A stretch of 64,000 nt of DNA, from NCBI RefSeq assembly GCF_035319885.1, contig NZ_CP141285.1, positions 2,860,001 to 2,924,000 on the forward strand, written 5' to 3'. Within the stretch, counting starts at the first letter, position 1. The number at the start of each line of letters is the position of its first letter. Made by a program: the position numbers and the translations under genes. The notes under the pieces are model-generated. The model searched no databases. It was not told where the DNA came from and worked only from the letters and a program-made list of their open reading frames with translations. The DNA is from Altererythrobacter sp. H2. GTDB taxonomy: Bacteria; Pseudomonadota; Alphaproteobacteria; Sphingomonadales; Sphingomonadaceae. Positions 1-64,000 of this stretch are shown one piece after another.

Positions 1-2
1 AT

Positions 3-761
3 ACGGGTTCCGAAGCGACCGTGGTGACGGATCGGATCCAACAGCAGCTCGGCCTGCGATCTGCCGGGAACGCCGTCGTCGTGGGCATGGCCAGCCGGGT
101 GGCGGTCGAACTGGTCATGCTGGACGGGCTCGAATTCGCCGCCCGCGTGTTCGACGGGCTGGAGGCCCCGCTGCTTGCTGCCCACAATGTTGGTGCGGAC
201 GGGATTCTCGGCCTCGACACCTTGCAGGACCTTCGGGTCCTGATCGATTTTCGCGACAACACCATTGCTGTCAATGATGCGGCCGCCCTTGGCGGCAACC
301 GCGGCTATGACATCGTCATTCGCGCCCGGCGCAAGCTCGGACGGCTGATCATCACCGAAGCGACCATCGACAATGTGAAGACGGCGGTAATCCTCGATAC
401 CGGCGCACAGACCAGCATCGGCAATTTGGCGCTGCAAAACAAGCTGCGGGCGCGAAAGCGAGAGCTGGTCAGCAACAAGGACGTCAACGGCTTCGACATT
501 CTCGGCTCGATCGGCGTCGCCCGCTCGCTCAAGCTGGACAAGATGCAGATCAACAACCTGCCCATCATGTTCGCTGACGGCCCGGCCTTCGCGCAACTGG
601 GCCTCGCCGGAAAACCGGCCATGATTCTGGGGATGCGCGACCTGCGGATTTTCGACCGCGTCGCGATCGACTTTGCCACGCGCCAGATCCTGTTCGATGC
701 TCCGCCCGGCATAGGATTCGAGTCAAGAACACGATCGGGCGGAGTGCCCGGCCTGCTGTAA
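3..761 (+). CDS. Tandem retropepsin-like aspartyl protease, 5' truncated by window edge
   Basis: The frame is already open at the window edge, so the N-terminus is missing; 252 residues are visible. Two retropepsin-like halves can be read. The window opens inside the first active-site motif (TGSEATVVTD, with the catalytic Asp just off the edge), and a second motif, ILDTGAQTS, lies near visible residue 132. Each half also has the hydrophobic-Gly signature that closes such folds (GILGLDTL, MILGMRDL). Bacterial proteins with two such repeats are often exported; their substrates are generally unknown. A GTG at 21 could be mistaken for the start, but it would remove the first active site. The ATP-dependent exporter gene follows 41 bp downstream on the same strand. 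Confidence 0.75.
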   Translation, partial: TGSEATVVTDRIQQQLGLRSAGNAVVVGMASRVAVELVMLDGLEFAARVFDGLEAPLLAAHNVGADGILGLDTLQDLRVLIDFRDNTIAVNDAAALGGNRGYDIVIRARRKLGRLIITEATIDNVKTAVILDTGAQTSIGNLALQNKLRARKRELVSNKDVNGFDILGSIGVARSLKLDKMQINNLPIMFADGPAFAQLGLAGKPAMILGMRDLRIFDRVAIDFATRQILFDAPPGIGFESRTRSGGVPGLL

Positions 762-802
762 CGATCCCCTGGGTCATTGCTCAATCGGCCTGACTACCCC
801 AC

Positions 803-2629
803 ATGGGCGCGATGCCGCCTGACCACCCAACCGATACGCCAGCCGATCACGATAGCTGGGCGACGCTCAGGCGGTTCCTGCCCTATCTGTGGCCCAAGGG
901 TGAACCTGCCTTGCGCTGGCGGATTGTCGGGGCGTTCGTGTTCGTGTTGCTGGCCAAGGCCACCATCCTTACCTTGCCCTTTGCCTACAAATACGCCGTC
1001 GATGCGATGACCACACCCGGCAACGAGGGGGCAATGGTCGCTATGGCGCTGGTGCTGGCATATGCCGCCGGGCGCTTCGCCAGCGTCGCGTTCGACAACC
1101 TGCGCAACATCACGTTCGAGCGGGTCGGGCAGGACGCCACCCGGCGGCTGGCCGAGGACGTGTTCGCCCGGCTGCATCGGCTCAGCCTGCGTTTCCATCT
1201 CTCCCGCCGCACCGGGGAAGTGACCAAAACGATCGAGCGCGGCACCAAGAGCATCGACCAGATGCTCTACTTCCTGTTGTTCAACATCGCTCCGACCATC
1301 ATCGAACTGGTCGCAGTGGGCGTGATCTTCTGGCTCAACTTCGGCTGGGAACTGGTCGCCGCGACCGGGCTGACGGTGGTAACCTATATCGCGGTCACCC
1401 GCTGGATCACCGAATGGCGCACCCAGCTTCGGCGGGAGATGAATGACCTCGATGGCCGCGCGCTCGACCGGGCGGTCGATTCGCTGCTCAACTACGAAAC
1501 GGTCAAATATTTCGGCGCGGAATCGCGCGAGGAAGCCCGCTATGCCGCCGCGGCGGGCGCCTATGCGCGCGCTGCGATCAAGAGCGAGAACTCGCTCGGC
1601 CTGCTCAACATCACCCAGTCGCTGATCACCAACCTGCTGATGGCGGGTGCGATGGCCTGGACCGTGTGGGGCTGGAGCAAGGGCGAACTGACCGTGGGCG
1701 ACCTGGTGTTCGTCAACACCTACCTGATGCAGCTCTTCCGCCCGCTCGACATGCTGGGCTGGGTCTACCGCACGATCCGCCAGGGGCTGGTCGACATGGG
1801 CGCGATGTTCAAGCTGATGGACACCGCGATCGAGGTGCGCGACGTGCCCGGCGCGCCCGCGCTGGCAATCCGCCAGCCGACCGTGACCTTCGAGAATGTC
1901 GTGTTTGGCTACGACCGTGACCGGACCATCCTCCATGGCCTCAGTTTCGAGGTTCCGGCAGGTTCGCGCACCGCCATTGTCGGGCCATCCGGCGCGGGCA
2001 AGAGCACGATCGCGCGGCTGCTGTTCCGATTTTACGATCCGTGGAGCGGCCGCATCCTGATTGACGGGCAGGATATTGCATCGGTGACCCAGGCATCCTT
2101 GCGCGCAGCGATCGGGATCGTCCCGCAGGATTCGGTCCTGTTCAACGATACGATCGGCTACAACATTGCCTATGGCCGTGATCAGGCGAGCGAGGACGAC
2201 GTGCTTCGCGCCGCGAGCGATGCTTCGATCCTGCCGTTCATCGAGCGCCTGCCGCAGGGTTTCGCCACCGAAGTGGGCGAACGCGGGCTCAAGCTCTCCG
2301 GCGGCGAGAAGCAGCGGGTCGCGATTGCGCGGACCCTGGTGAAGGACCCGCCAATCGTTGTGCTGGACGAGGCCACCAGCGCGCTCGACACCCGCACCGA
2401 GCAGGACATTCTCACCACTCTGAGGCGGGTCAGCGAGCACCGCACCACCCTGTCAATCGCCCACCGCCTCTCGACCATCGCCGATTCGGACGAGATTCTG
2501 GTCCTCGATCAGGGGCTTCTGGCAGAGCGCGGCACCCACAGCGTGCTGCTGCGGCGCGACGGGCTCTATGCCGAAATGTGGGCCCGCCAGCTGAATGAAC
2601 GCGAGTCGCTGGAGCAGGCAGCGGAGTAA
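803..2629 (+). CDS. atm1: Atm1-type ABC exporter (heavy-metal / glutathione-conjugate transporter)
   Basis: A 608-aa half-transporter with an N-terminal six-helix membrane domain (about residues 30-310) and a C-terminal ATPase domain. The ATPase motifs are complete: Walker A GPSGAGKST near residue 393, signature LSGGEKQR near 498, Walker B IVVLDEATSALD near 517 and the H-loop SIAHRLS near 552. The segment HLSRRTGEVTKTIERGTKSI is characteristic of the Atm1/ABCB7 subfamily, whose members export glutathione-linked sulfur or metal conjugates across the inner membrane as homodimers. Length matches the family. The start ATG follows the protease-like gene after a 41-bp gap. Substrate is inferred from family only. 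Confidence 0.9.
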   Translation: MGAMPPDHPTDTPADHDSWATLRRFLPYLWPKGEPALRWRIVGAFVFVLLAKATILTLPFAYKYAVDAMTTPGNEGAMVAMALVLAYAAGRFASVAFDNLRNITFERVGQDATRRLAEDVFARLHRLSLRFHLSRRTGEVTKTIERGTKSIDQMLYFLLFNIAPTIIELVAVGVIFWLNFGWELVAATGLTVVTYIAVTRWITEWRTQLRREMNDLDGRALDRAVDSLLNYETVKYFGAESREEARYAAAAGAYARAAIKSENSLGLLNITQSLITNLLMAGAMAWTVWGWSKGELTVGDLVFVNTYLMQLFRPLDMLGWVYRTIRQGLVDMGAMFKLMDTAIEVRDVPGAPALAIRQPTVTFENVVFGYDRDRTILHGLSFEVPAGSRTAIVGPSGAGKSTIARLLFRFYDPWSGRILIDGQDIASVTQASLRAAIGIVPQDSVLFNDTIGYNIAYGRDQASEDDVLRAASDASILPFIERLPQGFATEVGERGLKLSGGEKQRVAIARTLVKDPPIVVLDEATSALDTRTEQDILTTLRRVSEHRTTLSIAHRLSTIADSDEILVLDQGLLAERGTHSVLLRRDGLYAEMWARQLNERESLEQAAE

Positions 2630-2630
2630 G

Positions 2631-3029
2631 CTAATCGCCGGGAAAGCGGTCGAAACCGGGCAATTCGGCGAGGCCCGCTTCCCAGTTCAGCGCATCGGCC
2701 AGCTGGACATGGACCTGCGGCGGGAACAGCTCGGGATCATCGAGCGTGACGGTCTGGATATCGACCAGCCCGGGCAGGACGTTTTCGTTGACGTAATAGA
2801 GCCCGGTTCCGCAGTCGCCGCAGAAATAGCGCTCTGCATCGGCGGACGAGCGGTAGAGCTTCGGCTTGCCCTGCTCGATCGCGAAATCATCCGCCGCGAC
2901 GGCGATCCACGCCACCCCTGCCGCACCGGCGCAGCGGCGACAATCCTCGCAGTGGCAGACCGAGGAATGGCGCACCCCCCCCTGGAAGCTGTAGCGGATG
3001 GCCCCGCAATGGCAGTGTCCGCCCGGCAT
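2631..3029 (-). CDS. GFA-family (CENP-V type) zinc-binding protein
   Basis: A 132-aa protein of the GFA family (glutathione-dependent formaldehyde-activating enzyme fold). Zinc-ligand cysteines are visible as HCHCGAIRY near the N-terminus, CHCEDCRRCAGA near residue 27 and CGDCGTGLYY in the middle. Members bind structural zinc; an actual role in formaldehyde metabolism is unproven for most. It is the last gene of a leftward run hslV-hslU-ACT-GFA and lies tail to tail with the Atm1-type exporter, whose stop codon lies 2 bp away. Function beyond the fold is not claimed. Confidence 0.85.
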   Translation of the reverse strand: MPGGHCHCGAIRYSFQGGVRHSSVCHCEDCRRCAGAAGVAWIAVAADDFAIEQGKPKLYRSSADAERYFCGDCGTGLYYVNENVLPGLVDIQTVTLDDPELFPPQVHVQLADALNWEAGLAELPGFDRFPGD

Positions 3030-3044
3030 GATCTCTCTCCTCTG

Positions 3045-3439
3045 TTACGCCACCTTCGCACCGGCGGCGAGAGCCTGCAAGATCGCCAGTGCGTCATCAG
3101 CGCGGTCGGCGGGCACGAACAGGTGGTCATGATGCAGTGCGGCGACGACGTTGCAGGCAATCTGCGCATCGGCAAGTGCGGTCGCCACCGCCGCTGTCAG
3201 CCCGACGCCTTCGAGGTCGGAGTGGACGGTGAGCGTGATCCGGGCGAAAGTCGGCGCATCTGCGGCCAATGCCGCCGGGACGATGGCGCTTACGCCCTCG
3301 TGCTCGCGAAAGGTGCCCAGTGCCGCGCCGAGCAGTTCCGGGGCGCGGTCCGGCGTCACCGCAACGAAAGCCCAGCGGTGCGGGTCAAGCTGAGGTGCCA
3401 TCCCCGCGATCATGGCCTGCGAATCGCGAACCGCGGGGC

Positions 3440-3443
<4 letters not shown>
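3045..3443 (-). CDS. ACT-domain-containing protein
   Basis: A 132-aa protein whose central and C-terminal parts look like an ACT ligand-binding domain: [22 protein letters not shown] is followed by [31 protein letters not shown], the usual beta-alpha-beta-beta-alpha-beta pattern (split here for readability). ACT domains typically bind amino acids and regulate enzymes; stand-alone versions like this are common in alphaproteobacteria and uncharacterised. Its start overlaps the hslU stop by 4 bp, so it is probably translated from the hslVU transcript, although no functional link to the protease is known. Confidence 0.75.
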
Positions 3444-4741
<1,298 letters not shown>

Positions 4742-4756
4742 GGGGTTCCGATGTGC

Positions 4757-5317
4757 TCAGACGGTTTCGAGCGTGACGTTGTCGTTAGTGAACACGCAGA
4801 TTTCCGCCGCGACGTGCATGGCCTTGCGGGCAATCACCTCGGCGTCTTCCTCGTAATCCACCAGTGCGCGGGCAGCGGCCAGGGCATAGTTGCCGCCGCT
4901 GCCGATCGCGGTAATCCCGCCCTCCGGCTCCAGCACGTCACCGTTGCCGGTCAGCACTAGCAGCACGTCCTTGTCGGCAACGATCATCAGGGCTTCGAGA
5001 TTGCGCAGGTACTTGTCGGTCCGCCAATCCTTGGCCAGCTCGACCGCAGCCCGCATCAGCTGACCGGAATACTGCTCCAGCTTCTTTTCCAGCCGTTCGA
5101 ACAGAGTGAAGGCGTCGGCGGTCGCTCCGGCAAAGCCGGCCACGACGCTGCCGTCCTTTCCGATCCGCCGCACCTTGCGGGCGTTCGGCTTCATCACAGT
5201 GTTGCCCATGGAAACCTGGCCGTCGCCTGCGATCACGGTCTTGCCGTGCCGCTTTACGCCAACGATGGTGGTGCCGTGCCAGGGGACAAGCCCGTGGGCC
5301 GAGGAATGTTCGCTCAT
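4757..5317 (-). CDS. hslV: HslV, peptidase subunit of the HslVU protease
   Basis: A 186-aa Ntn-hydrolase (ClpQ). The family N-terminus [11 protein letters not shown] begins at residue 16, so Thr16 is expected to become the catalytic N-terminal threonine after removal of a 15-residue leader. Other conserved blocks are [36 protein letters not shown] and [14 protein letters not shown]. Downstream is hslU, so this gene starts the operon. A leader longer than the single Met of the E. coli protein is common in alphaproteobacteria; a downstream start is not obvious because the next Met lies inside the fold. Confidence 0.97.
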
Positions 5318-5374
5318 GCGCCCGGATATGGGGCTTGCTGCGAACCGGTCAAGCGAATGGGGGCAAAGCCGGCC

Positions 5375-5851
5375 TCAGCCGCCCGGACCACCCGCGCCGC
5401 CAGCTCCCGCGCCGGGTGCACCGACCTGGCCGATATTGCCGAACAGATCTTCGAAGAAGCTCCGTTCGCGGCCCAGCGTCGGGGTGGCATCGCCGTCAGG
5501 GCTGATGAAGGCGACCTGATCAAGCCCGGTGTTTTGCGCCGAAGCGACATTGCCCGCAGCGTCAAACTGGATAGCCAGTACCGAATGGTTGCGGATCGAA
5601 GGGCGGCCGAACGGCGCGCGCCCGGTCACGCTCGACACGTAATACCAGGTCGGCTCGCCGAACTGGCTGGTAAAGCTCGGGCGGCCAAGCGTGGCGGTGA
5701 CGGACTGGCGGTTGTCGATCCCCGGCTGGATGCTGCCGACCAGAGCGGCATCCTGAATGTATCCGCGGCTTTCCCGGATTGCGGTGCAACCGCCCAAGCC
5801 GAGTGCGGCTGCCATCATTATAGCGGCGCCCAAAGCCTTGCCTGCGTGCAT
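5375..5851 (-). CDS. bamE: BamE-like outer membrane assembly lipoprotein
   Basis: A 158-aa protein beginning MHAGKALGAAIMMAAALGLGGCTAIRESRG, a lipoprotein signal with lipobox LGGC (given in one piece only to its Cys: LGLGGC). The SmpA/BamE core follows: GSIQPGIDNRQSVTATLGRP then TWYYVSS. BamE is a periplasm-facing lipoprotein of the BAM beta-barrel assembly complex. The ATG at 5851 was chosen because it precedes the signal peptide directly and has GGGAAG upstream; a longer open frame adds an unlikely 31-residue extension. The C-terminus is Gly/Ala/Pro-rich. The start faces the divergent bc1-chaperone gene. Confidence 0.88.
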   Translation of the reverse strand: MHAGKALGAAIMMAAALGLGGCTAIRESRGYIQDAALVGSIQPGIDNRQSVTATLGRPSFTSQFGEPTWYYVSSVTGRAPFGRPSIRNHSVLAIQFDAAGNVASAQNTGLDQVAFISPDGDATPTLGRERSFFEDLFGNIGQVGAPGAGAGGAGGPGG

Positions 5852-6009
5852 CGAATGTCTTCCCTTGGTTGCCGGATGCGCCCTGAGGCACGCGCCAGCC
5901 GTGATTTCGCCCACAGCCTTAGGGGCAGGTGGCGCGGCTGGCAACGGGGCTGCGAATGGAGTTCGCGGCTTGAATTGCCGATGAACGCCGGCATCCCTAC
6001 ATAAGCGCC

Positions 6010-6516
6010 ATGACCTTCCTCAAAACCCTGTTTCGCCGCGAACCCGATCCAGCCGAGGCCCTGCGCCCCTTGTGGCACCGCGTCGTCGCCCTTTCCCGTG
6101 ATCCGGCATGGTATGATGAATGCCATGTGCCCGATACGGTCCAGGGCCGGTTCGACATGATCACGCTGGTGCTCGCGATGGTCCTGTTGCGGATGGAGCG
6201 GGAAGAGGCCCTGCGGCCTGGCAGCACATGGCTGACGGAGCTGTTCGTCGCGGACATGGACGGGCAGCTGCGCGAAACCGGCATGGGCGATCCCACCCTT
6301 GGCAAGGAAGTGGGCAAGCTGGTCTCCGTCCTCGGAGGGCGCCTTGGCGCGCTGCGCGAAGCGAACGGCGACGTTTCACAGATGACGGTGGTGATTGATC
6401 GCAACATGGCCATTCCCGGCGGCAGCCTGCCGGTGGCGACCAGGCTGGCGGCCTTTGCCCAGCGCCTGGCCGAAACCGACGCCGAAGCCGTACTGCGCGC
6501 AGACATTGCCCTATGA
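6010..6516 (+). CDS. Ubiquinol-cytochrome c chaperone (CBP3-like) family protein
   Basis: A 168-aa protein with the CBP3/UQCC1 signature: LWHRVVALSRDPAWYDECHVPDT near the N-terminus, then FDMITLVLAMVLLRME, and GDPTLGKEVGKLVSVLGGR. Mitochondrial Cbp3 assists cytochrome b maturation in complex III, and the alphaproteobacterial relatives are believed to act likewise at the membrane; the role here is inferred from the family. The stop overlaps the next gene (DUF177) by 4 bp, a pairing typical of sphingomonads. Confidence 0.85.
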   Translation: MTFLKTLFRREPDPAEALRPLWHRVVALSRDPAWYDECHVPDTVQGRFDMITLVLAMVLLRMEREEALRPGSTWLTELFVADMDGQLRETGMGDPTLGKEVGKLVSVLGGRLGALREANGDVSQMTVVIDRNMAIPGGSLPVATRLAAFAQRLAETDAEAVLRADIAL

Positions 6517-7034
6517 CGGCGGGAGAACTGACCCGCATGGTCCGGCGCAAGCCGCTGCCCGCAGGTCCGATGGAAATCGTCGCCTCCGACGCAGAGCGCG
6601 CCGCACTGGCCCGCCGGTTCGCGATCAGCGCCGTCGAACGCCTTGTCGCGCGGGTCGAACTGGTCGATGCCGGGAGCGCGGTCGCCGTGGAAGGCAGGCT
6701 GGAGGCCGATCTGGTGCAGGCCTGCGCCGTTTCGGGTGAGGACTTCGCCCACACCGTGCGCGAACCGCTGTCCTTCCGGTTCGTGCCGACACGCGAACTG
6801 CCGGATCAGGCCGACATCGAGATCGAGCTCGCCGGCGACGAACTCGACGACATCGAATACGACGGCGACATGTTCGATCTGGGCGAAGCCGTGGCACAAA
6901 CCCTGGCGCTGGCCATCGATCCTTACGCCGAAGGCCCCGATGCCGACGCGGCGCGGAAAGCCGCCGGAATCGTCACGGACGATACCCCGCGCGGCCCCCT
7001 GGCGGATGCACTTGCGGCGCTGAAGAAGACCTGA
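6513..7034 (+). CDS. DUF177 (YceD-like) protein
   Basis: A 173-aa acidic protein of the YceD/DUF177 family. The core Cys-containing block LVQACAVSGEDFAHTVREPL is followed by SFRF and an acidic stretch (DIEIELAGDELDDIEYDGDM), then DLGEAVAQTLALAIDPY, all typical of the family. In many bacteria yceD precedes rpmF and the protein has been linked to ribosomal RNA metabolism; here no rpmF follows and ssb lies convergent 1 bp away. Start ATG overlaps the upstream stop. Function is uncertain. Confidence 0.88.
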   Translation: MTAGELTRMVRRKPLPAGPMEIVASDAERAALARRFAISAVERLVARVELVDAGSAVAVEGRLEADLVQACAVSGEDFAHTVREPLSFRFVPTRELPDQADIEIELAGDELDDIEYDGDMFDLGEAVAQTLALAIDPYAEGPDADAARKAAGIVTDDTPRGPLADALAALKKT

Positions 7035-7568
7035 TCAGAACGGAATATCGTCGTCGAGATCGTCGTAGTTGGAGCCGCCGCCCGAGGCTGCGCCGCCGCC
7101 CTGGTTCCAGCCGCCGCCACCCTGGCCGCCGCCCGACTGCCCACCCGGAGCGCCGCCGCCGTAGCCACCGCTGCGCTGGCCGCCACCACCGCCGGCTCCG
7201 CCACCGGCACCACCCTGGGCGCCATCAAGCATGGTCATGACCGAGTTGGGACCGCGCAGGACCACTTCGGTCGAATAGCGGTCGTTGCCCTGCTGGTCCT
7301 GCCATTTGCGGGTCTGGAGCTGGCCTTCGATATAAACCTTGCTGCCCTTGCGCAGGAACCGCTCGGCCACACCCGCCAGACCTTCATTGAAGATCGCGAC
7401 GGTGTGCCATTCGGTGCGTTCCTGCCGCTCCCCGGAATTCTTGTCCTTCCACGTTTCACTGGTGGCGATGCGCAGGTTGCACACCTTGCCGCCGTTCTGG
7501 AAGCTGCGGATTTCCGGATCGGCACCGAGATTGCCGATCAGCATGACCTTGTTGAGTGAACCGGCCAT
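7035..7568 (-). CDS. ssb: Single-stranded DNA-binding protein SSB
   Basis: A 177-aa SSB. The N-terminal OB fold is clear ([57 protein letters not shown]), followed by a Gly/Gln-rich flexible linker and the acidic C-terminal tail DDDIPF that recruits replication and repair partners. It coats single-stranded DNA during replication, repair and recombination. It is transcribed leftward, convergent with the DUF177 gene (stop codons adjacent) and upstream of nothing obviously co-transcribed. Confidence 0.98.
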
Positions 7569-7603
7569 CAGTTTGCGCCCTTTCGCTTAAAGCCCGGGCG
7601 CGC

Positions 7604-9442
7604 CTACAGACTCAATGCCCGCGCGCCCCAGAATGTGATTCCCGCAAAGATATAGGCCAGCGCAAACAGGTAGGCCACCATCACACCGGGCCATTTCCAC
7701 CCGTTTGTTTCACGCCGCGCGACCGCAATCGTCGAAATGCACTGCGGCGCGAACACGAACCAGGCGAGGAAGGCAAGCGCGGTCGGCAGGCTCCAGCGTT
7801 TGGCGATTTCTGCCCCCAGAGCCTGGCTGGCGGCCTCCTCGTCCTCCGAATCGACCGCATAGGTGGTGGCGAGGCTGGATACGGCCACCTCGCGCGCCGC
7901 CATGGCCGGGACCAGCGCCAGCGTCATCTCGCGGTTGAAGCCGATCGGCTCGAACGCCGGGTGCATCGCACTGGCGATCTGTCCGGCGAAAGAGGCATCG
8001 AGCTGGCTCTCACCCTCGCCCGCCCGCGGAAATGTGAGCAGGAGCCACAGCGCGATGGTGACGACAAAGATGATCGTCCCCGCGCGGCGCAGGAACACCC
8101 AGGCGCGCTGCCACAGGCCAATGGCGAGGTCCTTCAGCAGCGGCAGCTGGTAGCGGGGCAGCTCCATGATGAAGCCGCTCGCCGCACCTTTCGTGACCGA
8201 GCGCCGCAGCACCAGCGCCGCCGCCATCGCACCGACAATGCCGGCAAGGTAGAGCGCGAACAGCACCAGCCCCTGCAACCCGATCCCCGGCCCCACGCTG
8301 GTGGCGGGGATCACCGCGCCGATGATCACCGCGTAGACCGGCAGGCGGGCCGAGCAGGTCATCAGCGGGGCAATCAGGATAGTGGTGAGGCGGTCTTTCG
8401 GGTCGGCAATGCTGCGGGTCGCCATGATACCGGGAATGGCGCAGGCGAAGCTCGACAGCAGCGGGATGAAGCTGCGGCCCGACAGGCCCACGCCCGCCAT
8501 CATCCGGTCCATCAGGAAAGCGGCGCGGGCCATGTACCCCGTCGCCTCCATCAGCAGAATGAAGGCGAACAGGATCACGATCTGCGGAAGAAACACGACC
8601 ACCGAGCCGACCCCGGCGATGACACCCTCGGTGAGGAAATCGCGCCCGATGCCCGGGGCCAGCGCCCCCTTGATTGCGTCGGAGGCGAAGGATGCGAGCG
8701 CCTCCAGTCCGTCGGCAAACGGGGTGGCCCAGGCGAACACGGCCTGGAACATGACGAACAGCAAGGCGAACAGGATCACCGGCCCCAGCCAGGGGTGCAG
8801 CAGCACCTTGTCGAGCCCGGCATGGACCAGATGCGTGCCTGAACGCGAGAGGGTGGCCGCCCGGGCAATATTGCGCGCCGCCAGTCGTCGCTCCGGCAGG
8901 GTTATGTGCGGGCCGGGTTCGCCCGCGGCGATTTCAGCTGCGGCAACCGCAGCCGCCAGCTCCGCCAGCCCCTTGCGCCGCACCGCCACGGTGGGGACCA
9001 CCGGCACGCCGAGCGCTGATGACAATGCTGCCGGATCGAGCACCAGCCCGTCCCGCTCCGCCAGGTCCATCATGTTGAGCGCGACCACCACCGGCAGGCC
9101 GACTGCAATCACTTCCTGCGCGAACACCAGGTGGTGCTCGAGATTGGCGGCATCGAGCACCACAACGAGCACGTCAGGCTGCGGCTCGCCGGGAAATTCG
9201 CCGTGCACCACGCGGCGGGTCACTTCTTCATCCGGGCTGGTGGCATCGAACGAATAACAGCCCGGCAGGTCGATCAGGGCCATGGCTCCGCCACCCGGCA
9301 GCAGCATCCGGCCAGCCTTGCGCTCCACGGTCACGCCGGGATAGTTCGCGATCTTCTGCCGCGCCCCGGTCAGCGCGTTGAAAAGCGCGCTCTTGCCCGC
9401 GTTCGGGTTGCCGACGAGAGCGGCGATGCGCTGGCCGGTCAC
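7604..9442 (-). CDS. feoB: FeoB ferrous iron transporter
   Basis: A 612-aa inner-membrane Fe(II) permease with an N-terminal G-protein domain: G1 GNPNAGKSALFNALTG at residues 11-26, G3 DLPGCYS near 59 and G4 NMMD near 125. The C-terminal membrane part has the repeated Gate motifs (SSFACAIPGIMATR and related helices) ending in a run of hydrophobic helices. It is somewhat shorter than E. coli FeoB (773 aa), like many alphaproteobacterial homologues. The start overlaps feoA by 4 bp. Ferrous uptake is most useful at low oxygen; no Fur or FNR site was recognised upstream. Confidence 0.96.
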   Translation of the reverse strand: MTGQRIAALVGNPNAGKSALFNALTGARQKIANYPGVTVERKAGRMLLPGGGAMALIDLPGCYSFDATSPDEEVTRRVVHGEFPGEPQPDVLVVVLDAANLEHHLVFAQEVIAVGLPVVVALNMMDLAERDGLVLDPAALSSALGVPVVPTVAVRRKGLAELAAAVAAAEIAAGEPGPHITLPERRLAARNIARAATLSRSGTHLVHAGLDKVLLHPWLGPVILFALLFVMFQAVFAWATPFADGLEALASFASDAIKGALAPGIGRDFLTEGVIAGVGSVVVFLPQIVILFAFILLMEATGYMARAAFLMDRMMAGVGLSGRSFIPLLSSFACAIPGIMATRSIADPKDRLTTILIAPLMTCSARLPVYAVIIGAVIPATSVGPGIGLQGLVLFALYLAGIVGAMAAALVLRRSVTKGAASGFIMELPRYQLPLLKDLAIGLWQRAWVFLRRAGTIIFVVTIALWLLLTFPRAGEGESQLDASFAGQIASAMHPAFEPIGFNREMTLALVPAMAAREVAVSSLATTYAVDSEDEEAASQALGAEIAKRWSLPTALAFLAWFVFAPQCISTIAVARRETNGWKWPGVMVAYLFALAYIFAGITFWGARALSL

Positions 9443-9678
9443 AGCGCCTCCACCTCCATCGCCGCAGCGTGGACCCGGCGCAGGGCGATGGTCATCGTGC
9501 CGACCCGCACCGCGAGCGGATCGCGCCCTGCGAAGACCCCGCGATGGGCGACATTCACCTCAGCCCCGAGATCGAGGCCGAGCGCGCGCAGGCGCTTGCC
9601 CTCTTCTTCGGCGAGCACGGCCCAGTCGATTGCGGTAATCCGCGCATTGACCCCGCGCGGCAGTGCATCCAGCGTCAT
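9439..9678 (-). CDS. feoA: FeoA small cytosolic partner of FeoB
   Basis: A 79-aa SH3-like FeoA protein with the usual ordering: a hydrophobic N-terminus (MTLDALPRGVNARITAID), then KRLRALGLDLGAEVNVAHRG and the closing VRVGTMTIALRRVHAAAMEV. FeoA associates with FeoB and is required for Fe(II) uptake, though its exact action is unsettled. It is the first gene of the leftward feoAB operon and its stop overlaps the feoB start by 4 bp. Confidence 0.92.
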   Translation of the reverse strand: MTLDALPRGVNARITAIDWAVLAEEEGKRLRALGLDLGAEVNVAHRGVFAGRDPLAVRVGTMTIALRRVHAAAMEVEAL

Positions 9679-9738
9679 GGTGCCGCGCTATGGCAGCGAC
9701 GCTTCAATGGCAACCGACTATCACTACGCTGCCGCAGG

Positions 9739-10398
9739 CTAGCGGACGGGATAGCGCAACCGGCCGAGGAAACGGGCAACGCTGAAGCTCTCCCGATCGG
9801 GATTGAGCCACTTGGCCTTGACCTTCTCGAACTTCATCACGCCGTCGATCCGGCGTTCGAGGAAGGCGCGCGTCTCGGCCTTGTCTTCGCTTTCGTCGCT
9901 GACGAACACGGACAGGGTGGCGGCATAGATCGACGCCAGAATGGTCCGCTTGGTATAGTGATTATAGTCGGTGGCGGTATCGCCTGCGAGACGCCACATC
10001 CGGTCCGCGCTGCTCCATCCCAGCTTGAGCGCCCGCGCTGCGTTCTGCGGCAGGGCCATGATCGCCATCGCGCGGCGCAGGGCCTCTTCGCTGCCGGTCA
10101 TCGCATCCAGCCGGAACTGCACCAGTGCCCGGATCCGCTCACGGATTTTCAGTGCGGCAATTCGTTCGGGAGGAAAAGCATCGGCCATCGCGAAATCGAC
10201 CGAAGCGATCCAGGCTGCGATCATGTCCATCGCCCCACCGGGATAGGCCAGGGCGGCTACATCGGGATTGACGCCCCTGATCTCGGCGGCATTGATTACG
10301 GCTTGCTCGTTCCACCCGTCGAAAACGGCGGCCTCGGCAACAGCCGGGGCGAGTGCCAGACGCAGTTCGTCCAGCGTCATGTCGGAATAGTCGGTCAT
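9739..10398 (-). CDS. COQ9-family ubiquinone biosynthesis protein
   Basis: A 219-aa COQ9 homologue. The TetR-like N-terminal part is recognisable (LRLALAPAVAEAAVFDGWNE, then AVINAAEIRG), followed by the COQ9 block RIRALVQFRLDAMTGSEEAL and WSSADRMWRLAGDTATDYNHYTKR. The W/D/Y residues of the last segment are hallmarks of the lipid-binding COQ9 domain. COQ9 presents quinone intermediates to the COQ7 hydroxylase at the membrane. It is transcribed leftward and is 2 bp downstream of an ankyrin-repeat gene. Confidence 0.9.
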   Translation of the reverse strand: MTDYSDMTLDELRLALAPAVAEAAVFDGWNEQAVINAAEIRGVNPDVAALAYPGGAMDMIAAWIASVDFAMADAFPPERIAALKIRERIRALVQFRLDAMTGSEEALRRAMAIMALPQNAARALKLGWSSADRMWRLAGDTATDYNHYTKRTILASIYAATLSVFVSDESEDKAETRAFLERRIDGVMKFEKVKAKWLNPDRESFSVARFLGRLRYPVR

Positions 10399-10400
10399 GG

Positions 10401-11021
10401 TCAGAAGGATGGTCCGTAGGATTCGCTGGCACCCTTGTTCTTGCGCTCCTCGTCAGCGCGGGTGAACTCGGCCAGGATCTGGGTATTGCCCTGCATCAGC
10501 GTGGCATAGTCGCGGGCGGACCGGCCCGAGTTATCAGTCCGGTCAGGGTTCGCACCCTTTGCCAGCAGCAGGCGCAGCAGAGCAGGATCGCGGCGGTGCA
10601 CGGCGGAGATCAGCGGCGTTTCACCCGCCGCATTGGTGACATCGACCCGCGCTCCTGCGGCCATCAGCGCGTCCACCCCTTCGGCGAACCCCAGGTTGAC
10701 GGCGACCATCAGCGGCGTGACGCCATTCTTGTCGGCTATGTTCGGGTTAGCGCCCTTGGAGGTGAGAAACCGGATCCACACGGCATCGCGCCGCTCGGTC
10801 ACGATGTGCAGCGCCGTCTGCCCGGTCGACACGTCGCGGCTGTTGACCAGCGTGCTGCCCGGTTCGTTGAGGGAGTTGGTGACGGCGTCGCCATCCCGTT
10901 CCCGCACCGATTTGAGGAAGTTGTACCCTTCCGAAAAGAACTGTGCCGATGCCGGCACGGCCAGAGCCAGTGCCATGGCAACCGAAACCCAACCGGCCCT
11001 GCGAACCAGCGCACGCGCCAT
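10401..11021 (-). CDS. Secreted ankyrin-repeat protein
   Basis: A 206-aa exported protein: a signal peptide (AMALALAVPASAQ) is followed by ankyrin repeats, for example GQTALHIVTERRDAVWIRFL, NGVTPLMVAVNLGFAEGVDAL and GETPLISAVHRRDPALLRLL. Ankyrins mediate protein contacts; the partner is unknown. The ATG at 11021 was chosen because GAAGGAAGGA lies 8 nt upstream; an in-frame ATG at 11045 contains that Shine-Dalgarno within its own codons. It is probably co-transcribed with the COQ9 gene 2 bp downstream and divergent from the SCO gene. Confidence 0.85.
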   Translation of the reverse strand: MARALVRRAGWVSVAMALALAVPASAQFFSEGYNFLKSVRERDGDAVTNSLNEPGSTLVNSRDVSTGQTALHIVTERRDAVWIRFLTSKGANPNIADKNGVTPLMVAVNLGFAEGVDALMAAGARVDVTNAAGETPLISAVHRRDPALLRLLLAKGANPDRTDNSGRSARDYATLMQGNTQILAEFTRADEERKNKGASESYGPSF

Positions 11022-11095
11022 GTCGTCGATCCTTCCTTCTTTCATGCCCCTGAAAGTGCGGGACTCGCCTCTTGCGATTGTCGCGTTAGCAGAGC

Positions 11096-11710
11096 ATGAA
11101 CCGGCGCGCCATGCCCACACCGCTCCGCATTCTCGCCCTCTCCGCCCTGCTTCCGCTCGCAGCCTGTGCCCAGGGGCCGGCCCAACCGCCCTTGGCTGAA
11201 GCGCCGCTGGCCGGGGCGCGGATCGGCGGTGATTTCACCCTGACCGGTGAAGACGGCCAGCCAGTCAGCTGGACGGACTTCAATGGCAAGTGGCGCGTTG
11301 TCTACTTCGGTTTTGCCTACTGCCCGGACATCTGCCCCACAGATCTGCAACGCAGCAGCCAGGGGCTTGCGCTCTACGCCAGGGACCAGCCGCAGCTGGC
11401 CGCGCAGATCCAGCCGATCTTCATCACCATCGACCCTGAGCGTGACACCCCGGAAGTCGTCGCCGAATTCACCGATGCCTTCTCGAAAGACCTGATCGGG
11501 CTGACCGGCACGCCGGAGCAGATCGCCGCTGCGGCCAAGGCATTCGGCGTCTATTTCGCCAAGGGCGAGGTGAATGAACAAGGCGCCTACATGATGGATC
11601 ATTCCAACGTCACCTACCTGTTCGATCCGCAGGGCGAGCCGGTCTCGATGCTGCCGACCGACCAAGGTGCCGAAGCGGTCGCGGCGGAACTGGCCAAATG
11701 GGTGCGCTGA
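11096..11710 (+). CDS. SCO-family copper chaperone lipoprotein
   Basis: A 204-aa SCO1/SenC protein: lipoprotein signal ending LAACAQ, then a thioredoxin-like fold with the copper-binding motif [10 protein letters not shown] and the distal His in [27 protein letters not shown] and [13 protein letters not shown] are diagnostic. SCO proteins deliver copper to, or reduce, the CuA site of cytochrome oxidase subunit II, which fits the aa3 oxidase locus elsewhere in this window. A second ATG at 11111 is equally possible as start. The stop overlaps the next gene by 13 bp. Confidence 0.92.
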
Positions 11711-12156
11711 GGGACCGGTTCTGGGAACTGCCGCTGGAGCAGCTCGACCGGGCCGAATGGGAAGCCCTGTGCGACGGCTGCGGCCGCTGCTGCACCCACA
11801 AGCTGGAAGACGAGGACACCGGCGCCATCGCTCACACCAATGTCGCCTGCCGCCTGCTCGACACCGGCACGGCCCGCTGCCGGGACTATCGCAACCGCAA
11901 GGCCTATGTGCCCGATTGCCTGCGGCTCACACCCCGGCTGGTCACCGAAATCGCCTGGCTGCCCGGAACCTGCGCCTACCGGCTACGGGCTGACGGTGCC
12001 CCCCTGCCCGAATGGCATTACCTGATCAGCGGTGACCGGGAAGACGTGGTCCGGGCCGGGATTTCGGTGTCGGGCAAAGTGGTCAGCGAAGTCGATGCCG
12101 GACCGCTCGAAAATCATATTGTCGAATGGGATTACCCGGCAGACCGGCGGACATGA
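11698..12156 (+). CDS. YcgN-family (UPF0260) cysteine-cluster protein
   Basis: A 152-aa UPF0260 protein with the family cluster [14 protein letters not shown] near residue 22 and further cysteines in [19 protein letters not shown]. Such CxxCxxCC motifs suggest metal or Fe-S binding (inferred). The end [20 protein letters not shown] to [11 protein letters not shown] matches the family throughout. It starts inside the SCO gene end and its stop overlaps the following metallopeptidase by ATGA, so the three genes look like one transcript. Confidence 0.9.
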
Positions 12157-12887
12157 TGGACTGGCTGCGCCGCGCATCGATTACCAGGCCAGCCGATCCG
12201 GTCGTCGACCTCTCCGGCCGTACGCTGCCGGTGGCGATCCGCCGCCACCCGCGCGCGCGGCGGATGACGATGCGGCTGGCACGCGACGGCAGTTCGGTTC
12301 ACGTCACCATCCCGCAATGGGGCCGGAGCGAGGATGCACTGGCCTTTGCCCATTCTCGGCGCGACTGGCTCGAGCTGCAGCTGGGCCGCTGCCGTGAACC
12401 TGCGGTGGTCGATCCTGCATCGGACATCCTGTTTCGCGGCGAAGCGGTGCAAATTGACTGGTCGTCCGGGCACCGACGCAACCCGCAATTGTGTGGCGAT
12501 GCCCTGCGCTGCGGCGGCCCGCAATCGCACCTCCAGCCGCGCGTGCAGCGCTGGCTGGAGCGGCAGGCGCTAGAGATGATGAGCACCGACCTTGCCCTCT
12601 ATTGCGACCGCGCCGGCCTCGCTCCGCCTGAGCTGCGCCTTTCGCGGGCGCAGCGGCGCTGGGGGAGCTGTTCGAGCACGGGGACGGTGCGGATCAACTG
12701 GCGGCTGATCCAGGCACCTGACTTCGTGCGTCAGTCAGTGGTGGCGCACGAAGTGGCGCACCTGATCCACTTCGACCACAGCCCGCAGTTCCACCGGCTG
12801 CTGGCCGATCTGTTCGGCGAACGTCTCCGCGAAGCAGACAACTGGCTGAAACGCGAAGGGCGGACCCTCTACGCGCGGTTCGGCTAA
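12153..12887 (+). CDS. YgjP-like (M48 / SprT-type) metallopeptidase
   Basis: A 244-aa protein of the YgjP/DUF45 family of predicted zinc peptidases. The core is [19 protein letters not shown] followed by [19 protein letters not shown], which contains the HExxH zinc motif and a third ligand region; the N-terminal [17 protein letters not shown] is also typical. The ATG at 12153 overlaps the upstream stop (ATGA); a frame-open GTG or ATG upstream would lie deep in the previous gene. Substrate is unknown. Confidence 0.88.
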
Positions 12888-12921
12888 CCGCAAATTAACC
12901 CTGTTGCGCGACAATCCGACA

Positions 12922-13500
12922 ATGACTGCCCGCCTTGTCATTCTTGCCGTGATCACCGCCGGACTGGCGGTCGCCCCGGCCTATGCCCAGCGTGGGAACG
13001 GAAATGGTAACGGAAATGGGAACGGGAGCGGGAACGGGGGCCAGCCCCCTGCCTGCACCAGCGGCAGTGGCAACGCTGCCAACCAGAACCCCAATTGCAT
13101 CGACATTGCGCTGACAATCGAAAGCGATATCGATTTCGGCCGGCTGGTCCTGCTGGGGGACGGGATCGGACAGGTCTGGCTCGACCTTGCCACAGGCCAG
13201 CGCTACATCACCGGCAGCCTCGATGCCGCCGGGGGGATGCCGGTGACGGGGCGTGCAGTGGTCAACGGCGCACCGCTCAGCACCATCCGGGTCAAAATGC
13301 CCGACGCGATCGTGATGGCCGACCCGGCCGGTGGTCAGGCAGAACTCCACGATTTCCGCACCAACCTGCCCGCTGCACCCATGCTCGATTCGACCGGGCA
13401 GCTGCAATTCACCTTCTCCGGCACACTCCGCACCGGCACCGGGGTCGCCATAGGCGGGCGCCTGCGCGGGCGGGTGCCGATCACGGTCAGCTACGACTAA
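12922..13500 (+). CDS. DUF4402 secreted protein with Gly-Asn repeat
   Basis: A 192-aa exported protein. A signal peptide (VITAGLAVAPAYAQ) is followed by a low-complexity Gly-Asn repeat (about residues 23-40, encoded by near-tandem GGAAATGGTAAC-type units) and a DUF4402 beta-sandwich (DIDFGRLVLLGDG, then GAVVNGAPL-like strands, ending RVPITVSYD). DUF4402 proteins are found in periplasmic or surface contexts, without defined function. ATG 12922 was preferred to an upstream TTG because it directly precedes the hydrophobic core. Confidence 0.75.
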   Translation: MTARLVILAVITAGLAVAPAYAQRGNGNGNGNGNGSGNGGQPPACTSGSGNAANQNPNCIDIALTIESDIDFGRLVLLGDGIGQVWLDLATGQRYITGSLDAAGGMPVTGRAVVNGAPLSTIRVKMPDAIVMADPAGGQAELHDFRTNLPAAPMLDSTGQLQFTFSGTLRTGTGVAIGGRLRGRVPITVSYD

Positions 13501-13550
13501 GCAAGGACCAGGCTCTGGCGCAGCGCCGGGCAAGGCCCTACATTGGCCCC

Positions 13551-14000
13551 ATGTCCTTTTTCACCAAACTCAATCCGGCAGGCGGCGTGGCCGATTTCTG
13601 GAGCGAATTCCGCCGCCCCAACCCCTACCGCTGGCCAATCCTGTTTGCGTCCGTGCTGATCACCGGCGGCATCCTGTCGATGATTATCTGGGATGAAGTG
13701 CGCATCCCCCCGCCGCGGCCGAAGGTGACCTATATCTCCACGTTCGCCGAGGGGCGGACTGACGCCGAGATTGCCGCGTCGAACCTTGCCAACCAGCGCC
13801 TGCAGGACGAACGCCAGGCCGAATATGAGGCACGGCTGGAGCGCCAGCGCGACGCCTATCGCGCGCTGGGCCGGGCCACCGGGATCGACGTTGAGGCAAT
13901 CGACGAACGGGTTGCCCGCGAACGTGCCGCCGAACAGGCCGCTCAGGAAGCGGAACGCCGCAAGCTGCTGGGCCAGACGGTTGACGACAGCAGCGAGTGA
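13551..14000 (+). CDS. Single-TM membrane protein with coiled-coil tail (unknown function)
   Basis: A 149-aa protein not assigned to a named family. It starts MSFFTKLNPAGGVADFWSEF, has one transmembrane helix at about residues 28-47 (WPILFASVLITGGILSMIIW), then a periplasmic or cytoplasmic charged region rich in Arg, Glu and Ala that is predicted to be helical or coiled-coil (ERQAEYEARLERQRDAYRAL). Its 3' end overlaps the ribD start by 20 bp, so it is probably translated with the riboflavin genes, but no link to flavin synthesis is evident. Confidence 0.7.
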   Translation: MSFFTKLNPAGGVADFWSEFRRPNPYRWPILFASVLITGGILSMIIWDEVRIPPPRPKVTYISTFAEGRTDAEIAASNLANQRLQDERQAEYEARLERQRDAYRALGRATGIDVEAIDERVARERAAEQAAQEAERRKLLGQTVDDSSE

Positions 14001-14961
14001 CGCGCGCTGGCTGGCGGCTGCCGCACGCCTTGCGCTGCGCGGCCGCCCGCTGAGCCGACCCAACCCGGCTGTCGGTGCGCTGGTCGTCCGCGATGGCCGG
14101 TTGGTTGGGCGCGGCTGGACCCAGGCCACCGGCCGCCCCCATGCCGAAGCCATGGCGCTGGAGCAGGCCGGTTCGCTGGCTAGCGGGGCCACCATCTATG
14201 TCACGCTTGAACCGTGCGCGCACGAAAGCGCCCGAGGCCCGGCCTGCGCCGATCTTCTTGCCGCTGCGCGACCGGCCCGGGTGGTGATCGGCGCCGGCGA
14301 TCCCGATCCGCGCACCGCCGGTGCGGGCATCGACCGGCTGGGCGCAGCGGGGATTGCTGCCGCTGTCATGGATTGCCCGGCTTCGCGCGACAGCCTTGCT
14401 GGATACCTGACCCTGTGCGCATCGGGCCGCCCCCACGTCACGCTCAAGCTGGCCCTGTCGCTTGACGGGGGGATCGCAACAGCCGGGGGAGAAAGCCACT
14501 GGATCACCGGCGAACATGCCCGCGCCCATGTCCATTCCCGCCGCGCGCTGGCCGACGTGATCGTGGTCGGCGGCGCGACCTGGCGGGCCGACCAGCCTCG
14601 CCTCGATGTGCGCCTGCCGGGCCTCGAAGCGCGCAGTCCTGAGCGGATGGTGCTGACGCACGGACCGGCGAAGGGCGCAGGCGTGCTCGCATCGCCTCAG
14701 GCCGTCCATCAGCTCGCCGGAGTGCAGTATCTCTATCTGGAAGGCGGCGGCGGCGCGGCGGCAGCGTTCCTGGCAGACGATCTGGTCGACCGGCTGGAGC
14801 TCTACCGCGCGCCGATCCTGCTTGGCGGGGCCCGGACCGGTATTGCGGACATCGGCCTTGGCCAGCTGGGGGCGGCGCACGGACGCTGGCGGCTGGTCGA
14901 ACGGCGGCAGCTTGGCAGCGATTGCTTCGAAGCCTATGAGCGCACCCGCACAGGGAGCTGA
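13981..14961 (+). CDS. ribD: RibD, bifunctional riboflavin deaminase/reductase
   Basis: A 326-aa protein that deaminates diaminohydroxyphosphoribosylaminopyrimidine and then reduces the ribosyl side chain, the second and third steps of riboflavin synthesis. The zinc deaminase domain has RPHAEAMALE near residue 55 and PCAHESARGPACADLL near 79; the reductase domain follows (HVTLKLALSLDGGIA, SHWITGEHARAHVHSRRALAD). No ATG is available near the true N-terminus; a TTG at 13981 gives LTTAASDARWLAAAARLALRG as the N-terminus and overlaps the previous gene by 20 bp. A larger upstream frame would only be a shadow of that gene. Confidence 0.92.
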   Translation: MTTAASDARWLAAAARLALRGRPLSRPNPAVGALVVRDGRLVGRGWTQATGRPHAEAMALEQAGSLASGATIYVTLEPCAHESARGPACADLLAAARPARVVIGAGDPDPRTAGAGIDRLGAAGIAAAVMDCPASRDSLAGYLTLCASGRPHVTLKLALSLDGGIATAGGESHWITGEHARAHVHSRRALADVIVVGGATWRADQPRLDVRLPGLEARSPERMVLTHGPAKGAGVLASPQAVHQLAGVQYLYLEGGGGAAAAFLADDLVDRLELYRAPILLGGARTGIADIGLGQLGAAHGRWRLVERRQLGSDCFEAYERTRTGS

Positions 14962-14966
14962 CGCAC

Positions 14967-15584
14967 ATGTTCACCGGGATCATCACCGCCATCGGCACTG
15001 TCACCGAGGTCACCCGCAGCGGCGACCTGCGGGTCCGGATCGCCTGCCCTTATGATCCGGCCACTATCGCCATCGGCGCATCGATCGCCTGCTCCGGCGT
15101 GTGCCTGACCGTGGTCGAACGCGGCGGGACGGCGGGCGATGCCTGGTTCGTGGTCGACGTGTCCGGTGAAACCGTCGCCTGCACCATCCCCGGGATGTGG
15201 GAGCAGGGGCGACGGCTCAACCTCGAAACCGCCCTGAAGCTGGGCGACGAGCTGGGCGGGCATATCGTCACCGGCCATGTCGACACCGTGGGCGAAGTCA
15301 CGCTGGCACGCGAGGAAGGTGGCTCGATCCGCCTCGCCATCCGCGCGCGCGCCGAGTTCGCCCCGTTCATCGCTGCCAAGGGCTCGATCACGGTCGACGG
15401 TGTCTCCCTGACCGTCAACGATGTGCGCGACCGGCCCGACGGTTCGTGCGACTTTGCGCTCAACATCATCCCCCACACCGGTGAAGTCACCACCCTTGGC
15501 GCTCTGGCCGAAGGGGACAAGGTGAACCTCGAGATCGACGTGCTGGCCCGCTACCTGATGCGGATGCAGGGGCTGCGGAAGTAA
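14967..15584 (+). CDS. ribE: Riboflavin synthase, alpha chain
   Basis: A 205-aa riboflavin synthase that dismutates two lumazine molecules into riboflavin. The diagnostic N-terminus MFTGIITAIGTVTEV is followed by two homologous lumazine-binding halves, the first with SIACSGVCLTVV and the second with ITVDGVSLTVNDV; GHIVTGHVDTVG joins them. It lies 5 bp after ribD in the expected order. The later riboflavin genes (ribBA, ribH) are not in the window. Confidence 0.96.
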   Translation: MFTGIITAIGTVTEVTRSGDLRVRIACPYDPATIAIGASIACSGVCLTVVERGGTAGDAWFVVDVSGETVACTIPGMWEQGRRLNLETALKLGDELGGHIVTGHVDTVGEVTLAREEGGSIRLAIRARAEFAPFIAAKGSITVDGVSLTVNDVRDRPDGSCDFALNIIPHTGEVTTLGALAEGDKVNLEIDVLARYLMRMQGLRK

Positions 15585-15599
15585 GGGCAGCGAGACCAG

Positions 15600-16196
15600 T
15601 CAGGCGGGCAGGAAATCCTGCCGGCGACAGTTTTCCCCCAGCGGCCCCGCAGCAAAGCCAGCGCGGTCGATCTCGTAGATCACGTGGCGATGGGGGACGC
15701 CCGCCCGCACGGTAATGTCTTCCCGCTCGGTCAGCACGCCCCCGATGTTGGCCATGGCCCGGCGCGAGATGACGTTGCTCTCGCCCACGCGAAATTCGAC
15801 CCGTTCGACCGCTTGCAGCGCGTGGGCCAGCATCAGGCGCTTCATTTCCGCGTTGTACCCGCCGCCCCACAGCCTTCGCGCGAGGAACGTCCAGCCAATC
15901 TCGATCGCGCTTTCAGCGCCGTGCGTTTCGGGCGCAGGATGCTCCCGGAACTGCGAGGAACCGGAGATGGCCCCGCTTGCCCGCTCGATCACCACCAGGG
16001 CGCCCCCGGCAGCCAGGGCCTCGGCGAAAAATTCGCGGAATACCGGCTCCTGCCAGCGGTCGTGCGCGGGATGGATCTGCCAGACCAGCGGATCAGCCGC
16101 GACCGCGAAAAGCGCCTCCCAGTCAGCCTCCTGCAAGGGGCGCAGCACCAGGCGCTCTCCGGTCAGGACCGGCTGACGGTCCAGCACCTGCCTCAC
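15600..16196 (-). CDS. GNAT-family N-acetyltransferase (RimJ/RimL-like)
   Basis: A 198-aa GNAT acetyltransferase. LTGERLVLRPLQEADWEALF opens the domain in RimJ/RimL style, then EIGWTFLARRLWGGGYNAEM contains the acetyl-CoA binding R/Q-x-x-G-x-G/A-type loop, and VERVEFRVGESNVISRRAMANIG is the closing helix block typical of this subgroup. These enzymes acetylate N-terminal or side-chain amines of proteins or small molecules; the substrate here is unknown. Its 5' end abuts the aminotransferase stop by 1 bp, so the two may be co-transcribed leftward. Confidence 0.85.
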   Translation of the reverse strand: MRQVLDRQPVLTGERLVLRPLQEADWEALFAVAADPLVWQIHPAHDRWQEPVFREFFAEALAAGGALVVIERASGAISGSSQFREHPAPETHGAESAIEIGWTFLARRLWGGGYNAEMKRLMLAHALQAVERVEFRVGESNVISRRAMANIGGVLTEREDITVRAGVPHRHVIYEIDRAGFAAGPLGENCRRQDFLPA

Positions 16197-17372
16197 TCAG
16201 CCGGTCACCGCCGCCAGCGCCGCGATGAACCGGTCGATATTGCCCGAATGGAGCCCGGCCACGTTGATCCGGCCAGACCCTGCCATGTAGATCGCATGCT
16301 CGCTCTGCAGGCGCTCGACCTGCTCCTTGCTGACCGGCAGCATCGCAAACAGGCCGTTCTGGTGACCGAGCGGTGTCAGGTCGACCGACCCGGCGGTACC
16401 CGCCGCTGCCAGCGTGGCGCGGACCTGGCGCATCCGCGCGCGCATGGTGTCGAGCTCAGCCTCCCATGCGCGGGTCAGGTCGGCGTCTTCCAGCAGCAGG
16501 CGCACCGCAGCGCCGCCATGGTCAGGCGGCATCGACCAGGCCGCGCGGGCCAGCGCATTGAGGTTCGAGACCACCGGCGGCAAGGCGCTTTCCTCACGCA
16601 TCATCACGTAGAGCGCGCCGACCCGGTCGCGGTAGTACCCGAAGTTCTTGTCGCAGCTGTAGGCGACCAGGGCTTCCGGAACAGCGGCCAGCACCCGGCG
16701 GGTGCCATAGGCGTCTTCCTCCATCCCCTGGCCAAGCCCCTGGTAGGCGACGTCGATGATCGGGAACACCGGGCTGGCAGCCAGAGCCCCGGCAATTTCG
16801 TCCCACTGGGCCGGGGTGTAGTCGATCCCGGTCGGGTTGTGGCAGCAGCCGTGGAGCAGCACGGCATCGCCCATCTGCCCATTGCGGATGACATTCAGCA
16901 GCGCATCGAGGTTCGCCGTCCCGTCGGGCAGGGCATGGTCGAACGGCACGAGTTCAAGCGCAATATCAGCCAGGATCTGGGCATGGTTGGGCCAGCTCGG
17001 CGTTCCCATGTGGATGCGGGTGACGCCGGCTTTCTGCGCCACGGCCACTGCCAGCCGCACCGCGCCGGTGCCGCCGGGGGTCTGCATCCCTGCAATCCGA
17101 CCGCCCATGGTGGCATCAGCACCGAAAATGTAAGGCATCAGCGCGTGGACGAAGCCGAGATCGCCTTCCGGCCCGAGGTAGGACTTGCTCTCCTGCACTT
17201 CCAGCAGTTTGCGCTCCGCCCCCTTGACCGCAGCGAACACCGGGGTCGCCCCGTCATCGGTGCGATAGACACCGACGCCGAGGTCGATCTTGTCGGCGCG
17301 GTCATCCGCTGCATAGAGCTTGATCAGCGCGAGGAGCGCGTCGGGAGCCTGTGGGGCAAGGTTGTCGAGCAT
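16197..17372 (-). CDS. Aromatic/aspartate aminotransferase (class I PLP enzyme)
   Basis: A 391-aa class Iota aspartate/aromatic aminotransferase. Signature residues are visible: PLP-lysine in AYSCDKNFGYYRDRVGALYV, the Asp that binds the pyridine nitrogen in DVAYQGLGQGMEEDAYG, the CCHNPTGIDYTPAQW block, and the N-terminal IDLGVGVYRTDDGATPVF typical of TyrB/AspC. It transfers amino groups between 2-oxoglutarate and aspartate, tyrosine or phenylalanine; which is preferred cannot be read from sequence. It is leftward and its stop is adjacent to the GNAT gene start. Confidence 0.93.
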   Translation of the reverse strand: MLDNLAPQAPDALLALIKLYAADDRADKIDLGVGVYRTDDGATPVFAAVKGAERKLLEVQESKSYLGPEGDLGFVHALMPYIFGADATMGGRIAGMQTPGGTGAVRLAVAVAQKAGVTRIHMGTPSWPNHAQILADIALELVPFDHALPDGTANLDALLNVIRNGQMGDAVLLHGCCHNPTGIDYTPAQWDEIAGALAASPVFPIIDVAYQGLGQGMEEDAYGTRRVLAAVPEALVAYSCDKNFGYYRDRVGALYVMMREESALPPVVSNLNALARAAWSMPPDHGGAAVRLLLEDADLTRAWEAELDTMRARMRQVRATLAAAGTAGSVDLTPLGHQNGLFAMLPVSKEQVERLQSEHAIYMAGSGRINVAGLHSGNIDRFIAALAAVTG

Positions 17373-17461
17373 AGCGCGCCACTAGACCCGCGCAGCAAGG
17401 CCTCGCAACCGGAAATGCTTTTGGGGCACGCCAAATCTGGCTTGTGCCCCCTCTTGCGACC

Positions 17462-18238
17462 TCAGAAGGGCAGCCAGCGCTGCTTCTTGCTGAACTTCAT
17501 GTAACCCGCGTTGAGGCCAAGACGCAGCCCCGCGCCCATCCGGATCGGGATCAGCACCACGTCATCCTTGCGCAGGTAGCTCGCGGTGAGGCCGCCGATC
17601 AGATAGGCCTGCCCCTCTCCTTGCGGGAAACGCGAGTAGAGCTCTTCACTGTCATGGAGGTTGTAGACCAGCACGAACGTGTTCGACGCATTGGCACCGA
17701 AATCGAACCCGATGGACGGGCCGGTCCAGTAGACCTTGCGTTGTCCCTCCACTTTGTGGTGCAAAGTGCCGGAGCCATACCGCACGCCGACAGCAAACGC
17801 CCCCCCCGCCTCGCGACCAACGATATAGCCATTCGGCTGCCCCTGATCCTTGAGCAGGTCCTGGATCATCTTGGCGAGACCTTCGGCGCCCTTGCCGAAC
17901 ACGCCTTCGGCCGCGCCGATCAGATCGTCTTCACCGTAGGTCGAGGAACTCGCCTCGGCCACCGCCACACGGTCAGGGCCGCCGGCGGGATCGGCCCAGT
18001 CAGGCGCCACTTCGCCCGGTGATTCGGACATGCCCTGAGGCGCGGTTTCGGTGAAGGTCACCCCCTCCGGATCGGTATAGACGGTCTGCTCGCCCGGATT
18101 CTCGGCCAAGTCGCCATCAATGGCAAACGCATTGGGATCCATCGATTCGATCGGCTGGGCAGCAAGCGGCGCGGCCAGCAGGGCCCCTGCCCCGGCAATG
18201 GCAGCAAAGCTGCGGCGAAATAGCGTGGCGATCCTCAT
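17462..18238 (-). CDS. DUF1134 / EipA-like envelope protein
   Basis: A 258-aa exported protein of the DUF1134 (EipA) family. A signal peptide (GAGALLAAPLAAQ) is followed by an acidic linker and the conserved beta-rich domain (GYIVGREAGGAFAVGVRYGSG, VYWTGPSIGFDFGANA, VLIPIRMGAGLRLGLNAGYM). In Brucella, EipA is a small periplasmic beta-barrel-like protein needed for envelope integrity; the same role is inferred here. ATG 18238 has GGAGGGA upstream, which fixes the start over longer open frame extensions. It is transcribed away from tRNA-Ser. Confidence 0.88.
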   Translation of the reverse strand: MRIATLFRRSFAAIAGAGALLAAPLAAQPIESMDPNAFAIDGDLAENPGEQTVYTDPEGVTFTETAPQGMSESPGEVAPDWADPAGGPDRVAVAEASSSTYGEDDLIGAAEGVFGKGAEGLAKMIQDLLKDQGQPNGYIVGREAGGAFAVGVRYGSGTLHHKVEGQRKVYWTGPSIGFDFGANASNTFVLVYNLHDSEELYSRFPQGEGQAYLIGGLTASYLRKDDVVLIPIRMGAGLRLGLNAGYMKFSKKQRWLPF

Positions 18239-18452
18239 GGTCCCTCCGTCAACGCAAGGCGTAACAAGACATTGCACATGAGAGTCCCTCACGCCTGAAG
18301 CGGCAATGAACCGGCGACAAAACGAATCGAAAACGGGGTGAATCGAGTCGCTGCCAGGCATCCGATGCGAAATGAGCGCGGGCCGCAGTCCCCGCTTGCC
18401 GTGCTGCAAAGGCCCCGTTATAGCGCCCGCCTTGCCACAAGCGGCCTCTTGC

Positions 18453-18543
18453 GGAGACGTGGGTGAGTGGCTGAAACCAGTTCCCTGCTAAGGAACCGTA
18501 CCCTATCCGGGTACCGAGGGTTCGAATCCCTCCGTCTCCGCCA
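18453..18543 (+). tRNA. tRNA-Ser(GCU)
   Basis: A 91-nt tRNA including an encoded CCA. The acceptor stem pairs GGAGACG (18453-18459) with CGTCTCC (18533-18539), discriminator G18540, then CCA 18541-18543. The anticodon loop reads CTGCTAA with anticodon GCU, decoding AGC/AGU. The long variable arm (CCGGGTACC hairpin region) and the T-arm GGTTCGAATCC are as expected for a class II serine tRNA. Its 3' end is the integration site of the island that begins immediately downstream, and integration leaves the tRNA intact. Confidence 0.97.
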
Positions 18544-18546
18544 CCT
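18529..18546 (+). repeat. attL: 18-bp direct repeat at tRNA-Ser 3' end
   Basis: The sequence CCTCCGTCTCCGCCACCT covers the last bases of the tRNA T-stem and acceptor stem plus CCA and three further bases. An identical copy stands at 42670-42687. The repeat is limited to exactly 18 bp (flanking bases differ at both ends), as expected for the crossover region of a tyrosine integrase. Confidence 0.9.
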
Positions 18547-18643
18547 ATACCATCCCTAGATATCCCAGAAAGTCCCTGAAAGCCGCAGAATTCTGAGGTT
18601 TTTCGGACTTGCATCGGAATCTCTAGTTCTTATTTTGTTCTAA

Positions 18644-18692
18644 CTCTTCCCACACTTTCTACCCACTATTGTGGGAGCAGATGTGGGAAGAG
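18644..18692. promoter_or_regulatory. Nested inverted repeats upstream of the integrase
   Basis: CTCTTCCCACA (18644-18654) is exactly complementary in inverted orientation to TGTGGGAAGAG (18682-18692), an 11-bp perfect palindrome arm pair. Inside it lies a second inverted repeat, CCCAC (18662-18666) with GTGGG (18671-18675). The block lies just before the chosen integrase ATG (18704) and includes the GTG at 18671, which argues against that GTG as start. It could be an operator, an integrase arm-type site or a hairpin in the leader. Confidence 0.6.
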
Positions 18693-18703
18693 AACCAGGA
18701 TGG

Positions 18704-19858
18704 ATGGCTATGGGAAAACTTTCCGCTGCTCAGATTCGAGCTCTCACTAAACCGGGCCGCTACATGGATGGCGATGGCCTATCGCTGCTGCTCACCGCCC
18801 CAAAAAAGGGGTATTGGGTGCTGCGCGCGACCATAAACGGGCGCCGAAGGGACATCGGCCTAGGGCCACTAGACTTAGTTACATTGGCTGAAGCCCGCGA
18901 ACTCGCGATCGACATGCGCCGCGATATTCAGCGAGGCATTGATCCGATCGAAGAGCGCAAGCGCCAGAAAATCGAAATCCTCACGTTCAAGGCCGCTGCC
19001 GAGAAGGTCCACTCCGAGCAAAAGGCGGCCTGGAAAAACGGGAAGCATCAGGATCAGTGGATCAATACACTCGAAACCTATGCTTTTCCCAAGCTCGGCG
19101 ACCGGCTCGTAAATGACATCGAGGGCCCACTCATCCGAGAAGTGCTCCTCGACATCTGGCTGGAAAAGCCAGAGACAGCTCGCCGCGTAAAGCAACGGAT
19201 CGGCGTTGTGCTCGATTGGGCCTATGCAAACGGAATGCGCGCGACCGAAGCGCCGATGCGCTCGCTGAGTCGTGCGCTGCCACGGCAGCCCAAGCAGGAC
19301 GGCCATTTCGCTGCGATGCCCTATGAGGATGTCCCAACTTTCTTGAAGCATCTGCACAAGCGAACGAGTGTCGCACGGCTCGGGCTTGAGTTCCTGATCC
19401 TGACTGCCTCTCGATCGGGCGAAGTGCGGGGTGCTAAATGGGCGGAGATCAATCTGGACGCAAAACTCTGGACTGTCCCAGCGGAGCGTATGAAGGTCGG
19501 CAAGGAACATGTGGTCCCGCTGACCGATGCGGCAATCGACGTGCTCGAACGTGCCAGACCTTACTACGCTGAATGCAGCAATCTGGTCTTCCCGGGTCGC
19601 AATGTCTTGCGCCCGATGTCCGACATGACGCTGCTCAAGATCCTGCGTTACGCGAAGCTAGCCTTCACGGTGCACGGCTTTCGATCTGCGTTCCGAGATT
19701 GGGCCGCCGAGAAGACAAGCTACCCCGGCGAAGTGGCGGAAGCGGCGCTAGCGCACTCGGTCAGCAACAAAGTGGAAGCGGCCTATCGCCGTACCAACTA
19801 TTTGGACAAGCGGCGTGAGCTGATGCGCGAATGGTCAGACTTCTGCGTCGGAAGATAA
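18704..19858 (+). CDS. Tyrosine integrase of the P4/DUF4102 type
   Basis: A 384-aa site-specific recombinase. The N-terminal DUF4102 arm-binding domain (LSAAQIRALTKPGRYMDGDG, LGPLDLVTLAEARELAIDMR) leads into a core-binding domain and the catalytic domain. Catalytic residues are visible: Arg in TASRSGEVRGAKW near residue 236, HGFRSAFRDWA near 323, His in ALAHSVSNKV near 351 and the nucleophile Tyr in VEAAYRRTNY near 361. ATG 18704 was chosen over GTG 18671 because the GTG lies within the nested inverted repeats. It is transcribed into the island and presumably catalyses integration at the adjoining tRNA-Ser. Confidence 0.93.
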   Translation: MAMGKLSAAQIRALTKPGRYMDGDGLSLLLTAPKKGYWVLRATINGRRRDIGLGPLDLVTLAEARELAIDMRRDIQRGIDPIEERKRQKIEILTFKAAAEKVHSEQKAAWKNGKHQDQWINTLETYAFPKLGDRLVNDIEGPLIREVLLDIWLEKPETARRVKQRIGVVLDWAYANGMRATEAPMRSLSRALPRQPKQDGHFAAMPYEDVPTFLKHLHKRTSVARLGLEFLILTASRSGEVRGAKWAEINLDAKLWTVPAERMKVGKEHVVPLTDAAIDVLERARPYYAECSNLVFPGRNVLRPMSDMTLLKILRYAKLAFTVHGFRSAFRDWAAEKTSYPGEVAEAALAHSVSNKVEAAYRRTNYLDKRRELMREWSDFCVGR

Positions 19859-19989
19859 AGAAGCGCTCTCGTGGGCACGACGGCTTTGCGCCCTCATATC
19901 GGTCATTCAAGAAACTGCAGTCGATCTCCAAAAGCTGCCGGTCGTCGGGATGACTGTCACTGATCCGTCCGACCACGGTTCGAAGAATA

Positions 19990-20616
19990 TCAGTCGCCCA
20001 ACTTGACCTCTTCACGTACGTCCGGCCCTACAGGGCGCTCGAGCGCTTTTACGGCCTCCTCCAAGAGTTCCGGGGTCAGGTCGGTAGTCCGTGCCGGGAG
20101 AGGGGTGCCATCTCCCATCTCACCATTGGTCTCGATGTCTTCGATCAGCATCTTCATCTCGGCGATTTCCTTGACCTGCGCTTCGATGATCGAGTCTGCG
20201 AGCTTGCGAACACGCGGATCGGTGATCTCTGCTCGCGAACTTGTCAGAACGGCGATCGAGTGATGCGGGATCATCGCTGCCATGTATTCTTCATCGTTGA
20301 CGGTCGCCTGGCTGCGAACCAGCCACAGCGCCACCGCGAAGGTCAGGGCACCGACGCCCAGGATGATCAAGTTCTTGGTCTTGTCCTTGTACATGCCCCA
20401 CATGAAGAGAAGCATTACGATCATCATCATGCCGCCCATCACAAAAGTCATCCAGAAGCGGGTCTCGCTCCAGAATACGTGATCGAGCTCGTACGTATTT
20501 AGATACATCAGGCCGAACATGATCGCGGTCGAAGTGGCCACCATCGCCATGAAGCGCCAGTAATTGCCCCCACCGCCGTGGTGCTGCTGGTGATCCGGGT
20601 CCTGGTTATCGGCCAT
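19990..20616 (-). CDS. DUF305 membrane protein
   Basis: A 208-aa protein with a His-rich cytosolic N-terminus (DPDHQQHHGGGG), about four predicted membrane helices (residues 23-115, including a Met-rich FVMGGMMMIVMLLFMWGMY), then a soluble DUF305 domain (YMAAMIPHHSIAVLTSSRAEI, PRVRKLADSIIEAQVKEIAEM). The MIPHH and E/Q-rich helices are the family hallmarks; DUF305 proteins often accompany copper resistance genes and have been proposed to bind copper. It is the last gene of the leftward csoR operon, immediately after the 59-aa pore-like gene. Confidence 0.88.
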   Translation of the reverse strand: MADNQDPDHQQHHGGGGNYWRFMAMVATSTAIMFGLMYLNTYELDHVFWSETRFWMTFVMGGMMMIVMLLFMWGMYKDKTKNLIILGVGALTFAVALWLVRSQATVNDEEYMAAMIPHHSIAVLTSSRAEITDPRVRKLADSIIEAQVKEIAEMKMLIEDIETNGEMGDGTPLPARTTDLTPELLEEAVKALERPVGPDVREEVKLGD

Positions 20617-20796
20617 TCAATCCTCCTGCTGGCTCATGGTCTTGTATACGTACTGGGCCGTGCATCTGATCAGGATGAAACCCGTCAGCGACGCAATGCC
20701 TGCAATCTCCCTGAGGTGATCGGTCGGATAGATGCCTCCCAAGCCCACCGTCGTCACGGTGATCAAGGCGAAGTAATCGTAATCCATGGCCGACAT
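20617..20796 (-). CDS. 59-aa ion-channel-pore-like membrane protein
   Basis: A 59-residue protein that is open from ATG 20796 (AAGGA 7 nt upstream) to a stop immediately before the DUF305 start. YFALITVTTVGLGGIYPTDH matches the pore helix, selectivity filter and following turn of two-TM potassium channels (consensus TVGYGD), here with Leu and Gly replacing Tyr and Asp, and a single helix (about residues 30-45, REIAGIASLTGFILI) follows. The first membrane helix of a normal channel is absent. It sits between the P-type ATPase and DUF305 in a tight leftward array. Function is inferred; it might be a channel remnant or a mini-protein of the copper operon. Confidence 0.6.
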   Translation of the reverse strand: MSAMDYDYFALITVTTVGLGGIYPTDHLREIAGIASLTGFILIRCTAQYVYKTMSQQED

Positions 20797-20847
20797 GGCC
20801 GGTTCCTTTGCGAACCCGCCAAGCTTTTCCGATTGCCGTAGCCGCGA

Positions 20848-23214
20848 TCATTTCTGACCTTCGGCCAATGTCGGAAGCCTTAGCCCACGCAGCCGCAAGG
20901 CATTGGCAATGACCGAGACCGACGAGAGGCTCATCGCGGCGGCTGCGATCATCGGATTGAGAAGGAGGCCGAAGGCAGGGAACAACACACCGGCTGCTAC
21001 AGGGATACCGAGCGTGTTGTATCCAAAGGCGAACACCAGGTTCTGACGGATGTTCCGCATGGTGGCGCGCGACAGGACGATGGCTTGGAGCACACCGGTG
21101 AGGTCGCCGCGGACCAGAGTGACGCCGGCGCTCTCGATCGCGACATCGGTACCGGTTCCCATCGCGATGCCGACGTCCGCAGCCGCCAGCGCAGGCGCAT
21201 CGTTGATGCCATCCCCGGCCATAGCAACGCGCTTGCCTGAAGCCTTGAGAGCCTCGACCTTGCGATGCTTGTCTTCCGGCGAAACGTTGGCTTCGACCTC
21301 GTTGATACCGATCTGGCGCGCCACGGCTTCGGCAGTGGCGCGGCTATCCCCAGTGAGCATCACCACGTCGATTCCGCGCTCGTGCAGCGCCCGGATGGCC
21401 GCAGCGCTGGTCGACTTGATCGGGTCGGCGACCGCGATAAGTCCTGCCGGTGCACCATCGATGGCGACGAACATTACCGTCTGGCCCTGTGCGCGGCCTG
21501 CCTCTGCCGAACCGAGCCATTCCGGATCCTCGATACCCAGCCGACGCATGAGTTTCTCGTTGCCGATAGCAACCATGCGCGATCCTACGCGGGCTTCGAC
21601 ACCCTCACCGGTGGTGGACGAGAGATCCGACGCAGCTTGGAATGTCACTCCTCGTGCCTTGGCGCCTTCCACGATGGCGTGGGCGAGAGGATGTTCGCTT
21701 CCTGCTTCGACTGCTGCGACGGCGGAAAGGAAATCCGTTTCATCAAGGCCATCGCGAGGGGTCACGGCTACGAGATCGGGTTTGCCCATTGTTAGCGTGC
21801 CGGTCTTGTCGACCACCAGCGTGTCGATCTTTTCAAGCGTCTCGAGCGCCTCGGCGTTGCGAATGAGGATGCCGTGCTGGGCGCCCTTGCCGGTACCGGT
21901 CATGATCGACATCGGCGTAGCTAGTCCTAGCGCGCAAGGACAGGCGATGATGAGGACCGCAATCGCATTGACCAGTGCATAGGCCAGCGCCGGGAAAGGC
22001 CCCCAGATTGCCCAGACAATAAAGGTAACGACCGCTATCACGACCACTGCAGGCACGAACCAGGCCGCGACTTGGTCGGCCAGGCGCTGGATCGGTGCCC
22101 GGCTGCGCTGTGCCTCGGCAACCATCTGGACGATCTTGGACAGCATCGTATCCTTACCGACTGCGCCAGCGCGCATCACAAAGCCACCCGTCTGATTGAC
22201 CGTTCCGCCGATCACCTGGTCGCCGACCTTCTTGGAAACCGGCAATGGCTCGCCGCTGATCATGGACTCGTCGATGGAGCTCGCGCCTTCGGTCACCTCG
22301 CCATCGACCGGTACCTTGTCACCCGGGCGGACGCGGAGCAGGTCACCGCTCGCCAAATGGTCGAGCGACACTTCGCGCTCGTCGCCGGCCCCGAATATCT
22401 TGACCGCTGTCGGCGGCGCGAGTTCTAGAAGCGCACGCAGCGCGCTCGATGTCGAGCCGCGCGCCCTGAGTTCAAGCACTTGGCCGAGCAGGACAAGTGT
22501 GGTGATGACCGCCGCCGCCTCGTAATAGACACCGACGTGGCCAGAGTGATCGCGGAAGGCGGGCGGGAATATATCGGGCAGGAGCGTCGCGACGAGGCTG
22601 AACAGAAAGGCAATCGCAACACCGAAACCGATCAAGGTGAACATGTTGAGATTGCGGGTCTTGATGGATTGCCACGCCCGCACGAAGAAAGGCCAGCCAC
22701 CCCACAGCACCACCGGTGTAGCGAGAAACAGTTGGGCCCATTGCGCACTTGCCGGCTCGATCAGCCGGTCGAAGCTGATCCCGGGTACCATGTCGCTCAT
22801 CGCGTAGACGAACAACGGCAAGGTGAAGAGCGTGCTGACCCAGAAGCGCCGCGTCATGTCGACGAGTTCGGGATCGGGTCCATCCTCCAGGCTGACCGTC
22901 TCGGGCTCCAGCGCCATACCGCAGATGGGGCAGCTTCCCGGTCCTACCTGGCGGATCTCGGGATGCATGGGACAGGTATAGATCGTCCCTTCGGGAACGT
23001 CCTCAACCTGATTGAGATGCGCGCCCGAAAGATAGTGCTCCGGGTCGGCTACGAACTTGTCCTTGCACCGCGCCGAACAGAAGTAGTGGGTCGCACCATC
23101 CTGCTCAGCGACATGTGTGGCGCCCTCGATCGTAACACTCATGCCGCAGACGGGATCGATCGCGCTGCCTTCCCCTCTCGCATCCTCCGTGTGATGGGTA
23201 TCGCAACAGCTCAT
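20848..23214 (-). CDS. Copper/silver-translocating P1B-type ATPase
   Basis: A 788-aa copper/silver exporter. The N-terminus has no HMA domain but a YHS-like domain ([20 protein letters not shown]) and a heavy-metal-binding domain ([22 protein letters not shown]). The P-type core is complete: CPC in [12 protein letters not shown] near residue 424, phosphorylation motif DKTGTLTMG near 466, [15 protein letters not shown] and hinge [19 protein letters not shown]. Eight helices are expected. It would pump Cu(I) or Ag(I) out of the cytoplasm. It follows DUF411 by 39 bp in the leftward csoR operon. Confidence 0.95.
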
Positions 23215-23253
23215 AGTCGGCCTCCTCTGCGTGGCAGGAGTGTGTGATCGAGA

Positions 23254-23718
23254 TCAGGGATAGGACGCGAAAATCTCACGGCGGCCATTGCCGAAAGCGA
23301 TGACCTGATAGGGCTGGGTCCGTCCCCCGGCTTCCATACCTGGCGAGCCGAGCGGCATACCTGCGACCGCCAGACCCTGGACCCATTCGGGCCTTTCAGC
23401 GAGCAGGCGCTCGACGTCAGCTGAAGGCACATGTCCTTCTATCACATAGCCGTCCGCGATCATCGTATGGCACGAACGCAAGTCATCTGGCACGCCGTGC
23501 TCAGTCTTTACCGACGCCATGTCGGGGTGATCGACCGTCTCGACCTCGTGCTTTTCACCGTGGCGCATATGCGCTGCCCAGGCTTCGCAGCATCCGCAAC
23601 TGGGATCGCGGTACATGGTGAAGTTCGCAGCCTGAGCTGCGCCTGTGCATGCTACGAGAAGTGCAGTGCCGAGCACGGGCAGAAAGGGGCGGCGGGTCTT
23701 GTTTCCATTCGAGTTCAT
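23254..23718 (-). CDS. DUF411 periplasmic metal-binding protein
   Basis: A 154-aa exported protein. A signal peptide (GTALLVACTGAAQA) is followed by the DUF411 domain whose start is MYRDPSCGCCEAWAAHMR, a CxCC motif as in copper-binding members, and the later conserved Cys in DDLRSCHTMIADGYVIEGHV. DUF411 proteins are often next to copper-resistance genes and are thought to handle periplasmic copper. Its ATG overlaps the stop of the upstream lipoprotein by 1 bp, so translation is probably coupled. Confidence 0.9.
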   Translation of the reverse strand: MNSNGNKTRRPFLPVLGTALLVACTGAAQAANFTMYRDPSCGCCEAWAAHMRHGEKHEVETVDHPDMASVKTEHGVPDDLRSCHTMIADGYVIEGHVPSADVERLLAERPEWVQGLAVAGMPLGSPGMEAGGRTQPYQVIAFGNGRREIFASYP

Positions 23719-24089
23719 CAGTCGTGTCCCATGGTTTTCATGTCCTCTTCCGACATGTTCGACATGTCGTGCCCGGCATGCGGATCCGCAGCGGCCGTTG
23801 CGGTCGGGCCAGGTGCAGGTGTCGCCACAGGGGCAGGGCTGGCCTTGCGAGCCGAAGCAGTGGGCGATGAACTGGGCGAAGGAGCCTGGGTAGGAACGGC
23901 AATCGGCTCATCCGTTGCGGGCGTGGCCGTAACTTCGGGCTTGGTCGCAGCGGGAGAAGCGATCGTCGTCTCAGCCGCCGGCGCTCCATCATCGACCGGC
24001 ATTTCGGGGTCACCGCATGCTGCAAGCGTCAACAGGCAGGAAGGCACAACAAGCAACTTTCCAGCGAATGCGAGGGTAACGGGACGCAT
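23718..24089 (-). CDS. His/Met-rich lipoprotein of the copper operon
   Basis: A 123-aa lipoprotein, not recognised as a named family. The signal ends LTLAACGD (lipobox), followed by a long Ala/Pro/Ser/Thr-rich linker and a C-terminal tail DPHAGHDMSNMSEEDMKTMGHD whose His and Met residues resemble soft-metal-binding motifs. The linker is low-complexity, so the protein likely extends the tail into the periplasm. It sits between the DUF2231 and DUF411 genes, with 1-bp overlap to the latter. A copper-binding role is inferred from composition and context. Confidence 0.75.
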   Translation of the reverse strand: MRPVTLAFAGKLLVVPSCLLTLAACGDPEMPVDDGAPAAETTIASPAATKPEVTATPATDEPIAVPTQAPSPSSSPTASARKASPAPVATPAPGPTATAAADPHAGHDMSNMSEEDMKTMGHD

Positions 24090-24100
24090 GAGAGGTTCCT

Positions 24101-24730
24101 TTAGAGCTTAAAATGATTGAGTCCGTGGGCGAGCTCTCCACCCATGAAGCCTTGAACAATGAGCAATGCGGCAATCGGAAAAAGCAATGCGCGCAGAGCA
24201 GCGCGCGAACCTGAAGCGCGGTAAGCAATCCAGGCTGCTGCAATGCCCAGGACAGCAATCAGCATGCCGTTCCAGCGGTGGACTTGCATGACGAAATCGC
24301 CGCCGAACCACAGGCCAGTGTGTATCCACCCGAAGAGGGCGGCGAGGACACCTCCCGCAGCGCCGCCAAAGATCATGATCCTTACGGCCGCTTCACGTTC
24401 GGGTGTACGGTGGGACATAACGAACAGCTCGGTAAGCGCGGCCATCAAGAAGAGCGCTATCGGAAAGTGGACCGTTGCCGGATGCAGGCTCTTGAGAACG
24501 CCGATGATACCTTCGCTCTGAGCCTGCTCGTCATCGTGACCTTCCACGGCTTCATTCGAAATCGCAGCGCTTCCCGTTGCCTCCATATCGTGCCCGGGCT
24601 GAGCATGGGCGACCTCGCTTGCCGCTGGACGCGCCTCTTCGCCGCCGTGCTTTTCGTCACCGTGCGCGAACGCAACCGTTGCCGAGAGGAAGAGGGCCAG
24701 GCTGGCGAAAAAGCGGAGAACGGAAGTCAC
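24101..24730 (-). CDS. DUF2231 membrane protein with His-rich N-terminus
   Basis: A 209-aa exported membrane protein. A signal peptide (ALFLSATVAFA) leads into a His/Asp-rich periplasmic segment (HGDEKHGGEEARPAASEVAH) and about four membrane helices with the DUF2231 signature LHPATVHFPIALFLMAALTE and GWIHTGLWFG. It overlaps csoR by 4 bp (ATGA), so it is the second gene of the operon. The exact role is unknown; the His-rich N-terminus could bind copper. A second, chromosomal DUF2231 gene lies in the aa3 oxidase locus of this window. Confidence 0.85.
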   Translation of the reverse strand: MTSVLRFFASLALFLSATVAFAHGDEKHGGEEARPAASEVAHAQPGHDMEATGSAAISNEAVEGHDDEQAQSEGIIGVLKSLHPATVHFPIALFLMAALTELFVMSHRTPEREAAVRIMIFGGAAGGVLAALFGWIHTGLWFGGDFVMQVHRWNGMLIAVLGIAAAWIAYRASGSRAALRALLFPIAALLIVQGFMGGELAHGLNHFKL

Positions 24731-25011
24731 CGCTTTGCCTTCTCGAACAGGTCGACCAGCTCGCTGAACTTCTGTTTCTGCTCGTCAGCGTCACCGCTGG
24801 CAATCGCGTCAGCCACACAGCACGCAGCATGGCGCTTGAGTATCTCGCTCTCGGCCCGACCCAGTGCGGCCTTTATTGCCTGCACCTGATTAAGGACGTC
24901 GATACAGTAGCGATCGTTCTCGATCATCTGCGCGACGCCGCGCACCTGTCCTTCGATCCTGCGAAGACGATTGACGATGCGGGAACCATCGGTTGCTGAC
25001 ACGTTTTGCAC
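24727..25011 (-). CDS. csoR: CsoR/FrmR-type metal-sensing repressor
   Basis: A 94-aa all-helical repressor (DUF156). IVNRLRRIEGQVRGVAQMIE is the family N-terminal helix, then the putative Cu(I) ligands Cys (RYCIDVLNQ) and His-Ala-Ala-Cys (KRHAACCVADAI), i.e. the C-H-C pattern of copper-sensing CsoR rather than the nickel or formaldehyde variants. GTG 25011 is the first start in the family position; an upstream extension lacks similarity. It represses divergent promoters and releases on copper binding. Two matching palindromes occupy the region upstream. Confidence 0.9.
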   Translation of the reverse strand: MQNVSATDGSRIVNRLRRIEGQVRGVAQMIENDRYCIDVLNQVQAIKAALGRAESEILKRHAACCVADAIASGDADEQKQKFSELVDLFEKAKR

Positions 25012-25024
25012 TCCATCTGCCGCA

Positions 25025-25040
25025 ATACCCCGCGGGGTAT
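25025..25040. promoter_or_regulatory. CsoR-like operator palindrome 1
   Basis: ATACCCCGCGGGGTAT is a perfect 16-bp palindrome, the G-tract inverted repeat type bound by CsoR-family proteins. It lies 14 bp upstream of the csoR start codon on the opposite side and 56 bp from the multicopper oxidase ATG, so it could control both directions. Confidence 0.8.
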
Positions 25041-25046
25041 CTTGCA

Positions 25047-25063
25047 ATACTCCTGGGGGGTAT
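25047..25063. promoter_or_regulatory. CsoR-like operator palindrome 2
   Basis: ATACTCCTGGGGGGTAT, a second imperfect copy of the same ATAC-GC-rich-GTAT pattern, centred 22 bp from the first. It lies 33 bp before the multicopper oxidase ATG. Two adjacent sites fit binding by two CsoR tetramers over a shared promoter region. Confidence 0.75.
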
Positions 25064-25095
25064 ATATGACAAGGGCCAAAGGAGTTGCAAGACCC

Positions 25096-26916
25096 ATGTC
25101 CGAATTGCTGGTTTCACGTCGACGACTGTTAGGGGCTGGAGCGCTGGGCGCAGGTGCATTGGCCCTGCCTGCCTGGGCCCGCGGTGCCGATCTGCACGGT
25201 AATGAATCTATCCGCCCCGGTTTCGACGAGGTGTCGGGCCGCGACATCGCTCTGACAATCGGCGAAGGGCCTCGCGTCGTGCAGGGGCGTCGCGGACACG
25301 CGATCGCCGTCAACGGCAGCGTGCCGGGTCCGCTGGTTCGCCTCAAGGAAGGTCAGCCGGTTCGGCTCGCGGTCACGAACACGCTCGATGAAGACAGCTC
25401 GATCCACTGGCACGGCCTGCTGCTGCCTTTCCAGTTCGACGGCGTTCCCGGCGTCAGCTTCCCGGGGATCAAGCCGGGTGAGACATTCGTTTATGACATT
25501 CCCGCGCTGCGACAGAGCGGCACCTACTGGTGGCACAGTCACTCGGGGCTGCAGGAGCAGGCGGGGCACTACGGCCCGATCGTGGTCGAACCCGCCGCAA
25601 CCGATCCGGTCCAGGCCGACCGCGATTACGTCCTGTTGCTGAGCGAATTCACCCCTCTCCATCCACATACCATCATGGACAAGCTCAAGAAGGGCGAAGG
25701 CTACTTCAATTACCAGCAGAATACCTGGACCGACGACTATCCCCTGTCGGGCGAGGACCGCAGGATGTGGGCGCGTATGCGCATGATGGCGACCGACATT
25801 CTGGACGTAACGGGTTCGACCTACACCTATCTCGCCAACGGGCGGGGACCGGAAGAAGGGTTGGAGTATCTCTTCAACCCCGGCGAACGGGTGCGGCTGC
25901 GCATAATCAACGGCAGCGCCATGACGTTCTTCAATGTTCGTATTCCCGGGGTTAAGTTCTGGGTGGTCGGCGCCGATGGCCAGAACGTGCGCCCGGTCGA
26001 AGTTGAAGAATTCCAGATAGGCACGGCAGAGACTTACGACATCGTTGTCGAGCCGACTGGCGAAGCCCGGACGATCATCGCCGAGAGCATGGACCGGTCA
26101 GGCATGGCTGTGGCCACTTTGGCATCCCGCCCCGGTGCGCGCGCAAGCGTACCGCCCCTGCGCGACCCGCCGCTGCTGACGATGGCGGACATGGGCATGA
26201 ACCACGGGTCGGGCGGAATGGATCATGGCGGTGGTGACATGGCCGGGATGGACCATTCGGCCATGAGCCATGACATGCCATCGCAAGGAGCCGCTGCCGA
26301 GCCGATGGGCGGGATGGATATGAGCGGCATGAACATGCGTGATACGTCCAAGCTGCCTTCCGACGTAAGGATCGGCCCCGGTATCGACATGGTGTCGATG
26401 AACCCTGTCGATCGCATGGGCGATCCGGGTCTTGGCTTGGACAACGTACCCCACAAGGTCCTCAATTACAGGGATCTCGTTGCGCTCGAATCTAATGACG
26501 ATTTGCGCCGCCCATCGCGTCAGATGGAAATCCATCTGACGGGCAACATGGAGCGCTACATGTGGTCGTTCGATGGCAAGAAGTTCACCGCCGTGAGCGA
26601 CGATCCCATCCGCTTCGCCTACAATGAGCGTGTCCGGGTGAAGCTGGTCAATGACACGATGATGGCGCACCCGATCCATTTGCACGGGCACTTCTTCGAA
26701 CTGGTCAACGGTGCACCTGCCGATCGCCAGCCGCAAAAGCATACCGTTATCGTGCAGCCCGGTGGCAGCGCTACCTTCGACCTTACCGCCGACGAAGAGG
26801 GCGACTGGGCCTTCCACTGCCACCTGCTCTATCACATGCACTCTGGCATGTTTCAGATCGTGACCGTCGCGCCGCGGGGCAACCAGCCCGATGTGAAGCG
26901 GGTGGGAGAAGACTGA
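25096..26916 (+). CDS. copA: Periplasmic multicopper oxidase (CopA / PcoA)
   Basis: A 606-aa multicopper oxidase of the copper-resistance CopA type. The N-terminus carries a Tat signal (LVSRRRLLGAGALGAGALALPAWA, shown in short: SRRRLL). Copper ligand motifs are complete: HWHG, WHSHSG near residue 155, HPIHLHGHF and the type 1 block HCHLLYHMHSGM at the C-terminus. A Met/His-rich segment (about residues 360-410, GMNHGSGGMDHGG, DMSGMNMR) is typical of CopA. ATG 25096 places the Tat signal at the N-terminus; an ATG at 25066 is possible. It oxidises Cu(I) in the periplasm. Next to it lies copB, with overlapping stop/start. Confidence 0.95.
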   Translation: MSELLVSRRRLLGAGALGAGALALPAWARGADLHGNESIRPGFDEVSGRDIALTIGEGPRVVQGRRGHAIAVNGSVPGPLVRLKEGQPVRLAVTNTLDEDSSIHWHGLLLPFQFDGVPGVSFPGIKPGETFVYDIPALRQSGTYWWHSHSGLQEQAGHYGPIVVEPAATDPVQADRDYVLLLSEFTPLHPHTIMDKLKKGEGYFNYQQNTWTDDYPLSGEDRRMWARMRMMATDILDVTGSTYTYLANGRGPEEGLEYLFNPGERVRLRIINGSAMTFFNVRIPGVKFWVVGADGQNVRPVEVEEFQIGTAETYDIVVEPTGEARTIIAESMDRSGMAVATLASRPGARASVPPLRDPPLLTMADMGMNHGSGGMDHGGGDMAGMDHSAMSHDMPSQGAAAEPMGGMDMSGMNMRDTSKLPSDVRIGPGIDMVSMNPVDRMGDPGLGLDNVPHKVLNYRDLVALESNDDLRRPSRQMEIHLTGNMERYMWSFDGKKFTAVSDDPIRFAYNERVRVKLVNDTMMAHPIHLHGHFFELVNGAPADRQPQKHTVIVQPGGSATFDLTADEEGDWAFHCHLLYHMHSGMFQIVTVAPRGNQPDVKRVGED

Positions 26917-28070
26917 TGCGCCTGCTTGTCGCCATGCTCTTCGTGAGCACCGCCGCCCCCGCTATCGCACAGGACCATTCGGGCCACGCGATGCCTTCCG
27001 CGCAATCACCTGCTCAGACCGAATGCGAAAAAGAGGCCGAACGCCACCGCGCTATGGGCCATTCGGTGCCTGAGGGGGCGTGTGCGCCCAAAGCGCAACC
27101 AACCGAACCTGCGCAGGACGGCCATACCGGCATGGACCATTCTCAAATGGACCATTCCCAGATGGACCATAGTCAGATGCAGGGCATGGACCACTCCACC
27201 ATGGATCATTCCAAGATGGAAGGCATGGACCATTCCGCGATGGGCCATAAAAACACGCAGCAACCCGAACAGACAACCATGGATCACGGTGCGATGGGGC
27301 ACGGTACCATGGACATGACACCCATCCCGGAAGGGGCGCCTCCGGCTGCGGCAGGATCGGGTCCGCCACGCGCTGCCGATGCGATCTGGGGTGCCGATGC
27401 CATGCGAGCCTCGCGCAATGCCCTTCGCACCGAGAACGGCGGCATGAAGGTGTTCTGGTTCCAGGGCGACCGCGCTGAATATCGCGCGCGAGAAGATAGC
27501 GATGGCTATCTTTGGGACGTGCAGGGCTACTACGGTGGCGATACCGACAAATTCTGGTTCAAGAGCGAGGGCGAAGGCGCCTTCGGGGAACAGTTGGAGT
27601 CCGCCGAGATACAGGGACTTTGGAGCCACGCGATCGGACCGTGGTGGGATCTTCAGGTTGGCGTCCGGCAGGATCTGACCGGTCCCGAGCGCACCCATGC
27701 CGTCATCGGTGTGCAGGGTTTGGCACCCTATACTTTTGAACTCGATGCAGCCGCTTTTCTGTCAAACAAGGGCGACCTGACTGCAAGTGTAGAAGGCGAG
27801 CTTGACCAGCGCATCACGCAGCGCCTTCTCCTGCAACCTCGGGCTGAGGTAAGTCTTTCTGCTCAGGACATTCCCGAGCTCGGCATCGGTGCGGGCCTGG
27901 ATTCGGTCGAACTGGGGCTGCGCCTCCGTTACGAAATCGCTCGCGAGTTCGCCCCGTACATCGGGGTAGAGCAGGAATGGAAAGTTGGCCAGAGCGCGGA
28001 CTATGCGCGTCTCGCAGGGGAAGATCCCAGCGTGACGAACTACGTCGTCGGTGTCCGATTCTGGTTCTGA
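26916..28070 (+). CDS. copB: CopB outer-membrane copper resistance protein
   Basis: A 384-aa exported protein (signal VSTAAPAIA) with a metal-binding N-terminal region made of MDHSQM-type repeats, encoded by a 15-bp near-tandem repeat from about 27132, then a CopB beta-barrel (ADAIWGADAMRASRNALRTE, GGMKVFWFQGDRAEYRA) that ends in a terminal Phe (VVGVRFWF), as outer-membrane proteins do. CopB (PcoB) works with CopA to sequester copper outside the cytoplasm. ATG overlaps the copA stop. Repeat count differs between strains in such genes, so the repeat may vary by slippage. Confidence 0.92.
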   Translation: MRLLVAMLFVSTAAPAIAQDHSGHAMPSAQSPAQTECEKEAERHRAMGHSVPEGACAPKAQPTEPAQDGHTGMDHSQMDHSQMDHSQMQGMDHSTMDHSKMEGMDHSAMGHKNTQQPEQTTMDHGAMGHGTMDMTPIPEGAPPAAAGSGPPRAADAIWGADAMRASRNALRTENGGMKVFWFQGDRAEYRAREDSDGYLWDVQGYYGGDTDKFWFKSEGEGAFGEQLESAEIQGLWSHAIGPWWDLQVGVRQDLTGPERTHAVIGVQGLAPYTFELDAAAFLSNKGDLTASVEGELDQRITQRLLLQPRAEVSLSAQDIPELGIGAGLDSVELGLRLRYEIAREFAPYIGVEQEWKVGQSADYARLAGEDPSVTNYVVGVRFWF

Positions 28071-28097
28071 ATGACTGACCGGCTGACGCCGGTAGGT

Positions 28098-28430
28098 TCA
28101 TGGCGAAGGGCTGAAGCCTTGCTTGTGGGTATGGCGGTCGAGATAGCGCATGATGATATCGTCGGTGATGTTTCCGGACGTGGTTGAGAAGTAGCCACGC
28201 TGCCAGAAGCGCTAGCCCCAGTAGCGCTTGCGGATATGCTCGAACTCCTGCTGGATCTTGCGCGAGGACCGCCCCTTGACCCGGCGCACGAAGTCGCTGA
28301 CCGAGATATGCGGTGGGATTTCAACGAACATATGGACGTGATCGCGTGAAAGCGCGCCATTGACGATCGTCACGCCCATTTCGAGACAGACCTGCTTGAT
28401 GATCTCGCGCACCCTGAGGCGGACCTCGCC
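28098..28430 (-). pseudogene. IS200/IS605 transposase remnant (tnpA)
   Basis: The leftward frame shows the C-terminal half of a Y1 transposase: RLRVREIIKQVCLEMG, LSRDHVHMFVEIPPHISVSDF, GRSSRKIQQEFEHIRKRYWG, then after an in-frame TAG, RFWQRGYFSTTSGNITDDII. In intact members a Gln occupies the position of the stop codon, so CAG to TAG is the likely change. The N-terminal part with the catalytic HUH motif is not recognisable upstream of about 28430. It is therefore nonfunctional. It adjoins the NTF2-like gene fragment. Confidence 0.7.
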
Positions 28431-28453
28431 GTGCATTCGGCACACGACACACA

Positions 28454-28461
28454 CGGCGATG
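28454..28461. repeat. Target-site duplication of IS66, left copy
   Basis: CGGCGATG immediately left of the IS66 end at 28462, identical to the copy at 30982-30989. Eight bp is the normal duplication length for IS66-family elements. Confidence 0.9.
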
Positions 28462-28507
28462 GTAAGCGTGGTCCGTAGGCCGCCTTGCCGATGACGGCAT
28501 TGCTGCG

Positions 28508-29011
28508 ATGCTTGTCGCTTTCGGGTGGAGCGGCGCGGTGGATGAGGTCGTTGAGCATGTGAGTAGTCATACGAGCAGTCGTATGACTGGTCGTATCGAG
28601 GTGATCGCCCGTGTGTCGGGGCGGCGGTTCTGGACCGTCGAGCAGAAGCTGACGATGCTGCGCGATGCCTTCGGTCCGGGTGGATCGGTGCGCTCGGCGA
28701 TGGAGCGCCACGAGGTGACGAGCGGGCTCCTCTACACTTGGCGCCGCAAGGCGATGTCTGGCCTGCTGCTCGATCCGCCACTGAAGACGTTGCCACATCC
28801 TGCAGCAGAGCCCGGCCCTTCCTTCGCCGAGGTGCGCATCGCGGATGCGGTCGCGATCCCGCCGCCAGCGCAGACGCCCTCCCTGTTACCGTCGGTCCTG
28901 GAGGTTCCCGGTCGGATCGGGATCGAGCTACCGGGCGGTGTCAGGTTGAGTGTCGATGCGTCGGTCGATGCCGAGGCGCTCAGTCGCGTGCTCGCGGTGC
29001 TTGGGCGGTGA
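28508..29011 (+). CDS. tnpA: IS66 accessory protein TnpA
   Basis: A 167-aa protein with an N-terminal helix-turn-helix of the transposase-8 kind (FWTVEQKLTMLRDAFGPGGS, SAMERHEVTSGLLYTWRRK). In IS66 elements TnpA is required together with TnpB and TnpC for transposition. Two starts are possible, ATG 28508 and ATG 28583; the second gives 142 aa and lies in a perfect hairpin. The stop overlaps the tnpB GTG (GTGA). Confidence 0.85.
   Translation: MLVAFGWSGAVDEVVEHVSSHTSSRMTGRIEVIARVSGRRFWTVEQKLTMLRDAFGPGGSVRSAMERHEVTSGLLYTWRRKAMSGLLLDPPLKTLPHPAAEPGPSFAEVRIADAVAIPPPAQTPSLLPSVLEVPGRIGIELPGGVRLSVDASVDAEALSRVLAVLGR
28565..28588 (+). promoter_or_regulatory. Hairpin over the internal IS66 tnpA start
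   Basis: Perfect 10-bp inverted arms AGTCATACGA (28565-28574) and TCGTATGACT (28579-28588), separated by GCAG. The right arm contains the ATG at 28583. Such a hairpin in read-through RNA would hide the start, as known for other IS elements where it limits transposase expression from outside promoters; here this is inferred. Confidence 0.6.
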
Positions 29012-29355
29012 TCGCGCTGCCACCCACGACGAGAGTGTGGCTCGCCTGCGGCGCGACCGATATGAGGAAGGGGATGTGCGGGCTCGCGGTGATGGCGCAG
29101 GAGGTGCTGAAGCAGAGTCCGCACTCTGGCGCCGTCTTCGCCTTTCGGGGCAAGCGCGGCGATCTCGTCAAGCTGCTCTGGTATGACGGCCAGGGCCTGT
29201 GTCTGTTTTCGAAGCGGATCGACCGCGGCAAGTTCGTGTGGCCGATGACCCAGACGGGCGTCGCACACCTCAGCGCCGCCCAGCTTTCGATGCTCCTGGA
29301 AGGCGTCGACTGGCGTCGCCCCGAGCGGACCTGGCGGCCGGCGTTGGCGGGCTGA
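29008..29355 (+). CDS. tnpB: IS66 accessory protein TnpB (IS66 Orf2)
   Basis: A 115-aa IS66 Orf2 protein with the complete family pattern: RVWLACGATDMRKGMCGLAV, VFAFRGKRGDLVKLLWYDGQGL, and KRIDRGKFVWP. Starts at GTG 29008, overlapping the tnpA stop, so translation is coupled. It contributes to transposition; the biochemical action of TnpB is not well known. It ends 62 bp before the tnpC start. Confidence 0.93.
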   Translation: MIALPPTTRVWLACGATDMRKGMCGLAVMAQEVLKQSPHSGAVFAFRGKRGDLVKLLWYDGQGLCLFSKRIDRGKFVWPMTQTGVAHLSAAQLSMLLEGVDWRRPERTWRPALAG

Positions 29356-29417
29356 TAATCGGCAGGATTCAGGGGTTTTTGCTGGCATTTTCGTTGCCGG
29401 TCCGGTACAAGTTTTGC

Positions 29418-30956
29418 GTGTCGGATGAGGCCGCTTCCACCCCCGATCGGGACGCGCTGATCGCCAGCCTTGAAGCGCAGATCGACGCTCGCGATCACGT
29501 GATCGCGATGCTCCGCGCCCAGCTCGACCGCTTGCGCCGGATGGCCTTCGGAACGTCGTCCGAGAAGCTCGCGCGCGAGATCGCCCAGATGGAGCTGGCG
29601 CTCGAAGAGCATGAGGCCGAAGCGGCCGTCGCGGACGCGCGCGCACCCGATATCGTCATCAAGCCCGAACGGCCAACGCCGGTCCGTTCGCTGCCGCCGC
29701 ACCTGCCGCGCGACGAGGTCGTCCACGAGCCCGCCACCGGTGCCTGCGCTTGTCCCTCGTGCGGCGGCGAGCTGCGCCGCCTCGGCGCCGACGCCGACGA
29801 ACAGCTCGACGTCGTGCCGGTCAGCTGGCGTGTCGTGCGCCATGTCCGGCCCAAGTATAGCTGCCGCGCCTGTGAGAAGATCGTCCAGGCGCCGACGCCG
29901 CCCAAGCCGATCGCGCGCGGCAAGGCGACGTTTGGCACGCTCGCCCATATCGTCGTCTCCAAGTTCGATCACCACCTGCCGCTTTACCGCCAGGCGGAGA
30001 TGATGGCCGCGCAGGGCGTCGATATCGATCGATCGACGCTCGCCGGATGGACCGGCCAGGCTGCGCATCTGCTCGACCCGATCGTCAAGCGCATCCGCGA
30101 GGAAGGCCTCAAGGCGACCAAGATCCACGCCGACGACACGCCGGTGAAGGTGCTCGAGCCCGGGAAGGGCAAGACGGCGACCGGAAGACTCTGGGCCTAT
30201 GTCGTCGACGATCGCGCAAGCGGCGCCACCGCGCCGCCGCTCGTCTGGTATCGGTTCACCGCCAACCGCGCCGGCGTCCATCCCAAGCGCGAACTCGCCG
30301 GGTTCGCCGGCTTCCTCCAGGCCGACGCCTATTCCGGATTCAGCGGCATCTACGCCGGTAATCGCGTGTCGGAGGTCGCCTGCTGGGCGCACTTCCGACG
30401 CGAGCTGTTCGAGCGCCACAAGCAACAGCCCACCGCGCTTACCACCGATCTGCTCGACCGGGTCGGACAGCTCTACGCGATCGAGGCCGAGATACGCGGC
30501 CAGCCGCCCGATATCCGACGAAGCATCCGCCAGGAGCGGTCGCGACCGCTGGTGACGGCGCTTCGCGCCGCGCTCGACGACGCGCTCAGGAAGCTCGCGC
30601 CCAAGTCGCCAACGACCAAGGCCATCCGCTATGGCACCAAGCGATGGAACGCGTTCACTCGCTTCCTCGATGACGGTCGCCTCGAGATCGACAACAACAT
30701 CGCCGAACGCGCGATCCGCCCCATCGCGATCGGCAGGAAGAACTGGCTGTTCGCCGGCTCGGAGGCGGGGGGCGCCCGCGCCGCCGCGATCTACTCCGTC
30801 ATCGAGACGGCAAAGATGAACGGCCTCGAACCGCAGGCCTACATTGCCGACATCATCGGCAAGATCGCCGCCGATTGGCCCGCCGCGCGCTGGGACGAAC
30901 TGATGCCGTGGAATTGGCAACGACCGATCGATGAACCCATCGCTCAGGCAGCCTGA
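29418..30956 (+). CDS. tnpC: IS66 transposase TnpC
   Basis: A 512-aa IS66 DDE transposase. Leading helical region with LDRLRRMAFGTSSEKL, then zinc-finger zf-IS66 domain (CPSCGGELRRLG, YSCRACEKIVQAPTPPKPI), and the catalytic domain with ATKIHADDTPVKVLEPG, LQADAYSGFSGIYAG, AFTRFLDDGRLEIDNNIAERAIRP. The IDNN..ERAIRP segment carries the last catalytic Glu. GTG 29418 gives the expected coiled-coil N-terminus; an upstream frame extension has no similarity. The gene ends 25 bp before the right end of the element. Confidence 0.95.
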   Translation: MSDEAASTPDRDALIASLEAQIDARDHVIAMLRAQLDRLRRMAFGTSSEKLAREIAQMELALEEHEAEAAVADARAPDIVIKPERPTPVRSLPPHLPRDEVVHEPATGACACPSCGGELRRLGADADEQLDVVPVSWRVVRHVRPKYSCRACEKIVQAPTPPKPIARGKATFGTLAHIVVSKFDHHLPLYRQAEMMAAQGVDIDRSTLAGWTGQAAHLLDPIVKRIREEGLKATKIHADDTPVKVLEPGKGKTATGRLWAYVVDDRASGATAPPLVWYRFTANRAGVHPKRELAGFAGFLQADAYSGFSGIYAGNRVSEVACWAHFRRELFERHKQQPTALTTDLLDRVGQLYAIEAEIRGQPPDIRRSIRQERSRPLVTALRAALDDALRKLAPKSPTTKAIRYGTKRWNAFTRFLDDGRLEIDNNIAERAIRPIAIGRKNWLFAGSEAGGARAAAIYSVIETAKMNGLEPQAYIADIIGKIAADWPAARWDELMPWNWQRPIDEPIAQAA

Positions 30957-30981
30957 GCTGCGGTCTTCAGACCACGCTTAC

Positions 30982-30989
30982 CGGCGATG
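30982..30989. repeat. Target-site duplication of IS66, right copy
   Basis: CGGCGATG directly after the right IS66 end, identical to 28454-28461. The NTF2-like frame continues straight across the two copies when IS66 is removed. Confidence 0.9.
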
Positions 30990-31387
30990 TCCAGGACGCG
31001 CTCGAGCAAGATGCGCATGCAACGCTCGTCGCCTACCGAGACGCCTTGGTCGCGCGAGACGAGGCCGCCATGAGAGCGCTGTTCGCAGACGATTCCATGG
31101 TGTTTGAGAACGGCAAAGCTGAAGGCTCCTTTGCGCAGTACATGGAGCATCATCTCGGCCCCGAACTGGGCGAGATCACCGAGTTCACTTTCACAAATCC
31201 GACGGTGAATGTCCGGATGGTCGGCCATGTAGCGTTAGGCCATGAAACCTATCGATACCGGATTGCGCTTAAGGACGGCCGCGTGATCGAGCGAGACGGG
31301 GTCGCCACGTCCGTCCTGACTCACGGGCACAGCGCATGGAAAATCGTCCAGTATCACTCCTCGTCCCGCGCCCCGCGTCCGAACTGA
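30982..31387 (+). pseudogene. NTF2-like / DUF4440-type protein, interrupted by IS66
   Basis: Joining the bases left of IS66 (to 28461) with those from 30990 gives one uninterrupted frame (HPEADLAVHSAHDTHGDVQ, then DALEQDAHATLVAYRDALV, RDEAAMRALFADDSMVFENG and, at the end, HGHSAWKIVQYHSSSRAPRPN). The pattern is that of a nuclear-transport-factor-2-like SnoaL/DUF4440 domain. The 5' end is lost where the IS200 remnant begins, so no start codon or signal peptide is present. An internal ATG or GTG (31046) would make only 113 aa and lose the first helix. Such small domains often sit near metal-handling operons; the function is unknown. Confidence 0.65.
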
Positions 31388-31499
31388 TCAGGCAGTCGAT
31401 TTTAAAATGGCAATTCAACGGTCGCGTAAGCTTCGGCTGCATATCTTCGGTAGCAAAGTCCACAAATGGCTGACCGTGGGTAGGCGAAGCTTTTCGTTT

Positions 31500-31985
31500 T
31501 TAAATGCCGATTGGCATGAGATTCAGCAGCACGTAGATGAAAGCAACCACCGCCGCCGACGTCAGGGCTACCATAGTATAGACCAACCAGTTCGGCGCTG
31601 GCTGGACAGGTGGACGTTCTCGAAGTCGATTGAGCTTCGGCGTGCCTTCACCAGGCGGGAATGCCGGCGCTCCCAGGATTACGGCACTCACGGCGGCCTG
31701 AGGAATGGGCCGTTCGAACTTCACGCCGTATTGATCGCCATCTGTCCACACGATGCTGGAACCGAGCGTGTCTGTTTCCGGCAACTCAAGCTGGATTTTG
31801 TCGCCAATATTGAAATGGGTCGATGATTGCAGGCGCAGACCCGTCTTCGAGATGTCGAGAATGACTACTCGGGTCCTCGTACTTGAAGGGCCAGTATCGA
31901 AGCCGAACTCCAGGCTTCGTCGGGGGGATGCGCGGCGATCGTCCGACTTCTGCGAAGTGTAAAGTGTAGCCGCTTGCGGTAGGAT
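31500..31985 (-). pseudogene. PilZ-domain membrane protein with an ATC in place of the start codon
   Basis: The leftward frame gives 161 aa with a PilZ domain (DDRRASPRRSLEFGFD, VVILDISKTGLRLQS, DQYGVKF) and one C-terminal membrane helix (NWLVYTMVALTSAAVVAFIY). PilZ domains usually bind cyclic di-GMP; the RRxxxR-like start of the domain is present. No ATG, GTG or TTG exists before the PilZ domain within the frame. At the position expected from the Shine-Dalgarno GGAGGAGAG (31991-31999) the frame has ATC (31983-31985), so either ATG mutated to ATC or a rare ATC start is used. A TTG at 31784 would cut off the domain. Listed as a pseudogene with caution. Confidence 0.6.
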
Positions 31986-32225
31986 CGATCCTCTCCTCCA
32001 ATCTACTCTCGCAGAAAAGCGTTACTTTTCTGTTAATGGCAGGACTCTTCAGATCCCCTTGGCCGGCACGCCTGTGAGCGCCTGAGAATTGAGGCAAACC
32101 CAATGCGCCAGACGGATTGGAAACCGAGTTCATTTGAATTCAGGAAGTTTTGACCTGCCCCCCAGAAAGTGGTCCGTTTTGGTAGTTAGGATTCCGGCTA
32201 TTTGCAGCTTGAAAGGAGCTGATGA

Positions 32226-32504
32226 ATGGCACGGAAGAGATACACGCCAGAACAGGTTATTGCGATGCTGCGAGAGGCCGAGGTTCGGCTGTCGCAGGGG
32301 GAGAAGGTCGGTGCGATCAGCCGATCGCTTGGGATCTCTGAGCAGAGTTACTACCGCTGGCGACGTGAGTATGGCGGCCTGAAGGTCAGCCAGGCTCGGC
32401 GTTTGAAGGATCTCGAGAAGGAGAATCAGCGGCTCAGGAAAGCGGTGTCCGATCTCACTCTCGATGCTCTGATCCTGAAGGAGGTTGTCGAGGGAAAGTA
32501 CTGA
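32226..32504 (+). CDS. IS3-family OrfA (DNA-binding part of transposase)
   Basis: A 92-aa OrfA with a helix-turn-helix ([41 protein letters not shown]) followed by a leucine-zipper-like helix ([23 protein letters not shown]). It supplies DNA binding and regulates the element. The stop is two codons after the slippery heptamer, so ribosomes can also frameshift into the OrfB frame. Confidence 0.93.
32492..32498 (+). promoter_or_regulatory. Slippery heptamer for -1 frameshift (OrfA to OrfAB)
   Basis: GGGAAAG is arranged as G GGA AAG in the OrfA frame, a classic X-XXY-YYZ site for -1 slippage. Just after it the OrfB frame is open ([16 protein letters not shown]...). This gives the fused transposase used by IS3 elements. 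Only the site is read from sequence; use is inferred. Confidence 0.7.
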
Positions 32505-32536
32505 GCCCTTCACGACGACGGCTGGCCATCGATCAT

Positions 32537-33418
32537 GTGCAGGAGGTGCTGGATGTATCCGAGCGCCGTGCCTGCAAGGTCGTTGGCCAGCACCGCTCGA
32601 CCCAGCGCAAGCTGCCTACACCACCAGCAGACGAGAAGCCGCTGACGGCTGCGATCATCCGGCTGGCCCAGCAATATGGTCGCTATGGTTATCGCCGGAT
32701 CACAGCGCTGCTGCGCAATGAGGGCTGGCTGGTCAATGCCAAGCGGGTCGAGCGGATCTGGCGTCGTGAGGGGCTTAAGGTGCCGCAAAAGCAGCCCAAG
32801 CGTGGGAGGTTATGGTTTAACGACGGTTCCTGCGTCAGACTGAGACCGCAATATCCCGGTCACGTCTGGAGCTACGACTTCGTCATGGACCGCACACATG
32901 ACGGAAAGGCGTTCCGCATGCTGACCGTCATCGACGAGCACAGCCGTCAATGCCTGGCGATCCATGTCCAGCGCAAGCTGAAGAGCGATGATGTGCTGGC
33001 GGTGCTCACCGAGCTGTTCCAACGGCACGGCCCGCCCGATCACATCCGCTCTGACAATGGGGCTGAGTTTACCGCACACGCCGTACGCGACTGGCTGGGT
33101 CGGATCGGCGTGAAGACGCTTTACATCGAGCCGGGATCACCATGGGAGAACGGATACAACGAGAGCTTCAACGGTAAGCTCAGGGACGAGCTGCTCAACG
33201 GTGAGATCTTCTACACATTGAAGGAAGCGGTCATCCTGATCGAACGCTGGCGCATCCACTACAACACCATCCGGCCACACTCATCGCTCGGATACCAGCC
33301 ACCCGCACCACAAACGATCTTGCCTCGCCCTGCTAGACTGCCTTACGCTACGCTCCAGGCCGCCCAGCAGGGCGACCACAACCGCCGGAACTCTAACATA
33401 ACCGGTGGACCACCTTAA
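32537..33418 (+). CDS. IS3-family OrfB, catalytic part of the transposase
   Basis: A 293-aa rve-type integrase (the real product is probably the OrfAB fusion, starting in OrfA). The DDE motif is visible: [20 protein letters not shown] with the first Asp, [16 protein letters not shown] with the second and [18 protein letters not shown] with the Glu. HTH_21 lies near the N-terminus ([20 protein letters not shown]). Active residues are intact, so it may be functional; the loss of target duplication concerns only the flanks. Confidence 0.92.
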
Positions 33419-33431
33419 TGGGGCAGGCCAC

Positions 33432-34130
33432 TCAGCGCCAGCCCTGCTCGCGCGCGGCCTGCTCTTCCTGTGCATCGAGCGCCGGACCCGCTGCCATCTC
33501 CTGGGCTAGGGCGAGGATCTCGGCTTCGCCTACGCCGGCCATGCGGTAATCGCTCGAGGCGCCTTCGCTACCTTCGCCAAGTGCCTCGAGCTTCCAGCCG
33601 GCCTCGTCGCGGCAGGCAAGACCGCCGCCCGCGCTGCCGCTGAACGCGCGGCAATAGCGGCCTTCCTCGCTGCGGAACGACAGAAGCACGCGGGTCTCGT
33701 CTCCCGGCGACTGGTCGGCGACGAGCCGGTCGTCGAGTACCCCGGCAAGCTGCGTATCGGCATAGGCCGGTACTTCGCCGCCCGAGCCTGGCAGGATCAC
33801 GGCAAGCGCCAGTGATGCGGCCAGAGCTGATCCGGCGATCCAGCCCCAGTGGGGCTGGCGCCGCCTGCTCTCGCGCTGCTCGCGGGCCGCAGCGAAATCG
33901 ACCACCTGGGCCGGTTGCGGCTGGGCCAACATGGCGGCGAGCCGGTCGGGCACAGCCTGGTCGAGGACAGGCGAATAATGGCCGGCCAGCATGCTTTTAA
34001 GCGATTTGTGCCGTTCCACCTGCTGCGCCAGTTCGGGATCGGCCTCAATCGCAGCGGCGACCTGCGCCTCGCGTTCGCCTGATAATTCACCATCCGCGAA
34101 CGCGGCGATGTCTTCAGGGGTAATTGTCAC
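33432..34130 (-). CDS. Membrane anti-sigma factor
   Basis: A 232-aa anti-sigma factor for the adjacent ECF sigma. The N-terminal cytosolic part (MTITPEDIAAFADGELSG, then a helical repeat of ANTI-sigma type) is followed by one transmembrane helix (WIAGSALAASLALAVILPG, about residues 97-115) and a periplasmic domain without recognised enzyme motifs (two cysteines, ACRDEAGWKLEALG). No zinc HxxxCxxC motif is present, so it is not a ZAS-type. The start overlaps the sigma stop by 4 bp. The gene stop codon is 2 bp from the right end of the IS3 element. Confidence 0.85.
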   Translation of the reverse strand: MTITPEDIAAFADGELSGEREAQVAAAIEADPELAQQVERHKSLKSMLAGHYSPVLDQAVPDRLAAMLAQPQPAQVVDFAAAREQRESRRRQPHWGWIAGSALAASLALAVILPGSGGEVPAYADTQLAGVLDDRLVADQSPGDETRVLLSFRSEEGRYCRAFSGSAGGGLACRDEAGWKLEALGEGSEGASSDYRMAGVGEAEILALAQEMAAGPALDAQEEQAAREQGWR

Positions 34131-34615
34131 GATGCTTCTCCGAGCATTGCCATCAACGCGTCGCGGCCGCGCACGAGGCGGGAATTGAGCGTACCGACCG
34201 GGCAGCCGACGATCTCAGCTGCCTCCTTGTAGGCATAGCCTTCGACCATCACGAGCAGCACGGCCTCCCGCTGGTCTTGCGGCAGCTTCTGCATGGCGCG
34301 ATCCACGTAGGACAGTTCGATCACGGCTTCCTGCGCGCCGTCGCAACCGACACCCACACCGGCCTCTTCGGGCACAAAGGTCTGCAGGCTGCGCGTCGTC
34401 TTGCGGCTCTCGTCGATCCAGATATTGCGCATGATCCGATATATCCAGCTGTCGAGCCGCGTGCCTTCTTCCCAGCGGGACCGGTTGGTCAGCGCGCGCT
34501 CGATGGTAATCTGGCAGAGATCTTCACCGTCGGACAGATTGCCGGACAGCCCGATTGCGAAACGACGCAATCGGGGCAGCAGGGCCAGCAAGTCTTTCTC
34601 GAACGATGTGTTCAG
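34127..34615 (-). CDS. ECF sigma factor, apparently with CTG start
   Basis: A 162-aa sigma-70 family ECF factor. Region 2 is LPRLRRFAIGLSGNLSDGED plus LDSWIYRIMRNIWIDESRK, and region 4 is VDRAMQKLPQDQREAVLLVM and YKEAAEIVGCPVGTLNSRL. A TTG at 34591 would remove the first helix; the natural start is a CTG at 34615, which has GGAAGG 8 nt upstream and gives MNTSFEKDLLALLPRLRRF. No ATG or GTG is available between the upstream stop and this point. It is translationally coupled to its anti-sigma and divergent from the S8 protease gene. Confidence 0.88.
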   Translation of the reverse strand: MNTSFEKDLLALLPRLRRFAIGLSGNLSDGEDLCQITIERALTNRSRWEEGTRLDSWIYRIMRNIWIDESRKTTRSLQTFVPEEAGVGVGCDGAQEAVIELSYVDRAMQKLPQDQREAVLLVMVEGYAYKEAAEIVGCPVGTLNSRLVRGRDALMAMLGEAS

Positions 34616-34699
34616 TGTCTCTGCCTTCCAGGGATTAAACGGACGAGCGCGTGCGTTTCATCCATGCTTAATACGTTTTAGTCGAAGAACGAGAGTACG

Positions 34700-35920
34700 A
34701 TGCGAGTTTTTACCCTGCTTTGCGCCGCACTTGCACTGGTTACCACGCCGCTGGCCGCGCAGGTTGCGCTGCCGCGTGTCCAGCTGCCGCAGGTGGGACC
34801 AGTAGTTGGCGGAACGCTCGATATTCTCGACGACACGCGCGCCGGGGTGCATCGCACGGTGGAGCGGCTCGCCCGCGAGCGCCTGCGTACGATTGACCGG
34901 CTGGTGCGCCGTAATGCCGATGCGATCGAGTTTGATGCGATGGGAGCGCCTGCGCGGCGCGGCGAGCTGCTGGTGATGGACGTGTCCGCCAATGCACTGG
35001 CTCCTGCACTGGAGACCGGCTTCACCATTCTTTCGCGCGAAGAGGTCGAAGGTCTGGATCTCTCGCTCATTCGCCTCGGCGTGCCGGAGGGGATGGAACT
35101 TGCAGAAGCGCAAGCGGCGCTCGGCCTGCTCCTGCCGCAGGCACAGGTCAGCGCCGACCACCTCCACTTCCAGTCGGGCACAGCCAATGGCGCGATGCTG
35201 GCTGCCTCGGCGCAAGTTAGCGCGGGCAGCGCGGCGCCGGTCGGCATGATCGACGGCGCACCCGGGCCTGCGGTGAAGGTCACGGAGACGCGCGGCTTTG
35301 TCGCCGGCGCACCCTATCCCAGCCACCATGGCAGCTCGATCGCATCGCTGCTCGCGCATGCCGGCGCGGGCACGATCCGCGTGGCCGACGTCTATGGCAC
35401 CGACAAGGCCGGTGGCAATGCGCTCGCCATGGCCAGGGGCCTCGGCTGGCTGGTTTCGCGCGGCAGCAAGGTTGTGACGATCAGCCTCGTGGGGCCGCGC
35501 AACGCAGTGCTCGAACGGGCGATCGGCGCGGCCCAGCGCAAGGGCGTGGTGGTGGTTGCGGCGGTCGGCAATGACGGACCGGCCGCCCCGCCGGCCTATC
35601 CCGCATCCTATGACGGCGTGGTTGCCGTGACCGCAGTAGATGGCCAGCGCCGCGCCCTGATCGAGGCGGGTCGTGCGCTCCATCTCGACTATGCTGCGCC
35701 AGGCGCGGACATCTATGGCCGCAATGCCAAGGGCAAGCGCATCGGCCTGCGCGGAACGTCCTTTGCCACCCCGCTGGTCGCTGCCCGCCTAGCGTGGGCG
35801 ATGGGGCAGGGACGCGACTGGCGCGCCGCGCTCGATGCGGAGGCTGTGGACCTCGGACACAGGGGCCATGACGATACCTACGGCAGAGGCCTCGTCTGCG
35901 GCGGTTGCGTCGGGCGCTGA
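34700..35920 (+). CDS. Secreted S8 (subtilisin-like) serine protease
   Basis: A 406-aa exported S8 peptidase. Signal peptide at residues 1-20 (ALALVTTPLAAQ), then a region with RTIDRLVRRNAD and a catalytic domain: Asp in VGMIDGAPG near residue 190, His in SHHGSSIASLL near 214, Asn in AAVGNDGPA and nucleophile Ser in GTSFATPLVAA near 352. It is near the ECF sigma/anti-sigma pair, divergent, with only 84 bp between their starts. Similar protease-sigma-anti-sigma groupings occur in sphingomonads; the substrate is not known. It may act in the periplasm or outside. Confidence 0.9.
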   Translation: MRVFTLLCAALALVTTPLAAQVALPRVQLPQVGPVVGGTLDILDDTRAGVHRTVERLARERLRTIDRLVRRNADAIEFDAMGAPARRGELLVMDVSANALAPALETGFTILSREEVEGLDLSLIRLGVPEGMELAEAQAALGLLLPQAQVSADHLHFQSGTANGAMLAASAQVSAGSAAPVGMIDGAPGPAVKVTETRGFVAGAPYPSHHGSSIASLLAHAGAGTIRVADVYGTDKAGGNALAMARGLGWLVSRGSKVVTISLVGPRNAVLERAIGAAQRKGVVVVAAVGNDGPAAPPAYPASYDGVVAVTAVDGQRRALIEAGRALHLDYAAPGADIYGRNAKGKRIGLRGTSFATPLVAARLAWAMGQGRDWRAALDAEAVDLGHRGHDDTYGRGLVCGGCVGR

Positions 35921-35968
35921 AAATTTTTGCGCGTTTATGGATTAAGCGCCGCAGCCCACCCGTTTTCC

Positions 35969-36011
35969 TTTCGAGCGGATGCACCGACATTTTCGCATCC
36001 GCAGATCGAAA
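35969..36011 (+). promoter_or_regulatory. 5'-UTR hairpin next to the Shine-Dalgarno site
   Basis: GCGGATGC (35975-35982) pairs with GCATCCGC (35995-36002), and the outer TTTCGA (35969-35974) with TCGAAA (36006-36011), leaving a small AGA bulge. The outer arm ends where GGAAC (the Shine-Dalgarno region) begins, 8-10 nt before the ATG at 36019. The RNA hairpin may thus affect translation of the downstream gene, or serve as an attenuator-like terminator after the S8 gene. Confidence 0.55.
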
Positions 36012-36018
36012 GGAACTG

Positions 36019-36843
36019 ATGATGAAGAACCTCATGCTTGCCGCTTCGGCGCTTACTCTTTTTGCGGGTCCTGCCCACGCCCAACTGCTTGGCAGCGGCC
36101 AGGCTGGGATCACAGGATCGCTCAACGGCACGATCAATTCTACCGTTCGAGCACCGACGGAAACTGTTCGCTCGACTACCCGCGGCACGCTGCGCGGCGA
36201 TGCCGCCACGAGCGGCGGGCAGAATGTCGATCGCGAAAATGGCAGTGTTGCCATCGACCGCAGCGTCGACACCAGCCTCGATGCAACCACCAGCCAACTG
36301 CTCGGCACGCCTGCCGGCCAGGCTTCAGGCAATGCTTCGGGCTCTGCCAAAGCCTCGGGTTCGGGCAGCGCCAATGCCCAGTTGATCGGCACCGATGACG
36401 TGATGGGCACAGTACGTGGAACTGCTTCAGCAGTGGGCAATGTCGCGACCTCCGCCGCCAGGTCATCCCGTCAGCGCGCTTCTGGTGCAGCCGGCCAAGC
36501 TGGAAGTGTCGCCGGGTCGGCTAGCAGTGCGGCTTCTGGCGCAGGCATGATCGACAGCGGTGTGCTCGCCCTTGCGGGCAGCGGGGCAGCGCAGGGCGAG
36601 GGTGCTTTTGCCGTCGCCCCCGGCATGCCCGTCCAGCTCCCGTGGGGCGAGCAGCTCGGAACCGTGCGCGACATTGTCGCCACCCGCAGCGGCGAGGTGC
36701 GCCAGCTGGTGGTCGGGACCAAAGACGGTCTCACGACCATTCCGGCCGGAAATCTTATGGCTCGCGGCTCCCTTCTCATCGCAGGTCAGGGCAGCAGCTC
36801 AGCCTTCAACGAGGCTGCCGCAGACGCGAGCGGCACTGAATGA
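36019..36843 (+). CDS. Low-complexity secreted protein with PRC-barrel-like end
   Basis: A 274-aa exported protein (signal AASALTLFAGPAHA). The body is rich in Ser, Gly, Ala and Thr and contains several repeats of small residues; cysteine is absent. The last 90 residues (FAVAPGMPVQLPWGEQLGTV, GEVRQLVVGTKDGLTTIPAG) resemble a PRC-barrel strand order, which is a tentative match. It follows the S8 protease by 98 bp in the same direction and may be a substrate or partner. A second ATG at 36022 is possible. Function is unknown. Confidence 0.7.
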   Translation: MMKNLMLAASALTLFAGPAHAQLLGSGQAGITGSLNGTINSTVRAPTETVRSTTRGTLRGDAATSGGQNVDRENGSVAIDRSVDTSLDATTSQLLGTPAGQASGNASGSAKASGSGSANAQLIGTDDVMGTVRGTASAVGNVATSAARSSRQRASGAAGQAGSVAGSASSAASGAGMIDSGVLALAGSGAAQGEGAFAVAPGMPVQLPWGEQLGTVRDIVATRSGEVRQLVVGTKDGLTTIPAGNLMARGSLLIAGQGSSSAFNEAAADASGTE

Positions 36844-36859
36844 GCAGCCGTCACAATAA

Positions 36860-36900
36860 GCGAAGGCCGGATCGCCTCAAAAGGTGACCCGGCCCTTCGC
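36860..36900 (+). terminator. Terminator-like hairpin
   Basis: GCGAAGGCCGG (36860-36870) pairs with CCGGCCCTTCGC (36889-36900) with one extra C in the second arm, a strong GC-rich stem. It lies 17 bp after the low-complexity gene stop. No T-run follows, so it is either a Rho-assisted terminator or a structural element. Confidence 0.5.
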
Positions 36901-36937
36901 CAAGCCTGCACACGAAGTTTCAGACAAAGAGATCGCC

Positions 36938-37744
36938 ATGCGGATCGCAATACTAACTCTCATCTCAATTAGCCTGGGCATCCCGGCAGCCGGTCAAGAG
37001 GCCGAAGTAGCACAAAACGTTGAAAAGGTCTCTGAAACGGAAGTTACCTTGTTAGCGGGTGTCGATTATGCCTCCGGGAACGTAAATGGCAAAGGCTATG
37101 AAACCGTTTCCCTGACTAATGGAATCATTGCGCGTTCCGGTCGTTTGTCTCTCGCCGCTTTTGTCCCATATGTGGTCACAACAGCGCCCGAAGAGCTTAT
37201 CGTCAGCAACGGCGGCGTGCTTGGCACACCACTGCTCTCTCAGCCATCTACGCAGTCTCGCGAGGTTACCCGAGAAGGTATTGGTGATCTCATTCTGCAG
37301 GGCGGATACTCATTTCCTATAGGGAGTTTTGACGCGTTTGTTGCCGGCAACGTGAAGGTACCTACCGCCTCTCGAGAAAAAGCCTTGGGAACAGGCGAGC
37401 TCGATTACGGAGTGAGCGGTCAAGTATCGCGGCGAATTGGGCGAAGCGTTCCCTTTGCTTCTGCCAGTTACACGGTCATCGGTGAACCCGAGGGCTTCAA
37501 TGTCCGAAACACCGTGGCCGGAAGCGTTGGCAGCCATATCTTCCTGAGCGACACGAGTTCGGTGACAGCCTCCTATAATTACGAGCAATCGGCCACGGCC
37601 GACGTCGAGGACCATCAATCGATCGGGATAGGCCTGGACACCAGCCTTTCTACTCGCATTCGATTAGGTCTCGATGGACATGCGGGATTGTCCAGCGATG
37701 CTCCAGATGCTCGTCTCGGGCTCAGGGTCGGAATTGGCTTCTGA
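36938..37744 (+). CDS. Outer-membrane beta-barrel protein (unknown ligand)
   Basis: A 268-aa exported protein (signal ISISLGIPAAGQ) with many alternating-residue strands and a terminal Phe (RLGLRVGIGF), the pattern of a small outer-membrane barrel. Recognisable pieces are DYASGNVNGKGYETVSLT, GIGDLILQGGYSFPIGSF and the closing DARLGLRVGIGF. A link to phenol-degradation MetA-like or transporter barrels is possible but not certain. ATG 36938 directly precedes the signal peptide. This gene is more AT-rich than the S8 gene upstream, which may indicate separate origin. No function is assigned. Confidence 0.72.
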   Translation: MRIAILTLISISLGIPAAGQEAEVAQNVEKVSETEVTLLAGVDYASGNVNGKGYETVSLTNGIIARSGRLSLAAFVPYVVTTAPEELIVSNGGVLGTPLLSQPSTQSREVTREGIGDLILQGGYSFPIGSFDAFVAGNVKVPTASREKALGTGELDYGVSGQVSRRIGRSVPFASASYTVIGEPEGFNVRNTVAGSVGSHIFLSDTSSVTASYNYEQSATADVEDHQSIGIGLDTSLSTRIRLGLDGHAGLSSDAPDARLGLRVGIGF

Positions 37745-37921
37745 CCGTCAGCTATCGAGACCAGATCGCCTACATTTGTATATTAAATGAGGGTGAGTAG
37801 TGGACTTGGAAAATGAATTCAGCGAATGTCCGCAACTACGGCCGTCACCCTAACTGCGGCTTTTCAATAGGGCCGCATCGAAAGCTGCCAGTCCGCCTCC
37901 GGCCCATTTCATGCCCTTTCG

Positions 37922-38575
37922 CTACAAGCCAATCTCGAACGGCTTGATCCGCTCCTTGGTCAGCTCAGGTTCCTTATCTCGTTCGACCTTCGGTTCCTGG
38001 TTGGCCGCTTGGATCTGACCCGCGCGCTGTCCCTTGGCTGCCGCTAGGCCAAGTCGCTCGGTGATTTCAGCGGCTGATGTCTTCTCGCCCAGATTGGTCG
38101 CAATCCCTCGCCCAACCTTGTCCCGGTTGTCGACAATCAGCGTGAGCTCGTCTCGCGGACGTGTGATCGTGACAAGGAAGTTGCTCTGCGAGAGCAGGCG
38201 CCGCTCGCGGCTGTCGAGCACGGCAATGCCCTTATCTGCTGTGAGGCCCTGCGCCATATGGGCGTTGAGCGCATAGGCGAGGTCGATCCGCTTCAGCATC
38301 GGGTCGTTCGGCTTCAGTTTATGCTCCATGCCGCTGGAGCTCGTGACCGTCACGCCGTCCTGGTTGATCGCGGTCACTATTGCCCTGTCGGCATTTATCA
38401 ATCCGCGTTTATGGTCGCTCGCCGTCCAACGGATGGCGTCCCCGGTATAGAGATCGAGATCCTTCTTCTCGAACAGCTGCAATGTTTGGTCGCTGCCCTT
38501 CGACGACAATTTCGCTGGCACGAAGCGGCGCAAGTGCCCTCGCTCATCGCGAAGCGTAACAACACCCTTTGTCGA
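37922..38575 (-). pseudogene. Fragment of MobF/TraA-type relaxase (C-terminal helicase part)
   Basis: The leftward frame shows only the end of a TrwC/TraA-type relaxase: GVVTLRDERGHLRRFVPAKL, DLYTGDAIRWTASD, IDLAYALNAHMAQGLTADKG and FLVTITRPRDELTLIVDNRD, matching the last helicase motifs. The relaxase catalytic N-terminus and the Walker motifs are absent. The fragment starts abruptly at about 38570, where the frame of the MmeI-type fragment joins it. It cannot function in conjugation; it is a remnant of a conjugative element. Its stop is at 37922. Confidence 0.8.
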
Positions 38576-38861
38576 GCGCGATGGCATATTGCTGCAATTG
38601 GGCGAATGCGCGGTCGAGGTCCTTCTTCTTGCCCTTGTATTCCCAGGCGAAGCATTCCTTGCGCCAGACATCTGCCCAGCCCTCGCCCCCGCCGGTTTTG
38701 GAAGCGCCCTTTTCAAAGGTGAACCATTCGCCCTTGGGGTCGGCGGTGATCGGGTCTTCGATGTCGAGCAGGCGGCAAATGTCGTTAAAGTGCGACTGGG
38801 AAGCCGTACGCTCTTTCAGGTCAACGGCGCGCCATTTCTGGATAAATTCTGCAGGGGTCAT
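38544..38861 (-). pseudogene. MmeI-type DNA methyltransferase, N-terminal fragment only
   Basis: A 105-aa open frame with the MmeI_N domain of class I DNA methyltransferases: MTPAEFIQKWRAVDLKERT, SQSHFNDICRLLDIEDPITA, GGGEGWADVWRKECFAWEYKG and DLDRAFAQLQQYAIALD. Homology ends at Asp97 (about 38571), after which the frame continues into relaxase sequence and then stops. The catalytic methyltransferase domain (DPPY-type) is missing. Full-length proteins have about 900 residues, so this is a relic. It lies 9 bp downstream of the DUF262 gene on the same strand. Confidence 0.82.
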
Positions 38862-38870
38862 GGGTAGTGG

Positions 38871-40718
38871 TTACTCCGCAGCCTCTAGCTCTTCTTCCGC
38901 GTAGTAATCCTCTTCGTCATGGTCGGATGGAACCTCGGCCTCTTTCAAAGCCTCCTTGCCCATCGCGTTTTCGATGATGGTCAACAGCCTCTGGCGCCGA
39001 TCATCCATGAACCCCTCGAAGTCGTCGGCATGCAGATAGCTTTCCTCGATCTCGTGGCTCTGGAGGATCGCGGTCAGGCGATCGGGGGCAATCGCCGGAT
39101 TGTTGTCATTACCCTTGGTCAACCTGCCCAGATAGGAGGAAGGGGCAACACCGCCGAGCATCCTGTTGGTGCCAGACGCAATCGGCGTCTTGTTGACGAT
39201 GCTGTTGTAGATCTCCGGCCCAATCCCGACACTCTTGCACCACGCTTGCGGGAAGATGTGATGGATGTCGACATTCTCATCGAAGAACACAGCCTGGTCA
39301 TAGGGCTGGCCTGACTTGAAGTCCTCCGCCCCGCATTTCATCAGCAGAGCATGAACACCCTTGTAGGCTGCCGAAAGCCTTGAGCGAAGGGTCCGCAACC
39401 TGCGCTCCTCAAAGCTGGCTCGCTGAACAGTCTGAGGCTCTGCGCCGCCCGACAGCCAAGGCTTGAAGTCGCGAATGTCGAGCGCGAAGCGGCTTTCAAC
39501 CGCCGAACCATACAGCTCCCCAAACACTCCGGACCAGTACCAGCGGGCCAGCTTCTGCCGGACTGCGTCGTTTTCCCAGGCATTCCCAAGCTCTGCCAAA
39601 ATCGCCGCAAGCGGGACAAGTTGGGTCTGATAGGGAAGATCCCGCGCCTTGAAGATCTTCAGCGAATGGAGAAACTTGGCTGCCGCGATGTAACCCGCTT
39701 CAACCTTCGGCGCGAACTTCTGGTATGCCGACAATGGAACCTGAAGCAGGCTGTTGCGCGTTGCGCTGATTGCCGGCGGCTCCTTGCCCGCTGCGGCCGC
39801 CGCTTCCCGTACCTCCTTGGTATATAGCAACGAGATCGCCTGCAGAAATTCGACGGGTTCGATCTTGTCTAGCACTGGTTGGCTTGAGACCAGTCGCTTA
39901 CGGCGTTCCTTCCAATCGTCGCGCAGGTGGAATTCATCTGCCGCATACATCGCGGTCACAAGCTCGAATGCGTCGAGCGGCTTTCCGCCTGTGTTCACCT
40001 TTTCGAAAACGAGGCAGACAGCTGCCCTGCTCGTGTCCTTGCCCAGTTTGATAACCGGCACCTGATACTGGGTAAAATTGTTGACGACCTCCTGCATGAA
40101 GTCGTTGACCAGTTTGAGATGCTCCGCGCGCTGGGCGAGATCCTTGTAGATCCAAGCTGTTGCGGCCTGATTCCAAATATGCGCCTCAAACATTCGGTCG
40201 ATCGGGAAATGCAGGTGTTCGAACTCGTTCTCCTCGGTTGAAAGATCGAGCTTGATGTCCCGGCCAAAGTTCTCGCGGATGATCCGGTCTTCGGGGACCG
40301 GCACAATGGCTTCGCTGCGCGGGACATCGGGATCGAGCGCTGCGCGAATATCGAAGTAGAAATGCAGCTTGATCGGTCGCTTCTTCACAGTCTGAGTTGA
40401 GACTGGAACGGTTGTGTAAGTCGACTGGTAGAGCGAGGTCATGCGCTGCTGGCCATCAAGCAGGTAAGCCTCGATATCCTTGGAGGGAGAGGGCGCGCCC
40501 TCAACGGGGCGAACCGCAAACGACACTTCGCCAGTCGCATCCAAGGTCATAAGCGCACCCACTGGGAAGCCCTCAGAAATCGAAGCCAAAAGGTCGGTGA
40601 TGCGATCTTGGTCCCAAACCCATCCACGCTGAAAATCTGGCAGCTGAAGCTTGCCCTCATGGCATTCGCGCATGAGGTCGCTGAGCTTGTATGGATTGGT
40701 CTGAAATGACGTCGTCAA
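38871..40718 (-). CDS. DUF262/DUF1524 (GmrSD-type) nuclease-like protein
   Basis: A 615-aa protein with an N-terminal DUF262 domain (LPDFQRGWVWDQDRITDLLA, EAYLLDGQQRMTSLYQ) that resembles ParB/Srx NTPase folds, and a C-terminal DUF1524 HNH-like region (NVDIHHIFPQAWCK, IVNKTPIASGTNRMLGG). This two-domain architecture is that of GmrSD-type restriction enzymes, which cut modified phage DNA. It is placed right upstream of a truncated MmeI-like methyltransferase, so the pair may once have been a defence unit. Frame is intact, length normal. A defence role is inferred. Confidence 0.82.
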   Translation of the reverse strand: MTTSFQTNPYKLSDLMRECHEGKLQLPDFQRGWVWDQDRITDLLASISEGFPVGALMTLDATGEVSFAVRPVEGAPSPSKDIEAYLLDGQQRMTSLYQSTYTTVPVSTQTVKKRPIKLHFYFDIRAALDPDVPRSEAIVPVPEDRIIRENFGRDIKLDLSTEENEFEHLHFPIDRMFEAHIWNQAATAWIYKDLAQRAEHLKLVNDFMQEVVNNFTQYQVPVIKLGKDTSRAAVCLVFEKVNTGGKPLDAFELVTAMYAADEFHLRDDWKERRKRLVSSQPVLDKIEPVEFLQAISLLYTKEVREAAAAAGKEPPAISATRNSLLQVPLSAYQKFAPKVEAGYIAAAKFLHSLKIFKARDLPYQTQLVPLAAILAELGNAWENDAVRQKLARWYWSGVFGELYGSAVESRFALDIRDFKPWLSGGAEPQTVQRASFEERRLRTLRSRLSAAYKGVHALLMKCGAEDFKSGQPYDQAVFFDENVDIHHIFPQAWCKSVGIGPEIYNSIVNKTPIASGTNRMLGGVAPSSYLGRLTKGNDNNPAIAPDRLTAILQSHEIEESYLHADDFEGFMDDRRQRLLTIIENAMGKEALKEAEVPSDHDEEDYYAEEELEAAE

Positions 40719-40855
40719 GATTGCCCCCTGCCAACCGATTGGCGATGAATTGACTTTATAGAGAATTATTTAGCAAGAACGTAATGGACGAAATCTGTCT
40801 CGATCACTCCGTTTGGTCTATTGAAACGTCATTCTTGCACCACCGATCTGCACCC

Positions 40856-42127
40856 TCATGTCTCTAAGAGCTTCAAGGCAACGATGCTGGCACGAGCCGA
40901 TAATGCCTCTGCGACCGGCGCGACCATTTCCTCAGCCGGATTGCCGGGCACCTGAACACCCTTCTCAATCTCCGCCCTCACCGCTTCAGTAAGGTCAGCC
41001 AACCGGCGACGGATGAAAGGCGCACCCAGCCCGGCCTCTTCCGCGAAGCGCGCGACGTTCCCGATGTCGAATTCCTCCACGGTCGCGGCGCGGCCAAATC
41101 GCATCGCGAGCTTTGGCGAGAGTTGCTTCCACATGTGTGTGGCGACGACATCGTAAAGCGGGGCAAGCGCCACTTCGCCGTTCTCAAGTCTTAGCAGGCT
41201 GTAATTCTTCGCGTGAGCGTCGGCGTTGCCGATGATGAGGTTGAAGATTGCCGCGTCGGCAAGTTTCAGCACTTCGCGCGCGGGTCGAGTGGCAGCGCTA
41301 CGCAACAGCGCAAAGCTGTCCCGAAAGGTCGGTCCACCCTCTGCCGCGTATTTTCGGTTCGAGGGTACGCCAAGTGCTTGGGCGAAGTCTTCCTGGTGCA
41401 GTCGGTGTGTTTTTCCTTCAACCGAGATGCGATCATAGCGTTCAACCAGCAGGAACGGTTTCCCCGCAGCAGTGCGCCACTCTGCATGGGCTGCATCGAT
41501 ACCCACGGCGCGTGCCAAAGCGAGGCAGAAGGCCTCATTCGCAGCCAGGTAGGGAAAGCGGTCCGGTTCGGGCTTTATTAAATGGGTAGAGGGTTCGCCC
41601 GGACGAGGGATCGCGATGCCTCCTTCTGCGGTGAGCACCACGGGCAGTTTACTCTGAGCCCCTGCAAGGCTCAGCCTTGCGCCGCCCTCGCCTGCCAGCA
41701 TGGGCACGGAAGGCAAACGGTCGAATAGTTCCGCTAGCTCGCCCTCTAGGAGTGGTTCTGGAGCGGTCGTGGAGTAGGCTTGGAACAGCTCTTCCCCCTC
41801 GGGCAGGAAGGCCAGAGTACCCGCAACATCTCCGCCCAAGGCCTCGAGCAGACGAAATGGATTGTCAGGCGAAACCCCAAGTGCCCGGGCGATAGCGGTG
41901 CGCTGACCTTCTTCGGGAAGCAGACCGCCAAAGACCGCCTTGCAGGCATGGTCCCCAAATGGCCCTTCCTGCTTAGGCATTGCGTGGGAAAGTGCCGGTG
42001 CCTTGTCGTCAGCGAGCCATTCCGGCAAATAGACGAAGTGCATCGCACCACCCTTGTCGATGGACAGTTCGCCCGCCTGACGCTCGCCCCACCAGACAAC
42101 CAGCGTGTCCAAGACCGGCAGCATCAC
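40856..42127 (-). CDS. hipA: HipA toxin (serine/threonine kinase fold)
   Basis: A 423-aa HipA-family kinase toxin. The N-terminal HipA_N (LVVWWGERQAGELSIDKGGA) is followed by a kinase core: Gly-rich LSLAGAQSKLPVVLTAEGG, IKPEPDRFPYLAANEAFCLA, catalytic NLIIGNADAHAKNYSLL and metal-binding LAPLYDVVATHMW. Relatives phosphorylate glutamyl-tRNA synthetase or other targets and induce dormancy when unbound; the target here is unknown. Its start overlaps the hipB stop by 4 bp, giving coupled translation. Frame and catalytic residues are intact. Confidence 0.92.
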   Translation of the reverse strand: MMLPVLDTLVVWWGERQAGELSIDKGGAMHFVYLPEWLADDKAPALSHAMPKQEGPFGDHACKAVFGGLLPEEGQRTAIARALGVSPDNPFRLLEALGGDVAGTLAFLPEGEELFQAYSTTAPEPLLEGELAELFDRLPSVPMLAGEGGARLSLAGAQSKLPVVLTAEGGIAIPRPGEPSTHLIKPEPDRFPYLAANEAFCLALARAVGIDAAHAEWRTAAGKPFLLVERYDRISVEGKTHRLHQEDFAQALGVPSNRKYAAEGGPTFRDSFALLRSAATRPAREVLKLADAAIFNLIIGNADAHAKNYSLLRLENGEVALAPLYDVVATHMWKQLSPKLAMRFGRAATVEEFDIGNVARFAEEAGLGAPFIRRRLADLTEAVRAEIEKGVQVPGNPAEEMVAPVAEALSARASIVALKLLET

Positions 42128-42381
42128 TCCACCTCGTCCTTCTTAGGCTCATCCATTCGACCGGCGGTCACGATTCCGTCGGGCCGCTTGATCTGTAGTT
42201 CGCATCCAAGGGCCGCGAGCACATCAAGCACCTTGCCCATTTGGACGGTGGGCTTTCCTCGCTCCAGCTCGACCAAAAAGCGCAGGCCCACCCCGCTTGC
42301 GGCGGCCAGCTCGTCCTGGCGTAGTCCAAGCTCCTTGCGTTCATCGCGAATGATCTGGCCGATAGTGGCAACATCGAGCAT
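42124..42381 (-). CDS. hipB: HipB antitoxin / Xre-type DNA-binding protein
   Basis: An 85-aa helix-turn-helix protein (ATIGQIIRDERKELGLRQDE, LAAASGVGLRFLVELERGK, VLDVLAALGCELQI) of the HipB type, which neutralises HipA and represses the operon. ATG 42381. Upstream are three palindromes that fit as its operators. The overlap with hipA and order antitoxin-toxin are as expected. Confidence 0.92.
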   Translation of the reverse strand: MLDVATIGQIIRDERKELGLRQDELAAASGVGLRFLVELERGKPTVQMGKVLDVLAALGCELQIKRPDGIVTAGRMDEPKKDEVE

Positions 42382-42391
42382 GTACGTTACC

Positions 42392-42407
42392 TTTCCCGAG
42401 CGGGAAA
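42392..42407. promoter_or_regulatory. hipBA operator palindrome 1
   Basis: TTTCCCGAGCGGGAAA, arms of 7 bp around AG. It is 10 bp before the hipB start codon. It is part of a set of three with the consensus TTTCCCG-N2-CGGGWWA. Confidence 0.78.
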
Positions 42408-42440
42408 TCTATGCCAATTTCCGGTCAATTGCAAGGGAAT

Positions 42441-42456
42441 TTTCCCGAACGGGATA
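42441..42456. promoter_or_regulatory. hipBA operator palindrome 2
   Basis: TTTCCCGAACGGGATA, a near-perfect match to the first, starting 49 bp further upstream (42392 to 42441). Confidence 0.75.
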
Positions 42457-42490
42457 TTTCGTCTTTGGAGAGACGTTTTGATAGGGTAGT

Positions 42491-42506
42491 TTTCCCGTGC
42501 GGGTAA
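42491..42506. promoter_or_regulatory. hipBA operator palindrome 3
   Basis: TTTCCCGTGCGGGTAA, a third copy, starting 50 bp beyond the second. The equal spacing suggests co-operative binding on one helical face. Confidence 0.72.
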
Positions 42507-42669
42507 TATTCTGCTTCTCCAAAATTTCGTGATTCTGAGCCCCCGAATTGCTCAAAGCCAGATCTGAAAATTGCAGTTCAGGAAGGCGGGGTAGCAATTG
42601 TGGTAGCGAGCCCTCGAAGCGCTTCACATTTCCGTTAAACCACAAGTGATTGCATCAACCCACTTGCCA

Positions 42670-42687
42670 CCTCCGTCTCCGCCACCT
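42670..42687 (+). repeat. attR: second copy of the 18-bp tRNA-Ser repeat
   Basis: CCTCCGTCTCCGCCACCT, identical to 18529-18546. It is the right end of the island. Beyond it the chromosome continues with the former downstream region of tRNA-Ser. Confidence 0.9.
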
Positions 42688-42738
42688 CGCTCTCCCTAAA
42701 TTACCGATTTCTCATTGAAATTGCCCGCAGGGGCGATA

Positions 42739-42772
42739 GCGAGGAGGCAGAAAACCTGTTCCGCCTCCTCGC
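42739..42772. terminator. Hairpin downstream of attR, probable displaced tRNA terminator
   Basis: GCGAGGAGGC (42739-42748) pairs perfectly with GCCTCCTCGC (42763-42772), followed on the plus strand by GATTTTC. Before the island inserted it would have been about 50 bp past the tRNA-Ser end, so it may be the original tRNA terminator; it also lies 39 bp beyond the stop codon of the leftward DUF3618 gene. Confidence 0.6.
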
Positions 42773-42811
42773 CTGGCGATTTTCACCGTCGCTTTGAGAT
42801 GCGCCGGCCCG

Positions 42812-43708
42812 TCAGTTCGGGCGATAACTTTCCGTCACACGATTGTCAGACGCCTGGTTGCCTGCGTGGACCAGTCGGTCGTCCGCCTTGCCAACCAGTT
42901 CGTCCTTCTTCTGCCGCGCCTTGTCTGTCATCTGGCGGCCTTCAGCCTGCGCGCGGTCCAGTGCCTTTTCACCGGACGAGCCGAGATAGTGCTCTTCCAT
43001 GCGCGAGGCAGGAAGGGCAGCCCCGGCCACTGCACCCACCAGCGCGGCAGCCAGCCCGCCGATCAGCGGGTTTTCACGATAGAGGCCCTCGACCTGCGAC
43101 GCCGCAGCCCGGGTCCTTTCACGGGCCGCCCGACCAGCTTTGTGCGCCTGCTCGCCGGCCTGATGTCGCCGCTGCCGAAGCTGCTCTGTCGCATGGTCAA
43201 GGCGCGAGCGGAACGAATGCTCATCCTCATCGTGGCCCTGCTCGATCATGAAATAGTTCGCTCGCGCCAGATCGCGGCGGCGGCGGTAGGAAACATCATC
43301 ATCCTCTGGGCGGCGCTCGCACAGGTTCATGTGAGCCACGTAGGTGCGGTGCTCCCGGTGCCAACCTTCGTCGTCATGATCATTTTCGCGAGACTGCCCC
43401 CGGATTGACCTCCCCGTCATGCCAAGGTTCGGCTTGAGGGCCGAAGGGCGCGCGTCGGCATCGCTCACGAGCCAGAGCCCCCCAGTGCCGATCAGGGCCA
43501 GCGCCAGGGGATTGCGCCGTGCTGCGTCAAGCAGGTACCGCGCGTCGACATCGCTTTCCTCTGCCCGGTCAAGCAGCGCGTCGAGCATGTTGCGCCCGGT
43601 CATGCGGCCTTGCAACTGGTCAACCGTGCGGCTCATGTCCTGCTGCGTGGTGCGGATTTCCTGTTCGATCTCTTCGGGCGTGCGTTCGTCGGTGTGGTTA
43701 TCGGGCAT
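42812..43708 (-). CDS. DUF3618 envelope protein
   Basis: A 298-aa protein with an N-terminal DUF3618 segment (RTPEEIEQEIRTTQQDMSRT, VDQLQGRMTGRNMLDALL), then a hydrophobic helix (NPLALALIGTGGLWLV), a hydrophilic middle, and a Gly/Ala-rich membrane segment (NPLIGGLAAALVGAVAGAAL). The C-terminal third is charged and probably helical. ATG 43708 has GGAG 7 nt before it, and was preferred over an ATG 12 bp upstream. Such proteins occur with a holin-like partner and may be envelope stress components; function is unknown. Its 5' end overlaps the preceding gene by 11 bp. Confidence 0.78.
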   Translation of the reverse strand: MPDNHTDERTPEEIEQEIRTTQQDMSRTVDQLQGRMTGRNMLDALLDRAEESDVDARYLLDAARRNPLALALIGTGGLWLVSDADARPSALKPNLGMTGRSIRGQSRENDHDDEGWHREHRTYVAHMNLCERRPEDDDVSYRRRRDLARANYFMIEQGHDEDEHSFRSRLDHATEQLRQRRHQAGEQAHKAGRAARERTRAAASQVEGLYRENPLIGGLAAALVGAVAGAALPASRMEEHYLGSSGEKALDRAQAEGRQMTDKARQKKDELVGKADDRLVHAGNQASDNRVTESYRPN

Positions 43709-44156
43709 GGTGTGCTCCATTACTGTGCATGTGACCTGTCAGGACAGCCGGGGTATCCTCGGCGGTCTCGATGGTGCGGGTTGGGGTGAGGGTGGTGGCG
43801 CTCATCTTCTTCCTGGCACCCGCGTACATGATGCCTGCGATGATGAGCGTGGCGGCTCCGACGATGACGGTGCCGAGGGCAATGTTCTCGATCGCCACGC
43901 CGACCAGATAGGATATGCCCATCAGCAGCACCCCAAGGCCGGCAATGCCTACCACGGCGGCGCCCATCATGGCGCCAGCCGCCGCTTTCGCGTCGGCAGT
44001 GGCCTGACGGACTTCGGCCTGCATCAGGCTGACCTGTTCCTGTGCCAGATGGGCCCCCTGGCGGGTGAGCTTAGCGACGAGATCCACTACGTCCTCGTCA
44101 CCGCTGGGCGCTCTAGCGCCCGTGCTTGCACTCGGCTGGATCCTGGGTTCGCTCAT
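43698..44156 (-). CDS. Holin-X (DUF1469-like) membrane protein
   Basis: A 152-aa protein with a helical N-terminus (DVVDLVAKLTRQGAHLAQEQ, VSLMQAEVRQATADAKAAA) and two membrane helices (GAMMGAAVVGIAGLGVLLMG; AIENIALGTVIVGAATLIIA), which is the Phage_holin_3_6/Holin-X pattern. Despite the name it is a chromosomal envelope protein, not a phage holin. It lies between two other envelope genes with overlapping ends, so it is part of a three-gene leftward operon. Confidence 0.82.
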   Translation of the reverse strand: MSEPRIQPSASTGARAPSGDEDVVDLVAKLTRQGAHLAQEQVSLMQAEVRQATADAKAAAGAMMGAAVVGIAGLGVLLMGISYLVGVAIENIALGTVIVGAATLIIAGIMYAGARKKMSATTLTPTRTIETAEDTPAVLTGHMHSNGAHHAR

Positions 44157-44716
44157 GAGGTGGCTCCTGCGGACATACCGGCGCTTGCCATGGGCGCTGC
44201 GGTCGCCCGATCGCCCGGCGCTTCAAACTCGCCGGCGTTGGGGCCGCGCCCGTCGTCATATCCGCCGTACCCGGTGCCGGTATCCTGTCCCGCTTCATGG
44301 CTCCGATGGTCGGCCCCCGCACGGAGAACCCGCGCGGCGGCAAAGCCTGCCGCCGCCGAGGCGGCGAGAAACGTCGCCGGGTTGCCCCGTGCGAACTGGA
44401 CCACCTGCTGCTGAATGTCATCCACGCTGCGATTGTCTACCTGCCCGGCAAGCTGACCCAGCTTGTCCGCCGCCTGCCGTACTGCAGAAGCCAGCCAGTC
44501 AGGGACACTGTCATCATTTTCAAGCTCGCCTGCTGCACTGCGCAGGGCGGACGAGGCGGATTGCGCGGTGCGGGCGGCCTGACCCTTGCCTTTCTCGGCT
44601 TCCTGGCGGGCGCGATCCGCAGCGGTTTCCTTCAGGCGCTCGGCGTCGCGGCCGAATTCCTCACGAACACCGGAAGCGGTGCTCTCCGTGTCCGGGGTGG
44701 TCTGCTGTGTCGGCAT
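44153..44716 (-). CDS. Helical stress-associated protein (ElaB/DUF883-like organisation)
   Basis: A 187-aa protein: hydrophilic N-terminal half of Ala/Glu/Lys-rich helix (DAERLKETAADRARQEAEKG, ADKLGQLAGQVDNRS) and one membrane helix near residue 121 (NPATFLAASAAAGFAAARVL), then a flexible Gly-rich tail. Organisation is like DUF883/ElaB or nutrient-deprivation-induced proteins; no firm family assignment. It is the first gene of the DUF3618 cluster. A strong GC hairpin lies 87 bp upstream. Confidence 0.68.
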   Translation of the reverse strand: MPTQQTTPDTESTASGVREEFGRDAERLKETAADRARQEAEKGKGQAARTAQSASSALRSAAGELENDDSVPDWLASAVRQAADKLGQLAGQVDNRSVDDIQQQVVQFARGNPATFLAASAAAGFAAARVLRAGADHRSHEAGQDTGTGYGGYDDGRGPNAGEFEAPGDRATAAPMASAGMSAGATS

Positions 44717-44802
44717 GAATGATCTCCTTCTGGATGGTGTCCATCAATGGAAGGCGGGCGGGCTGCGGGGCGTTCCCTGCCTGTGATGAGGCTGCGACGA
44801 GA

Positions 44803-44820
44803 CGCCCCGCAATCGGGGCG
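44803..44820. terminator. Short GC-rich hairpin upstream of the DUF3618 cluster
   Basis: CGCCCCG (44803-44809) and CGGGGCG (44814-44820) form a 7-bp perfect stem with a 4-nt CAAT loop. It lies between the sorbosone-dehydrogenase gene stop and the next cluster, in a 185-bp intergenic space otherwise without recognised features. No T-run follows, so termination is only suggested. Confidence 0.4.
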
Positions 44821-44901
44821 GCTCCCTGTCCCTCAAACATGGCCTATCGCCGGATGCAGATGCGCCGAAATGCGCGAAGCTGCGGAGCGTCGGGCCGCCC
44901 G

Positions 44902-46248
44902 CTAGATTCCCGAAGTTACCCCGGCTGTTCCGACCGGTGGCGTCAGTGCTGGCGCTGCGGCCCGCGCGATCCGCCAGACCGTGTTGGATACGTCATCAGC
45001 CACGAACAGCACGCGTCGCTCAGCATCATAGGCCACGCCGACAGGCCGGCCCCTCGCATTGCCATCCTTCAGGAAGCCGGTCGCCACGTCGATCGGTTCG
45101 CCCGATGGACGGCCACCTCGGAACGGCACGAACACCACCTTGTAGCCCGACGGGTCATTGCGGTTCCAGCTGCCGTGCTGGCCCACAAACGCCCCTTCGG
45201 TAAATCGGCCGCCCAGGCCGCCGTCCGTCGCGAAGCTCAGGCCAAGCGCGGCAACATGAGAGCCCAGCGCGTAGTCAGGCGCGATCGCCCGCTGCACCAG
45301 ATCCGGCCGCCGGGGGCGGACCCGCGGATCGACATTGCTTCCCCAATAGCTGTAGGGCCAGCCGTAGAAAGCGCCGTCCCGAACCGAGGTCAGATAGTCA
45401 GGCACCAGTTGCGGGCCGATCTCGTCCCGTTCGTTGACCACTGTCCACAATTCGCCAGTCCATGGATTGAAGTCCATCGCGGTCGGATTGCGCAAGCCCG
45501 AGGCAAACACGCGGCTGGCACCCGTCACTCGGTCGATTTCCCAGACCACCGCCCGGTCTTCCTCCACGTCCATGCCCCGCTCGCCGATGTTGCTGTTGGA
45601 GCCGATGCCGACATAGAGCGTGGTGCCGTCCGGGCTGGCAGTCATGGCCTTGGTCCAGTGGTGGTTGATCTTGGCCGGCAGCTTGGTCAGCTCGGTGGGG
45701 GCAGCCGTGATCCGGGTCGCCCCTTCAGTGTAGGGGAAGCTGACGAGATTGCCCTGGTTGGCGACGTAGATCGTCCCGTCCACGAAGGCGAGGCCGTAAG
45801 GTGCGTCGAGCCCGTCGATGAAGGTGGTCTGCAGATCGGTCTTCCCGTCGCCATCCTCGTCGCGCAGCAAGGTGATGCGGTCGCCGCCCTTGACCGGGCT
45901 CTTGCCCTGTTTCTTGATGAAACCGGCAATGATGTCCTTGGGCCTAAGCGCCGGAGCATTTCCGCCCGACCCTTCGGCCACCAGCAGGTCTCCGTTTGGC
46001 AGGATCAGGATCTGGCGGGGTATCTTCAGGTCCTGCGCAACCGGCATGATCGAATAGCCCGCAGGAACCGTGGGGAGTTCGCCGCCCCAGTCCTGAGGCG
46101 GGGAGATTTTCATCGCCGGGATCAGCGAATCCCTGAGCTCGGGAAGCTCGGGCGTCGCGCCCGTCTGGTCAAGCGAAGGGTCGCTTTCGGGCGCGCAGGC
46201 GGCGATCGTGCCGGCTAGCGCGATCAAGGTCAGGTGCTGCCGTTTCAT
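44902..46248 (-). CDS. Sorbosone-dehydrogenase-like PQQ-type lipoprotein
   Basis: A 448-aa exported lipoprotein (signal ending GTIAAC at the Cys) with a beta-propeller fold of the glucose/sorbosone dehydrogenase family: PTVPAGYSIMPVAQDLKIPR, GLAFVDGTIYVANQGNLV, GERGMDVEEDRAVVWEIDR, GLRNPTAMDFNPWTGELWTV and HGSWNRNDPSGYKVVFVPF. Homologues use PQQ to oxidise sugars or aldehydes in the periplasm; the substrate here is unknown. ATG 46248 overlaps the DUF2231 stop (ATGA). As last gene of the aa3 oxidase region, it might pass electrons to cytochrome c, but that is inferred. Confidence 0.88.
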   Translation of the reverse strand: MKRQHLTLIALAGTIAACAPESDPSLDQTGATPELPELRDSLIPAMKISPPQDWGGELPTVPAGYSIMPVAQDLKIPRQILILPNGDLLVAEGSGGNAPALRPKDIIAGFIKKQGKSPVKGGDRITLLRDEDGDGKTDLQTTFIDGLDAPYGLAFVDGTIYVANQGNLVSFPYTEGATRITAAPTELTKLPAKINHHWTKAMTASPDGTTLYVGIGSNSNIGERGMDVEEDRAVVWEIDRVTGASRVFASGLRNPTAMDFNPWTGELWTVVNERDEIGPQLVPDYLTSVRDGAFYGWPYSYWGSNVDPRVRPRRPDLVQRAIAPDYALGSHVAALGLSFATDGGLGGRFTEGAFVGQHGSWNRNDPSGYKVVFVPFRGGRPSGEPIDVATGFLKDGNARGRPVGVAYDAERRVLFVADDVSNTVWRIARAAAPALTPPVGTAGVTSGI

Positions 46249-46682
46249 GTCTGCACCTCCTCGCGAATGGTACTCCCATAGGCGATCCACGCCGCGAAAA
46301 GGGCGAGCACGGTGCACACAATCGACAGGGCAAGGCCCAGCGTGCCAACCGAATGCCAGCCATCGCGCGCGTGCTGGAAAGCGTTAAGCACACCGGCGAA
46401 GAACATCACGCCAATGACAGCGATGTAGAGAAAGGCGCGCCCCCGGGCGTGGCGTGCGCGACCGAAGAACAATGTCAGGATCGCCAACGCGAGCAACAAC
46501 CCGGCAGCAACATCCGCCCCGGCGATCAGCCAGGCGGCGAAGTTGGTCCACTGGATCTGGGCAGTGTTGAGATAGGCGATGTCTGCCAGCAGCGCCGCAG
46601 GATAGAGCGCAACCGGAAAGGCCAGCAGAATTGCGTGGAGGGGATTTACAAAAGTTCGGTGGTGCACGGCGGCATGGTCCAT
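46245..46682 (-). CDS. DUF2231 membrane protein (oxidase locus)
   Basis: A 145-aa membrane protein with about four helices and the DUF2231 signature FVNPLHAILLAFPVALYPAA, SVGTLGLALSIVCTVLALFA. ATG 46682 has GGGAG 9 nt upstream; longer open frames in this phase lack membrane pattern. It overlaps the downstream sorbosone-type gene by 4 bp. The function is not known; in related loci DUF2231 proteins follow PQQ or heme-containing enzymes and may bind heme. Confidence 0.83.
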   Translation of the reverse strand: MDHAAVHHRTFVNPLHAILLAFPVALYPAALLADIAYLNTAQIQWTNFAAWLIAGADVAAGLLLALAILTLFFGRARHARGRAFLYIAVIGVMFFAGVLNAFQHARDGWHSVGTLGLALSIVCTVLALFAAWIAYGSTIREEVQT

Positions 46683-46744
46683 CGGGCCGTTCTCCCTTTG
46701 CCTGGTCTGTCCCCCTCCTGCCCCTGTTCGCCCGACCCGCCCCA

Positions 46745-47032
46745 TCAACCCACGATTGCCGGAAAAGTGCCAAGCACGATCGCAGCACCTGCGAGCCCCA
46801 TCGCAGCGAGCGCCAGCGGAGGGCGTGGCCGACCGATCCTCCGCACCCACGCGAACAGAGCGGCGATTGCCACCAGCAAGGCGGTAATCGCAATCCAGCC
46901 CGCGAGCGGCTGGCCCGGAAACACCAGCGCAGCGCCATAGGCGACCATGAAATGCGCCGCCCACACCGCGAAGACCACCACCAGCGTCCGGTAGATCGCG
47001 GGCCGCTCGATCGGATCGCCTTGCTCAGCCAC
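46745..47032 (-). CDS. Small three-helix membrane protein of the oxidase locus
   Basis: A 95-aa hydrophobic protein with three predicted helices (TLVVVFAVWAAHFMVAYGAA, WIAITALLVAIAALFAWV, LALAAMGLAGAAIVLGTFP). GTG 47032 overlaps the ctaD stop by 8 bp, so it is translated with the oxidase. It is not assigned to a family; it may be a subunit or assembly factor of the oxidase. Confidence 0.7.
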   Translation of the reverse strand: MAEQGDPIERPAIYRTLVVVFAVWAAHFMVAYGAALVFPGQPLAGWIAITALLVAIAALFAWVRRIGRPRPPLALAAMGLAGAAIVLGTFPAIVG

Positions 47033-49562
47033 CGGGAAACAGCCTCGGCACAAGGGTGAACACCGCGCCCTGCAGGGCGCTGAAGCCGATGAAGCGGGCG
47101 ACGATATCCATGGTCACATTGGTCGGCGTGGTCAGGAGCCCGCGCGCCTCGCGGAAGGCGAGGTAGACTGCCATGATCGCGGAAACGATCACCACCTGGC
47201 CCTGCAGCACACTGAGCATGAACACGGTCGCGCCCATGCCGCTGGTGGTGGGATGCAGGCCGGTGCCAAGCCATCCGGTCACATCCAGCCAGAGCGCGCC
47301 AACGAGCAGCACCACTGCCAGGGCAGCGACCATCCAGGGAAGATCGCCTGGTGGTTTGCCGTGTCGCCGCCTGAGAAGCCGCCGCGCACCCCATGCGCCC
47401 GTGAGCGCGGCAGCCTGTAAAACAACAATCAGCGCGGTCTGGCCCAGCGGCGGCGGCGGACCACGCCCGTCCGGATGAATGCCGAGGAGGTAGAAATAGG
47501 CGAACAGGGCCATGAAGCCGATCATGCCGACCACCACGAGCAGCGCGTTGAGCGCCCACCAGCCGTGGCTGCTGGGGCCGGTGATCGAAATCGGCACGGT
47601 GATCCCGGCACCGATCTCCGCTTCCTGCTGTGCAATCGGGCGATCAGTATCCCACAGCCAGCGCAGTGTGCTGACCACTGCAACAATCGCGCAAAAGATC
47701 GCAAACGCATAGGCCTGCACGGTCAGCGCGAGGAAAAACCCGGCTGTAAACACCGCCGCCGCCATCGGCCAGCCGGAGGGACCGGGCATCAGCTGGAGAT
47801 ATTGTGGCTCCGCCATCACGGTAGAGGTAATCAGCGTCTCGCGCCGGCCAGTGACCGAGCGGGGCAGGAAATAGCGCCCCTCCTCCACTTCCCGGCCGAT
47901 TTCCGGCCGGTCCCACAGCGGATCACGTGAGCTCACCACCGGGATCGAACGGGCTGAATAGAGCCCGGTCGGCAACCATTCGAGCGTGCTGCCGCCGTAG
48001 ATGTTGCCGATATCCTTGGTCTTGGTGAAGCGCAGGTTGCGGGCACAATCGGCCAGGAACAGCAAAACCCCCGCCGCCATCACGAACGCCCCGGCGGTCG
48101 ACAGCAGGTTGAGCAGGTCCAGTTTTCGCCCCGGCATATAAGTGTAGACCCGCCGGGGCATTCCCATCAACCCGGTGAGGTGCATCGGGAAGAAGGTCAG
48201 GTGCAGACCGCCGAACATCAGCCAGAACACCCATTGACCCACCCGGTCGGAGAGGGCGCGGCTGCTGGTCATGCCGTGCCAGTGGTAGAACGCCGCGAAC
48301 ATCGGGAACACCATCCCGCCCAGCAGGACATAATGCAGGTGCGCCACGATAAAGTAAGTGTCGTGCGCCTGCCAGTCGAACGGCACCATCCCCACCATCA
48401 CGCCGGTCAGGCCGCCCATGGTGAACACGATCACGCTGCCGACCACGAACAGCGCCGGCGTGGTCCACCGGATTGTCCCGCTGGCGAGCGTGGCGATCCA
48501 GCAGAACACCTGGATTCCGGCCGGCAGGCTCACAGCCATGCTCGCAGCGGAAAAGTATCCCGCCGATACGCGCGGCATGTCAGTGGTGAACATGTGGTGC
48601 GCCCATACGCCGAAGCTGATGAAACCGGTGGCAACCAACGCCAGCACGTTGAGCCGGTAACCGATCAGCGGGGTGCGCGCGACGGACGCCACCATCATCG
48701 ACATCAGCCCGGCGGCGGGGATGAAGATGATATAGACCTCCGGATGGCCGAAGAACCAGAACAGGTGCTGCCACAAGAGCGGGTCACCGCCGCGTGTGGC
48801 ATCGAAGAACGGCCAGTTGAAGGCGCGCTCGATCTCCAGCAGCATCGTGCACAGGATCACTGCGGGAAAGGCGACCAGGATCATCACCGCGAACACCAGC
48901 ATGGCCCAGGCGAACATGGGCATCTTGTCGAGCGTCATGCCAGGGGCGCGGGTCCGCAGCACGCCGACGATGATCTCGATTGCCCCGGCGATGGCGGATA
49001 TCTCGATGAAACCGATGCCAAGCAGCCAGAAATCGACGTTGATATCGGGGCTGAAGGCAATCGATGTCAGCGGAGGATACATGAACCAGCCGCCGTCTGG
49101 CGCGAGGCCGACGAACAGCGAGAAGAAGAACAGCGTTCCTCCCACTGCATAGGCCCAGTAGGCATAGGCCGAGAGGCGCGGAAACGGCAGGTCCCGCGCC
49201 GCCAGCATCTGCGGCAGCAGCATGACGCCGATCGCCTCCACCATCGGCACCGCGAACAGGAACATCATCACCGTGCCGTGCATGGTGAAGAACTGGTTGT
49301 ATGTTTCCGCCCCCAGGAAGTCCTGCATCGGTGCGGCCAGTTGCACCCGCATGCCCAGTGCCAGGATGCCGGCGGCAACGAAAAAGCCGAACGCGGTCAC
49401 GACGTACCAGAAACCGACGTAGTTGTTGTTGACGGCGGTCAGCAGGCGCCATCCCCTGGGGGCCTGCCAGACCCGCTCCAGCTCCTCCACCTCGCTATCC
49501 GGACGCCTCTCGGTTGGGAAACGCGCGTAGAGCGCCGGATCGAAGCCCGTTTCCGACCTCAT
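47025..49562 (-). CDS. ctaD: Cytochrome c oxidase subunit I-III fusion
   Basis: An 845-aa protein. Residues to about 560 are subunit I of an aa3-type heme-copper oxidase: the heme a ligand region (MHGTVMMFLFAVPMVEAIGV), CuB/Tyr motif FWFFGHPEVYIIFIPAAG near residue 270, FGVWAHHMFTTDMPR, and AHLHYVLLGGMVFP. After a hydrophilic linker (RSVTGRRETLITSTVMAEP) a second membrane part resembles subunit III (HGWWALNALLVVVGMIGFMAL; FREARGLL). Fusion of I and III occurs in some bacteria. It pumps protons while reducing oxygen. ATG overlaps ctaC stop by 4 bp. Confidence 0.93.
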   Translation of the reverse strand: MRSETGFDPALYARFPTERRPDSEVEELERVWQAPRGWRLLTAVNNNYVGFWYVVTAFGFFVAAGILALGMRVQLAAPMQDFLGAETYNQFFTMHGTVMMFLFAVPMVEAIGVMLLPQMLAARDLPFPRLSAYAYWAYAVGGTLFFFSLFVGLAPDGGWFMYPPLTSIAFSPDINVDFWLLGIGFIEISAIAGAIEIIVGVLRTRAPGMTLDKMPMFAWAMLVFAVMILVAFPAVILCTMLLEIERAFNWPFFDATRGGDPLLWQHLFWFFGHPEVYIIFIPAAGLMSMMVASVARTPLIGYRLNVLALVATGFISFGVWAHHMFTTDMPRVSAGYFSAASMAVSLPAGIQVFCWIATLASGTIRWTTPALFVVGSVIVFTMGGLTGVMVGMVPFDWQAHDTYFIVAHLHYVLLGGMVFPMFAAFYHWHGMTSSRALSDRVGQWVFWLMFGGLHLTFFPMHLTGLMGMPRRVYTYMPGRKLDLLNLLSTAGAFVMAAGVLLFLADCARNLRFTKTKDIGNIYGGSTLEWLPTGLYSARSIPVVSSRDPLWDRPEIGREVEEGRYFLPRSVTGRRETLITSTVMAEPQYLQLMPGPSGWPMAAAVFTAGFFLALTVQAYAFAIFCAIVAVVSTLRWLWDTDRPIAQQEAEIGAGITVPISITGPSSHGWWALNALLVVVGMIGFMALFAYFYLLGIHPDGRGPPPPLGQTALIVVLQAAALTGAWGARRLLRRRHGKPPGDLPWMVAALAVVLLVGALWLDVTGWLGTGLHPTTSGMGATVFMLSVLQGQVVIVSAIMAVYLAFREARGLLTTPTNVTMDIVARFIGFSALQGAVFTLVPRLFPGG

Positions 49563-50527
49563 TGCTGCTGCCCGAGCCAGGTTGCGATCGCCTCGATTTC
49601 TTCTGCAGAGAGAACATCGTAGCTGGGCATGCGGTTGCCGGGCTTGATCGACTGGCTGTCACCGATCCAGCCCATCATGGTGCCCCGGTTGTTGGGCAGG
49701 ATGCCTGCACCCAGCGTGCGGCGCGAGCCGACATGGGTGAGGTCGGGCCCGGCAAGCCCGGTGGCCTGCGTCCCGGCCACACGATGGCAGGCAGCACAGC
49801 CGCTCTCCATGAACAGGGACTGGCCCTGTGATCCGGCTTCATCAGGCGGACCGTTTGCCAGATCAGCCGGCGCCAGCGCCTGCGTCCTGCCTTGCCGCCA
49901 CTCTTCCCAAGCCGGCGGCTCATGCGCCACCGCGACGAAGCCCATCAGGGCGTGCTGCATCCCGCAATATTCGGCGCAGACCCCGCCGAACTCCCCGGCC
50001 CGATCAGCCTCGACCCGCAGCAAGGTACGTCGTCCGGGAATCATGTCCTTCTTGCCCGACAGGTGCGGCACCCAGAAGCTGTGGATCACATCGGCCGATT
50101 CCAGTTCCAGCACCACCGGTACACCCGCCGGAATATGGATTTCGTTGGCATCCTCCATGATCACTGCGCCGCTTCCGTCGAGATACTGGACCCGAAACCA
50201 CCACATCTCGCCGGTCACGCGGATGCGCATCTCGTCACCGCGAATGGGCTCGGTCAGACTGGCGGTCAGGGTCAGCCCCCACACCAGCAACGCGGTAAGC
50301 ACCACGCCGGGAAATGCCACGCCGCCGATCCAGATCGCCCGCTCGCCGCCCAGCATGGCTTTCCACCGCGCCGGGCCTTTCACCGCAACCCACAAGGCGG
50401 CGATGACGACAGCGGTGACGAACACGCTCAGGCCGAACAACGCCCATGCCAGCGTCGTCACGCTGCTCGCATATGGACCAGCCGGATCGAGCACCGGCGG
50501 CGGCCAGCCCCAGAACGCCTCAATCAT
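49559..50527 (-). CDS. ctaC: Cytochrome c oxidase subunit II with C-terminal heme c
   Basis: A 322-aa subunit II. Two N-terminal membrane helices (TTLAWALFGLSVFVTAVVIA; FPGVVLTALLVWGLTLTASL) precede the cupredoxin domain with CuA ligands (VIHSFWVPHL; CAEYCGMQHALMG). A fused cytochrome c domain follows with CAACH near residue 249 and axial Met in NRMPSYDV, as in caa3-type oxidases. It accepts electrons from cytochrome c and passes them to heme a. ATG 50527 overlaps the previous cytochrome gene by 8 bp. SCO (11.1 kb) could help CuA loading. Confidence 0.95.
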   Translation of the reverse strand: MIEAFWGWPPPVLDPAGPYASSVTTLAWALFGLSVFVTAVVIAALWVAVKGPARWKAMLGGERAIWIGGVAFPGVVLTALLVWGLTLTASLTEPIRGDEMRIRVTGEMWWFRVQYLDGSGAVIMEDANEIHIPAGVPVVLELESADVIHSFWVPHLSGKKDMIPGRRTLLRVEADRAGEFGGVCAEYCGMQHALMGFVAVAHEPPAWEEWRQGRTQALAPADLANGPPDEAGSQGQSLFMESGCAACHRVAGTQATGLAGPDLTHVGSRRTLGAGILPNNRGTMMGWIGDSQSIKPGNRMPSYDVLSAEEIEAIATWLGQQQ

Positions 50528-50882
50528 GGTCCAGTCCGTAGAGATAGGCCGCAATATCTTCCGCCTGCTGCGGGGTGACGGGCATGGCGGGCATGGTCGA
50601 ACCCGGCTTTGCCGCAGGTGCATTGCGCACAAAGGCGGCCAGCACGTCGGGCCGGTTGGGCAGTTGGCCGGCGATCAGGCCGACATCGTCGAACCCCTCC
50701 AGAGAGGGTCCCAGCCGCCCGCGCGGCCAGTCGAGACCAGGGATTTGGTGGCACGCGCCGCAACCGGCCTGCCGGATTGCCACCAGCCCGCGCTCGGTTG
50801 CCGCGCTGTCTGGTTCGCGGCGCGTTTCGACCGGGTTCTTGCACCCGGCCAGGCCCACTGCGAGCGCCATGACACCAGACAT
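50520..50882 (-). CDS. Class I cytochrome c lipoprotein
   Basis: A 120-aa lipoprotein cytochrome. Signal with lipobox (VMALAVGLAGC), then heme motif CGACH near residue 45 and the axial Met in STMPAMPVTPQQ. ATG 50882 precedes the signal; upstream starts make an unlikely long tail. It is the first gene of the leftward oxidase operon (cytochrome-ctaC-ctaD) with 8-bp overlap to ctaC and might donate electrons to it. Divergent from the diheme cytochrome gene 118 bp away. Confidence 0.83.
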   Translation of the reverse strand: MSGVMALAVGLAGCKNPVETRREPDSAATERGLVAIRQAGCGACHQIPGLDWPRGRLGPSLEGFDDVGLIAGQLPNRPDVLAAFVRNAPAAKPGSTMPAMPVTPQQAEDIAAYLYGLDHD

Positions 50883-51000
50883 CACCGGCCATCGCAAATG
50901 CCAACTCCGCTCTGCCTGATTGCCACTGCCAAAGCCCCTCTGTTCAGGCTCACCCTTCGTATGGGGAACCTTGCAACCGCCAGCTTCGTTCCCGCATCTC

Positions 51001-51705
51001 ATGGATTCGACCATTTCCTTCCGTGCAGGTGTGCTGCTGATGAGCGCCGCTGTGGCCGCTGCTTCCTGCACGCCCGACCCGGTCAGGATTCCGTTCGACC
51101 AATCCGGCGAAATGGTTGCCTTGTCGGGAGGATCGGCAGGACCAAGAGCTGCGTGCCACACCTGCCACGGCCTTGATGGCGGGGGAGACGGCGCACGCGC
51201 ACCCCGGCTTGCCGCGCTCGATCCGGGATACCTCGTACGCCAGCTCGATTTCTTCGCAGACGGTCAGCGCAGCCATCCGCAGATGAGCTGGCTCGCCAAG
51301 CGGCTCGGCAGCGATGAGCGGATGGCCGTGTCGCTCCACTATGCGCAGATGGCGATGCCTCAGGTTGGCCGGATCGATCCGGCCATCAGCTGTACGCAAT
51401 CCGATGCCGAACGCCTCTATCACGAGGGCGATCCGGCGCGGGGATTGCAGGCCTGCGCTTCGTGCCATGGGGCTGAGGGCTCCGATTCTGACAGTGGCGC
51501 GCCTTCGCTGGCTGGCCAGAGCGGCGCCTACCTGTCTGAACAGCTTCGCCGCTGGCGCAGCGGCGAACGCTACGGCGATCCGCTCGGGCAGATGCGGCAG
51601 GCCGCGCGGGCGCTTCAGGAGGAGGAAATCAGCCCGCTTGCGGATTATATCGCCCGGGGTCAGGCGCGCTCTCGTCGTCCGGAATCTCCGGCAGGATGCC
51701 CCTGA
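51001..51705 (+). CDS. Diheme cytochrome c lipoprotein (c4-like)
   Basis: A 234-aa exported protein with lipobox-type signal (MSAAVAAASC) and two class I cytochrome halves: first heme CHTCH near residue 51 with Met in HPQMSWLAKR, and second heme CASCH near 159 with Met in GQMRQAARAL. Cytochrome c4 proteins carry electrons to terminal oxidases. It is transcribed rightward within an otherwise leftward oxidase region, and its 3' end overlaps that of the cytochrome b561 gene by 77 bp on the opposite strand. An upstream frame extension (50920) would remove the signal peptide from the N-terminus. Confidence 0.85.
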   Translation: MDSTISFRAGVLLMSAAVAAASCTPDPVRIPFDQSGEMVALSGGSAGPRAACHTCHGLDGGGDGARAPRLAALDPGYLVRQLDFFADGQRSHPQMSWLAKRLGSDERMAVSLHYAQMAMPQVGRIDPAISCTQSDAERLYHEGDPARGLQACASCHGAEGSDSDSGAPSLAGQSGAYLSEQLRRWRSGERYGDPLGQMRQAARALQEEEISPLADYIARGQARSRRPESPAGCP

Positions 51706-52279
51706 CAATGTCGTCCCGGTCCCAGAAGTGATGCTTCAGCGCGGCACCGACGTGCAGCGGAACCAGCAGTGCCAGACCCACCACGCCGAAATGGTGCAGG
51801 TCCAGCGCCAGCTCCAGCACCTGATTCTGCCACGCCGGGGACAGAGTGTGGAACGGCATCGGGGGAACGTCGACTATCCCTGCAAGACGCAGCGGCCACG
51901 CTGGCTGATAGACTGACCACATCGCCCACCCGCTGAGTGGCAACAAGGCAAACAGCGAGTAGAACGCATAATGGGTCAGGTGGGCCACGCGGCTCTGCCA
52001 GCCGGGCGCATCGGCATCGTTGACCGGATCAGGTATGAACAGGCGCCACAGGAAACGCAGCACGGCCAGCAGCAGGATCGCCAGCCCCAGTTCGCTATGG
52101 AGCTGGTAGGCTGCCAATTTGTCTGCCCCCGCAGGATAACGCCACAAGGTCCAGCCAAGCCATAGCTGGTACAGCACAAGGCCAGCCATGATCCAGTGGA
52201 ACCACACCCCGACCGGGGAATACCTGCCCTCCTCGGTGTGACTGACCGCCCATTGCCGGATCAGGCGGTGCAGTCTCAT
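51629..52279 (-). CDS. Cytochrome b561-type membrane protein
   Basis: A 216-aa di-heme b membrane protein with four helices. Heme His residues can be seen in GVWFHWIMAGLVLYQLWLGW, YQLHSELGLAILLLAVLRFL, DLHHFGVVGLALLVPLHVGA and HHFWDRDD, typical of bacterial b561. It carries electrons between quinol and periplasmic donors. It overlaps ctaG by 4 bp (ATGA at 52276-52279). ATG 52279 was chosen; a longer open frame of 27 residues has no membrane similarity. Confidence 0.88.
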   Translation of the reverse strand: MRLHRLIRQWAVSHTEEGRYSPVGVWFHWIMAGLVLYQLWLGWTLWRYPAGADKLAAYQLHSELGLAILLLAVLRFLWRLFIPDPVNDADAPGWQSRVAHLTHYAFYSLFALLPLSGWAMWSVYQPAWPLRLAGIVDVPPMPFHTLSPAWQNQVLELALDLHHFGVVGLALLVPLHVGAALKHHFWDRDDIVRGILPEIPDDESAPDPGRYNPQAG

Positions 52280-52998
52280 GCCGCACGCTTTTCGCCGCCC
52301 AGCGCGCGATAGAGAATTGCCAGGGCCGCCAGCAGATAGACCAGGCTCGCTGGTGCCCACATCACGATGCCGGCGATCTGCTGGTCCTCCAGCGCCGACA
52401 GGCCCCAGGCCCGGGCCGATATCCAGTGCGGTTCGTAGAAGGCACGCGGAGCAAAGGTGAGCAGCGCGCCCAGCGCCCCCATGGAAACCATGGTCGCCAG
52501 CAACATCGCGGCGGCAGCAGGCGCCTCAGCGCGAACGACCTTGGCCCTCCACACGGCGGCAGACCCGGCAATCGTCACCTGCATTACCCAGAACGCGAGG
52601 TCGCTGCTCATTGCGGCCGCATAGAGCGGCGGCGCGTGCCACAACCAGAAGATCATGGCGTGCAGTGCGGTCCACAGCACCGGCGAACCGGGCAGGTCCG
52701 TCCGATGCAGGCGAAGGGCCGCGACCAGCAGCGGGGCGAGCACGGCCGCAAGCGCCACGTCATGCAATATCCGGACGGTAAAGAGCGCCGAACCGAGCGC
52801 GCAGAACGGGCTCACGAACAGGAAGACTGCAACGCCGAGGGCTGCTGCCGCGTAGCCCGCGCGCACCCGGTCACGATAGCGCCAGGCGGCCAATGCCAGC
52901 CCTGCCATGGCAGTGAGCAGAACCGGGTCTAGGTTCCAGCGCACCAGCCATTCGGTGGGCAGTGGTGCCTCCCCGCAATAGGGCAGCCATAGGGGCAA
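52276..52998 (-). CDS. ctaG: CtaG-type cytochrome oxidase assembly membrane protein
   Basis: A 240-aa membrane protein of the caa3_CtaG family: about seven helices, with PFCALGSALFTVRILHDVALAA, VLAPLLVAALR, ALHAMIFWLWHAPPLYAAAM and FAPRAFYEPHW (His-rich pattern as in the family). It is thought to deliver copper or help assembly of oxidase. No ATG lies at the family N-terminus; TTG 52998 has GGGAG 8 nt upstream and gives MPLWLPYCGEAPLP. A longer open frame upstream has no similarity. Cotranscribed with cytochrome b561. Confidence 0.85.
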   Translation of the reverse strand: MPLWLPYCGEAPLPTEWLVRWNLDPVLLTAMAGLALAAWRYRDRVRAGYAAAALGVAVFLFVSPFCALGSALFTVRILHDVALAAVLAPLLVAALRLHRTDLPGSPVLWTALHAMIFWLWHAPPLYAAAMSSDLAFWVMQVTIAGSAAVWRAKVVRAEAPAAAAMLLATMVSMGALGALLTFAPRAFYEPHWISARAWGLSALEDQQIAGIVMWAPASLVYLLAALAILYRALGGEKRAA

Positions 52999-53065
52999 GG
53001 TCAGTTCTCCCAGCTGTGGTCCTGATCGGACAACAGCCGTGCTGGCCAACCCGTTCCCGGTTCGC

Positions 53066-53518
53066 CTAGACCGGCTTCTTGTGCTGAAGCCCGCTGCGCT
53101 TGCAGCTGGCCACCAGATCGCCATGCTGGTTATAGGCCCGGTGCGCGAACGTGACGATGCCGGCATTGGGGCGCGATTTGCTGGTCCGAAGCTCGATCAC
53201 TTCCGTCTCGATCCGCAGGGTATCGCCGATAAACACCGGCGCGGGGAAGCGCACCTCATCCCAGCCGAGGTTGGCAATCGCGGTGCCCAAAGTGGTGTCG
53301 CCAACGGAAACGCCCACCATCAGGCCCAGAGTGAAGGTCGAATTGACCAGCACCCGGCCATAATCGCTCGCCTTCATGTATTCGGCATCGAGGTGCAGCT
53401 GCGCCGGGTTGTGCGTCAGGGTGGAGAACAGCAGGTTATCCGTCTCCGTCACCGTGCGGCGGATCGGATGGTCAAACACCTGCCCCACGCTGAGCTCGTC
53501 AAACCAGATGCCGGGCAT
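53066..53518 (-). CDS. MaoC-like (hot-dog fold) dehydratase
   Basis: A 150-aa MaoC-domain protein: WFDELSVGQVFDHPIRRTVT, then ETDNLLFSTLTHNPAQLHLD with the catalytic Asp-His type motif (TETDNLLF...HNPAQLHLD), and GWDEVRFPAPVFIGDTLRIE. Enoyl-CoA hydratase relatives act on acyl-CoA thioesters; exact substrate (possibly mesaconyl-type CoA) is not determined. ATG 53518 with AAGGAG upstream is the start, preferred over a 10-residue extension. It stands alone, 67 bp past ctaG start region and before ompW. Confidence 0.87.
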   Translation of the reverse strand: MPGIWFDELSVGQVFDHPIRRTVTETDNLLFSTLTHNPAQLHLDAEYMKASDYGRVLVNSTFTLGLMVGVSVGDTTLGTAIANLGWDEVRFPAPVFIGDTLRIETEVIELRTSKSRPNAGIVTFAHRAYNQHGDLVASCKRSGLQHKKPV

Positions 53519-53631
53519 GGCCAATTCTCCTTTTGTGCCGCAACGCACGCCGGATAGACCAGCACCCCGTGAAATGCCAACGCCCCCGCTCCCGAAAAAA
53601 CGGTGGGGGGGCGCCAGTCAGTTCAGGCCGG

Positions 53632-54315
53632 TCAGAACCGCATGGCGAGGCCGGCCGAGAGCACCCAGGGATCGACCTTGTGGACTGTCTCGATCGCCAG
53701 GGTGTTGCCGGCAAACCACTGCGCGGTGGTATCTACGAAATACTTCTTCGCATCGAGGCTGACCGACATGCCCTGGTCGTTGATCGGGATATCGGCACCC
53801 GCCTGGAGCGCGATGCCAAGCTCATTCGACATCTTGAAGCGGGTCACGCCCAGCGGAATGGTCGCAGCACCCGGATTCTCGTTGATCCAGATGAAGTAAG
53901 TCGGGCCGGCCCCGACATAGGGCTTGATCCCGCCGAGATCGAAATGGAACTTGGCGGTGAAGGTAGCCGGGATAACCTTGGCGTCCGACACCAGCTCGGC
54001 CCCGGCCGGCAGCCCGGCGACAGCGTCGACATCGTGCTGGGTCATGCAGCAGATCGTCTCGACCGAGAAATTGTCGGAAAAGAAGTACTCGATCGCCACA
54101 GTCGGCACGACGTTGTCGTTGGCCTCGGTCTGGGTGGCTGCGGGCAGTCCGACGATATCGGTGTTGACCCGCTTGATCTTGCCATCGGGCAGAACTGCCG
54201 TTGCGAGAACCTTGACCTGGAGCGGTCCTTCCTCGTCCTGGGCAAGTGCGGGCGTGCTGCCCAGAGCAAAGGCAGCGGCAAGAGCGGCAGAGCCTGCCAG
54301 CAGCGCGAATTTCAT
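53632..54315 (-). CDS. ompW: OmpW-family outer-membrane protein
   Basis: A 227-aa exported eight-strand barrel (signal LAAAFALGSTPALAQ) with OmpW features: LQVKVLATAVLPDG, VVPTVAIEYFFSDNFSVETI, KPYVGAGPTYFIW, and terminal Phe in LSAGLAMRF. OmpW barrels allow hydrophobic or small compounds through the outer membrane and are often induced at low oxygen. Upstream lies an FNR-like box shared with the divergent regulator gene. Cysteine pair ICCMTQ is present in a loop. Confidence 0.92.
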   Translation of the reverse strand: MKFALLAGSAALAAAFALGSTPALAQDEEGPLQVKVLATAVLPDGKIKRVNTDIVGLPAATQTEANDNVVPTVAIEYFFSDNFSVETICCMTQHDVDAVAGLPAGAELVSDAKVIPATFTAKFHFDLGGIKPYVGAGPTYFIWINENPGAATIPLGVTRFKMSNELGIALQAGADIPINDQGMSVSLDAKKYFVDTTAQWFAGNTLAIETVHKVDPWVLSAGLAMRF

Positions 54316-54405
54316 TGGTCTTCCCTCCGCTTCGCAGTGGCCGCACTGTGCGACCGAGGATTTTGCGAAGCGGGGTTCAACTAGGCCCGCCGAATCGGCC
54401 CGACA

Positions 54406-54419
54406 TTGACGCAGGTCAA
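54406..54419. promoter_or_regulatory. FNR/Anr-type box in the ompW-regulator gap
   Basis: TTGACGCAGGTCAA, a TTGAC-N4-GTCAA dyad like the FNR/FixK consensus TTGAT-N4-ATCAA. It lies 36 bp before the regulator start and 91 bp before the ompW start, so it may control either or both. Confidence 0.82.
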
Positions 54420-54454
54420 AGACTCATCGCCACCCGGGCATCATTGGGGGCATC

Positions 54455-55183
54455 ATGATGCACAGCGCCCCTGCTCCGGTGGAAAACCACCCGCGTGCGG
54501 TTTTCGGACCCTTCGCGCAGACATTCCTGCCCTCGGGAACGCCGGATGATATCGTGTCCGAACTGATGGCGATCGGCCATCTCGTCAGCGCCAAGCGGTG
54601 CGCCAGGGCATTCCTGGACCCGGCGGTTGACCAGATGGTCTACCTGTCCCGAGGCGCCACCAAACTGGTTGCCACCGCATCGGAAGGGCGGGAGCAGATC
54701 GTCGCCTTCCACTTTGCCGGAGACCTGATTTCCGTGCCTGCCAGCGCGCAGCATGCCTATTCGCTCCATGCTCTGGTCGACAGCCAGCTGCTCACGTTCC
54801 CCACCCGCCAGTTCGTCGACTGCGCCGAACGATCCCCGGCGGTACTGCGCCAGGTGCTCGACCGGGTATTGGTCGCGCTGCACCGGTCACGCGACAAGGC
54901 AGTCGGGCTGGGGCGCAAGAATGCCGAGGAGCGTCTCGCCAGTTTCTTCGTGGCGATGGCCCAGCGGATCGGACGGCCCGAAGGCAAAGGCCTGGTACTC
55001 GAACTGCCAATGTCACGGCGGGACATCGCAGACGCGCTCGGCCTCACCATAGAAACCGTCAGCCGCCAGCTCGGGCGGCTGCGCGAACTGGGGCTGATCG
55101 AAACCTCGGGGCGGTCGGGTGTGCGGCTGCTCCAGCCGTCGGCGCTGGAAGCCCGGGCAGCCCATTTTCAACTCACCGCATAA
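54455..55183 (+). CDS. Crp/Fnr-family regulator (FixK-like, no N-terminal cysteine cluster)
   Basis: A 242-aa regulator with a cyclic-nucleotide-binding-like sensor (VYLSRGATKLVATASEGREQ, VAFHFAGDLISVPASAQHAY) and a C-terminal winged helix with GLTIETVSRQLGRLRELGLIE, whose E..SR residues match the FNR recognition helix for TTGAT-like sites. Only two cysteines are visible in the sensor half and none in the N-terminal region, so the classical [4Fe-4S] cluster of FNR is not predicted. It is therefore closer to FixK. A box lies directly upstream (autoregulation likely), and the ccoN box is 11 bp after its stop codon. Confidence 0.9.
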   Translation: MMHSAPAPVENHPRAVFGPFAQTFLPSGTPDDIVSELMAIGHLVSAKRCARAFLDPAVDQMVYLSRGATKLVATASEGREQIVAFHFAGDLISVPASAQHAYSLHALVDSQLLTFPTRQFVDCAERSPAVLRQVLDRVLVALHRSRDKAVGLGRKNAEERLASFFVAMAQRIGRPEGKGLVLELPMSRRDIADALGLTIETVSRQLGRLRELGLIETSGRSGVRLLQPSALEARAAHFQLTA

Positions 55184-55193
55184 ACGAACAGAT

Positions 55194-55207
55194 TTGACTC
55201 AGGTCAA
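55194..55207. promoter_or_regulatory. FNR/Anr-type box upstream of ccoN
   Basis: TTGACTCAGGTCAA, a perfect TTGAC-N4-GTCAA dyad. Centred about 60 bp before the ccoN ATG, consistent with class II activation of the cbb3 operon. Confidence 0.88.
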
Positions 55208-55260
55208 AGTGCGCCGCGCCGGGGGCGACTAGGTATCCGGCAAACGGAGGGACGAATCCC

Positions 55261-56919
55261 ATGGAATCAGTACTGGGCCGGGTTGGCTTGTGGTTCGGGG
55301 TTCTGCTGCTGGCAGTCGTAGCGATTGCCACCACGCAGGACGCCGGTTTTGCCGTGCATGCGACAATTGTCGCGGTCGCGGCGTTTGGGCTCATCTGGGC
55401 GACGGCGGGCAGCTATGACCCGATGGCCCGGGCGCAGAGCCTGTTCCGGATGCCGGATACCCCGTCCCGCTATGACGACGAGGTGATCCGCTGGGGTGTG
55501 CTGGCAACGATCTTCTGGGGCATTGCTGGCCTGCTGGTCGGCGTGATTATCGCGCTCCAGCTCGTTTTTCCTGACCTCAACCTCGAACCCTGGCTCAACT
55601 TCGGGCGCCTCCGCCCGCTGCACACGTCTGCAGTGATCTTCGCCTTCGGCGGCAACGCCCTGATCGCGACGAGCTTCTATGTCGTGCAGCGCACCTGCCG
55701 TGCGCAGCTGGCCTTCCCGTCGCTCGCCCGGTTCGTGTTCTGGGGCTATCAGATGTTCATCGTGCTGGCGGCCACCGGCTACCTGCTCGGCATCACCCAG
55801 TCGCGGGAATATGCCGAACCCGAGTGGTACGTCGATCTGTGGCTGACGATCGTCTGGGTCGCCTATTTCGCCGTCTTCGTGGGCACACTGATCAAGCGCA
55901 ACGAGCCGCACATCTATGTCGCCAACTGGTTCTACCTTGCCTTCATCGTCACGATTGCGATGCTGCATATCGTCAACAACCTTGCGATGCCGGTCAGCCT
56001 GGTCGGCACCAAGAGCTACAGCCTGTTTGCCGGGGTGCAGGATGCACTGACCCAGTGGTGGTATGGCCATAACGCGGTGGGTTTCTTCCTCACCGCAGGC
56101 TTCTTGGCCATGATGTACTACTTCGTGCCGAAGCAGGCGGAACGGCCGGTCTATTCCTACCGCCTGTCGATCATCCACTTCTGGAGCCTGATCTTCCTCT
56201 ACATCTGGGCCGGCCCGCACCACCTGCACTACACTGCCCTGCCCGACTGGGCGCAGACGCTGGGGATGGTGTTCTCGATCATGCTGTGGATGCCCAGCTG
56301 GGGCGGGATGATCAACGGCCTGATGACGCTGAACGGGGCATGGGACAAGGTCCGGACTGATCCGATCATCCGGATGATGGTGCTGGCACTCGCCTTCTAC
56401 GGCATGAGCACCTTCGAAGGCCCGATGATGAGCATCAAGGCCGTCAACAGCCTGAGCCACTACACCGACTGGACCATCGGCCACGTCCATTCCGGCGCGC
56501 TGGGGTGGAACGGCATGATTACCTTCGCCTGCCTCTACTTCCTGGTGCCCCGCCTGTGGCAGCGCGAGCGGATGTATTCCCTGCGGATGATCAACTGGCA
56601 CTTCTGGCTCGCGACCATCGGCATCGTGTTCTACGCGGCCAGCATGTGGGTTGCCGGCGTGACCCAGGGCCTGATGTGGCGCGAGGTCGACCCTTCGACC
56701 GGCTACCTCGTCAACAGCTTCATCGACACCGTCGCCGCACTCAAGCCGATGTATCTGCTGCGCGCCTTTGGCGGCCTGCTCTACCTCGCCGGGGCACTGG
56801 TGCTGGTCTACAACGTCTGGATGACCATCGCGGGGCGCCTGCGTGACGAAGCGCCGATGACCGATGCCGCCTATGACGAGGCGTCCGACCGCCCGATCGC
56901 CGCAGTTCCTGCCGAGTAA
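55261..56919 (+). CDS. ccoN: cbb3 oxidase subunit I, CcoN
   Basis: A 552-aa 12-helix heme-copper subunit. Metal ligands are visible: [58 protein letters not shown], and the closing [14 protein letters not shown]. It reduces oxygen with high affinity at low pressure. Like other C-type oxidases it lacks the Cox I HPEVY Tyr motif. The upstream FNR box fits micro-oxic control. ccoO follows 12 bp downstream. Confidence 0.97.
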
Positions 56920-56931
56920 GGGGCCAAACCG

Positions 56932-57678
56932 ATGAGCATGACCCAACGCCACAAGAAACTCGAAAAGAACATCACCCTGCTTTCGGTGGGTGTGTTCGTG
57001 ACCGTCGCCATCGGCGGGATCGTCGAGATTGCCCCGCTGTTCTGGATCGACAACACGATCGAGAAAGTCGAAGGGGTGCGGCCCTACACCCCGCTGGAGC
57101 AGGCCGGGCGCGACATCTACGTCCGCGAGGGCTGCTACCTCTGCCACAGCCAGATGGTCCGCCCGTTCCGGGACGAAGTGGAACGCTACGGCCACTACAG
57201 CCTGGCAGCCGAGTCGATGTACGACCACCCCTTCCAGTGGGGCTCCAAGCGGACCGGGCCGGACCTGGCCCGCGTCGGCAACCGCTATTCCGACAGCTGG
57301 CATGTCCAGCATCTCAAGGATCCGCGAAGCATGGTGCCGGACAGCATCATGCCGAGCTACAGCTTCCTGGCCGAAACCGACCTCAAGCTGGCGGACCCGG
57401 CGGCGAATCTTGTTGCCCTGCGCCGCGTCGGCGTGCCCTACACCGACGAGATGGTCGAAAAGGCGCCGGACGATCTCAAGCTACAGGCCGACCAGTTCGG
57501 CAACGTGGCCGATCTCAACGCCCGTTACCCCAAGGCGCAGGTCCGCGATTTCGATGGCGACCCGACCCGGATCACGGAAATGGATGCCCTGGTTGCCTAC
57601 CTCCAGATGCTCGGCACGCTGGTCGATGTGAACAGCGCAGCCGCACAGCAGGAACTCGCGCAGGAGAAGGGGCGATGA
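56932..57678 (+). CDS. ccoO: cbb3 oxidase subunit II, CcoO
   Basis: A 248-aa membrane-anchored monoheme cytochrome c. One N-terminal helix ([20 protein letters not shown]-like stretch), then heme motif [15 protein letters not shown] near residue 66 and the axial Met in DSIMPSYSF. It passes electrons from CcoP to CcoN. The stop overlaps the ccoQ start by 4 bp. Confidence 0.97.
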
Positions 57679-57839
57679 CCTTTTACGAAACCCTGCGCCA
57701 CTTCGCTGACAGCTGGGGCCTGCTGGCCATGATGGTCATGTTCCTGACCCTGTGCGCCTGGCCGTTCCGGCCCGGATCGAAAGCCCGCAACCGGGCCGCT
57801 GCCAACCTGATCTTCAAGGATTCCGACGATGGCGAATAA
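57675..57839 (+). CDS. ccoQ: cbb3 oxidase small subunit CcoQ
   Basis: A 54-aa membrane protein ([20 protein letters not shown]) with one helix, then a basic/acidic tail, the typical CcoQ size. ATG 57675 overlaps the ccoO stop (ATGA). Its stop overlaps the ccoP start by 11 bp. CcoQ stabilises the oxidase. Confidence 0.93.
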
Positions 57840-58749
57840 ACGGATCGATCAGCCGACCGGCACCGAGACTGTCGGCCATGAATGGGACGGGATCGAGGAA
57901 CTCGACACGCCGATGCCGCGCTGGTGGCTGTGGACGTTCTACCTCACGATCGCGTGGGCGATTGCCTACGTGATCGCCTACCCCGCCTGGCCACTGATCA
58001 ACAAGGGCACCGAAGGGATGCTCGGCTGGACCAGCCGCGGCCAGCTCGCGCAGGAAATGTCCGCCGCTGACGCAGCCCGGTCGGGTTTGCGGGAGCAGCT
58101 GGCCGTGACCGATATCGAGAAACTGCCGGGCCAGCCTGACCTGATGCAGCAGGCGGTTGCCGGCGGGGCAGCCGCATTCAAGATCCATTGCGCCCAGTGC
58201 CATGGTGCCGGTGGCGGCGGACTGCCTGGCGGGTTCCCCAACCTGGCGGACGACGAATGGCTGTGGGGCGGCGATCTGAAGGCCATCGAATACACACTGG
58301 TCCACGGCATCCGCCAGCATGATGATCCCGCCACCCGCCAGAGCGCGATGCCCGGCTATGACGGGGTGTTCGACCAGAACCAGCTCAACGCAGTGGTCGA
58401 TCATGTCCTCTCGCTGAGCGGCAAGGGGCCGGCCAACCCGGCCGGTGCCGAAATCTTCACCACCAATTGCTCGGTCTGCCACGGCCCGGCCGGCCAGGGT
58501 GACCGCACCCAGGGTGCGCCGACGCTGTCGAACGCCATCTGGCTTTACGGCAGCAGCCGCGAGCAGATTTCCCAGCAGATCCTGCGCCCCCGGATGGGCG
58601 TGATGCCCCGCTGGGCAGACAAGCTCGACGCGCCGACGATCAAGATGCTGGCAGCCTATGTCCATTCGCTGGGCGGCGGCGAGGAAACGCCGGTGATGGA
58701 GGCAGTGACCGATGCTGCTGCCCCCGCCGCCGGACCTGTGACAGAGTAA
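57829..58749 (+). CDS. ccoP: cbb3 oxidase diheme subunit III, CcoP
   Basis: A 306-aa diheme cytochrome c with N-terminal membrane segment (WLWTFYLTIAWAIAYVIAYP) and hemes at CAQCH near residue 123 and CSVCH near 215; axial Met residues lie in QSAMPGYDGV and GVMPRWADKL. The N-terminal motif GIEELDTPMPRWW is typical of CcoP. It receives electrons from cytochrome c or bc1. ccoG begins 4 bp after the stop. Confidence 0.97.
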   Translation: MANKRIDQPTGTETVGHEWDGIEELDTPMPRWWLWTFYLTIAWAIAYVIAYPAWPLINKGTEGMLGWTSRGQLAQEMSAADAARSGLREQLAVTDIEKLPGQPDLMQQAVAGGAAAFKIHCAQCHGAGGGGLPGGFPNLADDEWLWGGDLKAIEYTLVHGIRQHDDPATRQSAMPGYDGVFDQNQLNAVVDHVLSLSGKGPANPAGAEIFTTNCSVCHGPAGQGDRTQGAPTLSNAIWLYGSSREQISQQILRPRMGVMPRWADKLDAPTIKMLAAYVHSLGGGEETPVMEAVTDAAAPAAGPVTE

Positions 58750-58753
58750 GCTG

Positions 58754-60187
58754 GTGAACGCCCCCGAACCCAGCCTCTACGCAGCGAGCCGGACGGTCCA
58801 CAACAAGCGGATCGACGGCCCCTTCCGCCGCTTCAAGTGGCTGGTCATGCTGGTCACGCTGGGCATCTATTACGTGACGCCGTGGCTGAGGTGGGATCGC
58901 GGCCCCTACGCGCCGGATCAGGCCGTGCTGGTCGATCTGGCCAACCGCCGGTTCTACATGTTCGGCATCGAGATCTGGCCGCACGAGTTCTATTTCGTTG
59001 CCGGACTGCTGATCATGGCCGGGGTTGGCCTGTTCCTGGTCACCAGCGCCGTCGGGCGCGCCTGGTGCGGCTACGCCTGCCCGCAGACGGTCTGGACCGA
59101 TCTGTTCCAGCACATCGACCGCTTCGTGGACGGTGACCGCAACGCCCGGGTCCGGCTGGACAATGCGCCCTGGGGCCCGGCGAAGATCGCGCGGCGCCTG
59201 TTCAAGTGGTCGATCTACCTCGTCATCAGCCTGCTGACCGGCGGGGCCTGGATCCTGTACTTCGCCGATGCCCCCACCCTGCTGCGGGACTTTGTCACCT
59301 TCGAAGCCGCGCCGGTTGCCTACGCCACCGTGGCGGTGCTGACAGCCACCACCTTCGTGCTCGGCGGTTTCATGCGCGAACAGGTGTGCATCTACATGTG
59401 CCCCTGGCCGCGCATCCAGACCGCCATGCTCGACGAAAAGTCCCTGATCGTCACCTACAAGGACTGGCGCGGCGAACCGCGCGGCAGCGTCAAGAAGGCG
59501 GAAAAGAACCCCGGCCAGATCGGCGACTGCATCGACTGCATGCAATGCGTCCAGGTCTGCCCGACCGGCTGGGACATCCGCAACGGGCCGGACATTGCCT
59601 GCATCACCTGCGGCCTGTGCATCGACGCCTGTGACAAGGTGATGGCGGATATCGGCCGCCCGCGCGGGCTGATCGACTATGCCACCCAGGAAGACTGCGA
59701 GGCGGAAGCTGCCGGCCATGCGCCCCGGCCAGTGTGGAAGACCCTACTGCGGCCGCGCACTCTGGTCTATACCGGGATCTGGGCCGGCATCGGCTTCGCC
59801 CTGCTGTTTGCGCTGGGGGCCCGGACCCATACCGACCTCACCGTCTCTGCCGACCGCAATCCGCCCTACATGTTGATGGGCGATGGCTCCGTGCGCAATT
59901 CCTACACCCTGCGCCTGCGCAACATGGAAAGCCGCCCGCGCGACATGGAAATCGCCCTGAACGGCCTGCCCGCCGCGGTGATGTGGACTGACACGATCTC
60001 CCGCGAACAGGCGGCAGCGCGACACACTGTCAATGTCCCTGCCGACGCCATCCGCACCGTGCGCGCCTATGTAATCGTGCCGTCCGGCGCAACCGGCGGA
60101 GACTTCGCCTTCACGCTCACCTCGCTCGACGAGCAGCGCGAAAGCGATACCGTCGAAACCAGCTTCTCAACCCCCGGAGAGCCATGA
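58754..60187 (+). CDS. ccoG: CcoG (FixG), polyferredoxin-like copper chaperone
   Basis: A 477-aa membrane protein with five helices, the GYACPQTVWTDLFQ motif, and two ferredoxin-type Fe-S clusters (CIDCMQCVQVCP; CITCGLCIDACDK). A C-terminal Ig-like domain follows. FixG/CcoG reduces copper to Cu(I) for the cbb3 oxidase. GTG 58754 starts in NAPEPSLYAASRTV; no better ATG is near. Its stop overlaps ccoH by 4 bp. Confidence 0.95.
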   Translation: MNAPEPSLYAASRTVHNKRIDGPFRRFKWLVMLVTLGIYYVTPWLRWDRGPYAPDQAVLVDLANRRFYMFGIEIWPHEFYFVAGLLIMAGVGLFLVTSAVGRAWCGYACPQTVWTDLFQHIDRFVDGDRNARVRLDNAPWGPAKIARRLFKWSIYLVISLLTGGAWILYFADAPTLLRDFVTFEAAPVAYATVAVLTATTFVLGGFMREQVCIYMCPWPRIQTAMLDEKSLIVTYKDWRGEPRGSVKKAEKNPGQIGDCIDCMQCVQVCPTGWDIRNGPDIACITCGLCIDACDKVMADIGRPRGLIDYATQEDCEAEAAGHAPRPVWKTLLRPRTLVYTGIWAGIGFALLFALGARTHTDLTVSADRNPPYMLMGDGSVRNSYTLRLRNMESRPRDMEIALNGLPAAVMWTDTISREQAAARHTVNVPADAIRTVRAYVIVPSGATGGDFAFTLTSLDEQRESDTVETSFSTPGEP

Positions 60188-60633
60188 TGACCCGCGAATT
60201 CACCGGCAAGCGCTTCGCCCTGATCATGGTGATCGGCTTCGGCATCGTCATCGCGGTCAACTTCACCATGGCGGGCTATGCCACCAGCGGCTTCAGCGGG
60301 GTGGTGGTGGAGAACTCCTATGTCGCCAGCCAGAAATACAATGGCTGGCTGGAACAGGCCCGCGAACAGGACAAGCTTGGCTGGAGCGGGCCGGTCATCC
60401 GCACTGGCGAAGGCGCGCTGCTACTGGAAGCACCAGCCATTCCCGCAGGCGCCAAGGTGCGCGCGGAACTGCGCCGGCCGCTTGGCCAGCGTGAGGAAAT
60501 CGCCTTCCCGCTCAACGCCGACGGTGCAGGCCGCTATGTCTCCGCCGCGGCTGTCGCCCCCGGCCGCTGGACCGTGCGGGTGAACGTGACCGCGAACGGG
60601 CAGTCCGTGCGGTTCGAAACCGAAGTCCAGTGA
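60184..60633 (+). CDS. ccoH: CcoH (FixH) assembly protein
   Basis: A 149-aa FixH protein with one N-terminal helix (FALIMVIGFGIVIAVNFTMA) and the conserved NSYVASQKYNGWLEQAREQ region, then periplasmic domain. It stabilises assembly of the cbb3 oxidase. Its ATG overlaps the ccoG stop and its stop overlaps ccoI. Confidence 0.93.
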   Translation: MMTREFTGKRFALIMVIGFGIVIAVNFTMAGYATSGFSGVVVENSYVASQKYNGWLEQAREQDKLGWSGPVIRTGEGALLLEAPAIPAGAKVRAELRRPLGQREEIAFPLNADGAGRYVSAAAVAPGRWTVRVNVTANGQSVRFETEVQ

Positions 60634-62756
60634 ACGCGCTGGCCGACATTGCTGCCCCGGCCGGGACCGACGCACTGGTCGACAGCCGCTTTACCGTGCC
60701 GGGCATGCGCTGCGCCGGATGTATCGGCAAGGTCGAGCGCGGGCTTGGTGCGGTGCCCGGCGTGGAAGCAGCGCGGGTGAACTTCTCCGCCAAGCGGGTG
60801 GCCGTGCGCCACAGCGCCGAGATCGACCCGTTCGCCCTGATCGGTGAGCTTGAAAAACTTGGCTTCGAAGCGCAGCTCGCGTCGGACAACCCGCTGGCGC
60901 AGGACGACCGGGAAACCCGGATGCTGCTGCGGGCCACGGCGGTCGCCGGGTTCGGCATGATGAACGTGATGCTGCTCTCGGTCAGCGTCTGGTCGGGCGC
61001 GGGCGGGGTCACCAAAGACCTGTTCCACTGGCTCTCGGCCCTGATTGCCATTCCGGTGATCGCCTATGCCGGGCGGCCGTTCTTCTCCTCGGCACTGATG
61101 GCGCTCAGCCACCGGCGGACCAACATGGACGTGCCGATCTCGATCGGCGTCCTGCTGGCGACGGGACTCAGCCTCTACGAGACGGTCACCGGCGGCCAGC
61201 ACGCCTATTTCGACGGCGCGACCATGCTGTTGTTCTTCCTGCTGTGCGGCCGCGCGCTCGACGCGATGATGCGGGGCCGCACCAGGGCCGGGATTGGCGC
61301 ACTGCTGGGCCGGATGGGCCGCAGCGCCAGCGTGGTCCAGGCCGATGGCAGCACCCGGCGCCTGGCGACCGATCAGCTCTTTCCCGGGATGGTGATGATC
61401 GTCGCCGCCGGGGAGGCGCTGGCCGCCGATGGCGAGGTGATCGAAGGGCACGGCGCAATCGACAACGCCATGCTGACCGGGGAGAGCGAGCCCGAACCGG
61501 TCGGCCCCGGGCAGATGGTCCACGCCGGCAGCATGAACCTGACTGCGCCGCTGACCGTGCGCATTACCGCCACCGCCAGTGACACCGTGATTGCCGAGAT
61601 TGCCCGCCTGATGGACGAGGCCGGCCAGTCGCGCAGCCGCTATGTCCGCATCGCCGACCGCGCCTCGCGGCTTTATGCGCCCGCTGTCCACACGCTTGCC
61701 CTTGCGGCGTTCGCCGGCTGGATGATTGCGGGAGCGGGCTGGTACCAGTCGCTGGTGATCGCCATTGCCGTGCTGATCATCACCTGCCCCTGCGCGCTCG
61801 GCCTCGCGGTGCCCGCCGCGCAAGTAACCGCCGCCAGCGCGCTGCTGAAGCAGGGGGTGCTGGTGAAGGACGGCAGTGCGCTGGAGCGGCTGGCGCAGGT
61901 CGACATGGTGCTGTTCGACAAGACCGGCACGCTGACCCTGGGCGAGCCAGTGCCTGATCTGTCGATGCTTGATGCGGGGCAGAAATCCGCCGCGCTGGCG
62001 CTGGCAGAGCGCAGCCGCCATCCGCTGAGCGTGGGCCTGGCCAAGGCCTTGCACGACGAAGGCGTGACTGCCGCACCGGTCAAGGAGGTGCTTGAAACCG
62101 CCGGGCATGGCCTAACCGGAATGATGGGCGGCCTGGCGGTGGCGCTGGAAAAGCCGGAGCAGGCCGGGACGAGCGTGGCCAGCGAGCTGCGCCTGGGTGA
62201 CCGGACAGTGATGATCCCGTTCCGCGACCGGCTGCGCGAGGATGCCGCGGAGGTGGTCGCCAGCCTCAAGCAGCAGGGCATCCCCGTCTCGATGATGTCG
62301 GGCGACCGGTCTGACGCCGTGCGCGACGTGGCGAGCGAACTAGGCCTGTTCGGGCGCTGCGGGATGAAGCCGGAAGAGAAACTGGCGGAACTGGAACGGC
62401 TCAAGGCTCTGGGGCACCTGCCGCTGATGGTCGGCGACGGGCTCAATGACGGCCCTGCCCTGGCCGCTGCTCATGCATCGATTGCGCCCGGCAGTGCCAG
62501 CGATGCGAGCCAGCAGGCCGCCGACGCCGTGTTCCTCGGCACCCGGCTTGCTCCGGTGCTGGCGGCGCTGAAAATCTCGCGCCGCACCATGCAGATCGTG
62601 AAACAGAACTTCGGACTGGCGATCGGCTACAACGTGCTGGCCGTGCCGCTGGCGCTGGCAGGCTATGTCACCCCGCTGATTGCCGCGATTGCCATGTCGA
62701 CCAGTTCGCTGATCGTGGTCGCCAATTCGCTGCGCCTGGCACGAAGCGGCCGGTGA
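60630..62756 (+). CDS. ccoI: CcoI (FixI) copper-translocating P-type ATPase
   Basis: A 708-aa P1B ATPase. One HMA domain (GMRCAGCIGKVERGLGAV), CPC in [14 protein letters not shown] near residue 386, DKTGTLTLGE near 430, SRHPLSVGLAKAL and GDGLNDGPALAAAHASIA. CcoI pumps copper for insertion into the cbb3 oxidase CuB centre, not for resistance, unlike the island ATPase. It overlaps ccoH and ccoS by 4 bp. Confidence 0.96.
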   Translation: MNALADIAAPAGTDALVDSRFTVPGMRCAGCIGKVERGLGAVPGVEAARVNFSAKRVAVRHSAEIDPFALIGELEKLGFEAQLASDNPLAQDDRETRMLLRATAVAGFGMMNVMLLSVSVWSGAGGVTKDLFHWLSALIAIPVIAYAGRPFFSSALMALSHRRTNMDVPISIGVLLATGLSLYETVTGGQHAYFDGATMLLFFLLCGRALDAMMRGRTRAGIGALLGRMGRSASVVQADGSTRRLATDQLFPGMVMIVAAGEALAADGEVIEGHGAIDNAMLTGESEPEPVGPGQMVHAGSMNLTAPLTVRITATASDTVIAEIARLMDEAGQSRSRYVRIADRASRLYAPAVHTLALAAFAGWMIAGAGWYQSLVIAIAVLIITCPCALGLAVPAAQVTAASALLKQGVLVKDGSALERLAQVDMVLFDKTGTLTLGEPVPDLSMLDAGQKSAALALAERSRHPLSVGLAKALHDEGVTAAPVKEVLETAGHGLTGMMGGLAVALEKPEQAGTSVASELRLGDRTVMIPFRDRLREDAAEVVASLKQQGIPVSMMSGDRSDAVRDVASELGLFGRCGMKPEEKLAELERLKALGHLPLMVGDGLNDGPALAAAHASIAPGSASDASQQAADAVFLGTRLAPVLAALKISRRTMQIVKQNFGLAIGYNVLAVPLALAGYVTPLIAAIAMSTSSLIVVANSLRLARSGR

Positions 62757-62929
62757 CCAGCCTCGTTTTCCTGATCCCGATTGCCCTGCTGCTCGGCCTT
62801 GGGGGGCTGGCGGCGTTCTTCTGGGCCATGCGCTCCGGCCAGTTCGACGATCTGGACGGCGCCGCCAACCGCATCCTGATCGACGAAGATGAGGACGGGG
62901 ACGAAGCCTCAGAGGAGGACAAGCCATGA
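62753..62929 (+). CDS. ccoS: CcoS small oxidase maturation protein
   Basis: A 58-aa membrane protein starting at GTG 62753, overlapping the ccoI stop. One helix (VFLIPIALLLGLGGLAAFFW) then AMRSGQFDDLDGAANRIL, the family signature. An acidic C-terminus (DEDEDGDEASEEDKP) follows. CcoS is needed for cofactor insertion in cbb3 oxidase. Confidence 0.92.
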   Translation: MTSLVFLIPIALLLGLGGLAAFFWAMRSGQFDDLDGAANRILIDEDEDGDEASEEDKP

Positions 62930-63138
62930 GCCTTGCCCCGCTTGCGCTGCTCGCGCTGGTCCCGCTTGCCATCGGCCCCCTGCCCCAGGATGAGCAGCAG
63001 GCGCTGGTCGCACGTCTGTGCGGCGGCGGCACGATCGAACTTCCGGTGGGTGGGAGCGATCCGGAACTGCCTGAAGGTTGCCCGTTCAAGGCGTGCCATG
63101 CCGGGGGATGCCGCAAGAAATTTGATCTGGCGCAATGA
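62926..63138 (+). CDS. Small exported Cys-containing protein between ccoS and hemN
   Basis: A 70-aa protein: signal-like N-terminus (LAPLALLALVPLAIGPLPQ), and a mature part with four Cys (RLCGGGT; EGCPFKACHAGGCRK). Not a recognised family. It overlaps ccoS and hemN by 4 bp each, so it belongs to the micro-oxic operon. The Cys-His pattern could bind a metal such as copper or iron, an inference only. Confidence 0.68.
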   Translation: MSLAPLALLALVPLAIGPLPQDEQQALVARLCGGGTIELPVGGSDPELPEGCPFKACHAGGCRKKFDLAQ

Positions 63139-64000
63139 CCGGTCGGCCCGGCCCTGCGAGGCAGGTGCGCATGTGGCCCTATCACCCCGATCTGCTCGCG
63201 ACCCCGGTCCCCCGTTACACCAGCTACCCGACAGCGGCCGAGTTCGGCCCGATCGCGCCGGATGCCTATCGCTCCGCGCTGGAGGGCGTGACGGGCGAGA
63301 TCTCGCTCTACCTGCACATCCCGTTCTGCGACACAATCTGCTATTACTGCGGCTGCAACACCGGGGTGGCGGCGCGGCGGCAGCGGCTCGAATCCTACCT
63401 TGGCGCGCTGGAGCGGGAAATCGCCCTGGTTGCGGCCACCCTGCGGCAAAGTACACGGGTCCGGCGGATCAGCTTTGGCGGGGGAAGCCCCAACGCCCTG
63501 TCGCCGGAGGAATTTCTGCGGCTGTTCAGCACGCTCGACCGGCATTTCCACCTTGCTTCCCCGGTCCTGTCGACCGAGCTTGATCCGCGCACCATGACGG
63601 CGGAATTTGCCGGGGCTGTGCGCGAGACGGGCATTACCCGCGCAAGCCTGGGGGTGCAGACTTTCGCTGCCCACTGCCAGCAGGCGATCGGCCGGGTCCA
63701 GCCCGAAGAGGTGATCGTGCGCACGGTCGACTGGCTGCGCGATGCCGGTGTCACCTCGCTCAATTTCGACCTCATGTACGGGCTGCCGGGCCAGACTGCG
63801 GACGACCTGCGTGACAGCCTGCAGCGCACCCGGGTGCTCGGCGCGGACCGGGTGGCCCTGTTCGGCTATGCCCACGTTCCCCACGTCGTGCCGCGCCAGA
63901 AGGCGGTGGACGCGCGCAACATGCCCGACGTGGCCAAGCGTTTCGCGATGGCCGCGCTGGGCTACGAGTATTTCTGCACCCACGGCTATGTGCCGGTGGG
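63135..64000 (+). CDS. hemN: HemN, oxygen-independent coproporphyrinogen III oxidase, 3' truncated by window edge
   Basis: Visible 288 residues of a radical-SAM enzyme that decarboxylates coproporphyrinogen without oxygen. The FeS motif CDTICYYCGCN follows YLHIPF; later SFGGGSPNALSPEE and LNFDLMYGLPGQTADDL are typical. ATG 63135 overlaps the small gene stop (ATGA). The frame runs past position 64000. It supplies heme under low oxygen, in keeping with the cbb3 genes upstream. Confidence 0.95.
   Translation, partial: MTGRPGPARQVRMWPYHPDLLATPVPRYTSYPTAAEFGPIAPDAYRSALEGVTGEISLYLHIPFCDTICYYCGCNTGVAARRQRLESYLGALEREIALVAATLRQSTRVRRISFGGGSPNALSPEEFLRLFSTLDRHFHLASPVLSTELDPRTMTAEFAGAVRETGITRASLGVQTFAAHCQQAIGRVQPEEVIVRTVDWLRDAGVTSLNFDLMYGLPGQTADDLRDSLQRTRVLGADRVALFGYAHVPHVVPRQKAVDARNMPDVAKRFAMAALGYEYFCTHGYVPV

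Follow-up and report, generated by a model that had tools for sequence, protein, structure and literature searches.

The FixK2 box of Bradyrhizobium diazoefficiens is TTGA-N6-TCAA. FixK2 itself is a protein of the Crp/Fnr fold with an E..SR recognition helix and without Fe-S cysteines (PDB 4i2o). According to the sections of PMC9104804 drawn on here, the cbb3 (fixNOQP) operon has a FixK2 box in its promoter; FixLJ induces FixK2, which loses activity when C183 is oxidized, activates in vitro with no effector identified, and represses its own gene. The FixK of Caulobacter (NF050806) and the rhizobial FixKf are also cysteine-free and FNR-like; the known representatives act under FixLJ or hFixL-FxkR, and FixKf has been proposed to represent a separate loss of the cluster (cited parts of PMC4999443). 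Classical FNR (Escherichia coli, Aliivibrio fischeri) has the four cluster cysteines. A sphingomonad FNR pair, FnrN and "FixK," is described in Sphingopyxis granuli TFA, where one appears to act under the other: FnrN apparently activates a second fnr-like gene, and the Fnr site located between ccoN and the divergent ompW may, the authors suggest, serve both (excerpts of PMC7713065).

The locus described here lies in a 64-kb window (G000:C1:2860001-2924000) of a single-contig, 3.24-Mb genome of an erythrobacter-like alphaproteobacterium and centers on a regulator that shares its fold, DNA motif, and recognition helix with FNR but has none of the cluster cysteines, in which it resembles FixK2, the Caulobacter FixK, and FixKf. 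Since both S. granuli proteins keep the four cysteines, that case is an analogy and not an ortholog with the same property. The reading we prefer, with a probability of roughly 0.72, is that the regulator would be an FNR-family activator with no sensor of its own, relaying the signal of a separate FNR that is labile to oxygen. The features are collected in Table 1. The cco open reading frames (ORFs) other than ccoH, used as tblastn queries, occur in identical order in five related loci (L064 to L068). About 5 kb away from the regulator and the cbb3 cluster, the window also contains a very long (845 amino acids) cytochrome c oxidase subunit I-like ORF (47025-49562, minus strand), which by eye is apparently fused to more subunit-III-like sequence.

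Table 1. Features of the regulator locus and the second FNR gene (window positions unless a contig is given)
Feature	Position	Strand	Basis or remark
ompW, outer-membrane protein	53632-54315	-	PF03922, 7.7e-49; divergent to regulator
Predicted ompW -10, TAGTTG	54378-54383	-	Predicted start ~54371
FNR/FixK box 1, TTGACGCAGGTCAA	54406-54419	.	Common to the divergent regulator and ompW promoters
Predicted regulator -10, CATTGG	54442-54447	+	Predicted; A at -11 = 54443
Predicted regulator transcription start	54454-54455	+	Predicted; on or adjoining the ATG
Cysteine-cluster-free FixK-like Crp/Fnr regulator, 242 aa	54455-55183	+	Pfam/NCBIfam matches
FNR/FixK box 2, TTGACTCAGGTCAA	55194-55207	.	Precedes ccoN
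Predicted ccoN -10, TAGGTA	55230-55235	+	Predicted start ~55242
ccoN, cbb3-type cytochrome c oxidase subunit I	55261-56919	+	TIGR00780, 780.5 bits (cut-off 583)
Remaining cco gene cluster	56932-62756	+	Five ORFs; named by eye
ccoO	56932-57678	+	ORF; named by eye
ccoP	57829-58749	+	ORF; named by eye
ccoG	58754-60187	+	ORF; named by eye
ccoH	60184-60633	+	ORF; named by eye
ccoI	60630-62756	+	ORF; named by eye
Cysteine-bearing FNR	G000:C1:1484504-1485199	-	C-x2-C-x7-C plus central cysteine

Boxes 1 and 2 turned out to be the only exact TTGAC-N4-GTCAA sites in the 64 kb, where 0.01 were expected on average and two were reached in none of 100 shuffles; the FNR boxes that a sequence-only reading of this DNA had placed before the regulator and ompW and before ccoN are therefore exact and far beyond chance. 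With one mismatch allowed, TTGAY-N4-RTCAA had nine sites in the window against 3.39 expected. The whole genome contains 11 palindromic TTGAY-N4-RTCAA sites, compared with one for a control in which the pattern was read backwards. Besides boxes 1 and 2, these precede genes for DksA-like, DUF465, FMO-like oxidoreductase, and carboxymuconolactone-decarboxylase-like proteins and, as a less sure target, an M48-peptidase-like gene, while for four of the 11 no convincing target gene was seen.

The regulator ORF matches PF13545 (4.4e-19), PF00325, and PF00027. Its recognition helix, TIETVSRQ, is of the E..SR type, with E200, S203, and R204 invariant in all 64 aligned sequences of its clade, and together with the exact boxes it presents the combination by which FNR/FixK DNA recognition is defined, namely an E..SR helix and a TTGA-N6-TCAA palindrome, as the sequence-only reading had proposed. 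That reading was also right that the FNR cysteine cluster is missing. The protein has two cysteines only, C49 and C123, and none of the four cluster cysteines of FNR (three N-terminal and one central), the central position being taken by L113 in the alignment; an alternative upstream start was considered and rejected, as the frame back to the previous stop adds no cysteine. By its cysteines, then, the regulator does not qualify as an Fe-S oxygen sensor of the FNR type.

Its best NCBIfam match is the Caulobacter FixK family NF050806, at 107 bits of the 300 required for an equivalog. By the definition of Dufour et al. (2010), whose FixK group comprises the FNR-FixK group proteins missing at least one of the four cysteines (relevant passage of PMC2908626), it is a FixK, its cysteines being absent, with its place in the mixed FNR-FixK group resting on the NCBIfam family matches and not on the clustering of those authors. 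The best solved relative by sequence is FixK2 (PDB 4i2o, 1.8e-21), above the A. fischeri FNR. A predicted structure (AlphaFold2; pLDDT 94.4, pTM 0.88) has the Crp/FNR fold, and a Foldseek search with it recovered the whole superfamily, with CRP-type entries at the top by E-value and FixK2 at rank 23 (TMt 0.85), so that the fold by itself gives no assignment. The position of FixK2 C183 is occupied by S187, as judged by residue count of the alignment, and this serine is invariant in 64 of 64 clade sequences; residue 183 is itself a serine in the crystal entry 4i2o used for the alignment. The cysteine on which redox control of the FixK2 type depends is thus absent here. The EGREQ loop of the regulator, which we take to be of the type that contacts RNA polymerase, resembles the loop of FixK2, an activator. 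We read the regulator as FixK-like by its cysteines and possibly FixK2-like in its action.

The regulator belongs to a cysteine-free clade from Erythrobacteraceae and sphingomonads related to them. At 230 bits or more (next match, 181), this clade was present in 14 of the 119 family genomes that were at least 95% complete. Related loci were taken from named genomes, as the best 80 of 143, and 59 of these 80 are titled Erythrobacteraceae; one, from a metagenome-assembled genome (MAG) titled Erythrobacter sp. 34-65-8, encodes a protein identical to that of the window. The motif C-x2-C-x5-8-C was absent from the clade protein in all 80 of these loci and, with no selection on the trait, from all 103 ORFs that best matched the window protein at more than 130 bits; the ORFs that do carry it scored 105.5 bits or less against the window protein. 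The usual order of the locus is ompW, box, regulator, box, ccoN, with ompW transcribed away from the others; ccoN lies downstream of the regulator in 71 and ompW divergent to it in 56 of the best 80 of 143 loci. In a quick tree, 57 clade rows formed one group (SH-aLRT 100) separate from 10 cysteine-free rows of the class. Constraining the clade together with six FixK-like rows, which are FixK-like by score only and not verified FixK since the FixK cut-off was reached in none of the 142 genomes of the class search, gave a likelihood 19.06 higher and a p-AU of 0.738, so that the joined tree was not rejected. A cluster loss independent of FixK, to which the first tree had pointed, was not upheld by this test and is not claimed.

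Four Crp/Fnr proteins of the genome score above the PF13545 cut-off, and one of them is an FNR with the cysteines, which fits the earlier suggestion that oxygen sensing comes from elsewhere. Its N-terminus is MNLSCSTCPVKERAAC, its central cysteine is kept in ESRLCVF, and it is FnrL/FnrN-like, with 155 of the 300 bits that the FnrL equivalog requires. The helix motif LGLTIETVSRQL is identical in this FNR and in the regulator, so that sequence alone cannot assign a box to one protein or the other. All 14 of the clade-holding genomes also carry an FNR that has the C-x2-C-x7-C motif together with the central cysteine; in one MAG (G019, 85% complete), a clade member was present and a cysteine-bearing FNR was not found. 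In 22 of the best 80 of 143 loci, a cysteine-bearing FNR lies in the same fetched stretch as the clade member.

That the regulator itself senses low oxygen, redox, or another signal by means other than an FNR Fe-S cluster, such as a small-molecule pocket, a heme, or a single thiol, appears unlikely to us. It keeps a whole sensory domain, modeled with high confidence, in a fold shared with many effector-binding Crp/Fnr proteins, the PDB matches including sensors of cAMP, 2-oxoglutarate, and CO/heme; yet not one cysteine is kept throughout, or nearly so, in 64 aligned clade members, the FixK2 redox position is a serine throughout, and each of the 14 clade-holding genomes that are at least 95% complete has a cysteine-bearing FNR, so that none of them shows the regulator working alone. 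A new way of sensing, as proposed in the sequence-only reading, is not required by the data, and nothing was found to support it.

The cysteine-bearing FNR gene of the window genome falls in an FnrN subgroup on a long branch (1.42), unlike the FnrN beside the cco loci of other erythrobacters (L069 and L153/L154). About 150 bp behind its 3' end, where a gene identified by eye as moaE-like ends, lies an exact FNR box (L002:1308-1321; G000:C1:1484335-1484348); no gene was seen for it to serve. At the matching place in two other genomes (G003 and G016), a box precedes a gene, located between moaE and fnr, for a membrane-like protein of about 150 amino acids, for which there was no NCBIfam match. 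Since this gene is missing from the window genome, the box behind fnr there looks like a relic.

The relay can be set out on the observed sequence anatomy, conservation, co-occurrence, and lack of a FixJ match at the family cut-off; the identity of the box-binding protein, activation rather than repression, and the response to oxygen are what we infer. At low oxygen, the cysteine-bearing FNR would assemble its Fe-S cluster and bind box 1, turning on the regulator gene and, in the opposite direction, ompW; on box 2 it would turn on ccoNOQP. Both the regulator and ccoN would be activated from class II sites with the box centered at -41.5, and the regulator mRNA would start on its start codon or one base before it. 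Having neither an Fe-S cluster nor a conserved redox cysteine, the regulator would be active as made, bind the same two boxes, and add to or hold the activation. Most likely, then, this is a cascade of an ordinary kind in an unusual and conserved gene layout, with the regulator switched on by a separate oxygen sensor of its own family. The best reading by analogy is that such a relay would follow the logic of the FixLJ-FixK2 cascade, with FNR in the place of FixLJ.

Since oxygen input through a FixL/FixJ pair had been suggested and a genome search for it and for a second FNR with cysteines proposed, it is relevant that the search yielded the second FNR but no FixJ at the cut-off. The best match to NF006900 in the window genome had 109.4 bits against a cut-off of 255, a cut-off passed in one of 14 control genomes, so the FixJ required for a FixLJ-FixK cascade was not found at this threshold and the regulator was not filed in the FixLJ-FixK system. 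The 109-bit protein is an orphan FixJ-like receiver-HTH protein (L027; G000:C1:1902550, minus strand), whose receiver pocket by eye looks altered. None of the 16 HisKA matches of the genome lies beside its gene, the nearest being about 37 kb off. One of the 16 kinases, the PAS-HisKA protein L173, matched FixL-containing PDB entries among many kinases, and by eye no heme-binding site was seen in it. As a source of the oxygen signal, FixL/FixJ is thus unsupported at the family cut-offs. A RegB/PrrB/ActS-type kinase was considered as an alternative input and rejected, with a best match in the genome of 66 bits against a cut-off of 350, which one of 14 control genomes passed.

We regard it as very improbable that the regulator is a FixK under the control of FixLJ, the arrangement of rhizobia and Caulobacter. 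The family of its best NCBIfam match, the joined tree, and the orphan FixJ-like protein speak for this arrangement, while both the FixK and the FixJ cut-offs are unreached, no HisKA match adjoins the FixJ-like gene, and the conserved upstream element is an FNR box, with 78 of the best 80 of 143 loci having an exact TTGAY-N4-RTCAA site before the regulator gene.

The relay reading leads to the promoters, which were numbered on the assumption that the box centers at -41.5; as the loci are related to each other, the promoter counts are not independent events. Of the 71 ccoN loci within the best 80 of 143, an exact box stands no more than 120 bp before ccoN in 57 and is absent from that stretch in 14. 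In all 57 the box center lies 59.5 to 67.5 bp before the nominal ccoN start, which was extrapolated from the alignment and often has no start codon, so that box distances may be off by a few bases. Among nonredundant promoters, A-11 is present in all 46 for ccoN (with T-12 in 0.96), in 0.98 of 41 for the regulator with a start codon at about +1, in 0.88 of 24 for the regulator with a later start, and in 0.88 of 51 in the ompW direction. A -10 hexamer of the xAxxxT form was not found at one fixed place in these promoters, the conserved elements being T-12/A-11 for ccoN and A-11 for the others. Box spacing and A-11 together imply three class II promoters on two boxes, with box 1 predicted to serve the two divergent promoters and box 2 to serve ccoN.

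These distances also bear on the idea that the regulator is a competitor or brake that limits the cysteine-bearing FNR by sitting on FNR boxes in air or during recovery. Such a role would agree with the identical recognition motif, with a box covering the regulator's own promoter, and with the self-repression reported for FixK2 (same sections of PMC9104804); we nevertheless find it quite unlikely, since both boxes have the spacing of class II activation and A-11 is conserved, the regulator adjoins genes expected to be on at low oxygen, and its EGREQ loop resembles that of an activator. For the relay that we favor, autoregulation from box 1 could still be negative, as it is for FixK2.

In 50 of the 78 box-bearing loci (within the best 80 of 143), the start codon of the regulator lies 40.5 to 43.5 bp from the center of box 1; 28 of them have an ATG at 41.5 bp and 16 have one at 42.5 bp. 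As the start codon thereby coincides with the predicted start of transcription, the mRNA of the regulator probably has no leader. The window distance is 42.5, which would place the transcription start one base before the ATG. In keeping with a leaderless mRNA, a ribosome-site motif was found upstream of 9 of the 50 leaderless-type starts (0.30 expected from shuffles) versus 70 of 71 ccoN starts; in the "leadered" class of regulator genes, whose start codons are less sure, the motif was found in only 13 of 27. The window has a GGGGG run 4 nucleotides before the regulator ATG, where a very weak ribosome site is conceivable. Leaderless mRNAs are known in alphaproteobacteria, with 320 start sites at 0 to 10 nucleotides before the start codon in B. 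japonicum (cited portion of PMC4842269). A broader idea, which we hold to be rather unlikely, is that a widespread sphingomonad FNR branch without any sensing cysteine, that of FixK2 redox control included, either reads a signal in its intact sensory domain or has had its signal moved to transcription and translation; in the latter case, the regulator's own gene would be an FNR-activated leaderless mRNA, and its output may depend both on FNR and on the state of the ribosome.

A published comparison that covered 50 alphaproteobacterial genomes, few of them from Sphingomonadales, credited this order with the cysteine-bearing FnrN only (consulted sections of PMC4999443), and no papers on the present clade were found in the limited literature searched. 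As far as that literature shows, a cysteine-free FNR branch, frequent in Erythrobacteraceae, is apparently new for Sphingomonadales, and so is the conserved, probably leaderless and FNR-activated regulator gene; the parts of the system are of known kinds. In these bacteria, the oxygen signal would probably enter through a second FNR and not through FixLJ. The conserved layout, in which one box is predicted to serve two divergent promoters of class II, the regulator mRNA probably lacks a leader, and ccoN has a second box, offers a clean natural system that suits asking why a sensorless FNR copy persists beside a sensing one.

Nine of the best 80 of 143 loci have no ccoN downstream of the regulator, and the neighbors were read for four of these. 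By family models, hemN follows the clade member in L127, and nrdD and nrdG are divergent to it in L135; these are low-oxygen functions, an association that supports the putative low-oxygen role. L135 is of the same genus as the window, and nrdD and nrdG are anaerobic ribonucleotide reductase genes. The gene in L135 (L062:5488-6255) encodes a further cysteine-free paralog away from ccoN, with L126 and L141 as its neighbors in the tree. In L127 to L130, a cysteine-bearing FNR and a cysteine-free copy occur within one stretch; in L127 the two are in tandem and followed by hemN, with another FNR box between and a catalase-peroxidase gene nearby.
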